Assembly: GCA_905182785.1 (NCBI GenBank)
Contig: CAJJDF010000025.1
Location: 1-41,948 of the forward strand
Source: an uncultured Flavobacteriales bacterium
Lineage (GTDB): Bacteria > Bacteroidota > Bacteroidia > Flavobacteriales_D > CAJJDF01
Reading direction: 5' to 3'
Length of the DNA stretch: 41,948 bases
The notes beneath the pieces are model-generated. The model saw only the letters and a list, made by a program, of their open reading frames with translations. It did no database searches and was not told where the DNA came from. Shown piece after piece: positions 1 through 41,948 of the stretch. Made by a program: the position numbers and the translations under genes. Every line of letters starts with the position of its first letter. The stretch's first letter is position 1.

Positions 1-935
1 ACTCCTTCGTTAGAGTAGGCAAAAGCATCTGTATCAGTTCCAGTTCTGCTAGAAAGGGCCATTCTTTGGAACGGTATTTTGTTTTTCTGTGCCGTTTCAA
101 TCAATAACTTTAAAAGATTATTTTGCACTGCCGGAGCATAAGCTAAAACTGGTCCATCACCAGACTTAAAATCACCTTGCTCAATCTTATCAATCATTGG
201 AGTGTTTGTATCGTGACATACATCATTCACAATGGCTACATCAGGTTTAATCCTTGCCGCAATCATTTCTGCTCCTCTCAACCCTATTTCTTCTTGTACA
301 GAGTTTACAATGTACAACCCAAAAGGTAATTCAATTTTATCTTCTTTTAGTTTACGTGCCACTTCAGCAATGATGAATCCTCCCATTCTGTTGTCTAGCG
401 CTCTTCCAGTGAAGTATTTTTTATTCAAAATCATGAATTCGTCTGGATAAGTAATTACACATCCAACGTGAATCCCCATTTTTTCTACTTCTTCTTTGGA
501 GTTTGCTCCACAATCCAAAAAGATATTCTCTAATTTAGGTGCTTTTTCGCTTCCGCTTTTTCTTGTGTGAATTGCTGGCCAACCAAATAATGCAGGAACT
601 ATTCCTTTATCCGTATGAATATTTACTCTTTTTGATGGAGCTATTTGATGATCAGAACCTCCGTTTCTTCTTACATAAATAAAACCATCTTTGTTAATGT
701 AATGAACAAACCATGAGATTTCATCTGCATGAGCTTCAATTACAACTTTGTATTTTGCTTTTGGATTTATAACCGCAACCGCAGTTCCATAAGTATCTAC
801 AAAATATTCATCTGTATACGGTTTTAAATAGTCTAGCCATAATTTTTGGCCTGCACTTTCAAATCCTGTTGGTGAAGCATTATTTAAGTATTTCTCTAAA
901 AATTTGATTGATTTGGTTGTCAATATTTTTGCCAT
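1..935 (-). CDS. M42 family metallopeptidase (glutamyl aminopeptidase-like), C-terminus cut by window edge
   Basis: Reading leftward from an ATG at 933-935, about 311 codons are open to the window edge. The M42 (FrvX/PepA-like) family are cytosolic dinuclear-metal aminopeptidases. The metal and catalytic signatures are visible in order: EAHADE (His69), ALDNRMGG (Asp181), VQEEIGLRGA (Glu215/216) and NDVCHD (Asp238). The last metal-binding His normally lies near the C-terminus and falls outside the window. The family usually has about 350-360 residues, so roughly 45 are missing. The gene lies 29 bases downstream of murF on the same strand and is probably cotranscribed with it. The family is certain; the peptide substrate is not. 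Confidence 0.9.
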   Translation of the reverse strand, partial: MAKILTTKSIKFLEKYLNNASPTGFESAGQKLWLDYLKPYTDEYFVDTYGTAVAVINPKAKYKVVIEAHADEISWFVHYINKDGFIYVRRNGGSDHQIAPSKRVNIHTDKGIVPALFGWPAIHTRKSGSEKAPKLENIFLDCGANSKEEVEKMGIHVGCVITYPDEFMILNKKYFTGRALDNRMGGFIIAEVARKLKEDKIELPFGLYIVNSVQEEIGLRGAEMIAARIKPDVAIVNDVCHDTNTPMIDKIEQGDFKSGDGPVLAYAPAVQNNLLKLLIETAQKNKIPFQRMALSSRTGTDTDAFAYSNEG

Positions 936-964
936 AGTTTATCGTTTGATTGAAGTACTCAAAT

Positions 965-2245
965 TTACAATACTTCTTGTACAGTTTCTAATTTTATTCC
1001 TCTAGATCCTTTTATTAAATATAACGTATTTTCTTTTTTGTTTTCTTTTAAGTAGTCTTTTGCTTCTTGGTTAGTTTCAAATACGAGGTATTCAGAAGTA
1101 TTATACTTCATGAATTCTTTGCCCACTAATATTCCTTTTAGATTTTCTTTTTGGAGAATTTCTATAATGTTTTTGTGTTCAAATTCTGATTCACCACCCA
1201 GTTCTAGCATATCACCAAGAACGAAATGTTTATTCTCAGCCTTAGATTTGACTAAATTTTTAATAGCCTCAGACATACTCGAAGGATTTGCATTGTATGC
1301 ATCCATAATTATTTTATTGCTTCCTTGGTTCACTAGTTGAGAACGATTATTTTTAGGGAAGTAGTTCTCAATTCCTTTTTTTATTTCGTCTGGAGAAACA
1401 TCAAAATAATCTCCAATCACTACTGCTGATAGAATATTGCTAAAGTTGTAAGTCCCAATTAGGTTTGAGTTTACTTCAAATTCATTTTTTTTATATTTTA
1501 CATGGACGGATAGAAAAGGAGAATTAGAGATTATTTCTCCTTTGTATTCACAGTTGTTTGTTCCGTAAGTAATAGCTTTTAGTTTCTCTACATAATTCTT
1601 CAATCTCACATCATCCACATTAATGAAGACTTGTTTGTTTCTAGAAGATAAATTTTGAAATAATTCAACTTTCCCTTTTTCTACTCCTTCAATTCCACCG
1701 AATCCTTCTAGATGTGCTTTTCCAATGTTAGTAATCAAACCACAATCGGGATTACAGATGTTGGCTAAAAAGTCAATTTCTTTTTGATGATTTGCCCCCA
1801 TCTCTATGATTGCGATTTCATGTTTTTCATTAATTGAAAGTAATGAAAGTGGAACACCAATGTTATTATTTAAGTTACCATGAGTTGCAAATGTTTTGTA
1901 TTTCTGAGAAAGAGTACTTTTTATCAATTCTTTGGTTGTGGTTTTTCCATTGCTTCCAGTTATCCCAATTATTGGGATGTTTAATTGATTTCTATGATAT
2001 TTAGCAAGTGCTTGAAGTGTTTTTAATGCGTCTTCAACAACTATGTAGCTTTCACTTAGCTTGTATTTAGAGTCGCTAATTACAGCAAATTTAGCTCCTT
2101 TCTCTATGGCCTCTTTTGCGAATTTATTTCCATTAAAGTTATCTCCTTTTAAAGCAAAAAAGAGTGAGTTTATATTAATTGCTCTCGTATCAGTTGATAG
2201 TTTTGGATACTGAAGGAAAAGAGTATATAATTCTTGAATTGTCAT
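965..2245 (-). CDS. murF: UDP-N-acetylmuramoyl-tripeptide--D-alanyl-D-alanine ligase
   Basis: The product is 426 residues, normal for MurF. This cytosolic Mur ligase adds D-Ala-D-Ala to the UDP-MurNAc tripeptide using ATP, the last soluble step of peptidoglycan precursor synthesis. The N-terminal part includes the DTR..NSLFFALKGDNFNG stretch typical of MurF. The ATP-binding P-loop GITGSNGKTT is at about residues 94-103, followed by the central-domain motif IIEMGANHQKEI and the C-terminal MDAYNANPSSM motif specific to MurF. The start is ATG. It lies downstream of gldJ but is separated from it by a strong hairpin, so it probably has its own promoter. Confidence 0.97.
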   Translation of the reverse strand: MTIQELYTLFLQYPKLSTDTRAININSLFFALKGDNFNGNKFAKEAIEKGAKFAVISDSKYKLSESYIVVEDALKTLQALAKYHRNQLNIPIIGITGSNGKTTTKELIKSTLSQKYKTFATHGNLNNNIGVPLSLLSINEKHEIAIIEMGANHQKEIDFLANICNPDCGLITNIGKAHLEGFGGIEGVEKGKVELFQNLSSRNKQVFINVDDVRLKNYVEKLKAITYGTNNCEYKGEIISNSPFLSVHVKYKKNEFEVNSNLIGTYNFSNILSAVVIGDYFDVSPDEIKKGIENYFPKNNRSQLVNQGSNKIIMDAYNANPSSMSEAIKNLVKSKAENKHFVLGDMLELGGESEFEHKNIIEILQKENLKGILVGKEFMKYNTSEYLVFETNQEAKDYLKENKKENTLYLIKGSRGIKLETVQEVL

Positions 2246-2261
2246 CTTAAGTTTAATTTCC

Positions 2262-2269
2262 TAAATATA
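2262..2269 (-). promoter_or_regulatory. Candidate -7 promoter box for murF (TATATTTA)
   Basis: On the minus strand TATATTTA matches seven of eight positions of the Bacteroidota -7 consensus TAnnTTTG and lies about 16 bases before the murF ATG. It overlaps the T-tract of the gldJ terminator. No good -33 element is obvious because that position falls in the hairpin stem. This is a weak call based on motif and position. Confidence 0.3.
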
Positions 2270-2300
2270 AAAAAGCCTTGATAGAATTTTCTATCAAGGC
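2262..2300 (-). terminator. Rho-independent terminator after gldJ
   Basis: A perfect 10-bp stem (GCCTTGATAG at 2275-2284 pairing with 2291-2300) with a 6-base loop is followed, reading on the minus strand, by a run of six T and further AT-rich sequence. It lies 25 bases after the gldJ stop and before the murF start, so it should separate these two same-strand genes. Confidence 0.85.
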
Positions 2301-2325
2301 CTATATAATTTTGTTATTTTTTTTA

Positions 2326-4257
2326 TTATTTTTTTCTCTTCTTTTGAGAAGACCCTAAACCTACTGGGCTTCCTACTCTTGTCATTGCACATCTAAAACC
2401 AATTGCATCTGTTGATCTAAACTCATCATAAAACCTTCTGTTTCCTGGTGACATCCAGAAAGCTCTATCTTTCCAAGATCCCCCTTTGTATACTCTAGAC
2501 TTGTCAGTAATAAGTGTAGATGGTTTCCCTTTCTTGTTTTTACCAGATTGGTAAACTAGGTTATCAGAGTTAAATCCAGATCTATTTCTTCTCGCACCAT
2601 TTTGGTTGTCAAATTCATTGATCCCTTCTTTGATTTCATCTTTTGCGTAATAGATACTAGAATTAAGGTCTCCATCTAAATAATCAATGTAGTTTGCTTC
2701 TTGGTAGTTTCTTCTGTCAAGATTTTCTTCTCTAGTAACCTCTCTTACCTTAAGGCTACCTGGAGAATTCACTACATAATCAGACATTCCTTTAACTAAT
2801 TTTGGAATAATTTCATATTGAAATTCTTCAAGACCAGGAATAGATTGTACTCTAAAGCCTATATCTGGTAAGTTTGTCTCAAGAATTTCTCTTACAGCTC
2901 TTGAAGCCTCAACTTTTCTTCCGTCATTGTATAATTCATTTGCTTCAGAAATTAAAGAATCTAATTCTTTCAATAATACTCCGTCAAGTGAATCTGTTAT
3001 CGTCCCTCCTCTTCTTCTGTTTCTTTCTGCTGTAAAATCTACTAAGTATTCTTTAATACCTGTTACATCATACATTGCTTCGTCTAACTTTTCATCAATC
3101 GCTCCTTCAGAGTTAAGTACTTTTGTTTTAAATACATTTCCTCTAAATGGACTAAAATCATCATAATCTTCTGAAGAAAGTGGACGATAAACATCCATTA
3201 CCCATTCCGAAACATTTCCAGCCATATTATACAAACCGTAATCATTTGGCCAATATGCAGTAACTGGAGCAGTTCTATCTGCATTGTCATTTAGTTTTCC
3301 TGCAACACCCATGTAATCTCCTCTTCCTCTTACAAAGTTTGCTTGCATTTGCCCTTGAAATTTGTCTTCTGGATTTCTTACCCAGTGACCATCCCATGGA
3401 TAGATTCTTCTACTAGTAATTCTTTCATCTTCAGAATTTCCAATTAATCCGTAAGCAGCATATTCCCACTCAGCTTCTGTTGGGAGTCTGTAGCTAGGCA
3501 GTAAAATTCCATCTTCCATTCTTACAATTCTAGTAGCTAAATCTTTTGTTCGAATTTTTTTCTTCCCGTTAGAACCACTTCCATTACTTGGGTCATAATC
3601 TATTAATTGCCCTTTTGGATTATCACTGTTTATGAATTTTCCTGCAAAATATGCATCGGTATTAAAAGGCTCGTTTTGTTGGTCATTATTCCACAAAAGA
3701 ATCCCTTCCCTAATAAGAATGTACTCATTTACTCTATCACTTCTCCATGAGCAGTAATTAGTTGCTTGTAACCAACTAACTCCCACTACAGGGTAGTTTT
3801 GATAAGCAGGATGATTTAAATAATACTCAACCATAGGCTCGTTATAACCTAATTTACTTCTCCAAACATTTTGGTCAGGTGTTGCTTTTTCAAGAATCAA
3901 AGGAAAATCGGTATACGTTCTTGCAGTCCAATGCATATAATCTCCCCAAAATTGATTAGTTATTTCAGTTTCATCCATATAAAATGAAGATACAGTAACT
4001 CTTTTTGGTGTATTGTCCCAATCGAACGTTACATCTTGCTCAGTACTACCCATTGTAAAGGTTCCCCCTTCAATAAGGACTAAACCTGGGCCAGTTTCTT
4101 GTTCTACATAATCGGTTTTAAGATATCCTCCATTTTCAGAATCATTATAATTCCAACCTGTAGCAGATGATTGTGGCTTTTTATTGCAAGACATTGACAT
4201 CATTCCCGCAGCTAAACTAGCTACAAGTACTTTATTTAAATTTCTTCTCGTCTTCAT
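2326..4257 (-). CDS. gldJ: Gliding motility lipoprotein GldJ (type IX secretion)
   Basis: The 643-residue protein begins with a lipoprotein signal peptide ending SMSC (lipid-anchored Cys24). The body is a formylglycine-generating-enzyme (FGE/sulfatase-modifying) fold: GGTFTMGS and DETEITNQ near the N-terminus, LPTEAEWEYAA, NMAGNVSEWVMD, and YKGGSWKDRAFWMSPGNRR...GFRCAM at the end. GldJ and GldK share this fold. The GldJ-type SATGWNYND start, and my recollection that flavobacterial gldJ sits beside porU and porV, favour GldJ. The cysteine pair that makes FGE an enzyme is absent from GGSWKDRAFW, so a structural role is expected. A long charged insertion separates GNVSEW from KGGSW. In the family it stabilises GldK and is needed for type IX secretion. 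It lies 47 bases after the porP/sprF-like gene. Confidence 0.92.
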   Translation of the reverse strand: MKTRRNLNKVLVASLAAGMMSMSCNKKPQSSATGWNYNDSENGGYLKTDYVEQETGPGLVLIEGGTFTMGSTEQDVTFDWDNTPKRVTVSSFYMDETEITNQFWGDYMHWTARTYTDFPLILEKATPDQNVWRSKLGYNEPMVEYYLNHPAYQNYPVVGVSWLQATNYCSWRSDRVNEYILIREGILLWNNDQQNEPFNTDAYFAGKFINSDNPKGQLIDYDPSNGSGSNGKKKIRTKDLATRIVRMEDGILLPSYRLPTEAEWEYAAYGLIGNSEDERITSRRIYPWDGHWVRNPEDKFQGQMQANFVRGRGDYMGVAGKLNDNADRTAPVTAYWPNDYGLYNMAGNVSEWVMDVYRPLSSEDYDDFSPFRGNVFKTKVLNSEGAIDEKLDEAMYDVTGIKEYLVDFTAERNRRRGGTITDSLDGVLLKELDSLISEANELYNDGRKVEASRAVREILETNLPDIGFRVQSIPGLEEFQYEIIPKLVKGMSDYVVNSPGSLKVREVTREENLDRRNYQEANYIDYLDGDLNSSIYYAKDEIKEGINEFDNQNGARRNRSGFNSDNLVYQSGKNKKGKPSTLITDKSRVYKGGSWKDRAFWMSPGNRRFYDEFRSTDAIGFRCAMTRVGSPVGLGSSQKKRKK

Positions 4258-4304
4258 ATCGTTTTCTTTTTCTTCTTTACTTTAAAAAATATATAGCTTA
4301 ATAA

Positions 4305-5276
4305 CTAAAATGAGGGACAACTTATTGTCCTATATCTTCTTTTTGGAGGCTTACAAGTGAAGTTCATTGAAAATGAAACTTCATGAGAACCTGCAGTTGC
4401 CAATGTTAATTGGCTAGTTGTTACATCATAGCTATATCCTAATCTTATTAAATCTGTTTGAATTCCTAATAATACAATAAATGCATCTCCATTTCTGTAC
4501 CAAACTCCTGTCCATATTGGACCTTTGTTTACGTAAACTCCCAAATTAAGTTGCTGGAATGTTCCTTGATTCCTATAAAGGATGTTTGGAGAAATCTTTG
4601 TAGTACTCTTCTTGTATCTGCTTTTTCTTAAAGGAATTACTGCTCCCATATGACCTGTAAGTTTCAGAGGAAGCTTACTCTCCGCTAATACCAATGATTC
4701 ATTTGGTTCGTTTACGTGATGTGCTGCAAACCCAAAATAAAATCGTTTACTAAATCCTAAAATACCTCCAGAGAAATCTACACCATCTTTTTTACCTGTT
4801 CCGTTTTGAACGTCTTGTGAAGTGTAGACAAAACCTCTTCTTGAATCAATTTGATCACTGAAAGATAATTTATTCCAGTCTAAACTTTTTTGAAAATAGG
4901 TAGCTTGAAATCCAACTCTAATGGCAAATTTTCTAGTTATTGCAAAATGGTATGAGAAAATAGCACTTGCATTTAAAGTACTTAAAGTTTTAGCCGCAAC
5001 ATCATTTGTAACCAATAATCCAATTCCAGCACCTTTATTATAACCAAGTCTTTGGTCATAAGAAACACTTTGTGTAACAAATGATCCAGAAATAGCAGGC
5101 CATTGATTTCTATAATTAAGAGCTACTCTCGGACAATTATTAGACCCAGCAAAGGCAGGGTTTAAATACAAGGGATTAGAATAGAACTGACTAAATTCAG
5201 GGTCTTGCGCTAGTGCAGAAGTACTCAAAATTATGCCAATAATAGACGCAAATGTTTTCAACAAAAAATTGTTCAT
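4305..5276 (-). CDS. PorP/SprF family type IX secretion outer-membrane protein
   Basis: The 323-residue protein starts with a Sec signal peptide (about residues 1-23, ending ALAQ) followed by the family hallmark DPEFSQFYSNPLYLNPAFAGS. The remainder is alternating beta-strand sequence with aromatic residues, as in an outer-membrane barrel. PorP/SprF proteins assist type IX secretion, often pairing with a cargo protein bearing a type B sorting domain encoded next door. No such adhesin is adjacent here; the neighbours are gldJ downstream and porU divergently upstream. PorP/SprF paralogues are numerous in Flavobacteriia, so no specific symbol is given. It is probably transcribed together with gldJ. 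Confidence 0.9.
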   Translation of the reverse strand: MNNFLLKTFASIIGIILSTSALAQDPEFSQFYSNPLYLNPAFAGSNNCPRVALNYRNQWPAISGSFVTQSVSYDQRLGYNKGAGIGLLVTNDVAAKTLSTLNASAIFSYHFAITRKFAIRVGFQATYFQKSLDWNKLSFSDQIDSRRGFVYTSQDVQNGTGKKDGVDFSGGILGFSKRFYFGFAAHHVNEPNESLVLAESKLPLKLTGHMGAVIPLRKSRYKKSTTKISPNILYRNQGTFQQLNLGVYVNKGPIWTGVWYRNGDAFIVLLGIQTDLIRLGYSYDVTTSQLTLATAGSHEVSFSMNFTCKPPKRRYRTISCPSF

Positions 5277-5501
5277 AAGGATGAATTAATTTCAATCAAT
5301 ACGGTAAAAATATAAATAAGTTTCATTAATACGGCATAAAACAATAAGAATTTCCTAATTGCGTTAAGTTAATCAACAATAAATAGTTGAATATGTCGTA
5401 ATACTGAACTAAATTTAACATTTATTACTTGATGCTTAAAACCAGTTTTCTCGTAATTTATTGTAGTATTACACCTCATTATTAATTAAACCTAGAATTA
5501 A

Positions 5502-8500
5502 ATGAATCTTAAACCGTTAATTAAATTATTATTAATCATGATATTGTGCTCAGGTTTCACTGTGTTCTCTCAATCAGGAAAAATTATTGATTTGAAATGG
5601 GAAATGTCAAAAATAAATGACAAACCAAGCTTAAGCATTGTTGGATTTGGTGCTAGGTTTAATGAATTGCCAAAATTCGCATCTAAAATTATGCTGAATT
5701 CAAATCAAAAATTAACTGTTTCGATTGCGGTTTTGAATAGCGAAATTTTATCAAATAATGAATTACGATTACTTCCTATAGAATTAAAAAATAAAATAGG
5801 TTCTAGCCTAAAAGCCAATATATTTTATAGCTATCAGGTTAAAGTTAAATATGGAATTATAAATTTCGTTCCTTTATTAAAAGAAAATGGAATAATAAAA
5901 AAGATAACCTCATTTAAATTAAATTACGTTTACACTCAGGAAAGTGTTTTTGAAACAAATTCTGCTTCAAGAGGAGGTTCAAGGGGATTTAAAAATTCTT
6001 CAGTTTTAGCACAAGGAGTCTATTGCAAACTATCTTTAAAGACGGATGGTATATATAAGGTTACTTTCGAATTTCTTAAGGAAAACGGAATTTTAGCTGC
6101 TTCTATCTCTTCTAACCTGATAAATGTATATGGAAATCATAACGGAATGCTTCCAGAAAAGAACGGAGAAGATAGAGTAGATGATTTAGAAAAAAATGCT
6201 GTAAAAATGGTTGATGGGGGAGATGGAATATTTGGAGACGGAGACTATTTCTTGTTTTACGGACAAAGTCCAGACAAATGGGAATATAAGGCCATAAGTT
6301 CTAGATTTATTTTTCATAAACATTTGTATTCAAAGGATTCCTATTTCTTTGTTAACGTAAATGATAATTCGGGAGCAAAAAGAATTACGGATTTAAATTC
6401 ATCTTCATCTACTGTGACAAATACAGTTTCATCTTTTGATGATTATCAAGCAAAAGAAGATGAAAAGATTAACATCATGAGCTTATCAAGTAAAGGGGGT
6501 TCAGGGAAGTTATGGGTTGGAGATGTCTTTGAAGCGAACTTATTTGCAAATTATAATTTTAATTTCCCAAATATTGATGTTACCTCAAATGCTACTGTTT
6601 ATTCATCCGTTCTGGCATTAACAAATTATCCAACTTCTAGTTCGTTTTCAATGTCATCAAATGGAAGTTCGACAACTATAAATTTACCCGGTATTCCATT
6701 AGGAACTCACAGCTCAGTTGCACTAAGAAGGGATGGTTCTATGACTTTTTCACCCTTATCAAGCACTGTTGGGGTGAGTTTAACTTACAATAAGCCATTG
6801 GGCCAAAGTGGTGTAGGTTACTTAGATTATATTGAAGTAAACGTAAGACGAAACCTTACAATGAGTAATAATCAAATAATTTTTAGAGATGTAAATTCAG
6901 TTGGTGCAGGAAATGTTTCAAGATATAATATGACAGCTGCTACCAATGTTGATGAAGTTTGGGATGTTACCAATCCATTTGAGATTAAAAATGTGGTTTA
7001 CAACAAAGTTTCTTCGGTTTTGGATTTTACCTTGGAAACAGATTCATTAAAAACCTTTGTTGCTTATAAAAATAGTGGATTCTTAGTTCCAGTTTACGAA
7101 GGAGAAGTGTTAAATCAAAACATACATGCGGAAGTTGTTCCTGATTTACTTATTGTTTATCACCCTTTATTCTTAACTCAGGTTGACAAATTAATACAAT
7201 TTCATGAGTCAAATGGATTAAGTGTTTTGAAAGCAAGTGTACAACAAGTATACAATGAATTTTCTGGAGGGATGCAAGATGTAACTGCAATAAAAACTTT
7301 TGCAAAAATGTTTTACGATAAAGGTGTTTCTACTCCACCTAAATATTTATTATTGTTTGGAGATGGTTCATACGATTACAAAAATAGAGTTCAACCCAAT
7401 CATAATTTTGTTCCAGTTTATGAGTCAGACAATTCCTTATCCGATATTTCTTCCTTTGTAACGGATGATTTTTATGGAATATTAGATGATGGAGAATCTA
7501 TAGGGGATTATGATTTTCTTGATATGGCCGTAGGACGATTAACCGTTGTTTCTTCAATTCAAGCAGAACAAGTTGTTGATAAAATCATTAATTATCAGAA
7601 ACAGAATGTTCCTATTTCTCAAGTTTACAACTGTAATTCGGGATCAAATAGTGGCTCCTCCTATGGGGATTGGAGAAATAAATTATGTTTTGTATCTGAT
7701 GATATAGATGAAACCTGGGAGGCTGATTTTTTCGTGCACACAGAAAATGTTATGGATTCTATTGCAGTAAACCACCCTACATTTAACATTGCTAAAATTC
7801 ATATGGATGCCTATAAACAAACTTCAGTTTCTGGAGGAGAGAGGTACTTGGATGGAACAGAGGTATTAAGAAGAACTATTGAAGAAGGAGTTTTGATTAC
7901 CACATACGAAGGGCACGGGGGTGAAGTAGGTTGGGGATCAGAAAGATTTTTGGATTTATCCACAATTAATGGATGGACAAATAAAAATAGGTTAACTGTA
8001 ATGTTAACAGCAACCTGTGAGTTTAGTAAATATGATGACCCATCAAGAACATCTGCAGGAGAGCTTTGTTTATTAAATCCAGAGGGAGGAGCTGTTGCAT
8101 TATTTACAACAACCAGACCTGTTTTTCAGGGATCTAATAAACAGTTAATAACCGCCTTTTTTGAGGAGGTATTTATAAAAAAAGCAGATGGTTCTCCAAG
8201 AACATTGGGAGAGATTTATTTAGAAACAAAGAATAATTCAAGAGTTATAGGAGATAATAATTCTAGAAGATTTTCTTTGATAGGGGATCCAGCATTAAAT
8301 TTAGCTTTTCCTAAACAAAATATCACAACAACAGAAGTTAATAACGTACCCGTAAATTCAGCTATTGATACATTAAAAGCATTGAGTAAAATTTCGATAA
8401 AAGGATTTGTATCCGACATAAATGGGGCATTAATTTCTGATTACAATGGAGTCGTTTACCCTACTGTATTTGACAAACCTTTGACTCTTTCTACTCTTGG

Positions 8501-9395
8501 TAATAGAAATTTAGGAGATGTAAGAACTTATGATTTACAGTCTAGTGTTTTGTATAAAGGAAAGGCGTCTGTAAAAAATGGACTGTTTGAATTTACTTTT
8601 TTAGTTCCAAAAGATATAAACTATCAATTTGGATACGGAAAAATAAGTTACTACTGCTATAATGGGACAGATGATGGGGCAGGATATTTTAATAAAATAA
8701 ATGTGGGAGGTGTTGATTTAACAGCTTCGCCAGATAATGATGGTCCAGTAGTTGGTTTATATATGAATGATAATAATTTTGTTTCTGGTGGAATTACTGA
8801 TGAATTACCCTCGATTTATGCAGAGTTATTTGATTCTAGTGGAATTAATACGTCAGGAAATGGAATTGGACATAATTTAACAGCAATTTTGGATGAAAAA
8901 ACAAGTAATCCTTTGGTGCTTAATAATTATTTTGAAGCTGATTTGGATTCCTATCAAAGTGGTAAAATTAATTATCCAGTGTCTAGATTAGCTGAAGGAA
9001 ATCACACCTTGAGTATTAAAACTTGGGATGTGCACAATAATTCATCCGATAATATAATAGATTTTATTGTAGTAGAAAAAGTCGAACTTTCTATTAATCA
9101 TGTATTAAACTACCCAAATCCATTTACTACTAGGACGCAGTTTTTCTTTGAGCACAATCAGTCTTGCGAGTTTTTAGAAGTTCAAGTTCAGGTATTTACT
9201 ATCTCAGGGAAGTTGGTGAAAACTATTAATACGCCTGTAAAAACCCAAGGGTTTAGAGTAGATGCAATAGAGTGGGACGGAAGAGATGATTATGGAGATA
9301 GAATAGGAAGGGGAACCTATATTTACAAAGTAAAAGTAACAGATGACGAAGGAAATAAAGTTGAAAAATATGAAAAACTCGTGCTTCTAAAATAA
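5502..9395 (+). CDS. porU: Type IX secretion system sortase PorU (C25 gingipain-like)
   Basis: This 1297-residue protein has an N-terminal signal peptide (about residues 1-24), a long beta-rich region and a C25 cysteine-protease domain. The catalytic pair is visible: His805 in TTYEGHGGEVGW and Cys839 in MLTATCEFSKYD, with LLFGDGSYDYKN and TDDFYG upstream as in gingipains. The C-terminus is a type A sorting-like domain (NYPNPFTTRTQF, then GDRIGRGTYIYKVKV and a basic end). PorU removes C-terminal domains of secreted cargo and attaches the proteins to anionic lipopolysaccharide on the cell surface, working with PorV, PorQ and PorZ. It is divergent from the porP/sprF gene across 225 bases and followed by porV. 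Confidence 0.95.
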   Translation: MNLKPLIKLLLIMILCSGFTVFSQSGKIIDLKWEMSKINDKPSLSIVGFGARFNELPKFASKIMLNSNQKLTVSIAVLNSEILSNNELRLLPIELKNKIGSSLKANIFYSYQVKVKYGIINFVPLLKENGIIKKITSFKLNYVYTQESVFETNSASRGGSRGFKNSSVLAQGVYCKLSLKTDGIYKVTFEFLKENGILAASISSNLINVYGNHNGMLPEKNGEDRVDDLEKNAVKMVDGGDGIFGDGDYFLFYGQSPDKWEYKAISSRFIFHKHLYSKDSYFFVNVNDNSGAKRITDLNSSSSTVTNTVSSFDDYQAKEDEKINIMSLSSKGGSGKLWVGDVFEANLFANYNFNFPNIDVTSNATVYSSVLALTNYPTSSSFSMSSNGSSTTINLPGIPLGTHSSVALRRDGSMTFSPLSSTVGVSLTYNKPLGQSGVGYLDYIEVNVRRNLTMSNNQIIFRDVNSVGAGNVSRYNMTAATNVDEVWDVTNPFEIKNVVYNKVSSVLDFTLETDSLKTFVAYKNSGFLVPVYEGEVLNQNIHAEVVPDLLIVYHPLFLTQVDKLIQFHESNGLSVLKASVQQVYNEFSGGMQDVTAIKTFAKMFYDKGVSTPPKYLLLFGDGSYDYKNRVQPNHNFVPVYESDNSLSDISSFVTDDFYGILDDGESIGDYDFLDMAVGRLTVVSSIQAEQVVDKIINYQKQNVPISQVYNCNSGSNSGSSYGDWRNKLCFVSDDIDETWEADFFVHTENVMDSIAVNHPTFNIAKIHMDAYKQTSVSGGERYLDGTEVLRRTIEEGVLITTYEGHGGEVGWGSERFLDLSTINGWTNKNRLTVMLTATCEFSKYDDPSRTSAGELCLLNPEGGAVALFTTTRPVFQGSNKQLITAFFEEVFIKKADGSPRTLGEIYLETKNNSRVIGDNNSRRFSLIGDPALNLAFPKQNITTTEVNNVPVNSAIDTLKALSKISIKGFVSDINGALISDYNGVVYPTVFDKPLTLSTLGNRNLGDVRTYDLQSSVLYKGKASVKNGLFEFTFLVPKDINYQFGYGKISYYCYNGTDDGAGYFNKINVGGVDLTASPDNDGPVVGLYMNDNNFVSGGITDELPSIYAELFDSSGINTSGNGIGHNLTAILDEKTSNPLVLNNYFEADLDSYQSGKINYPVSRLAEGNHTLSIKTWDVHNNSSDNIIDFIVVEKVELSINHVLNYPNPFTTRTQFFFEHNQSCEFLEVQVQVFTISGKLVKTINTPVKTQGFRVDAIEWDGRDDYGDRIGRGTYIYKVKVTDDEGNKVEKYEKLVLLK

Positions 9396-9397
9396 AT

Positions 9398-9422
9398 AAT
9401 ATATAAGTTTATTATATATTTG
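9398..9422 (+). promoter_or_regulatory. AT palindrome overlapping a TATATTTG promoter-like box upstream of porV
   Basis: A perfect 9-bp inverted repeat (9398-9406 with 9412-9420, loop GTTTA) begins 3 bases after the porU stop. Its right arm overlaps TATATTTG (9415-9422), an exact match to the Bacteroidota -7 consensus TAnnTTTG. If used, it would give porV a leader of about 105 bases. No clear -33 TTTG is present. Alternatively the stem is a weak processing or termination hairpin between porU and porV. Confidence 0.4.
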
Positions 9423-9535
9423 TCATATCTAATTACAAAAAGAAATTATCTGGAAAAAATTCTACTTTTAAATTTTTACTGCTTACAACTCTCTTTTATT
9501 TCGTAAAAGTTTGTTTATATGCAAAATAACACCAA

Positions 9536-10780
9536 ATGACACAATATAATTTCTTAAGAATATCTTCTTTAATATTTTTGGGTTTCTTAGTTTCTAAAAC
9601 TCTAAAGGCTCAAGCAGATAAAACGGATTTGCAATTGAACACAATTACAACTGCAGTTCCATTTCTATTAATTTCTCCAGACTCCAGAGCAAGTGCAATG
9701 GGAGATATGGGAGTTGCAACTGATCCAGATATTAATTCTCAACATTGGAACGCTTCTAAATATGTTTTTTCTGAAGACGAAGGGGGAGTAGCCTTTTCTT
9801 ATTCGCCTTGGTTAAGGAGTTTAGGAATTAATGACATTAATCTAGTTTACCTTGCAGGATACAAAAAACTGGATAAAAATTCAGCAATCTCTGCAAGTAT
9901 GAGGTATTTTTCTTTAGGGAGCATTACTTTCACTGACATAACGGGAAATACAATTAAACAATCCAACCCTAAGGAATTTGCTTTTGATTTAGCTTACTCT
10001 ATGAAACTATCAAAGAATTTATCAGGTTCTATTACAGCAAGATTTATAAATTCAAATTTAACTGATGGCTTGACAGTAAATGGAGTAGACACAAAGCCAG
10101 GAAGAGCAGTTGCTATAGATTTAGGTGCTTTTTATAAAACTAAAAAGTTTAAATTGGGAGATTATAAATCCACTGTAAATATTGGAATGAATATCTCTAA
10201 TATTGGTAATAAAGTGTCTTACACGAATACAAGTACTAGAGACTTTTTACCTTCAAACTTAAGACTTGGTTCAGTACTTAATATGGAAATTGATGATTAT
10301 AATCAATTCTCTGTTGGAGTAGATTTAAATAAATTATTAGTGCCAACACCACCAGCTTATTCTAGAACAAATTCTAATGAAATTGTTGCAGGAAATACAA
10401 ACTCAGACATGAGTCCAGCACAAGGTATTTTTGGTTCGTTTAATGATGCACCAGGTAATGTTTTGTATAACGATAATGATGAATTTATTGGAGTAGAAGA
10501 TGGAAGTGTTTTAAAGGAAGAGTTAAGAGAAGTAAATATTTCTTTAGGCGCAGAATACTTGTATAATAAAATATTTGCTGTGAGAGCAGGGTATTTTCAC
10601 GAAAACTACTCCAAAGGAAATAGAAGATATGTAACAATGGGTGTAGGACTAAAATACAGTAAATTTGAGTTAGATTTTTCTTATTTAGTAACAGTTACAA
10701 ATCAAAATCCATTGGCAAACACAATTCGTTTTTCACTTGCATTTAACTTAGGAAATTCCTCAGGTAACGCAGCTCAATAA
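9536..10780 (+). CDS. porV: Type IX secretion outer-membrane protein PorV (LptO)
   Basis: The 414-residue protein has a signal peptide (about residues 1-25, ending LKAQA) and then a FadL-like beta barrel. Family features include PDSRASAMGDMGVATDPDINSQHWN and the closing strands GVGLKYSKFELDFSYL. PorV is an outer-membrane shuttle: it binds cargo C-terminal domains as they leave the Sov translocon and delivers them to PorU. It lies 140 bases after porU, a pairing I recall from other Flavobacteriia. ispF starts 6 bases after the porV stop and may be cotranscribed. Confidence 0.94.
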   Translation: MTQYNFLRISSLIFLGFLVSKTLKAQADKTDLQLNTITTAVPFLLISPDSRASAMGDMGVATDPDINSQHWNASKYVFSEDEGGVAFSYSPWLRSLGINDINLVYLAGYKKLDKNSAISASMRYFSLGSITFTDITGNTIKQSNPKEFAFDLAYSMKLSKNLSGSITARFINSNLTDGLTVNGVDTKPGRAVAIDLGAFYKTKKFKLGDYKSTVNIGMNISNIGNKVSYTNTSTRDFLPSNLRLGSVLNMEIDDYNQFSVGVDLNKLLVPTPPAYSRTNSNEIVAGNTNSDMSPAQGIFGSFNDAPGNVLYNDNDEFIGVEDGSVLKEELREVNISLGAEYLYNKIFAVRAGYFHENYSKGNRRYVTMGVGLKYSKFELDFSYLVTVTNQNPLANTIRFSLAFNLGNSSGNAAQ

Positions 10781-10786
10781 TTTTAT

Positions 10787-11263
10787 ATGAACATTCGTAC
10801 AGGAATAGGATTTGATGTACACCAACTAGTCGAAGGCGAAGAGTTTTGGTTAGGTGGAATCTTGTTAGATTATCACAAAGGAGGGTTAGGACATTCGGAT
10901 GCAGATGTATTGCTGCATGCAATCTGTGATGCTTTGCTTGGCGCAGCCAATTTGGGCGATATAGGAAAACATTTTCCAGATACTTCTGCGGATTATAAAG
11001 GAATTGACAGCAAAATTTTATTAAAAAGAGTAAGTGAATTAATTTCAGAGAAAGACTATAAAATCTCTAATATTGATTCTACAATCTGTCTTCAAAAACC
11101 AAAACTAGCTCCCCATTTAGATACTATGAAGGGTGTAATTGCCAAAGTTTTGGGATTAGCCATTGATCAAGTTTCTATAAAAGCAACAACAACCGAAAAA
11201 CTTGGTTTTGTTGGAAGAGAAGAAGGAATAAGTGCGTATAGTTCGGTACTTATTTTTAAATAA
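10787..11263 (+). CDS. ispF: 2-C-methyl-D-erythritol 2,4-cyclodiphosphate synthase
   Basis: The 158-residue protein is full length for IspF. Zn ligands are visible as Asp10 and His12 (GIGFDVHQL) and His44 (GHSDADVLLHAICDAL). DIGKHFPDTS and the C-terminal ATTTEKLGFVGREEGI are also family signatures. It cyclises CDP-methylerythritol 2-phosphate to MEcPP with loss of CMP in the non-mevalonate isoprenoid pathway, as a cytosolic trimer. It starts 6 bases after porV and is followed by a likely promoter for the next gene. Confidence 0.97.
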   Translation: MNIRTGIGFDVHQLVEGEEFWLGGILLDYHKGGLGHSDADVLLHAICDALLGAANLGDIGKHFPDTSADYKGIDSKILLKRVSELISEKDYKISNIDSTICLQKPKLAPHLDTMKGVIAKVLGLAIDQVSIKATTTEKLGFVGREEGISAYSSVLIFK

Positions 11264-11330
11264 TTCAATTTACATAGTAATTTTAAGAACAGTTTAAAAA
11301 GGGAATCTTTTTTAGATACTATTTTTTTGT

Positions 11331-11338
11331 TAAATTTG
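11331..11338 (+). promoter_or_regulatory. Candidate -7 promoter box (TAAATTTG) for the aldolase gene
   Basis: TAAATTTG matches the Bacteroidota TAnnTTTG consensus exactly and lies 51 bases before the ATG at 11390 in a T-rich intergenic stretch. A TTTAG about 18 bases upstream is a poor match to the -33 TTTG element. This fits a separate transcription start for the fbaB gene after ispF. Confidence 0.5.
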
Positions 11339-11389
11339 CATTCTTGTTTTTTTTAAGACAGGAAATAAAAATTTAAAACTAAAATTTAG

Positions 11390-12451
11390 ATGGCATTAAA
11401 CATTGAAGAATTATTAGGAGATAATAGCAAGATGTTATTGGACCACACCTGCACAACTATTGACAAAGGGATGTTGACTTTACCAAATCCAAACTTTGTA
11501 TCAGAAGCCTTTACAATGACAAATAGAAGTCCACAAGTAATGAGAAACCTTGAGGCAATATACAGTCATGGAAGGTTAGGAGGAACAGGATATGTTTCTA
11601 TTTTACCAGTAGATCAAGGGATTGAGCACTCTGCAGGAGCATCATTTGCACCAAACCCAATTTATTTTGATCCAGAAAACATTGTGAAATTAGCAGTAGA
11701 AGGAGGTTGTAATGCAGTAGCATCTACTTTTGGAGTATTGGCATCTTGTTCAAGGCAATATGCTCATAAAATACCTTTTATTGTAAAATTAAACCACAAT
11801 GAGATGTTGACTTACCCAGAAACATTTACTCAGATATCTTTTGGATCTGTTGAAGAAGCATGGAATCTTGGAGCAGCAGCTGTGGGAGCAACAATCTATT
11901 TTGGATCTGAAGATAGTAACAGACAAATAATTGAAGTAGCACAAGCATTTGAAAGAGCTCACGAATTAGGAATGGCAACAATTCTATGGTGTTATTTGAG
12001 AAATCCAGGGTTCAAGAAAAACGGAGTAGATTACCATACTGCAACTGATATTACTGCGCAAGCAAATCACTTAGGAGTAACAATTCAAGCAGATATTATT
12101 AAGCAAAAACTACCTACAAATAATGGAGGATATACTGCGGTTGATTTTGGAAAAACTCACGATAAAGTTTATTCTGAATTAAATACGGATAACCCAATTG
12201 ATTTGTGTCGTTACCAAGCAGCAAATTGCTACATGGGTAAAATAGGATTGATAAACTCAGGTGGAGCTTCTACAGGAAGTAAATCTTCTGATATGAGTGA
12301 AGCAATTACAACTGCTGTTATCAATAAAAGAGCTGGAGGTCATGGATTAATTTCTGGAAGAAAAGCATTCCAAAAAGAAATGAGCGAAGGAGTAAAATTA
12401 TTAAATTCCATTCAAGATGTGTATCTTGATGACTCTATTACAATAGCATAA
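11390..12451 (+). CDS. fbaB: Class I fructose-bisphosphate aldolase (DhnA/FbaB type)
   Basis: The 353-residue protein closely follows the E. coli FbaB type: [21 protein letters not shown] near residues 70-90, then [14 protein letters not shown]-like sequence, [15 protein letters not shown] carrying the probable Schiff-base lysine, [16 protein letters not shown] and [11 protein letters not shown]. It reversibly cleaves fructose 1,6-bisphosphate into dihydroxyacetone phosphate and glyceraldehyde 3-phosphate in glycolysis and gluconeogenesis through a lysine imine, without metal. Its own promoter-like box lies upstream and a 12-bp hairpin follows, before accD. Confidence 0.94.
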
Positions 12452-12467
12452 TAGCTATAAAAAAACT

Positions 12468-12498
12468 AATACTGAATAAACAATTGTTATTCAGTATT
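12468..12498 (+). terminator. 12-bp perfect hairpin between fbaB and accD
   Basis: AATACTGAATAA (12468-12479) pairs perfectly with 12487-12498 across a 7-base loop that itself contains the palindrome CAATTG. It begins 17 bases after the aldolase stop and ends 17 bases before the accD ATG. The T-run after it is short, so it may be a weak terminator, an attenuator or an RNA-stability element. Confidence 0.5.
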
Positions 12499-12515
12499 TA
12501 AAAAGACATATAACT

Positions 12516-13352
12516 ATGGGATGGTTTTCTAGAAAAGATAAAAATATTAGTACTCCAACAGACCAGAAGAAAGATACTCCTGATGGTTTTTGGCATAAAA
12601 CTCCAAGTGGAAAAATTGTCGACAGAGATGATTTGGATGGAAATAGTTGGGTGGCTGAGGAAGATTCTTATCATTTTAAGATTGGTTCAAAAAGATATTT
12701 TTCAATCCTTTTTGATGATAATAAGTTCACAGAATTGGATAAGGATTTGGAATCAAAAGATCCTTTGAAATTTACAGATACTAAGTCATATGAGAATCGA
12801 TTAGTAGCTTCACAAAAAAAATCTGGACTTAAAGATGCTGTAAGAACAGCTTACGGAAAGACTTCGGGAGAACCAATAGTGATTGCTTGCATGGATTTCG
12901 CATTTATTGGAGGTTCTATGGGATCTGTGGTAGGAGAGAAGATTGCAAGAGCGATTGATTATGCTATTAAGAAAAATTGTCCTTTTATGATGATTTCAAA
13001 ATCGGGAGGAGCAAGAATGATGGAAGCAGGTTTTTCTTTGATGCAAATGGCAAAAACATCTGCAAAATTGACTTTATTGGCTAAAGCTAAATTACCTTAT
13101 ATCTCTTTATTAACTGATCCTACTACAGGAGGAGTTACGGCTTCGTTTGCAATGCTAGGAGATGTAAATATTGCAGAGCCTGGAGCATTAATTGCATTTG
13201 CAGGACCGAGAGTTGTAAAAGAAACAATTGGAAAAGATTTGCCAGAAGGTTTTCAAACTTCGGAGTTTTTACTGGAACATGGTTTCTTAGATTTCATTGT
13301 CGACAGAAGACAATTGAAAGAGAAACTAGCACTGCTAGTAAAAGTATTTTAA
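12516..13352 (+). CDS. accD: Acetyl-CoA carboxylase carboxyltransferase subunit beta
   Basis: The 278-residue product is the beta half of the carboxyltransferase that moves CO2 from biotin-carboxyl carrier protein to acetyl-CoA, forming malonyl-CoA for fatty-acid synthesis. Core motifs are [44 protein letters not shown] and the oxyanion-type [12 protein letters not shown], followed by [18 protein letters not shown]. The N-terminal region that normally holds a four-cysteine Zn ribbon (in the family W-x-K-C-x-x-C ... C-P-x-C) reads [11 protein letters not shown] and [10 protein letters not shown], with no cysteine before residue 110. The ribbon fold may persist without metal. accA is not nearby. 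Confidence 0.95.
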
Positions 13353-13360
13353 ATAAAAAA

Positions 13361-13387
13361 AGCGATTCAATGGAATCGCTTTTTTTA
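13361..13387. terminator. Bidirectional rho-independent terminator (accD / TPR gene)
   Basis: AGCGATTC (13361-13368) pairs with GAATCGCT (13373-13380) across a 4-base loop. The stem is flanked by a run of seven A on the left and seven T on the right. It sits between the convergent accD and the minus-strand TPR protein gene and should terminate both. Confidence 0.88.
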
Positions 13388-13404
13388 TGTCTTATAATTT
13401 CTTG

Positions 13405-14070
13405 CTACCTTCTGTTATGGATGTGTTTCTCCATTTGTGCCAACTGTGATTTTATTTCTGGGTTGGTTGGGTTACACGCTTTAGCTTTTTTAAACAAATT
13501 GGTAGCCTGAGCAAATCTTCTTGATTGTAACTCTATTCCACACAATTGAAGGTAAGCTGTTGCTTTGCTGTCTTTGTCAGCCAATCCTTTGTCTAGAGCT
13601 ATTCTAAGGTTTTTCTTAGCTTCATTCTTTTTGCCATTTTGCATGGCAATCATTCCCAATTGCAAATAAGAACTTCCTTCGCTTCCTGCACCAAGGACTT
13701 TACTTTTGCTTTTTATACTCTTGTTCATTAGCTTTTCAGCCCCTTCAAAATCTTTGTTTGCCATTGCCATGTTAGATTGTAACATGTAAAAACCTTGTCT
13801 GATTGGTTTGAATAACAACCTTGGAAAAATAACTGTTTTAATATATTTTTGAGCGGACTCCATATCGCCAGCTTGTATTGCTTCTTGAATAAAGCGGATA
13901 GGGCCAAAAAATATGTGAGAACCTACTGCGATAATCATTAAAATAAGTGAGAACCACCACAAGCCATCTAGCTTGGTAAAGCTAAGAGCGATTGTAGAAA
14001 GGATAAGTACGATTCCTATATAGAATCTAAATTCTAATAGTTTTTTATAAATGGTCATCAATATCATCAT
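13405..14070 (-). CDS. Membrane protein with tetratricopeptide repeats
   Basis: The 221-residue protein has two predicted membrane helices near the N-terminus (roughly residues 15-33 and 38-57, the latter containing WWFSLILMIIAVGSHIFFG). A soluble region with TPR-like helical pairs follows, for example SSYLQLGMIAMQNGKKNEAKKNLRIALDKG and QSRRFAQATNLFKKAKACNPTNPEI. Such a layout suggests a scaffold anchored in the inner membrane. The function is unknown. Three ATGs (codons 1, 2 and 5) are possible starts; the first is shown. It appears to have its own promoter (TAAATTTG at 14099-14106) and shares a terminator with accD. Confidence 0.8.
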   Translation of the reverse strand: MMILMTIYKKLLEFRFYIGIVLILSTIALSFTKLDGLWWFSLILMIIAVGSHIFFGPIRFIQEAIQAGDMESAQKYIKTVIFPRLLFKPIRQGFYMLQSNMAMANKDFEGAEKLMNKSIKSKSKVLGAGSEGSSYLQLGMIAMQNGKKNEAKKNLRIALDKGLADKDSKATAYLQLCGIELQSRRFAQATNLFKKAKACNPTNPEIKSQLAQMEKHIHNRR

Positions 14071-14098
14071 AAGGCAATTTTTTTGTCTGTTTAAGGTG

Positions 14099-14125
14099 CA
14101 AATTTAATGAAAATTTGTACCACAA
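14099..14125 (-). promoter_or_regulatory. Promoter for the TPR membrane protein (TTG-N16-TAAATTTG)
   Basis: On the minus strand an exact TAnnTTTG box (TAAATTTG, 14099-14106) is preceded by TTG (14123-14125) at a 16-base spacing, close to the published Bacteroidota -33/-7 arrangement. The gene start follows 28 bases after the box, giving a leader of about 20 bases. Confidence 0.55.
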
Positions 14126-14155
14126 TAAATTAAATTTTAGAATATAAACAAACCC

Positions 14156-15238
14156 TTACTTCACTTGATAAGAATAATATCCCCCTTTATTTTTAATTTT
14201 TCTGTAGATGGCTTGTGCTTCTTTTAGTTTATCGCTATTTTCTAAGCTATTTGCTTTGAACCATTGGGCGTCTTCAAAGAAAAAATCAAAGCCATTTATC
14301 ATAGCTTTATCAAAATAAGGAATAGCTTCTTCGTATTTTTTTTGATAGAATAAAGCATACCCAATATAAAATTCAGCATTGGCATCTTTGGGGAAATGAG
14401 TTAATATGATTTTAAAATTTTCAATAGCTTGAGCATAGTTATGCTCTTTCATTTGAAAAAGGCTGTTTTTCAATTGTTCTTTATAAGTGATTACCCTCTC
14501 TATTATCCCATTTCCTATGTCTATTCCGTTTTCATCTTTATTAGGTTTACTTGCGTCAATTCCACTTAGTTCCCTTTTTACAGGAATGGTGTTGGTGTAA
14601 ATAACAGAGTAATCTATAGCTAGAAAGTCATAATATAACAAGGCCTTTGTCTTAGCCTTATAGGCTGTATAATCGGTTTTTTGTTTAATCTCTATCGGGT
14701 TCAATTCCATTTTTGGAATCTCAAAAAAATCTCTTTTTGGGATTGTCTCTTCTTCGGTTTTAGGTGATTCAGCTTTTTCTTTTTTCTTTTTTATTCTGGT
14801 AACAGGAACTACAATTTCTTTTTCAGTTATTTCTGGTTTTATTATTTCAATAATCTCTTCTTGTTTTTCTTCCTCTTCTTGAGGAATAACTTGTGCAATT
14901 GTTGTGTTTTCTATTTCTAGTTTTGGCGAATTGAATATAATTACTACCACCAAAGAAAGGATAGCTAATACACTAAGAGGAATCCATACTTTTGATACTT
15001 TATTCGTTTTGAATGCAGGAATGTTCCCAATAGCTTTAGGGAATTCATCAAAACCTTCTGTGGCACCTGCCAAAAACTCATCTTTAGCCTTCAGGCTTTC
15101 AAAGTCTTGCAGTTCTTTGCCAGAAAGCTTGCCTTGGTAATAGCTTTTAATAAGCTCTCCCAAGTTTTTGCTATCTATGTTGGAATTTGTTTTCATTGTA
15201 TTTCCGTTATTCATAATTAAATGCCCATTATGGGCCAT
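14156..15238 (-). CDS. Anti-sigma-like single-pass membrane protein with C-terminal TPRs
   Basis: The 360-residue protein has a cytoplasmic N-terminus with a LGELIKSYYQGKLSGKELQDFESL helical segment and the GATEGFDEF sequence, one membrane helix at about residues 84-103, a Glu/Lys/Pro-rich linker (about 108-165) and a TPR-like C-terminus (NSLFQMKEHNYAQAIENFK, EFYIGYALFYQKKYEEAIPYFDKA). This layout, with the gene 24 bases after an ECF sigma gene, fits a membrane anti-sigma factor or co-regulator of Bacteroidota. It lacks the HCC Zn motif of classic anti-sigmas, so the assignment rests on context. Codons 9 and 15 are alternative ATG starts. A small stem (15223-15227 with 15231-15235) covers the first ATG. 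Confidence 0.7.
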   Translation of the reverse strand: MAHNGHLIMNNGNTMKTNSNIDSKNLGELIKSYYQGKLSGKELQDFESLKAKDEFLAGATEGFDEFPKAIGNIPAFKTNKVSKVWIPLSVLAILSLVVVIIFNSPKLEIENTTIAQVIPQEEEEKQEEIIEIIKPEITEKEIVVPVTRIKKKKEKAESPKTEEETIPKRDFFEIPKMELNPIEIKQKTDYTAYKAKTKALLYYDFLAIDYSVIYTNTIPVKRELSGIDASKPNKDENGIDIGNGIIERVITYKEQLKNSLFQMKEHNYAQAIENFKIILTHFPKDANAEFYIGYALFYQKKYEEAIPYFDKAMINGFDFFFEDAQWFKANSLENSDKLKEAQAIYRKIKNKGGYYSYQVK

Positions 15239-15262
15239 CTTTTTTTGTTTAGTGAAATCAGT

Positions 15263-15820
15263 TTAACCATTAAGATTTAGCTCAAGGTTTCTTTTTCCAT
15301 TTTGTATGCTACTTTTTACTTCCTTTAAGTTCAAGCCAGTTTCCTCAGCAATTTGACTGTAACTTTTGTTTTGGAGGTAAAATAATTCAATACAAACTCT
15401 TTGGTTTTCTTTTAGTTTGGGGATAAATTCCTCAAGTTTTGTAAGTAACAATTCTTTTTCTTTGTGTTTTTCGGCTTCATCCTCTTCTTGTTCTAGAGGT
15501 TCTGAATCGATAGGGGTTTTGTATATTTTTTTAGTCTTTCGCAATTCCATCAGACATTGGTTTTTTGTAATTTGATACAACCAAGGTTTAAAATTTCGCA
15601 CTTCGTTTTTATTTAGTTCAGAGATGAGTTTTTCAAAAACTTGCATTAAACTATCTTGCGCATCAGCAATATTTTTGAGGTATTTCAAGCTTACACCCAT
15701 CACTAAAGGAGAATAGCGAACATAAAGTTCTCCAATATATTTTTGGTCGGTAGACTCTTTGTAAAGGAGAACAATATTTTCATCCGTAAGGGATTTTATA
15801 TGTTTTCGAGTTATTCTCAA
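15263..15820 (-). CDS. ECF-type RNA polymerase sigma factor
   Basis: The 185-residue protein has sigma-70 region 2 (LYVRYSPLVMGVSLKYLKN then AQDSLMQVFEKL, and FKPWLYQITKNQCL) and region 4 (LKENQRVCIELFYLQNKSYSQIAEETGLNLKEVKSSIQNGKRNL), joined by an acidic linker. The length is typical for ECF sigmas. The only start that fits is TTG at 15818-15820, since an in-frame stop lies three codons upstream and the next ATG is inside region 2. It lies 27 bases after a stand-alone TonB-plug protein and 24 bases before an anti-sigma-like gene, all on one strand, so a regulatory operon is likely. It probably directs transcription in response to an envelope signal; the target genes are unknown. Confidence 0.88.
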   Translation of the reverse strand: MRITRKHIKSLTDENIVLLYKESTDQKYIGELYVRYSPLVMGVSLKYLKNIADAQDSLMQVFEKLISELNKNEVRNFKPWLYQITKNQCLMELRKTKKIYKTPIDSEPLEQEEDEAEKHKEKELLLTKLEEFIPKLKENQRVCIELFYLQNKSYSQIAEETGLNLKEVKSSIQNGKRNLELNLNG

Positions 15821-15847
15821 GTTTTTTTATTTGGTTTAAAGTTAAGC

Positions 15848-16579
15848 TTATTCGTAAGTAATTCCCATTTCTGCTACTTTTTGGTTGTAGAGGTCAAAGA
15901 AGTTTTTTGTTTCAATTTCAATCACACCACCAGAAGTATCTCCATATTTTGCAGGAAGGCCTCCTATATAGGCTGAATAAGATTTGATAGCAGCAGCAGG
16001 GTAAGAAGGTACAGATCCTGTTATTTTCATTCCATCAAGGTATGTAATAACTCCATTGCTACGAGAGCCTCTAAAATATATTTCTCCAGTTCCCTCATTA
16101 AAAGTAAAAGCACCTTCACCTACAACTTGTAATAACTGTCCAGTATTTCTTAATACCGCCATTTCTTTCAGTTTTTCTGCTCCAATCCTTGGTTTATTAA
16201 CTTCATATGGGTTAAGAACCATTGTATTTGAATAAATTTTAACTTCTTTCATGAGTCCTATAGAAAGAAAAACAGTATCTCTCAATGCTATTTGACCCGC
16301 TTTAACTTCAATTGGTAGCTTTGTACTCTCTTTTCCAATATATGAAACAGTTAATGTGTATATTCCTGGCTGTAAAGGTTTAATGGTGAATTTTCCGCTA
16401 AAATCGGATAAATCTCCAATTGTATTCCCTGCATATGAAATACTTGCTGTTGCAGAAAATAAGGGTTCATTTTCATCATAATCCCAAATTAGTCCTTTTA
16501 TCTCGCCTGTTCCTTGACTCATTCCTGAGAATCCTAAACTAAGAAGTAATCCTAATAATAGAGTTGTAATTGTTTTCAT
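15848..16579 (-). CDS. Secreted carboxypeptidase-regulatory-like plus TonB-plug protein without a barrel
   Basis: The 243-residue protein has a signal peptide (about residues 1-21), a CarboxypepD_reg-like beta-sandwich (about 26-110: DFSGKFTIKPLQPGIYTLTVSYIG) and a TonB-receptor plug-like domain (about 120-235: LRNTGQLLQVVGEGAF, IYFRGSRSNGVITYLDGMKITGS, IGGLPAKYGDTSGGVIEIETK). It ends cleanly at a stop where the roughly 600-residue outer-membrane barrel of a SusC/TonB receptor would begin. The following sequence is the sigma gene, so no barrel remnant exists downstream. It is probably periplasmic or surface-associated. It leads the likely operon with the sigma and anti-sigma-like genes. It could be a sensor domain or a surviving piece of a receptor. 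Confidence 0.82.
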   Translation of the reverse strand: MKTITTLLLGLLLSLGFSGMSQGTGEIKGLIWDYDENEPLFSATASISYAGNTIGDLSDFSGKFTIKPLQPGIYTLTVSYIGKESTKLPIEVKAGQIALRDTVFLSIGLMKEVKIYSNTMVLNPYEVNKPRIGAEKLKEMAVLRNTGQLLQVVGEGAFTFNEGTGEIYFRGSRSNGVITYLDGMKITGSVPSYPAAAIKSYSAYIGGLPAKYGDTSGGVIEIETKNFFDLYNQKVAEMGITYE

Positions 16580-16725
16580 CTTGTGTTGTATTTATAAAAT
16601 TAATAATTGTTTTACCGGTCTTTGGTAATAAGATGCAAACGGGTTATTAATTCCATAAAAATAATTAGATTTCTTTTTATTACTTCCCTTTTAGAATGTC
16701 ATTTTTTATGAATGGGAAAGCCTTA

Positions 16726-17487
16726 TCAATCCAAAAAACCTTGAATCAACTCAACTAATTCTTGAGGTTTTTCAGCATGAACCCAATGTCCTGCTCCTTC
16801 AATAGTTTCAATTTCTGAATTTGGAAATAAAGCCTCTATTCTATCAAAATCAGAATCCAAGATATAGCCAGATTCTCCTCCTCTTATAAATAAAGTGGGA
16901 GTTGGAATGGGAAAAGGTATAGGTGTAATATCGATTATTTCTTCAATTTCTTCGGACAATAAATCTAGATTCATTTTCCATGAATAGCCTCCTTCTTTTT
17001 CTCTGTTTAAATTTTTCAATAGAAATAATCTTGTTCCATCTACTGCAATTTTTTCTTTCATTACTTCATCCGCTTCTCTTCTCGATTTTATTTTGGTTAA
17101 ATCCAAAGAATAAAGCGCATCAATAATTTCTTGGTGGTGTGGAGCGTATTTTTTTGGAGCAATGTCAACTACAATTAGCTTTTCTAAATACTGTGGATAT
17201 TCTGCTGCAAACGTCATAGTAGTTTTTCCTCCCATGGAATGACCAATGAGTGAAACTGTTTCAAGTTTTTCATCTTCAATCAGCTCAGCTACGTCATTTA
17301 CCATATCCAAATAAGAGAATGTATCACTGTGAGGAGATTTCCCATGATTTCTTAAATCGACCAAATAAACAGTGTATTTCTCGGCTAGTACCTTTCCTAA
17401 AGTCTGCCAATTGTCCAAAGATCCAAATAATCCATGAAGAATAATTAACGGCTTCCCTTCTCCAAATTTTTTAAAATTGAGTTTCAT
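16726..17487 (-). CDS. Alpha/beta-fold hydrolase (YbfF-like esterase)
   Basis: The 253-residue protein is a complete alpha/beta hydrolase. The oxyanion-hole region is LHGLFGSLDNW, the nucleophile elbow is GHSMGGKTT (Ser84), the VDLRNHGKS loop is typical of the family, and the catalytic His is His234 in GAGHWVHAEKP. It most resembles the short-chain esterase group that includes E. coli YbfF. The natural substrate cannot be read from sequence. It starts 16 bases after the ABC exporter stop on the same strand and is probably cotranscribed with it. Confidence 0.85.
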   Translation of the reverse strand: MKLNFKKFGEGKPLIILHGLFGSLDNWQTLGKVLAEKYTVYLVDLRNHGKSPHSDTFSYLDMVNDVAELIEDEKLETVSLIGHSMGGKTTMTFAAEYPQYLEKLIVVDIAPKKYAPHHQEIIDALYSLDLTKIKSRREADEVMKEKIAVDGTRLFLLKNLNREKEGGYSWKMNLDLLSEEIEEIIDITPIPFPIPTPTLFIRGGESGYILDSDFDRIEALFPNSEIETIEGAGHWVHAEKPQELVELIQGFLD

Positions 17488-17503
17488 TTAAATTCTGATA
17501 AGA

Positions 17504-19330
17504 TTAAACAAAAGACTGCATGTCTGTTAGTTTTGTATAAATTCCTTTTTGATTAATAAGCTCTTCATGAGTTCCTCTTTCCATTATTTTTCCGTCTTGC
17601 ATCACAATTATTTCATCTGCATGCTGGATGGTAGATAATCGGTGTGCAATGATTAATGAAGTTCTATTTCTCATCAAATTATTCAAAGCATCTTGCACGA
17701 GTTTTTCACTTTCGGTATCAAGCGCAGAAGTTGCTTCATCCAGCACCAAAATATCTGGGTTTTTGAGAACTGCACGAGCAATACTTATTCTTTGTTTTTG
17801 TCCTCCAGATAATTTTCCTCCACCATCTCCAATGTTGGTTTCGTATCCATTTGGTAATTGCAGAATAAAATCGTGAGCATTGGCAATTTTTGCTGCTTCC
17901 ATTATTTTATCTGCAGAACTATTTTCCATCCCAAAAGAAATATTATTGGCAATGGTATCATTGAATAAAATAGCATCTTGTGTTACAACACCCATTAAAT
18001 TTCTTAGGTTCTTTATCGAAATATCTTTGATGTTGTTTCCGTCAATTGTTATTTCTCCTTCTTCCAAATCGTAAAATCGGGGGAGTAAATTGGCAATCGT
18101 ACTTTTCCCTGAGCCAGATTGCCCAACCAATGCAACAGACTTTCCTTTTGGAATAGAAAAACTCACATCTTTAATTACGTAATCATCTTGGTATTTGAAA
18201 TTAAGGTGATTAAATTCAATTTTCTCTGTCAGTTCCTTTACTTCAATTGGATTTTTAGGATCATGAATTATATTATCTGCATCTAAAATCTCATTGATTC
18301 TGTTCATTGATGCAATTCCCCTTTGTGCATTAGAAACAGCATCTGTCAATGATTTTGCAGGAGCAATTACTGTGTAAAAAATTCCTAGGTAGGTTATTAA
18401 TTCTTCTCCAGTCATCTTGCCAGAAAAGACTAAACTACCTCCATACAGCATGGTGGCAATAATTACAGAAACTCCTAAAAACTCACTTAGTGGAGATGCC
18501 ATATCAATTCTCCTGAACATTTTTGTCATCTGAGAAGTATAGCGTTCATTTTCTTCTTCAAAATCTTCTTTTTTAATTTGTTCTCCGTTAAATCCTTTAA
18601 TAATTTTTAATCCAGAAAGAGTTTCTTCGGTTGTAGAAATCATATCACCAATTAACTCTTGAGAATTAGCAGACGCTTTTCTCAGCTTTCTTGTAATTAA
18701 GGCAATAATTACCACAATTGGTATTAATAGAAGGATAAACAAAGAAAGGCTTGGACTCATAAAAATTAGCCAAGAAATTGTAATTGTAATTGCAATAGGG
18801 TCACGATATACAGCCTCTAGCGAACGAAGTACAGACCACTCTATTTCTTTTACGTCATTGGTCATTTTACTAATAATATCTCCTTTTCTTTCGTCAGAAA
18901 AATAGGAAAGAGGAAGTGCCAAAATCTTACTGTAAATTTTATTTCTGTAATCTTTTACAATCCCATTTCTTACTCCAGCCATAAAAAACAGAGCTAAATA
19001 ACGTGAAATGTTTTTCATAAAAATCATTCCTAGAATTACTCCACACAAAAGAAGTAAAAGTTCCATTTTGGAATGAGTAGTAAGGAAATTAGACATTAAA
19101 TAATAAGCATTTTCCTTTAGACTATCCATTGTAAATTTCAATGCTTCGGGTTGTCCTTTGGTAGCAATTTCTTTCAGTTCATCTGTGTTCATCAATACCC
19201 TTAAAAAAGGCAAAAATAAAACGAAAGAAAACAGTCCGAAAACAATTGCAAAAATGTTAAAAAAAACATTTAACCATAAACTAGGTTTATAGTTCTTTGC
19301 AAGTGCAATAATTTTAAAAAAATTCTTCAT
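17504..19330 (-). CDS. ABC exporter, fused permease and ATPase (MsbA-like)
   Basis: The 608-residue protein is a half-transporter: a six-helix type I exporter domain (residues about 1-330, with YFSDERKGDIISKMTNDV coupling sequence) followed by a nucleotide-binding domain with Walker A GQSGSGKST, signature LSGGQKQRIS, Walker B ILVLDEATSALD and switch IIAHRLST. It works as a homodimer in the inner membrane. The best fit is the MsbA-type lipid A flippase group of Bacteroidota, though drug or peptide export cannot be excluded. It is divergent from rbfA; an 8-bp inverted repeat lies in its leader. Confidence 0.9.
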   Translation of the reverse strand: MKNFFKIIALAKNYKPSLWLNVFFNIFAIVFGLFSFVLFLPFLRVLMNTDELKEIATKGQPEALKFTMDSLKENAYYLMSNFLTTHSKMELLLLLCGVILGMIFMKNISRYLALFFMAGVRNGIVKDYRNKIYSKILALPLSYFSDERKGDIISKMTNDVKEIEWSVLRSLEAVYRDPIAITITISWLIFMSPSLSLFILLLIPIVVIIALITRKLRKASANSQELIGDMISTTEETLSGLKIIKGFNGEQIKKEDFEEENERYTSQMTKMFRRIDMASPLSEFLGVSVIIATMLYGGSLVFSGKMTGEELITYLGIFYTVIAPAKSLTDAVSNAQRGIASMNRINEILDADNIIHDPKNPIEVKELTEKIEFNHLNFKYQDDYVIKDVSFSIPKGKSVALVGQSGSGKSTIANLLPRFYDLEEGEITIDGNNIKDISIKNLRNLMGVVTQDAILFNDTIANNISFGMENSSADKIMEAAKIANAHDFILQLPNGYETNIGDGGGKLSGGQKQRISIARAVLKNPDILVLDEATSALDTESEKLVQDALNNLMRNRTSLIIAHRLSTIQHADEIIVMQDGKIMERGTHEELINQKGIYTKLTDMQSFV

Positions 19331-19342
19331 AATTAAGTAAAT

Positions 19343-19369
19343 TCAGCTTAAATGCGATTAATAAGCTGA
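19343..19369 (-). repeat. Inverted repeat in the leader of the ABC exporter gene
   Basis: TCAGCTTA (19343-19350) and its exact complement TAAGCTGA (19362-19369) flank an 11-base spacer, 12 bases upstream of the exporter start. This could be an operator or leader hairpin; no regulator is suggested. Confidence 0.35.
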
Positions 19370-19451
19370 TATATTAATGGAATAAACCTGTGTTTAGTAT
19401 GTAAAAGTAATAATTTCTTTAATTTTACGGGAAAACCTAATAGAATTGTAG

Positions 19452-19787
19452 ATGGCAAATGTAAGACAAAGTAAAATATCTGAATTATTAAAGAGAGAAT
19501 TAAGCATGATATTTCAGCAGAATGCTGGATCCTACTGTAAAGGCGCAATGGTTACTGTGACTATCGTAAGAACGACAAAAGATTTATCTATTGCGAAGGT
19601 TTACTTGAGTATTTTTGGAAGTAAAAATGACAAAGAATCTTTTGATGAAATAGTGAAGCATAAGAATCAAATAAGAAATGATTTGGCTCGTATTGTAAGA
19701 AATCAACTAAGAAAAACTCCAGATTTGCAATTTTTTGTAGATGACTCACTCGATTATGCAATGAAAATAGAAGAATTGCTTAAATAA
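19452..19787 (+). CDS. rbfA: 30S ribosome-binding factor A
   Basis: The 111-residue protein has the RbfA features: an RQSKISELLKRELSMIF N-terminal helix, the KH-like core VTIVRTTKDLSIAKVYLSIFG and a C-terminal LRKTPDLQFFVDDSLDYAMKIEELL motif. RbfA assists late maturation of the 30S subunit and processing of the 16S rRNA 5' end. It is followed 25 bases later by a LolC/E-like permease gene, an arrangement I recall from other Bacteroidota. Confidence 0.95.
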   Translation: MANVRQSKISELLKRELSMIFQQNAGSYCKGAMVTVTIVRTTKDLSIAKVYLSIFGSKNDKESFDEIVKHKNQIRNDLARIVRNQLRKTPDLQFFVDDSLDYAMKIEELLK

Positions 19788-19812
19788 TCCATTTTAATTA
19801 AATTTAACTCAT

Positions 19813-21030
19813 TTGAATTTACCGTTTAAAATAGCCAGGAGGTATTTATTTGCAAAAAAATCGCAAAACATTATCAATGTGGTGAGCATGATATCGGTGA
19901 TTGGAATTGCTATCAGTACCATGGCAATGATTATTGTGTTATCGGGATTTAATGGAATAGAAAAAGTGGTTGAGGATCTTTATAATACATTTGATCCGGA
20001 TATTAAAATTACCTTGAACGAAGGGAAGACTTTTAGGAAAAATGAACTACAATCAACCGAAATATTTGAGCTTGATGGAGTTTCTTACGGAAGTGAAGTC
20101 ATTGAACAAACCGTAATTCTTGAAAAAGGAGAGAAATTTGAAGCGTGTAAAATTAAAGGAGTAAGAGCAGACTATATTTTAAACACAAGTTTAGATACTC
20201 TATTAACAGAAGGATTGCCGGATTTAGAATACGAAGGAATTTCGTTTTGCATTCCTGGAGCAATTTTACAAAGTAGGTTAGGATTTACTTCAGACCCTAG
20301 GTATGACAACCAAATTACTATAAATGGAATGTTGAGAGATAAGAAAATCTCAATGACAAGTCAGCCATTCAATCAAAAAAAAATTACTGTAGGCGGTGTA
20401 TTCATGACAGGATTGATGACCAATGACGGTAAATATGTTTTTTCATCTTTGGAATTTGCTGAGAATTTATTAGGATATCAAGATGAAATTACCGGATTAG
20501 AAGTATTTGCTAAAGATTTATCCAAATCTCAATTGTATAGATTAAAGTCTAAGATAGAAGGTTTGGTTGGAGATAAATTTAAAGTTCAGACAAGAGAAGA
20601 GCAAAATGCATTGATTTTTTCGGCAACCAAAAGCGAGAAAATAGCTGTTTTCATTATTCTTTGTTTTGTAATGATAATAGCAGCTTTTTCTTTGATAGCT
20701 TCCCTTACAATGTTGATTTTAGAAAAAAGAAAAGATGTTTTTACCCTGTATTCTATAGGGTTTACAAAGAAGGATGTTAGGAATTTATTTTTTTATGAAG
20801 GGGTGTTAATTAACATCTTGGGAGGATTAATTGGGTTGATTTTAGGATTGTTAATTTGCTATCTTCAAATCTGGTTTGGAATTGTACCCATACAAGAATC
20901 AATCATGGAATCTTACCCAATAGAAGTGGAATTCATGGATATAATTTATATCTTGATTACAGTAATTTCTGTAGGGCTTTTATCTTCGTACTTTCCTGTA
21001 AAGTATTTAGTGAAACGATTAGAAATATAA
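19813..21030 (+). CDS. FtsX-like ABC permease (LolC/LolE-type lipoprotein release)
   Basis: The 405-residue protein has an N-terminal membrane helix after RRYLFAKKSQNIINVVSMISV, a large periplasmic MacB-like domain (about residues 50-270) and three C-terminal helices in an FtsX domain (about 275-395). The IARRYLFAKKS start is the LolC/E hallmark. The start codon is TTG (19813-19815); there is no in-frame ATG between the rbfA stop and this codon. LolC/E permeases use a separate ATPase (LolD) to release outer-membrane lipoproteins; no ATPase gene is adjacent. It ends 10 bases before the flippase gene, so the glycan locus may receive read-through from here. Confidence 0.88.
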   Translation: MNLPFKIARRYLFAKKSQNIINVVSMISVIGIAISTMAMIIVLSGFNGIEKVVEDLYNTFDPDIKITLNEGKTFRKNELQSTEIFELDGVSYGSEVIEQTVILEKGEKFEACKIKGVRADYILNTSLDTLLTEGLPDLEYEGISFCIPGAILQSRLGFTSDPRYDNQITINGMLRDKKISMTSQPFNQKKITVGGVFMTGLMTNDGKYVFSSLEFAENLLGYQDEITGLEVFAKDLSKSQLYRLKSKIEGLVGDKFKVQTREEQNALIFSATKSEKIAVFIILCFVMIIAAFSLIASLTMLILEKRKDVFTLYSIGFTKKDVRNLFFYEGVLINILGGLIGLILGLLICYLQIWFGIVPIQESIMESYPIEVEFMDIIYILITVISVGLLSSYFPVKYLVKRLEI

Positions 21031-21040
21031 ACCAGAATTA

Positions 21041-22402
21041 ATGTTTAAGAAATTATTAAAATCTGAGTTTTCTAGAAATGTAATGACTTTGCTCACAGGC
21101 TCTGCCATTGCACAATTTATCCCCTTATTGTTAACACCAATTTTAAGTAGGCTATTTTCTCCAGAGGAGTTTGGGTTGTTTGCTTTCTACATTTCAATTA
21201 TTACTTTGTTCTCGGCAATTGCAACAGGAAGATATGAGTTAGCTATTCTATTACCAAAAGACGATAAAAAAGCAATTAATGTCTTGGCTCTTTGTTTTAT
21301 AATTTTAATTTCTATTTGCACAACTTTGTTGGCTATACTATTTTTCTTTGAAGAAGGAATCATACAATTTATTCAAAAACCAGATTTAAAAGGATGGCTT
21401 TACTTCATCCCTTTGACATTGTTTTTCACCAGTTCTTATTCCATATTTACCTATTGGAGTAATAGAAAATCCAGGTTTGCTGACACCTCGGTTGGTATAG
21501 TTTCATTATCAACAACCAAAGTTGGAGTGAATTTATATGCAGGGTTGTCTAAAGTCAATTTTTTTGAAGCCAAAGCTTCTTTTTTAGAATTTTTTAAAGC
21601 ATTGTTCAAAAAATCCTATGCCATTCCTTCGGGTGTTTCAGCTATAGGAATTGGAGGATTAATCTTAGGTTCTTTTGTCGGATATTTTTCTGCGGTTTTT
21701 TATTTCATCATAAAATTCTTTAAAAACGACAGAGGGTTAATTTCAAGTATTAACAAAGTTACAATTAAGGAAATGGCAAAAGAGCATGAAAAATTTCCTA
21801 AAATTAATTCTATACATGCTTTAACAGATCAATTCAAAAACTCAGGAGTAATTTATGTGATATCGTATATTTTTGGTGATATAATATTGGGGTTTTACAG
21901 CATGACTTTAAGAATACTTACTACTCCTTTGGCTGTAATTGGAAATTCTTTCGGGCAAGTTTTTTTACAAAAAACTGCAAGTATTTATTCTGACAAAGGA
22001 GATTTTATTCCATTGATTAAGAAAACAATATCTAAGCTTTCATTGATAGCAGCCCCAATATTTATACTGATTTTATTATTTGGGCCTCAATTGTTTTCTT
22101 TCGTTTTGGGTGAAAAATGGGAAATTGCTGGTGAATATGCTAGGTATTTAACTCCTTGGTTATTCCTGCACTTTGTGTTTTCTCCTATTTTTCAAGTTGC
22201 AGTTGTAATTGGACGACAAAAAGAATTGTTTTATCTTTCTTTAGTTGGAAATAGCATTGTTTTTGGATCAATACTAATTGGAGGTTACTTTTTCAAAGAC
22301 ATTAAAATCAGTTTTTTAATTCTCTCCACCCTTAATGTTGGATACTATATTTATAGCTATAATTACATTCTTAAAATTTCGAAAAAGGCTATTCAAGTAT
22401 AG
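21041..22402 (+). CDS. Oligosaccharide flippase (Wzx-like)
   Basis: The 453-residue hydrophobic protein has about 12 predicted membrane segments and the MATE/MOP superfamily pattern of polysaccharide flippases: N-terminal GSAIAQFIPLLLTPILSRLFSPEEFGLF, an internal SIHALTDQFKNSGVIYVISYIFGDIILG, and the PLAVIGNSFGQVFLQ segment. It would move lipid-linked sugar repeat units across the inner membrane. It opens the polysaccharide locus and starts 10 bases after the permease stop. Confidence 0.9.
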   Translation: MFKKLLKSEFSRNVMTLLTGSAIAQFIPLLLTPILSRLFSPEEFGLFAFYISIITLFSAIATGRYELAILLPKDDKKAINVLALCFIILISICTTLLAILFFFEEGIIQFIQKPDLKGWLYFIPLTLFFTSSYSIFTYWSNRKSRFADTSVGIVSLSTTKVGVNLYAGLSKVNFFEAKASFLEFFKALFKKSYAIPSGVSAIGIGGLILGSFVGYFSAVFYFIIKFFKNDRGLISSINKVTIKEMAKEHEKFPKINSIHALTDQFKNSGVIYVISYIFGDIILGFYSMTLRILTTPLAVIGNSFGQVFLQKTASIYSDKGDFIPLIKKTISKLSLIAAPIFILILLFGPQLFSFVLGEKWEIAGEYARYLTPWLFLHFVFSPIFQVAVVIGRQKELFYLSLVGNSIVFGSILIGGYFFKDIKISFLILSTLNVGYYIYSYNYILKISKKAIQV

Positions 22403-22439
22403 TTTGTTTTAATATTTTAAAATATTATCTTTATTCTTA

Positions 22440-23015
22440 ATGATAAAAGCAAGTATCATAAAGCTCCAAAGTGCATTTTATAGGTGGTTTACGCCCAAAA
22501 TGGTCTATGGATTTAAGTCGCCAGAAGGAAAGAGCCTGAAACTTACTAGGATTAGTAATTCGACTTATATTGAACAAAAAGATAAGCTTGTCTTGGGAGA
22601 TAGGGTATTCATTGGTCATCATAATTTTATTGATGCCAGCAATGGTTTGGAAATTGGCGAAGGATGTCAAATCACAAATTTTGTTTCCATAATTAGTCAT
22701 TCCAGTCATAATGCAATTCGTTATTACGGAAAGGAATACAGAGGGACAAAAATGAAAGGTTATGTAAAAGGAGGTGTGAATATTGGTAAATATACTTTTG
22801 TCGGACCCCATGTTACAATTATGCCAAACACAACGATAGGAAAAGGAAGTATTATTTCCTCTCACAGTTATGTGCAAGGACAGTTTCCTGATTTTTCTAT
22901 TATTGCTGGAAATCCAGCTATAATAATTGGCGATACCCGAGAAAAAGATGAAGAATTTTTCAACAAAAACCCAGAACTAAAAAAGAATTATGATGAATGG
23001 GTTAGTCTCAAATAA
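22440..23015 (+). CDS. Left-handed beta-helix acyltransferase (LbH, hexapeptide repeat)
   Basis: The 191-residue protein carries hexapeptide repeats typical of O-acetyltransferases: LEIGEGCQITNFVSIISHSSHN and GVNIGKYTFVGPHVTIMPNTTIGKGSIISSHSYV, ending with the IIAGNPAIIIG motif. The family transfers acetyl groups from acetyl-CoA to a sugar hydroxyl or amine, as a trimer. Within this locus it probably decorates the glycan or its precursor; the exact sugar is unknown. The next gene overlaps its 3' end by 26 bases. Confidence 0.87.
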   Translation: MIKASIIKLQSAFYRWFTPKMVYGFKSPEGKSLKLTRISNSTYIEQKDKLVLGDRVFIGHHNFIDASNGLEIGEGCQITNFVSIISHSSHNAIRYYGKEYRGTKMKGYVKGGVNIGKYTFVGPHVTIMPNTTIGKGSIISSHSYVQGQFPDFSIIAGNPAIIIGDTREKDEEFFNKNPELKKNYDEWVSLK

Positions 23016-24195
23016 ATTAAAATTAGTAGTATCAGCATTTATTATGGCATCTGTTTTGCTTTTGCCAGAGATAAAACTGAGCTCTAGCTTACCTACTATC
23101 CAGTTTATAGATTTAATTCTGCCATTTGTAGTTTTAATCTTATTTATTGAAAGAAAATTCATTGAAATATCTCAGTTTTATTTCATAGTAATTGTCTTTT
23201 TCTTTTATATAATTTTCACTATATTTTATAACGGTAGACAAGACTCAATGAGAGACTTTTTTGAGTTATATAAGTTGTTGAAATGGATAATTATAGCCCT
23301 TTATTTCTCTACAATTGATACTCATCAATTTACTAAACTGTATATAAAACCAATTTTTGTCTTTATAGTCACTGCCAATATGTTTCATTATTTCAATTGG
23401 TTTAATTTTAATTATATAGTTGAACATTATTACGCAGGAGGGGTTCATATTCAGACATTTGGACTAAACTCTTTGGGTCAGCCGACTTACAAAAGAATGT
23501 TAGGGTTAAGTGCAAATCCAAACATAAACAGCATAGTTTTTTCTTTTTTTAGCGTCCTCTTTTACCCAAGAATGAATAAAGGTTGGAAAAAAATTATTTG
23601 GTTTGTTATTGCTGTTTTAATGTTGTTTTTATGCCAATCAAGAACTAATTTATTAGCTTTAGTTGTGGTGTTTTTATTCACCATTTTCTACAAAATGAGT
23701 GAATCAAAATACATGATTAGAATTATGCTTATCGTTGTAGGAGTTTATTTAGGATCTATGCTTATTGCTTCTAGTTCCTACCTAAATTCACTTTTTGTAC
23801 AAAAAATAAATAATCATGCTTCAATTATGGGTCGAATGGAGGTGTGGAGTCATTTATGGGAAATGATAAAAGAAAAACCATTTTTTGGTCATGGACCTAA
23901 CAAAGACTATTTTTATGACAATGGACTCTATGCAGAAAATGAATTTATGCTTCAAACATGGAGATATGGATTCATTGGGCTCGTATTATTTTTAGGTTTA
24001 ATTTTTACCCCAATGATTAAAGCATTTAGAAATTCATCCAAGAAATACAGCATAGAGATAATTCAGTTGACTATTTTTTATGTAATTAATTCATTGACCA
24101 ACAATCCATTTTCTGATAGGATTACGATTGTATTATTCGCCATAATGGTGGGAATGTTTTTTAATAGTGTTAAAACAGAAAACACCCATGAATAA
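22990..24195 (+). CDS. O-antigen ligase/polymerase-like membrane protein (first of two)
   Basis: The 401-residue protein has about 10 predicted membrane helices and a periplasmic loop with GRMEVWSHLWEMIKEKPFFGHGPNK, the Wzy/WaaL family signature region. Such proteins either polymerise O-antigen repeat units or ligate them to lipid A core; sequence alone does not separate the two. Its ATG overlaps the acyltransferase gene; a second ATG is one codon later. A second member of the same superfamily lies at 31435-32673. Confidence 0.82.
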   Translation: MMNGLVSNKLKLVVSAFIMASVLLLPEIKLSSSLPTIQFIDLILPFVVLILFIERKFIEISQFYFIVIVFFFYIIFTIFYNGRQDSMRDFFELYKLLKWIIIALYFSTIDTHQFTKLYIKPIFVFIVTANMFHYFNWFNFNYIVEHYYAGGVHIQTFGLNSLGQPTYKRMLGLSANPNINSIVFSFFSVLFYPRMNKGWKKIIWFVIAVLMLFLCQSRTNLLALVVVFLFTIFYKMSESKYMIRIMLIVVGVYLGSMLIASSSYLNSLFVQKINNHASIMGRMEVWSHLWEMIKEKPFFGHGPNKDYFYDNGLYAENEFMLQTWRYGFIGLVLFLGLIFTPMIKAFRNSSKKYSIEIIQLTIFYVINSLTNNPFSDRITIVLFAIMVGMFFNSVKTENTHE

Positions 24196-25222
24196 AAAAC
24201 TGATACTCATAGGTTCTGGAGGGAAATCCGTTCACATTAAAAATTATTATTATCTAATAAAGGATTACTTTGATGAAGTATTGGTGATTACAGATACTGA
24301 AGTAGATTTCTGTAAATTCAAGAAAATAGGTTTTTCATTAAGAGATCCTTTAGAAACGTTTAAAAACACAAGGAAATTAAGGAAAATCATGAAAGAGTTT
24401 TCTCCCTCTGTAATTCATGTTCATCAGGCGAATTCGTATGCCTTCATTACATCAAAAGCAAACAGAGGTAAATTTCCTCAAGTGCTTACAACTTGGGGTT
24501 CAGATGTACTAATACTTCCCCAGCAAAGTAAATTATTAAAAAGGGTGGTAATACATTCCTTAAAAAAATCTGACTACATAACTGCTGATGCTAGTTTTAT
24601 GGCAACAGCCATCAATAAATTGGCAAAAAAAGAAGTGCTAATCGCAAATTTTGGAATAGAAATGGATCAAGTTTCAATTCCAACAAAACAGAATGCAGTT
24701 TACTCCAATAGATTACACAACCCATTGTATCGCATAGATAAGATTATTGAAGGATTTGCTGAATTTCACAAAAACAACCAAGACTGGAAATTGATAATTG
24801 GAGCTAATGGAAGTGAGACTGAGAAATTAAAAAAACAAGCAAAAAATTTATTGCCAAACAATTCTTATGAATTCATTGGGTTTGTAAACCAAGAAGAAAA
24901 CAAAAAAAGATACTTGGAATCGAAAATTTGGATTTCAAATCCTGAAAGTGATGGAACAGCAATAAGTTTGTTGGAAGCTATGGGATACGGTTGTATACCC
25001 GTTGTAGCAGATTTACCAGCCTCAAAAGAATGGATAGAAAACGAAAAGAACGGAATTGTAATTGGTCAAAATATTGCTGAAAGTTTAGAAAAAGCAAATA
25101 ACCTTGTTCTTGAAACTGTTCAGGATTTGAACAAAAGAATTATTGAAACAAGAGCAACAAAGGGAGTAAATAAAGAAAAATTTATTTCTTTGTATAATAA
25201 AATTTTAAAATTGAATGATTAA
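24188..25222 (+). CDS. Glycosyltransferase family 4
   Basis: The start is set at ATG 24188, which overlaps the preceding stop by 8 bases; an in-frame GTG at 24167 is possible but less likely. The product is about 344 residues. It has the GT-B N-terminal region with IHVHQANSYAFIT and TTWGSDVLILPQ, and the C-terminal nucleotide-sugar site NPESDGTAISLLEAMGYGCIPVVADLPASKEWI. It probably adds one sugar to the lipid-linked repeat unit in the cytoplasm. Donor and acceptor are unknown. The next glycosyltransferase overlaps its 3' end. Confidence 0.88.
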   Translation: MNKKLILIGSGGKSVHIKNYYYLIKDYFDEVLVITDTEVDFCKFKKIGFSLRDPLETFKNTRKLRKIMKEFSPSVIHVHQANSYAFITSKANRGKFPQVLTTWGSDVLILPQQSKLLKRVVIHSLKKSDYITADASFMATAINKLAKKEVLIANFGIEMDQVSIPTKQNAVYSNRLHNPLYRIDKIIEGFAEFHKNNQDWKLIIGANGSETEKLKKQAKNLLPNNSYEFIGFVNQEENKKRYLESKIWISNPESDGTAISLLEAMGYGCIPVVADLPASKEWIENEKNGIVIGQNIAESLEKANNLVLETVQDLNKRIIETRATKGVNKEKFISLYNKILKLND

Positions 25223-26309
25223 AGTTTGCCACATATCAAGTGCTCATCCTCCTTTTGATGTGCGTATTTTTCACAAAGAATGCATTTCTTTAGTAAAGGC
25301 AGGTTATGATGTTTCCTTGGTTGTTACTCATGATAAACACGAAACTGTGCAAGGAGTAAAAATGATTCCTTTGCCCCCAACAAAAGGTCGAATTCATAGA
25401 ATGGTTATAAAAACTCATTTTGCTTTTTATAGAGCGTTAAAAACTAAATCAAAAATTTATCATTTTCATGATCCTGAATTAATGATTGCCGGAATTTTAT
25501 TGAAAATAATGGGAAAAAAAGTAGTTTTTGATTCCCATGAAAACGTGTCTTCACAAATAGAAAATAAAAGCTGGATAGGAAACAAACCAGTCCGGTTATT
25601 GGTAAAAAACTGTTACAGATTGTTCGAAAAATTCGCAATTTTATTTTACGACACAGTAGTATCTGTAACTCCAGAAATTGTTGATTTTCTGTCTCCTAAA
25701 AAAGGAGTTCTAGTTCGAAATTACCCAATAATTTCATTGATTGAAAATCAAGGTTCAAGAACAGAAGAAAAAGAACAGACTACACTTATTTATGCAGGAG
25801 GGTTGACTAAGATTAGAGGAATAAAAGAAATTTGTGAAGCAGTAAAATTGACAGAAAAAAATGTCGAACTTATCCTTTTAGGAAATTGGGAAAGCGAGAA
25901 ATTTAAAAATGAATGCCTAACAAACAAGAATAAAGTTAAATATTTGGGAGTTTTGCCACTTAAAGAAGTTTACCCAATGATGAAAAATGCAGATTTGGGA
26001 ATGGCCACTTTGTACCCTGAAAAGAATCATTTGAATAGTTTACCTATTAAAGCATTTGAATATATGGCCTGTAATTTACCTATCTTAATGTCTAATTTAC
26101 CTTATTGGGTTAATACATTTGAAGGGTGTGCAATGTTTGTCGACCCCAATTCTGTAGAGGCTATTAAAGAAAAGATAGAGTGGTTTGTCGACCACAAAGA
26201 AAGCGGAAAAGAAATGGGGAGATTTGGAAATGCTGAGGTGAAGAGAAAATACAGTTGGGAAGAAGAATCAAAAGAATTGGTTAACATGTATAAATCCATT
26301 TTGAAATAA
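25215..26309 (+). CDS. Glycosyltransferase family 4
   Basis: The 364-residue protein has a GT-B fold. The N-terminus SSAHPPFDVRIFHKECISL is a common motif in this subgroup, KIYHFHDPELM follows, and the C-terminal donor site includes LPIKAFEYMACNLPILMSNLP. Its ATG overlaps the upstream stop by 8 bases (ATGATTAA), suggesting translational coupling. Sugar specificity cannot be read. It is followed by a FemAB-like gene that starts one base after its stop. Confidence 0.9.
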   Translation: MIKVCHISSAHPPFDVRIFHKECISLVKAGYDVSLVVTHDKHETVQGVKMIPLPPTKGRIHRMVIKTHFAFYRALKTKSKIYHFHDPELMIAGILLKIMGKKVVFDSHENVSSQIENKSWIGNKPVRLLVKNCYRLFEKFAILFYDTVVSVTPEIVDFLSPKKGVLVRNYPIISLIENQGSRTEEKEQTTLIYAGGLTKIRGIKEICEAVKLTEKNVELILLGNWESEKFKNECLTNKNKVKYLGVLPLKEVYPMMKNADLGMATLYPEKNHLNSLPIKAFEYMACNLPILMSNLPYWVNTFEGCAMFVDPNSVEAIKEKIEWFVDHKESGKEMGRFGNAEVKRKYSWEEESKELVNMYKSILK

Positions 26310-26310
26310 T

Positions 26311-27273
26311 TTGTACTTAGAGAAAATCCATATCGATCAACTTGCAACATTAAATACAGCCCATGTGTTTAACACAAAAGAATGGATTAAAACCTCTTAT
26401 GACGAGAGGTTTAATTTGTTGGGCATCTTCAATAACAACAAAGAGCTGATAGGGAGTTTTTACTATTACAAATTCAAAAGAGGAAAGGTATTAACTCAAT
26501 TGTCTGCACCTCCATTTTCTCCAAATTGTGGACTTTATGTAAATGACCAAACAATAAATCCAGCACAAAAAAACACATTCAGAAAAAAGGTGTTGGCTTT
26601 GATTAGAGAATACTTTGACAAACAAAGTTTCGATATTTTATCTTTGCCATTTCCAACAGAATATGTAGATATGCAAGAATTTATTTGGAAGGGATATTCT
26701 GTAGAACCGAGGTATACTTATCAATTAGATTTGAAAGAATCAGAAGAGGGTTTATTGGCGAAAATGTCTTCGGAAAGAAGAAAAAACATTAGAAAAGCAG
26801 AGAAAGATGGTGTTTTTGTGGAGAGAGTTAAGAATACAGAAATAGCAAAAAAGCTAATTATAAATACCTATTTCCAACAAAATTTAACTGTAAACAATGC
26901 TGTGATAGATAAGTTGTTTAGTTCTTTTTCTAACGAAGAGAACACTCTGTGTTTTGTTTCCTATGACAATAAAAAAGATCCAATTGCCACTGTTTATTGT
27001 GTAATGGATGAGTCAATCTGTTATTATATTTTTGGAGGATATGATAAGGATAAAAAACATGAAGGAGCGGGTGCTTTAGCAATGTGGAGCGCTATTAAAA
27101 CAGCAAAAGAAAAAGGAGTTAGCATTTTTGATTTTGAAGGATCAATGTTGCCCGCAGTAGAAAAATATTTTAGAGGATTTGGAGGAAAAATGATTCCATT
27201 TTATTCTGTAAATAAAAATAAATGGAAAGGAAATCTTTTTTTTAAATTAAGAAAGCTAATTTCAAGTAAATAA
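26311..27273 (+). CDS. FemAB/GNAT-like (Acetyltransf_6) protein, first of two
   Basis: The 320-residue protein resembles the FemAB-related GNAT proteins found in polysaccharide loci: SSERRKNIRKAEKDGVFVERV and the C-terminal GAGALAMWSAIKTAKEKGVSIFDFEGSM..VEKYFRGFGG. Members transfer acyl or aminoacyl groups. The start codon is TTG (26311-26313), one base after the previous stop; the first in-frame ATG is over 100 codons in, so TTG is preferred. It probably modifies an amino sugar of the repeat unit. The acyl donor is not known. Confidence 0.78.
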   Translation: MYLEKIHIDQLATLNTAHVFNTKEWIKTSYDERFNLLGIFNNNKELIGSFYYYKFKRGKVLTQLSAPPFSPNCGLYVNDQTINPAQKNTFRKKVLALIREYFDKQSFDILSLPFPTEYVDMQEFIWKGYSVEPRYTYQLDLKESEEGLLAKMSSERRKNIRKAEKDGVFVERVKNTEIAKKLIINTYFQQNLTVNNAVIDKLFSSFSNEENTLCFVSYDNKKDPIATVYCVMDESICYYIFGGYDKDKKHEGAGALAMWSAIKTAKEKGVSIFDFEGSMLPAVEKYFRGFGGKMIPFYSVNKNKWKGNLFFKLRKLISSK

Positions 27274-27287
27274 TAAAGGTGTTTTAA

Positions 27288-28364
27288 ATGAAAATAATCA
27301 CGATTATAGGAGCAAGACCGCAATTTGTAAAAGCAGCAGCATTGAGCAGAGAATTTGCGAAACATAAATCTATTGAAGAGATTATTGTTCATACAGGGCA
27401 GCATTTTGATGCCAACATGAGTGAGGTGTTTTTTGATGAAATGGAAATACCTAAACCCAAATTTAATCTAGCCATCAATAGCTTGTCGCATGGAGCCATG
27501 ACAGGAAGAATGCTAGAAAACATAGAAGAATTATTATTGAAAGAAAAACCAGATTTGTTGTTGGTTTATGGCGATACCAATTCAACTTTGGCAGGAGCTT
27601 TGGCAGCAAAAAAACTACATATAAAAGTAGCTCATGTGGAAGCAGGTCTAAGAAGTTTTAATATGGAAATGCCCGAAGAAATAAATAGAATATTGACAGA
27701 TAGAATTTCAGACTATTTGTTTTGCCCAACGCAAAGTGCCATAGATAATTTGGAAAATGAAGGCTATGAAAATATAGATTGTAAAGTTGTTAGAACGGGA
27801 GATGTAATGCAAGATGCAGCTTTGTTTTATGCAGATAAATCGGAGGAAAAGTCTACTATAATTGAAAAAATAAAATTGAAAAAATTTATTTTGACAACTT
27901 TACACAGAGCAGAAAATACAGACGATAAAAATGTACTTAATTCCATTGTTACTAGTCTTAATCATATCCATGAAAACATATGTCCAGTTGTTCTTCCTCT
28001 TCATCCTAGAACAAAAGCAAAATTGGAGCAGTTTGGTATAGAATTGAAAGTAAAACGAATAGACCCTGTTGGCTATTTTGATATGATAGAATTATTGAAA
28101 AACTGTTCGCTAGTGATTACTGACAGTGGGGGTTTACAGAAAGAAGCTTTTTTCTTCGATAAAAACTGTGTGACACTTCGTGAACAGACAGAATGGGTAG
28201 AATTAATAGAAGAAGGAGTAAATAAATTAGCAGGAAGCGACAAAGAAAAAATAATTGCTTACACCACAGAAATGTTGAACAAAGAATCTGATTTTTCTAC
28301 TAATTTGTATGGAAATGGAAAAGCAACTGCGACCATCACGAACTTTATTATGAACGAGTTCTAG
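27288..28364 (+). CDS. wecB: UDP-N-acetylglucosamine 2-epimerase, non-hydrolysing (WecB/WbpI family)
   Basis: The 358-residue protein has GARPQFVKAAALSREF, HTGQHFDANMSEVFF, VYGDTNSTLAGALAA, HVEAGLRSF, EEINRILTD, TLHRAENTD and DSGGLQKEAF, all family signatures. It interconverts UDP-GlcNAc and UDP-ManNAc in the cytoplasm. The C-terminal LREQTEWVELIEEGVNKL is also like WbpI-type epimerases that use diacetamido-uronic acid sugars, so the true substrate could differ. No UDP-ManNAc dehydrogenase is present. A short AAGG Shine-Dalgarno-like site precedes the ATG. Confidence 0.9.
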   Translation: MKIITIIGARPQFVKAAALSREFAKHKSIEEIIVHTGQHFDANMSEVFFDEMEIPKPKFNLAINSLSHGAMTGRMLENIEELLLKEKPDLLLVYGDTNSTLAGALAAKKLHIKVAHVEAGLRSFNMEMPEEINRILTDRISDYLFCPTQSAIDNLENEGYENIDCKVVRTGDVMQDAALFYADKSEEKSTIIEKIKLKKFILTTLHRAENTDDKNVLNSIVTSLNHIHENICPVVLPLHPRTKAKLEQFGIELKVKRIDPVGYFDMIELLKNCSLVITDSGGLQKEAFFFDKNCVTLREQTEWVELIEEGVNKLAGSDKEKIIAYTTEMLNKESDFSTNLYGNGKATATITNFIMNEF

Positions 28365-28377
28365 TATAAAAAAAACC

Positions 28378-29379
28378 ATGTCTAACTCAAAAACCCTTAG
28401 TGTTGTTATCCCCTGTTTTAACGAAGAAAATTACATAGGAAACTGTGTTTTATCTTTGTTAAGTAATGGATTTCCAGCATCTCAAATGGAAATTTTGATA
28501 GTAGACGGAATGAGTAAGGATGGAACTAGAGGCATTGTAAACGAGCTTAATAAATCAAACTCTCAAATAAGATTAATTGATAATTCAAAGAAAAAAACTC
28601 CGTTTGCGCTTAACCTAGGGATTGAAAATGCAAAGAACGAATATATATTAATTGCCAGTGCACATTCTTCTTTTGACGAAGGTTATATTTCTGCACTTTT
28701 TACTGAAATGGAAAAATATAAGGCAGATGTAATAGGAGGAGTAATGGAGACAAAAGTTCAAAACCTTACTCCAACTTCTAAAGCTATAAAAGAAGTGTTG
28801 TCCAATAAATTTGGTGTAGGAAATGCATTGTTTAGAACTGGAATAAAAGAAGCAATGGAGGTGGATACAGTTCCATTTGGGATTTATAAAACTAAATTAC
28901 TAAAAGAAGTTGGAGGTTACAACCTCCAATTAATAAGAAACCACGACATAGAATTATCTAAAAGACTCCTGAAAAAAGGAGTGAAAATAATGCTGACTCC
29001 AGCAACCAAATGTTATTACTACGCCAGAGAGTCTTACGCTAAATTAGCACAAAACAATTATAGGAATGGGAAGTGGAATTTACTTACTGTTTTCATTACC
29101 AAAGATTTTAATTCACTTAGTTTAAGGCATTTTATTCCTCTCGTTTTTGTTTTGTCAATCCTTCTTCCTTTGTTGTTTTCTCTGCTTTATTTCCCTTTTA
29201 TTTATTTATCCTTATTTACTTTTACTTTTTATTTATTGGCGTTAATTTTAGTCACAATAAAGACTGTAAATTTACAACAGACTACTTTTTTTCATGTGTT
29301 GCGAGCCTTCTTTACTCTCCACTTTTCTTATGGAATGGGGTCTCTATTAGGTTTGTTTGGGTATTTTAAGAAAAGATAA
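28378..29379 (+). CDS. Glycosyltransferase family 2 with C-terminal membrane helices
   Basis: The 333-residue protein has the GT-A motifs VVIPCFNEENYIGNC, EILIVDGMSKDGT and NLGIENAKNEYILIASAHSSF, then RNHDIELSKRLLKKG. Three hydrophobic segments from about residue 245 suggest membrane anchoring, as in ExoA-type transferases. It adds a sugar to the lipid-linked repeat unit. It converges with the reversed FemAB-like gene with only 2 bases between the stops, so no terminator fits between them. Confidence 0.88.
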   Translation: MSNSKTLSVVIPCFNEENYIGNCVLSLLSNGFPASQMEILIVDGMSKDGTRGIVNELNKSNSQIRLIDNSKKKTPFALNLGIENAKNEYILIASAHSSFDEGYISALFTEMEKYKADVIGGVMETKVQNLTPTSKAIKEVLSNKFGVGNALFRTGIKEAMEVDTVPFGIYKTKLLKEVGGYNLQLIRNHDIELSKRLLKKGVKIMLTPATKCYYYARESYAKLAQNNYRNGKWNLLTVFITKDFNSLSLRHFIPLVFVLSILLPLLFSLLYFPFIYLSLFTFTFYLLALILVTIKTVNLQQTTFFHVLRAFFTLHFSYGMGSLLGLFGYFKKR

Positions 29380-29381
29380 TT

Positions 29382-30197
29382 TTATTGTGAGGATATTTCA
29401 TGTTGATTCAAAATAGCTTTCACTTTGGTTAATTTTTTAAAAGATAATTTATTTATTAATCCTCTGAAAGGATAAATAAATTTCACCAAAAAACCAAAAA
29501 GAGGAGAATACACAATGTTTAATTTACAATAAGCCTTTCTGTATTTAAATTTTTTAATTAAAAAATCTTGAACTCCAGACTCGTGTAGTAATGAACGAGC
29601 ACCTACATTAACATACTTTAATTTTTTTTCTTCCAAGTAGTATTTATCCATTTCATAATGAAGTGCATAACTTGCATAGAGGTTTTTGTAATCTGTATGG
29701 TATTTTATATAAGTATAATTTGCAGAAGAGGTAGAGATTTTATTTGAGCTATAAGCAATAGGAGTGTTTGATTCTTTACTGAAAACAACCCAAAAATCCC
29801 TTTCTTCATTATCATTAGAGATTTTTTTAAATTCTTCTTTTAGGATAGGAACTTGTCCATAGCTAACTATAGAAGAGGCATATATTTCATAGCAATTTGA
29901 ACGAAAAAACTCGTGAGAAACAAGTTTTACTTCACAGTTTTTTAGCCCTTTTTTAACTTGGCTCCTGGTATTTGTAGAAAATTTTTTGATTGGTACAAAT
30001 TCATCCTTAATTATATACCAAAATTTTGAATAATTTGGATTGTCAAAATCTGAAATATAACGTAAAAGTATACAATTGTTATTTTTAATTTCTTTTTTAA
30101 TTAATTGTTTTTCAGTACTAAATACAACATTTGGATCGAAATATGGAAATAACATTCTGTTATTAATAATAAATTTTTGTCCTTCTATATTTATCAT
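29382..30197 (-). CDS. FemAB/GNAT-like protein, second of two, on the opposite strand
   Basis: The 271-residue protein resembles FemAB/GNAT (Acetyltransf_6-like) enzymes: FSTNTRSQVKKGLKNCEV in the first half, SYGQVPILKEEFKKI, and later YASYALHYEMDKYYLEEKKLKYVNVG. A hydrophobic/basic C-terminal stretch (PLFGFLVKFIYPFRGLI) could associate with membrane. It is the only minus-strand gene in the polysaccharide locus and is unusually AT-rich and Lys/Asn-rich, suggesting later insertion. Its start is ATG. It diverges from the aminotransferase gene across 96 bases. The acyl donor and target are unknown. Confidence 0.65.
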   Translation of the reverse strand: MINIEGQKFIINNRMLFPYFDPNVVFSTEKQLIKKEIKNNNCILLRYISDFDNPNYSKFWYIIKDEFVPIKKFSTNTRSQVKKGLKNCEVKLVSHEFFRSNCYEIYASSIVSYGQVPILKEEFKKISNDNEERDFWVVFSKESNTPIAYSSNKISTSSANYTYIKYHTDYKNLYASYALHYEMDKYYLEEKKLKYVNVGARSLLHESGVQDFLIKKFKYRKAYCKLNIVYSPLFGFLVKFIYPFRGLINKLSFKKLTKVKAILNQHEISSQ

Positions 30198-30263
30198 AAT
30201 TAGATTAGTGTTAAATATAAAATTAATAATATTTTTTCAAAATATGATTTTAAGAAAAAAAAC

Positions 30264-30271
30264 TAACTTTA
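30264..30271 (+). promoter_or_regulatory. Candidate -7 promoter box (TAACTTTA) for the DegT gene
   Basis: TAACTTTA matches seven of eight positions of TAnnTTTG and lies 22 bases before the TTG start at 30294, in the divergent AT-rich region 30198-30293. A promoter is expected here because the reversed gene breaks the operon. No -33 element is clear. Confidence 0.3.
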
Positions 30272-30293
30272 CAATACAACAAAAATAAATCAA

Positions 30294-31433
30294 TTGGAAA
30301 AATTCAAAGCCGAAATTGCTAAAAAATTAAATGCCAATGCTTCTCAAATTTCCTTGTATTGGAAAGGAAGAGTGGGGTTTTATGCATTGCTCAAGGCAAA
30401 TGGAATTGGCAAGGGAGATGAAGTGATAATTCCTGCATTTACTTGTGTAGTTGTGCCCAATGCTATTATTTATTTAGGAGCAAAGCCTGTTTATGTAGAT
30501 GTAAATAAGGACACATTCAATACGACTTTAAACCATATAAAGGAGAAAGTAACGACAAAAACAAAATGTATTGTAATTCAAAATACGTTTGGATTATCTT
30601 CAGAAATTGAAGAAATAGTCGAATTTGCAAAAGAAAAAGAAATAGTTACTATTGAGGATTGTACCCACGGTTTTGGAGGGTCTTATAACGGAAAACCAAA
30701 TGGAGTTTTTGCAGATGCTTCTTTCTTCTCTACCCAATGGAATAAGCCTTTTTCAACTGGAATTGGTGGATTTGTATTCCTAAAGGACAAGACGATTTCT
30801 CAACAATTATCGCTAGTAAATGAAGAGTTGGCACTTCCTTCGTTCAAAGAAAAACTGATGTTAGGTATTTTAATAAAGGCAAGAAAATTTTTATTGAACC
30901 CAACAACATACTGGACCTTATTAAAAACATATCGATTTTTAAGTAAAAAGGGGATTGTAGTAGGCTCATCATCTGGTGAAGAAATCACAAGTGTTATAAT
31001 GCCCAAGAATTACTTCAAAGCTTTTTCAAAAACACAGGAAAAAGAAGGGTTAAGGGGATTAAAAAAATTAGATGATTTACTTGAAACAAGAAGGAAAAAC
31101 GGATTGCTTTTTAACCAGTTTTTAAAGAATAATGGAAAAACCTATGTAAAAGAAGAGTTGTATAAGAACCACTCTTTCCTAAAACTCCCTGTTTTGGTAA
31201 AAGATCGAGAAGTCTTTAAGTTTAGAGCAGAAAAAGCATCTATCAATTTAGGAGATTGGTTCGTTTCTATGATTCATCCCATTACAAAAGATTTTTCTAA
31301 TTGGGAACTGGATGACAAAGAGTTTCCTATAGCCAAGGAGGTTTCAGAAAAAATACTTAATTTAGATACGGACACTAAAAACCCTGAAAAGGTAATAACG
31401 TTTCTCCAAGAAAATTTGAACGAGATAGTATAA
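30294..31433 (+). CDS. DegT/DnrJ/EryC1/StrS-family PLP aminotransferase
   Basis: The 379-residue protein is a sugar aminotransferase of fold type I. Signatures are IPAFTCVVVPNAIIYLGAKPVYVDV, the PLP-pairing Asp122 in TIEDCTHGFGG and the Schiff-base Lys151 in FFSTQWNKPFSTGIGGF. It would transfer an amino group to a keto-sugar nucleotide. No keto-sugar-forming dehydratase is encoded nearby, so its substrate comes from elsewhere. The start is TTG (30294-30296); no nearby in-frame ATG exists. Its stop is one base before the next gene. Confidence 0.86.
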   Translation: MEKFKAEIAKKLNANASQISLYWKGRVGFYALLKANGIGKGDEVIIPAFTCVVVPNAIIYLGAKPVYVDVNKDTFNTTLNHIKEKVTTKTKCIVIQNTFGLSSEIEEIVEFAKEKEIVTIEDCTHGFGGSYNGKPNGVFADASFFSTQWNKPFSTGIGGFVFLKDKTISQQLSLVNEELALPSFKEKLMLGILIKARKFLLNPTTYWTLLKTYRFLSKKGIVVGSSSGEEITSVIMPKNYFKAFSKTQEKEGLRGLKKLDDLLETRRKNGLLFNQFLKNNGKTYVKEELYKNHSFLKLPVLVKDREVFKFRAEKASINLGDWFVSMIHPITKDFSNWELDDKEFPIAKEVSEKILNLDTDTKNPEKVITFLQENLNEIV

Positions 31434-31434
31434 T

Positions 31435-32673
31435 ATGAAATTAATTCAATTCCGAAATATTTGCATTTATCTATTCCTTGTGAGCTTTTTCTTTTTTCCT
31501 AGGCTACAAACTATATTTATTAGTGTAGCTTTTTTTATTACTTTTTTCACGGGAGAATTTTCCAATTTTAAAGAAGCCGTATTGCGCAATAAATTAAGCA
31601 TGTCTATTGCAATTTATTTTTTAATCACATTAGTTAGTTTACTTTATACAAGCGACATGACTTCTGGATGGAAAGGAATAGAAATAAAGTTTTCTATGAT
31701 AGCTTTCCCTATTTTCTTGCCATTAATATTTTATAAATCAAAGAATATTAATCGCGAATTAATAATAAATGTATTGACAATTACTGCAGTTGTTTATGCA
31801 GCACTTTCTTTTTCTAGAGCTTTTTATTTGTACGCTACATTGGGCGAAACCATAAACTTTAATAGTGTAAATCTTGGATTTAGGCTTTTTCAAGAAGGTC
31901 CTTTCGTTCACCCAACTTATGTTTCTATTTATTACGTGATTCTAATTCTAATTTGGGGTAAAAGAATTGTAGAGGGTGGAATTAATAAAAGAAGCAGTTT
32001 TTGGATTTTGATGTTAACATTCTTCTTTATCTTTATCTTTTTTTCCTCCTCAAAAGCTGGAGTGTTACTTTCTGTAGTAGCTGTAATCTCCCTTTTAATC
32101 TACTATGCCAAGAAAAATAAAAAGATAATTCAAGCCTTATTTATGTTTGTTTTTTTTGCAATTATTGGCGCTATTGGAATTAATAATTCTAACCTTAAAA
32201 CTAGGTTTAATACTGCTTACCGAGAAATGACAAAAGAGTACAACAACCCAGTTTCCTATGTGCAAAGTACAGGAGCAAGAATATGGGTATGGAAATCTAC
32301 TATACAATTAATTGAAGAAAACCCAATACAGGGTGTAGGAGTAGGAGATATTAGAAATGAATTAACAAAAAAATACAAAGAGGTGGGGATCATAGATGAA
32401 TCCATTCTTAAGCTAGATTCTCATCAGCAATATCTACAAACGACCGCTACTATTGGTATAGTTGGACTCATTTCTTTGCTGTTGGTATTTTTTAGTTTGT
32501 TCTATTACAGTAAAAAACTCAATCATTTCATTTTATTTTCATTTTCCCTCACTTATTTTTTGTTTGGATTCACAGAGTCTATGTTCGAGACTCAAGCTGG
32601 AATAATTTTCTTTACTTTCTTTTCCCTTTTCTTGGTTTCAGAACCTCAATCAAAAACTGAAAAAGAGGTATGA
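31435..32673 (+). CDS. O-antigen ligase/polymerase-like membrane protein (second of two)
   Basis: The 412-residue protein has about 11 predicted membrane segments and a periplasmic loop with GARIWVWKSTIQLIEENPIQGVGVGDIRNEL, the Wzy_C/WaaL signature, preceded by FFSSSKAGVLLS. It is of the same superfamily as the 22990-24195 protein but clearly divergent from it. One may be the ligase and the other the polymerase. Its TGA stop overlaps the ATG of the histidine kinase gene (ATGA), which suggests coupled translation. Confidence 0.82.
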   Translation: MKLIQFRNICIYLFLVSFFFFPRLQTIFISVAFFITFFTGEFSNFKEAVLRNKLSMSIAIYFLITLVSLLYTSDMTSGWKGIEIKFSMIAFPIFLPLIFYKSKNINRELIINVLTITAVVYAALSFSRAFYLYATLGETINFNSVNLGFRLFQEGPFVHPTYVSIYYVILILIWGKRIVEGGINKRSSFWILMLTFFFIFIFFSSSKAGVLLSVVAVISLLIYYAKKNKKIIQALFMFVFFAIIGAIGINNSNLKTRFNTAYREMTKEYNNPVSYVQSTGARIWVWKSTIQLIEENPIQGVGVGDIRNELTKKYKEVGIIDESILKLDSHQQYLQTTATIGIVGLISLLLVFFSLFYYSKKLNHFILFSFSLTYFLFGFTESMFETQAGIIFFTFFSLFLVSEPQSKTEKEV

Positions 32674-35621
32674 ATCAATTAAGAAAATATAGTTTGGCGT
32701 TTTTTGTCTTGATTTCATTTCAATCTCTTGCACAAAAATACAGCTTCATTAATTACTCTAAAAATCAAGGACTTGCGCAGAGCCAGGTGTTTGATATAGC
32801 TCAAGATTCTAAACGGTACTTGTGGGTAGCGACTCAAGATGGATTAAGTAAATTTGACGGTCATACTTTCGTTAATTATTATGAAAAAGATGGGCTAGAA
32901 TCAAGTATAATAAATTCCTTATTTATTGATAAGGAAGATAATATTTGGGTAACTACACCAAACGGAATTTCTATTGTAAGCGGAGAAAAAATCATTCCTT
33001 TTGAGCATAATAATTTGTTTCTAGATAAAAAAATTGGAGAAGTGATTATCCAAGAAGATAAAATCTGGGTTTCTACAAGTGAGGATGGCGTTTTTTGTTT
33101 TCAAAAAAAAGAAACTTCATTAAGTTCTTTATTGATAAAAGAGTATAGAAAGGATTTTCATAAAGTTAAGATTAAAGACATCAGTCTTTTTGGTTCAAAA
33201 TTATATGTAGCGACAAGTAATGGGATTTTTTTAATCAAAAACTCTCAATCAGAAAAATTTCCTTTTTTAGAAAATGAAAGCATTAAATCTGTCAGCGAAA
33301 ACTCTAAAGGAGAATTATGGATTGGAACAATGGAGAGAGGAATTTATTTTTTAAATAAGACCGAAATAAGAAACATTAATCAATCCAATTCAGATTTGCT
33401 TAATGATTTTACAACCTATGTTTTAGTTGATAAAAATGACAGAGTTTGGGTTTCTTCCAACACTTCATTTGCAGAAATTGGGACAGACAATAAAATAGAG
33501 AATTATAATGAAAAAAATGGCTTCGGCTATATTTCGCAAGTAGTATTTCAAGATGAGGAAGGGAACATTTGGATTGGAACAGATGGAAAAGGATTGGTAA
33601 AGTTCACCAACAAGGAGTTTTTGTATTTAAACGAACCAGAAGAATTACACAGTGGGTTAATTCTTTCTGTGGGCGAAGACGCAAAAGGAGATTTGTGGTT
33701 AGGAACACTAAGGGAAGGAATTTGCAAATTAAATAATAAATCGATTAAAGCTTTCAATGCTAGAGATTCAAAACTACCCAACAATAATATTTGGACAAGT
33801 CTTCTGGATAAAAACGATAAATTTTGGATTGGAACATCTGAAGGCCTTGCCTGTTATGAAAACAATTCATTTGTAACCTACACGCATAATCAAGGGTTGC
33901 CTTCTAATAAAATACAGTCTCTTTTTCAAGAAGTATCATCTGTAATGTGGGTTGGGACAAGAGAAGGAGTTGCTTATTATAAAGACAAAGTATTTCATAC
34001 GTTAGATTCATTTCCATATACCAATGTGCGGGCGATAACCTCTACTGAAGACGGATATTATTGGTTTGGAACAAATGAAGGCTTAGTGCTTTATGATGGA
34101 TTTGAAGCAGAATTGGTGGACGATTCATTACTGAACGGAAACAAGGTTTATTCTTTAGTTTCTTATGGAAATAAGCTTTGGATTGGAACAATAAATGGAT
34201 TAATTTATTTTGACGGGAATAAATTTGAACTATTCGATTTCTCCAAAGAAAATAATCAATCAGTAATCAATTTTTTATTGATAGATAACGCAAATTTTTT
34301 ATGGATTGGAACCAATAATGGAGTGTTTACAATTGATGTAGAGGCCTACAACAAAGGCAAAAAAGAAATAACTTCTTATACCATAAACAATGGCTTGATT
34401 GGAATGGAAACAAATTTAAATTCGATCTTTCAAGACACCAAAAACAACATTTGGTTCGGAACCAGTGAAGGGATAAATGTCTTCCAAAGAGCATCTGAGA
34501 AAGAAATAAATTCCATAAACCCAAAAGTAAATTTAACCAATGTGAAGTTGTTTTTTGAAGAGAAAAACTGGTTAGATTCTCTTCAAAAAAATCAATATTT
34601 TTCTTTTGGTTACAAGAAAAATGCATTTACTTTTTATTACCACACCAATTACTTTAAAGATCCAACCAGTGTAAGGTACTCTTATAAACTCGAAGGTTCT
34701 GGTGAGGATTGGTCACCTATGGAACCAATAAGCTTTTCGAGGTACCCTAATTTGACTCACGGAGAATATACTTTTATGGTAAAATCTACAATAAACGAGG
34801 GGAAAACATGGAGCGAAATTGAAAAAGTTGATTTTAAAATAAACCTTCCTTTTTGGCTCAATTCTTGGTTTATTATTTTGGTGCTATTATTCGTATTCTT
34901 AACAGGTTTTTTAATTTTTAATAGAAGAAGAAATACGATCAAAAATGAAAGAGAACTTGAATTATTAAATTATAAGAACAAATTAATAAAGCTCGAACAA
35001 CAGTCACTTAATTCTAGTATGAATAGGCATTTTATTTTTAATTCACTTAACTCAATTCAGTTTTATATCAACAAAGAAGATAAGCTTTCGGCAAATCGAT
35101 ACTTGTCTAATTTCTCTAAATTGATCAGGAAAAATCTCGATAGTTCAACCAGTGAGGATAGTTTAATTCCGCTTTCTGAAGAAATTGAAAGGTTGAGACT
35201 GTATCTTTCTTTAGAGAATATGAGATTTAAAGAAAAGTTTAGCTACGAAATAAACTTGGACGAAAGTGTAGATGCAGAAATGACAAAAGTACCCGGGATG
35301 TTTATGCAACCTTTTGTTGAAAACAGTATTTGGCACGGGGTCTTACCTATGGAAAAACCCGGTAAAATAGATATTAATATTTATACTGTTGAGGGTAAAA
35401 CATATTTTGAAATTATTGATAACGGAATAGGAATATCTACAAGTATAAAAAACAAATCCAAAGAGGAAAACAATCATTCTTCCCAAGGGATGAGAATCGC
35501 CACCAATAGAATTGAATTATTACAAAAAGTGATTAACAAAGAAATATTGATTGAAGGTCCAGTCGAAATATTGGAAAATGGAATAGTGAAAGGGACGAAA
35601 GTTGTGATTGTTTTCTCATAA
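32670..35621 (+). CDS. Propeller-type sensor histidine kinase (LytS/His_kinase family)
   Basis: The 983-residue protein has a signal peptide (about residues 1-22), a periplasmic two-component regulator propeller (about 25-620) of repeated units with [F/L]WIGT-type motifs, a Y_Y_Y domain, a membrane helix (about 729-750), a short coiled segment and a LytS-type kinase core. The phospho-acceptor is His787 in MNRHFIFNSLNSIQF; the ATP-site N box is FMQPFVENSIWHG (about 880) and the G box DNGIGIS. It lacks the receiver and AraC domains of hybrid kinases. Its partner would be a LytTR-type regulator, but none is encoded in the window. It may sense a periplasmic glycan, in keeping with its overlap with the polysaccharide locus. 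Confidence 0.88.
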   Translation: MNQLRKYSLAFFVLISFQSLAQKYSFINYSKNQGLAQSQVFDIAQDSKRYLWVATQDGLSKFDGHTFVNYYEKDGLESSIINSLFIDKEDNIWVTTPNGISIVSGEKIIPFEHNNLFLDKKIGEVIIQEDKIWVSTSEDGVFCFQKKETSLSSLLIKEYRKDFHKVKIKDISLFGSKLYVATSNGIFLIKNSQSEKFPFLENESIKSVSENSKGELWIGTMERGIYFLNKTEIRNINQSNSDLLNDFTTYVLVDKNDRVWVSSNTSFAEIGTDNKIENYNEKNGFGYISQVVFQDEEGNIWIGTDGKGLVKFTNKEFLYLNEPEELHSGLILSVGEDAKGDLWLGTLREGICKLNNKSIKAFNARDSKLPNNNIWTSLLDKNDKFWIGTSEGLACYENNSFVTYTHNQGLPSNKIQSLFQEVSSVMWVGTREGVAYYKDKVFHTLDSFPYTNVRAITSTEDGYYWFGTNEGLVLYDGFEAELVDDSLLNGNKVYSLVSYGNKLWIGTINGLIYFDGNKFELFDFSKENNQSVINFLLIDNANFLWIGTNNGVFTIDVEAYNKGKKEITSYTINNGLIGMETNLNSIFQDTKNNIWFGTSEGINVFQRASEKEINSINPKVNLTNVKLFFEEKNWLDSLQKNQYFSFGYKKNAFTFYYHTNYFKDPTSVRYSYKLEGSGEDWSPMEPISFSRYPNLTHGEYTFMVKSTINEGKTWSEIEKVDFKINLPFWLNSWFIILVLLFVFLTGFLIFNRRRNTIKNERELELLNYKNKLIKLEQQSLNSSMNRHFIFNSLNSIQFYINKEDKLSANRYLSNFSKLIRKNLDSSTSEDSLIPLSEEIERLRLYLSLENMRFKEKFSYEINLDESVDAEMTKVPGMFMQPFVENSIWHGVLPMEKPGKIDINIYTVEGKTYFEIIDNGIGISTSIKNKSKEENNHSSQGMRIATNRIELLQKVINKEILIEGPVEILENGIVKGTKVVIVFS

Positions 35622-35737
35622 ATCAACAAAAAATCGCATCAAACTTTTCCTTCTTCAAGAAAAAAGTAGCATCTTTATAATTCCAAATAAAAAGAGCGTT
35701 TTTTAATTGCTCATAGTAAACAAATTTTACACTAAAT

Positions 35738-38458
35738 ATGGACAATTTTTCTTTTCTAAGTAATGGTGATGTGAACGCATTTGAAGACCTTTACAAGAAA
35801 TACAAACAAGACCCTTCTACTGTTGATGAGGGATGGGCAAGGTTTTTTGAAGGGTTTGACTTTCAAAAAGCAAACTATGAAGAGGATGGAGGTGCAGTCT
35901 CCGAAAATTTGCACAAAGAATTTAAAGTTCTTAACCTCATAAATGAATACCGCCACAGAGGGCATTTATTTACCAAAACAAATCCAGTAAGAGAAAGAAG
36001 AAAGTATTCTCCTACTCTTGATATAGAAAACTACGGATTATCTGATAGCGACAGAGGAGTTGTCTATGAAGCAGGGAATGAAATTGGAATTGGCGCAGCT
36101 ACTCTTAAACAAATCATTGACCATTTAGAATTAACTTACTGCCAATCTATAGGGATTGAGTACATGTATATTCGTGCTCAAAAAAGATTAGATTGGATAA
36201 GAAACAAAATTGAAATCACCAATAGAATTCAATTTACTAAGGACGAAAAAAAACATATTCTTCATAAATTAAATCAATCCTCAGAATTCGAAAATTTCCT
36301 TCAAAAGAAATTTGTAGGGCAAAAAAGGTTTTCAATTGAAGGAGGAGAGTCATTAATTCCAGCTTTGGATGCGCTAATCGAAAGAGGTGCAGAAATGGGA
36401 GTGAAAGAATTTATAATGGGAATGGCTCACAGAGGAAGACTGAATGTGTTGGCAAATATTTTCAACAAACCAATGGAGAAAATCTTCAGTGAGTTTGAAG
36501 GAATTGAATATGAAGATGAAAATTTTAGTGGAGACGTAAAATACCACCTAGGTTGGTCTTGCGACATGAAAACGGATAAAGGTCATGACATTCATTTAAC
36601 ACTTTCCCCAAATCCATCTCACCTTGAGGCAGTAGCGCCAGTTGTACAGGGAATTACAAGGGGGAAAATTGACAAATACCTAAAAGACGAAAGTAAAATT
36701 GTGCCCATTATAATACATGGAGATGCTGCAATCGCAGGACAAGGCATTGTATATGAAATGCTGCAAATGGCACAGTTGGATGGATACAGAACTGGAGGAA
36801 CCGTTCATATTGTAATCAATAACCAAGTAGGATTTACAACTAATTATTTAGATGCAAGGTCGAGTACTTATTGTACCGATATTGCAAAAACAACTTTAGC
36901 TCCAGTTTTCCATGTAAATGGAGATGATGTAGAAGCTGTAGTTCAAGCTATGACAATTGCCTTAGAATACAGACAAACATTTAAAAGAGATGTGTTTGTA
37001 GATTTATTATGCTACCGTAAATATGGACATAACGAGGGTGATGAGCCTAAATTTACTCAGCCTAAATTATATAAAGCGATTTCTAAACACCCAAATCCTA
37101 GAGAGATTTATTTGGATAAGTTGATTGCTGATAAAGTAATTTCTGAGGAAGAAGGGAAAGAGTTAAAAGACAATTTTCATAGAGTATTGGAAGATGACTT
37201 TGGCAAAGCAAAACAGATAGAAAAAGCTTCAGTAAAACACTTTCTGAATAGAACTTGGAAAAAATTTAAGCATGCTGAAGAAGAAGATATATTTATATCT
37301 GCTAAAACTCAATTAGCAAAGAAGAAACTATTAGAATTAGGAGATAAACTTTCTACACTTCCCGAAGGGAAAAAGTATTTTAGAAAGATTGTGAAACTAA
37401 TGAAAGATAGACAAGACGCAATAGAAGGAGATAGATTAGATTGGGGAAGTGCAGAAATGTTAGCGTATGCTTCTTTGCTTGACGAAGGGCATCCAGTTCG
37501 TATTTCTGGACAAGATGTAGAAAGAGGAACTTTCTCTCACAGACATGCAGTTGTAATCACTGAAGACGCAGAGGAAGAGGTAATTACATTAAATCACTTA
37601 AGCAATAAGCAAGGTAAATTTTCAATCTACAATTCCTTATTGTCAGAATACGGAGTCTTAGGATTTGAATATGGATATTCGTTTGCAATGCCAGAAGGAC
37701 TAACTATTTGGGAGGCACAATTTGGAGATTTCTTTAACGGAGCTCAAATTATGATTGATCAATTTATTGTAGCTGCCGAAGAAAAATGGGGAGTAAGTAA
37801 CGGGTTAGTTATGTTATTACCCCACGGATACGAAGACATGGGAAGTGAGCACTCAAGTGGAAGAATGGAAAGATTCTTACAACAATGTGCGGATAATAAT
37901 ATTCAAATAGTAAATTGTACTACACCGGCCAATCACTATCATTTGTTGAGAAGGCAGATTAAAAGAGACTTCAGAAAACCATTAATTGCTTTCACACCAA
38001 AGAAATTACTAAGGTACCCTAAAGCTATTTCTACTTTAGACGAATTGGCAAAAGGAAGTTTCCAAGAAGTAATGGACGATCCAACTGTGGATGCTAAGAA
38101 AGTGAAGACGGTAGCGTTATGTTCAGGAAAAATCTATTATGATGTATTAGAACAAAAAGAATTACAAGGAAAAGGAGATCATGTTGCTTTGGTAAGGTTA
38201 GAGCAAATATACCCATTTCCAGAAGCTCAAATAGAAGAGATTATAAAGAAATACGGAGAGGATAAGAATTATGTTTGGTTACAAGAAGAGCCAGAAAACA
38301 TGGGAGCCTGGACTTTTATAATGAAGAAAACAAGAGAGTATAAAGTAAGATTTGATGTTGTATCAAGACCAGAATCAGGTTCGCCAGCAAGTGGATCACC
38401 AATTTCTTCTAAATTGAGACATCAAACATTGATTACTAAGTTATTTGAAACTAAGTAA
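35738..38458 (+). CDS. sucA: 2-oxoglutarate dehydrogenase E1 component
   Basis: The 906-residue thiamine-diphosphate enzyme decarboxylates 2-oxoglutarate in the TCA cycle and passes the succinyl group to E2. Visible signatures are the N-terminal E2-binding helix region (SFLSNGDVNAFEDLYKKY), GMAHRGRLNVLANIFNKP, SPNPSHLEAVAPVVQG, HGDAAIAGQGIVYE with the TPP site, the NNQVGFTT loop and the C-terminal GSEHSSGRMERFLQ. Length is close to the 930 residues of the E. coli enzyme. sucB follows after 66 bases; the shared E3 (lpd) is not present here. Confidence 0.97.
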   Translation: MDNFSFLSNGDVNAFEDLYKKYKQDPSTVDEGWARFFEGFDFQKANYEEDGGAVSENLHKEFKVLNLINEYRHRGHLFTKTNPVRERRKYSPTLDIENYGLSDSDRGVVYEAGNEIGIGAATLKQIIDHLELTYCQSIGIEYMYIRAQKRLDWIRNKIEITNRIQFTKDEKKHILHKLNQSSEFENFLQKKFVGQKRFSIEGGESLIPALDALIERGAEMGVKEFIMGMAHRGRLNVLANIFNKPMEKIFSEFEGIEYEDENFSGDVKYHLGWSCDMKTDKGHDIHLTLSPNPSHLEAVAPVVQGITRGKIDKYLKDESKIVPIIIHGDAAIAGQGIVYEMLQMAQLDGYRTGGTVHIVINNQVGFTTNYLDARSSTYCTDIAKTTLAPVFHVNGDDVEAVVQAMTIALEYRQTFKRDVFVDLLCYRKYGHNEGDEPKFTQPKLYKAISKHPNPREIYLDKLIADKVISEEEGKELKDNFHRVLEDDFGKAKQIEKASVKHFLNRTWKKFKHAEEEDIFISAKTQLAKKKLLELGDKLSTLPEGKKYFRKIVKLMKDRQDAIEGDRLDWGSAEMLAYASLLDEGHPVRISGQDVERGTFSHRHAVVITEDAEEEVITLNHLSNKQGKFSIYNSLLSEYGVLGFEYGYSFAMPEGLTIWEAQFGDFFNGAQIMIDQFIVAAEEKWGVSNGLVMLLPHGYEDMGSEHSSGRMERFLQQCADNNIQIVNCTTPANHYHLLRRQIKRDFRKPLIAFTPKKLLRYPKAISTLDELAKGSFQEVMDDPTVDAKKVKTVALCSGKIYYDVLEQKELQGKGDHVALVRLEQIYPFPEAQIEEIIKKYGEDKNYVWLQEEPENMGAWTFIMKKTREYKVRFDVVSRPESGSPASGSPISSKLRHQTLITKLFETK

Positions 38459-38524
38459 AGTATAAAACACTAAGTCAACCTGAACCTGATTGAGGAGGAC
38501 AATGAAGGATTAAAATAAAGAATT

Positions 38525-39763
38525 ATGTTAGAAATGAAAGTGCCTTCACCAGGCGAATCGATATCAGAAGTAGAAATTGCAGAGTGGTTAGTAGAAACTG
38601 GCGACTGGGTAGAAAAAGATCAAGCAATTGCTGAGGTAGACTCAGACAAAGCTACACTTGAACTACCAGCAGAAGAAGCAGGAATTATTACGTTAATGGC
38701 AGAAGAAGGAGATGCTGTTGCAGTTGGTGCAGTTGTATGCTTGATAGATACAGAAGCTAAAAGACCTGCAAGTGCAAACAAGCCTAAAGAAGAAGAGAAA
38801 AAAGAAGAAGTTCTAAATCCAAATCCAAACCCTGTAGCTGTAAAAACAGCTCCAGTAGCAAAAGAGACGTATGCAAAAGACGTTCCTTCGGTTTCTGCAA
38901 AGAAAATGATGGATGAAAATGGAGTTTCTAAAGTTCAAGGCACTGGAAAAGATGGAAGAGTATTGAAACAAGACGTGGTAAATGCTATGGCAGCAGGATT
39001 TTCGCCAGAAGCAACAAGCGGATGGGGAGGAACAAGAGGTACAGAAAGAGTAAAAATGAGTATGCTACGAAGAAAAGTAGCAGAAAGACTGGTAGCTGTG
39101 AAGAATGAAACAGCAATGTTGACTACTTTTAATGAAGTAGACATGAAACCAATCATGGACATTAGAGCCAAATATAAAATGAAATTTAAAGAACAATTAG
39201 GGGTGAATCTAGGATTCATGTCGTTCTTTACCAAAGCAGTTACAGAAGCATTAAATCATTTTCCTGCAGTAAATGGAATGATAGATGGAAAAGAAATGAT
39301 TGTGCATAATTATGCAGATATTGGTATTGCAGTATCATCTCCAAAAGGGTTGATGGTACCAGTAGTAAGAAATGCCGAAAGAATGAGTTTGGCAGAGATT
39401 GAAGCAGAAATTAAGCGATTAGCAATAAAAGCAAGAGACGGAAAAATCTCTATTGACGAAATGCAAGGAGGAACATTTACCATTACAAATGGAGGAGTGT
39501 TTGGATCTATGCTTTCTACACCAATAATAAACCCACCACAATCGGCTATTTTGGGAATGCACAACATTGTAGAAAGAGCAATGGTAGTGGATAGAGAAAT
39601 AGTAATAAGACCAATTATGTACGTAGCACTTTCTTATGACCACAGAATTATTGACGGAAAAGAATCAGTAGGATTCTTGGTAAAAGTAAAAGAAATGCTT
39701 GAAAATCCAGAGAGAATGCTGTTTGGAGCTAAAGACCCAGTTGAGGTTTTGTTGGGATTGTAA
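38525..39763 (+). CDS. sucB: 2-oxoglutarate dehydrogenase E2 (dihydrolipoyl succinyltransferase)
   Basis: The 412-residue protein has an N-terminal lipoyl domain with the lipoylated Lys42 in [17 protein letters not shown], an Ala/Pro/Lys-rich linker, an E1/E3-binding domain (about 125-165: [12 protein letters not shown]...[13 protein letters not shown]) and a C-terminal catalytic domain. The active-site His373 and Asp377 lie in [12 protein letters not shown]. It transfers the succinyl group to CoA. It forms an operon with sucA and ends at a strong terminator. The GAGGAGG site at 38492-38498 is too far from its ATG to act directly. Confidence 0.96.
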
Positions 39764-39780
39764 ACACAAATAAGTATACA

Positions 39781-39814
39781 AAAAAGCGTTCTTAATTTCT
39801 TAAGAACGCTTTTT
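39781..39814 (+). terminator. Rho-independent terminator after sucB
   Basis: A 15-bp perfect stem (39781-39795 with 39800-39814, core AGCGTTCTTA) and a 4-base loop TTTC end in a T-run. It begins 18 bases after the sucB stop. Confidence 0.9.
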
Positions 39815-39905
39815 GTTTGGAGTTTTTTAGCTACTTTTTTAATCTTTATTGGTATTAAAAGAAAGATTACAGTTTGAGGTCGGCACTTTTTTTACTTGCT
39901 TTATA

Positions 39906-40310
39906 TTAGCTGTTAGTTGACTTAAAATCAAAACTATGTACGAAGCTGATACTCAATGTGTGGTTGTTTTCTAGTCTAATATTATCACTTTTAGTAAATA
40001 TTGATTCATATAACCTATCGATACTGTTATTTGTTTATTAAATTGATTATCCAAACCCTAAATAACCCCAATTTTGGTCAAAATAATGAGAGCTGGCGCT
40101 CTTTCCTGTATTAATAAATACTTCCTCAAAAGCTGCTAAATAGAATGTTTTACTTATTATCTTTTTATGGTTAAGAGGAACTGTTAAAACAAAAGATACC
40201 GGAGTCTATTTCTAAATTTAAAATCAGAATTAGTTTCTATGAAACTTTGTTCTAGCCTTTATCTATCGGTTAATTTAAATCTACCAACAGTATTTTTTAG
40301 AATAATTTAT
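39906..40310 (-). pseudogene. Decayed DUF2490 outer-membrane beta-barrel gene (C-terminal part)
   Basis: No intact frame exists, but joining minus-strand frames gives a clear DUF2490-like C-terminus. In order: KLTDR, an in-frame stop at about 40274, RLEQSFIETNSDFKFRNRLR; a frameshift near 40187 to LTVPLNHKK and FEEVFINTG...FDQNWGYLGFG; another near 40048 to QFNKQITVSIGYMNQYL; and another near 39985 to SDNIRLENNHTLSISFVHSFDF, ending at a stop at 39906. The RLEQ, FDQN, GYMNQ and NNHTL pieces match the family pattern. At least three frameshifts and one or more internal stops show it is dead. About 135 codons of roughly 230 remain; the N-terminal half is missing. Confidence 0.72.
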
Positions 40311-40314
40311 TTCA

Positions 40315-40527
40315 AAGGGTCAGTGCTTAGTCGCTTTTGCCAATTCTTTGTTTGCCATAAGGAAAAATGAAAGCATCAACTATGAAATTGGGCATTGATA
40401 CACCTAAATTTATCATTGAAAGTTATGCTACCATTGTGGCTCCATTAATTTTTGCTTATTTGCTAAAACTTTAAGGAGCAAAATGATTTTTGAATACTAT
40501 TTTTTATTAATATTAACCATAATTTAA
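40315..40527 (+). pseudogene. Short ORF remnants, possibly a decayed two-gene set
   Basis: An ATG ORF at 40367-40474 encodes 35 residues ending with a hydrophobic helix (SYATIVAPLIFAYLLKL); a TAAGGA site precedes it. Upstream, another frame from 40315 reads LVAFANSLFAIRKNESINYEIG and would join it by one frameshift. Its stop overlaps an AAGGAG site followed by a second tiny ORF (40483-40527; MIFEYYFLLILTII). This looks like the end of one gene and the start of a second, both truncated. I do not recognise the family. Real small membrane proteins are an alternative. Confidence 0.35.
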
Positions 40528-40549
40528 AACCACACAAACGTTTTCCTTA

Positions 40550-40873
40550 ATGAAAAGAGTAATAGCAGATTATATTAAAATTTCAGAAGAAATTCTTCAG
40601 AAATTAGTAGAAAAATATCCAATGGGATATAAAAAAAGAGACATAGTAACGTTTACAAATGCTAAAGGTCAAAAAGTGGAAGCAGTTGAACTAAGAACAG
40701 AAGACACTATTTATTTGGTAAAAGTAAGTGCAATGTTGGTCGATAAAATGGACGATTACGAAATAGAGGAAGAAGAGGACGATTTTGTAGACGAGGGATC
40801 TTCTGACGATTTGGAAGGAATTGAGCACGAAGAAGAAGAGGATAAAAGCTTTGCAGACGACAAAGAAGACTAG
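40550..40873 (+). CDS. Small conserved-looking protein with acidic tail
   Basis: The 107-residue protein has a folded-looking first half (VIADYIKISEEILQKLVEKYP, then FTNAKGQKVEAVELRTEDTIYLVKVSAMLV, probably beta strands) and a strongly acidic C-terminal tail from about residue 70, made largely of Glu and Asp. I do not recognise a named domain. Such acidic-tailed small proteins occur in Bacteroidota. It is followed after 55 bases by the LD-carboxypeptidase gene and may be cotranscribed with it. The function is unknown. Confidence 0.7.
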   Translation: MKRVIADYIKISEEILQKLVEKYPMGYKKRDIVTFTNAKGQKVEAVELRTEDTIYLVKVSAMLVDKMDDYEIEEEEDDFVDEGSSDDLEGIEHEEEEDKSFADDKED

Positions 40874-40928
40874 TGTTTCTTGTGCTATTTCTGAGGAAAT
40901 TTTTATCTTACAGAAATTTTAAGATTAC

Positions 40929-41744
40929 ATGAGACCATCTGGATTAAAAAAAAGCGACAAAATAATTATACTTTCTCCCTCTGGAAAAGTAGAGGAAGAA
41001 AGTATACGATTAGCGTGTAAAAAACTTGAAGCATGGGGACTAAATGTACAATTTGGTTCTCACGCTTTTGATGTATATAATAAGCTGGCAGGAAAAGACG
41101 AAGACAGAATTAGCGATTTACAACTTGCCTTGGATGATGAATCAATCAAAGCTATTTTTTGTTCTCGTGGAGGATATGGTTTGGTGAGAATTATAGATTC
41201 AATAGACTTTTCTGCTTTCAAAATCAATCCAAAATGGATTATAGGCTTTAGTGATGTTACAGTCTTGCACAATCACATTAATTTAATGAACATTGCAACT
41301 ATTCACGGGCCAATGCCTAATAGTTTTAAGTCTACCCTAGAAACTGCAATGAACTCGCTTAAAAGTGCTCTTTTTGATAAAAATTATCAATTGGCTAATC
41401 CATTTTTAGGAGAAGAAATTGTAGGAGGAAACCTAGCAATAGTCTATAGCCTATTAGGAACCAATTCTGATATTGATACCAAAGGAAAAGTATTGTTGCT
41501 GGAAGACATAGGGGAATATACCTACAACATAGATAGAATGATTTTTGCGCTTAAAAAAGCTGGAAAATTTGAAGGAATCAAAGGGTTATTAGTTGGTCAA
41601 TTTTCTGGAATAAAGAAGGATGGCTTTGGATTTTCTGTCCAAGAAATAATAGAAAACTGTATTGCTGAGTATGATTTTCCTATTCATTATGATATTCCTG
41701 TAGGGCATGTATACGATAATAGGGCAGTTGTTTTAGGCTCATAA
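40929..41744 (+). CDS. S66-family LD-carboxypeptidase, short C-terminus
   Basis: The 271-residue protein has the S66 motifs FCSRGGYGLVRI, the nucleophile serine in WIIGFSDVTVLHNH, the Glu in LLLEDIGEYTYNIDRM and the His in PVGHVYDNRAVVLGS. The family cleaves the terminal D-alanine from murein tetrapeptides during cell-wall recycling in the cytoplasm. It stops directly after VVLGS, whereas I expect about 15-25 more residues forming a last strand. The catalytic residues are all present, so activity is plausible. A hairpin follows the stop at once. Confidence 0.87.
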   Translation: MRPSGLKKSDKIIILSPSGKVEEESIRLACKKLEAWGLNVQFGSHAFDVYNKLAGKDEDRISDLQLALDDESIKAIFCSRGGYGLVRIIDSIDFSAFKINPKWIIGFSDVTVLHNHINLMNIATIHGPMPNSFKSTLETAMNSLKSALFDKNYQLANPFLGEEIVGGNLAIVYSLLGTNSDIDTKGKVLLLEDIGEYTYNIDRMIFALKKAGKFEGIKGLLVGQFSGIKKDGFGFSVQEIIENCIAEYDFPIHYDIPVGHVYDNRAVVLGS

Positions 41745-41774
41745 AAAAAGTCAACTCCAAAAGAAGTTGACTTT
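41745..41774. terminator. Hairpin terminator between LD-carboxypeptidase and the Omp28-like gene
   Basis: AAAGTCAACT (41747-41756) pairs with AGTTGACTTT (41765-41774) across an 8-base loop. On the minus strand the stem is followed by a run of T, so it best serves the convergent Omp28-like gene; on the plus strand the T-run is short. Confidence 0.7.
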
Positions 41775-41797
41775 AAATGCCTAATTTAATCCAATTC

Positions 41798-41948
41798 TTA
41801 TAATTTTGCCTTTACAGCCTGCATGACTTCTTTAGTCCTGTTGTTGTAAACAAATGCAACTACTTCTAGGTGATTAGTTCTCCAAGATGAATTAGTAATT
41901 TCAAAACTAGAACCTTCAATTATTTTGTCACCAATTGTAGCTCCACCT
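41798..41948 (-). CDS. Omp28-like protein, C-terminal end only
   Basis: The last 49 codons of a minus-strand gene are present, with the stop at 41798-41800 and the rest beyond the right edge. The readable sequence has SSWRTNHLEVVAFVYN and RTKEVMQAVKAKL. The VVAFVYN..TKEVMQA pattern is typical of the C-terminus of Omp28-related outer-membrane proteins of Bacteroidota, which are secreted lipoproteins of unknown function. The call rests on this short tail only. Confidence 0.6.
   Translation of the reverse strand, partial: GGATIGDKIIEGSSFEITNSSWRTNHLEVVAFVYNNRTKEVMQAVKAKL

Follow-up and report, generated by a model that had tools for sequence, protein, structure and literature searches.

In FecA, the STN-type signalling domain is the part of the receptor that contacts the anti-sigma factor. 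To our knowledge, the Bacteroidota carry dozens of NTE-bearing TonB/SusC receptors, and the monitoring of their outer membrane is little known. The NTE domain has been described as distinct from STN in both role and fold (PMC7782687). Anti-sigma factors of the Dma type have domains that stretch all the way between outer membrane and cytosol (PMC13088901), and in the T9SS of Flavobacterium a separate protein named Plug closes the SprA outer-membrane channel (PMC10994853). The locus described here, from a window of 41,948 nucleotides (the whole stretch of DNA analysed), combines an ECF sigma factor and a membrane anti-sigma factor with a secreted protein that has an NTE and a plug domain and no barrel. 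Our literature search did not find a barrel-less plug described together with an ECF sigma factor, nor an anti-sigma factor described with this periplasmic half and such a secreted partner, and the sigma factor may already have an ECF group number.

The cassette and its three proteins

Reading of the open reading frames of the window reveals a minus-strand cassette of three complete ORFs encoding a barrel-less plug protein, an ECF sigma factor and an anti-sigma factor, with gaps of 27 bases between plug and sigma and 24 bases between sigma and anti-sigma. The initial annotation had placed three minus-strand genes at these distances, and the coordinates, intact frames and gaps are all borne out. 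The features of the locus are as follows.

16631..16658, minus strand: putative ECF-type promoter, TTATGGAA-N15-CATCT (-35 ATGGAA, -10 CATCT), ending 51 nt before the plug ATG
15848..16579, minus strand: barrel-less plug protein, 243 aa, with a Sec signal peptide and no lipobox Cys (Pfam, profile and fold matches)
16253..16507, minus strand: NTE / CarboxypepD_reg domain of the plug protein, residues 25-109 (Pfam PF13715; structural match to the SusC NTE 9hfj, Z 11.2, and to the carboxypeptidase D TTL domain)
15893..16222, minus strand: complete plug domain of the TonB-receptor type, residues 120-229, after which 14 more residues precede the stop codon (PF07715, profile, fold)
15263..15820, minus strand: ECF sigma factor, 185 aa, TTG start, regions 2 and 4 (Pfam and NCBIfam sigma70-ECF)
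14156..15238, minus strand: anti-sigma factor, 360 aa, with a predicted cytoplasmic ASD-like three-helix domain, one transmembrane helix, a disordered linker and a predicted periplasmic beta segment plus TPR
15044..15172, minus strand: anti-sigma domain, residues 23-65, three helices; H..CxxC zinc ligands in many relatives, lost in the window copy
14930..14989, minus strand: transmembrane helix of the anti-sigma factor, residues 84-102, hydropathy peak 2.88
14600..14650, minus strand: LxVxDYxxLY beta segment directly before the TPR, largely limited to anti-sigma factors of plug-bearing genomes; candidate plug contact
14165..14485, minus strand: TPR domain, residues 252-358, plug-associated subtype (Pfam TPR; model pLDDT about 90; subtype score)

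A TPR gene downstream of the cassette (13405-14070) adjoins it only within the genus and was rejected as a fourth operon member, being beside the cassette in the genus alone.

Pfam searches initiated with the plug protein find CarbopepD_reg_2 with an E-value of 1.7e-11 and Plug with 1e-4, the latter just below the cut-off by itself, and PF07715 Plug is matched in 10/10 members of the family, the best at 1.6e-11. A profile of the plug family built from ten relatives covers the NTE and plug of solved TonB receptors (9gbc, residues 7-233, E 9e-19) and gives matches in the same order to SusC, BT1763 and RagA, the alignment ending with the plug domain at residue 229. In a structure model of modest confidence (pLDDT 62), residues 120-226 could be superposed on the receptor plug domain with a Z-score of 9.8 over 103 aligned residues, and residues 25-109 on NTE/transthyretin-like domains; the short linker 'PLID' joining the two domains resembles that of the full-length receptor family. 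Because the profile alignment ends at the last plug residue and the model superposes on receptor plug and NTE domains, the plug of this protein is whole rather than truncated, and there is no barrel. The ORF stops 14 residues past the plug domain and no barrel gene is found at the cassette loci; of the features of TonB-dependent transporters, the plug domain and the NTE of the SusC group are present in the 243 aa of this protein, and the 22-strand barrel is absent. The Pfam scan does not detect an STN domain (PF07660) in the plug protein or in nine relatives. The description of the first gene as a secreted CarboxypepD_reg plus plug protein without a barrel is accordingly one on which Pfam, profile end point and fold match agree.

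The middle gene, annotated from the outset as an ECF sigma factor, matches Sigma70_r2 (PF04542, 1.5e-10), Sigma70_r4_2 (PF08281, 1.8e-11) and NCBIfam sigma70-ECF (5.8e-26), and comprises regions 2 and 4 only, with SxIQNGKRN as the family-specific end of region 4. In the anti-sigma factor, the N-terminal domain forms three helices in a structure model of modest overall confidence (pLDDT 60), in which the TPR part is confident (about 90). Among ten chosen relatives, nine show weak, sub-threshold matches to zf-HC2; apart from these, the Pfam scan gives only TPR, and no FecR domain was found. As judged from sequence, the sigma/anti-sigma pair belongs to the ECF/ASD anti-sigma kind, in which the second protein would sequester the first. 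The transmembrane helix carries a net charge of +4 on its N-terminal side and -4 on its C-terminal side, predicting a cytoplasmic N-terminus and a periplasmic TPR. The earlier view of a single-pass membrane protein with a TPR 'output' region therefore holds for the single helix and the TPR, whereas the TPR region, being predicted periplasmic from this charge bias, would be the sensor side and not the output.

Recurrence, promoter and predicted regulon

Relatives were sought by a protein search over 149 genomes of the class and a survey of 60 genomes of the order, many of them draft MAGs. Two main kinds of close plug relative were found in the class search, namely TonB receptors of ~1,210-1,310 aa, which are nearly universal in class genomes and of which one occurs in the window's own genome (G000:C24), and barrel-less proteins of 230-310 aa, which share a common end point past the plug domain and have intact frames across the class. 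In a phylogenetic tree, the full-length receptors, whose genes lie away from the cassette, are separate from nearly all short plugs with a support of 96/95; the short plugs do not come out as one clade, and the branch of the window protein is a long one. Some short plugs adjoin genes for proteins of 620-715 aa, which were considered as stand-alone barrel partners and rejected, as they read as M13 peptidases or TPR proteins.

The homologue search proposed in the initial annotation shows that, in many families across the class, the barrel-less form again adjoins this sigma/anti-sigma pair; it had been held there that a signalling role would fail if all homologues carried the full barrel or if the plug were never adjacent to the sigma gene elsewhere, and neither is what we observe. 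Plug, sigma and anti-sigma genes are co-directional at several loci (L038-L043, L045-L047), the plug is divergent at others (L048, L049, L051, L053, L073, L190, L252, L253, L258), and in families f39 and f2 it lies apart from the sigma gene. Short plugs without a recognised anti-sigma factor occur in families f5 and f16, and f5 also has a 440-aa protein discussed below. When loci were gathered by the sigma factor alone in 80 named genomes, a short plug (236-284 aa, E<1e-60) was present in nine, each of which also has the TPR anti-sigma factor (E<1e-50); where sister sigma/anti-sigma pairs lack a plug, their periplasmic parts are of other kinds.

In the order survey, anti-sigma factor and short plug are both present in 29 genomes, the anti-sigma factor alone in none, the plug alone in six and neither in 25 (Fisher 1.5e-11, a value that ignores shared ancestry), and three of the six plug-only genomes (G019, G173, G185) do carry the anti-sigma factor at profile level. 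The two genes are on the same contig in 22/29 genomes, mostly 0.6-0.7 kb apart, and in two of the other seven they lie near contig ends. Across the class, four genomes have the anti-sigma factor but yielded no short plug (G030, G066, G083, G137); the anti-sigma matches in G030 and G137 are weak. A phylum-wide search gave no strong match to the anti-sigma factor outside the class. The anti-sigma factor is present in the cultivable Fluviicola.

The anti-sigma factors of plug-bearing genomes also differ in their periplasmic half, scoring at least 88 with a TPR-subtype profile as against at most 77 for those of sister systems, and most of them have the LxVxDYxxLY segment, which the sister-system proteins lack. 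The profile HMM was trained on nine plug-type loci, which are for this reason not independent in the comparison; the remaining plug-type loci still outscore the others, except for some of f39 and f2. Among apparent exceptions to the subtype, L155 and L157 have 82-87% identity to G196, a genome with an unlinked plug, to which L178 is related at a greater distance. The distinct TPR subtype and the extra segment, together with the 29/29 co-occurrence, suggest a contact between plug and anti-sigma factor.

The flavobacterial primary-sigma box is TAnnTTTG. The sequence upstream of the plug gene, which may also be written TTTATGGAA-N15-CATCT, has a different and ECF-like shape, with GGAA at -35 and CATC/CGTC at -10. 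In F. psychrophilum, a CGT -10 box has been assigned to ECF sigma factors (PMC9723704). The pattern TTATGGAA-N13..16-CATCT matches once in the window against 0.02 expected, TTTTATGGAA-N14/15-CATCT is common to the plug upstream regions of relatives from the genus, family and order, and in 12 genomes the promoter pattern gives 30 sites as against 12 for a reversed control. It precedes most of the co-directional cassettes examined across the class. At divergent cassettes, where the -10 is of the CGTC type, it is found at 9/9 plugs and 6/9 sigma genes. Among the unlinked plugs of family f2, six have the promoter (L054, L331, L332, L333, L335, L336) and two do not (L334, L337); a clear copy is seen at 0/4 unlinked plugs of f39, and upstream of full-length receptors at 0/8. 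From position and covariation, we infer that the ATGGAA-N15-CATC/CGTC sites are used by the cassette sigma factor.

In five genomes, the pattern search also identified a second gene with this promoter, encoding a secreted protein of ~440 aa with an NTE-like domain and a conserved region of ~320 aa, for which no match was found in Pfam, NCBIfam or PDB. With a weight matrix derived from 20 cassette promoters only, 24/30 loci of the 440-aa gene score above the best of 108 unrelated background ORFs, and 19/25 do so upon removal of the five discovery genomes, some of these loci being near-identical. Co-occurrence of the gene with the plug is 33/2/1/24 in the order and 23/1/8/117 in the class. It lies directly behind the anti-sigma gene on the same strand in L046 / G136, and elsewhere it is unlinked. 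The CGTCTTA -10 variant of certain cassettes is also present at the 440-aa gene in those families (L352, L353; G115, G133). In the window's own genome, pattern searches (as distinct from a full matrix scan) found exact promoter sites at the plug gene, at the 440-aa gene (G000:C68) and at a gene (G000:C72) whose 254-aa product has a cysteine in its N-terminal part and a CarboxypepD_reg domain. Single further promoter targets in relatives, not yet conserved, are an NTE-bearing DUF4139 protein (MuiA-like), an NTE-VWA-like protein and NTE TonB receptors, all of which share the NTE theme. Since the promoter recurs before cassettes, in divergent arms, at moved plugs and at the co-occurring 440-aa NTE gene, the cassette apparently belongs to an ECF regulon that controls its own expression and of which the barrel-less plug is a core secreted member.

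A proposed mechanism and its competitors

We propose, with a probability of roughly 0.58, that the plug protein works in the periplasm with the TPR side of the anti-sigma factor. In such a circuit, the anti-sigma factor would hold the sigma factor at the inner membrane until the outer membrane is disturbed, most likely in how its TonB/SusC-type receptors are assembled or plugged. This would alter what the periplasmic TPR region of the anti-sigma factor binds and free the sigma factor, which would then transcribe the plug, sigma, anti-sigma and 440-aa genes. Free plug protein may bind the LxVxDY/TPR region of the anti-sigma factor, and the switch could be set by the level of the plug, or by whether orphan barrels or some other ligand occupy it. 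The plug would thus be a periplasmic sensor or adaptor that feeds back on the circuit, and would not serve to import a ligand. Less in keeping with this are the short plugs of f5 and f16 that occur without a recognised anti-sigma factor, the plugs of f39 and f2 that are away from the sigma gene (in f39 with no clear promoter copy), and the four genomes with the anti-sigma factor and no short plug found. A wider proposal, which we consider rather doubtful, is that throughout the Bacteroidota the free-standing plug reports via the anti-sigma TPR on empty, unplugged or misassembled barrels, upon which the sigma factor makes more plug to reseal them together with the secreted NTE protein, which would represent a new family.

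The same circuit might also operate with no signalling by the plug, which would then be one of the products made under the sigma factor and would act in the periplasm as a stand-alone stopper, capping, refilling or chaperoning barrels (for example, SusC/TonB receptors with an ejected or unfolded plug). This is the main competing possibility, which we entertain tentatively, in view of the plug keeping its own sigma promoter when divergent or unlinked, the f5 short plugs that occur with the 440-aa protein and without a recognised anti-sigma factor, the SusC plugs seen outside the barrel in closed states (PMC7782687), and the separate Plug protein that seals the T9SS translocon (PMC10994853). It accounts less readily for an anti-sigma factor that in the order is always found with the plug (29/29), and for the plug-type anti-sigma factor having its own TPR subtype and an extra segment, which suggest contact. 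That the plug pairs with a dedicated barrel encoded elsewhere, giving a two-piece TonB transporter, is unlikely: the completeness of the plug domain and a 'PLID' linker like that of the full-length family would suit it, but no barrel gene was found either at the cassettes or among the genes that recurrently carry the sigma promoter, and the promoter is at 0/8 full-length receptors.

Two further readings relate to the initial annotation. Classic FecA/FecR/FecI surface signalling, with the receptor trimmed to its signalling side, is suggested by the joint presence of an ECF sigma factor, a membrane anti-sigma factor and a TonB-receptor-derived protein; we find this very unlikely given that STN is present in 0/10 plug relatives, that there is no FecR domain, that the NTE differs from STN in its described role and in its fold (PMC7782687), and that the plug itself lies behind a sigma-type promoter. 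The other, in which the plug gene is the relic of a decaying TonB receptor that lost its barrel, could draw on the nearest full-length relatives being TonB receptors of about 1,250 aa, with one in the same genome (G000:C24). It is contradicted by the recurrence of the short form, its clean and constant end point across the class with frames intact, the conserved promoter, and the branching of short plugs apart from the full-length family (support 96/95), and must be regarded as extremely improbable.

A sigma/inhibitor switch that is nearly always accompanied by a barrel-less plug points to a widespread and apparently undescribed pathway of outer-envelope sensing or repair. The circuit offers a defined sigma factor, anti-sigma factor, promoter and short target list around NTE-bearing secreted proteins, and a plug domain apart from its barrel. 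It provides a handle on two questions, the role of the NTE domain and the monitoring of barrels and plugs, and its predicted promoters are testable in cultivable species such as Fluviicola.

Comparison with known systems

The T9SS Plug is a separate protein that closes off an outer-membrane channel, and as such a precedent for the plug as a capping protein; PDB sequence and fold searches detected no similarity between the two. A T9SS-linked Plug or SigP system was set aside as less likely, since these searches gave no sequence link and no T9SS genes were recognised at the cassettes. The BAM complex subunits of F. johnsoniae (BamG/H/M/P) were likewise set aside, no comparable plug/NTE protein being described there. 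Like the Dma/Das dual-membrane-spanning anti-sigma systems of Bacteroides (PMC13088901), the cassette has an ECF/anti-sigma pair that is specific to Bacteroidota and linked to the outer membrane, but its anti-sigma factor ends in a soluble TPR and does not reach into the outer membrane at its C terminus, the receptor-like portion being secreted as a protein of its own.

SusC/RagA and other NTE-bearing TonB-dependent transporters have a signal peptide, NTE and plug in the same order as the cassette plug protein, which differs from them in being without a barrel and ending about 14 residues past the plug domain. The FecA/FecR/FecI and the Bacteroides STN-SusC / FecR-like ECF systems resemble the cassette in having an ECF sigma factor, a membrane anti-sigma factor, a TonB-receptor-derived protein and a periplasmic input; in contrast to them, the cassette has no barrel, STN or FecR domain and no transporter at its locus, its anti-sigma factor is of ASD-TM-TPR architecture, and the plug lies behind a sigma-type promoter. 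With the zinc-type (ASD/ZAS) stress ECF pairs, the cassette has in common the N-terminal anti-sigma domain (H..CxxC in many relatives), the single transmembrane helix, the sigma-anti-sigma operon and an apparently autoregulated ECF promoter. It departs from these pairs in that the window copy is without the zinc ligands, the predicted periplasmic half of the anti-sigma factor consists of a beta segment and TPR, and the operon includes a secreted NTE-plug protein.

Genes that share the promoter of the plug

The barrel-less plug gene of the window has an ECF-type promoter in common with the gene of a secreted protein of about 440 residues, the distribution of which likewise equals that of the plug. 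Within this protein, a conserved region of about 320 residues found no match in Pfam, NCBIfam or PDB. The same promoter precedes the gene of a 254-residue protein with a cysteine in its N terminus. In the window's own genome (G000) these are:

G000:C68:4874-6202, secreted protein of ~440 aa with an NTE-like (CarboxypepD_reg-like) domain (loci L301, L362)
G000:C72, L373:5009-5773 (also L290), 254-aa 'CHENWNEM...' protein with a CarboxypepD_reg domain

In family f22 (L352/L378, L379, L383) the counterpart of the 440-aa protein has no NTE domain, and proteins similar to the 254-residue one are seen in genomes G153 (L298) and G155 (L297). In L281 (G161) and L296 (G153), a CarboxypepD_reg domain is inserted in DUF4139/DUF4140 (MuiA-like) proteins, and the ECF promoter lies 16-17 nt upstream of their genes.

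Gene arrangements around the short plugs

One further gene adjoins the cassette of plug, sigma factor and anti-sigma, within the genus only:

13405-14070 of the window, minus strand, TPR protein with two TM segments, separated by 85 nt from the anti-sigma gene upstream

Two barrel-less plugs stand in tandem in L344 (G162), with the promoter at the second only and the sigma and anti-sigma genes ~3-4 kb beyond. The short plugs of families f5 and f16 (L057, L065, L066, L067, L069, L074) have neither the promoter nor a recognised anti-sigma, despite which the f5 genomes retain the 440-aa protein. In family f39 (L050, L052) an M13-like peptidase gene adjoins unlinked short plugs; judged by eye, GTGTGGAAT...GCGTTCT upstream in L050 and L055 resembles a promoter variant.

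Sister sigma/anti-sigma pairs and full-barrel receptors

Sister ECF/anti-sigma pairs adjoin a divergent CarboxypepD_reg protein of ~620-690 aa (L156, L161, L169, L173, L174, L187, L203, L206, L210), which also contains VWA-like sequence in the two that were read (L156, L173). Some sister anti-sigmas themselves include a CarboxypepD_reg-like stretch (e.g. L153, L161).

Among full-barrel proteins, the plug is most closely related to a nearly universal family of TonB receptors, followed by a secreted protein of >1,100 aa:

G000:C24:48378 (L058; further loci L059-L064), TonB receptor of ~1,250 aa

A full receptor adjoins such a sigma/TPR anti-sigma pair in a single case, viz., L186 from a Bacteroidales MAG, where the related sigma and its TPR anti-sigma have an 807-aa TonB receptor upstream.
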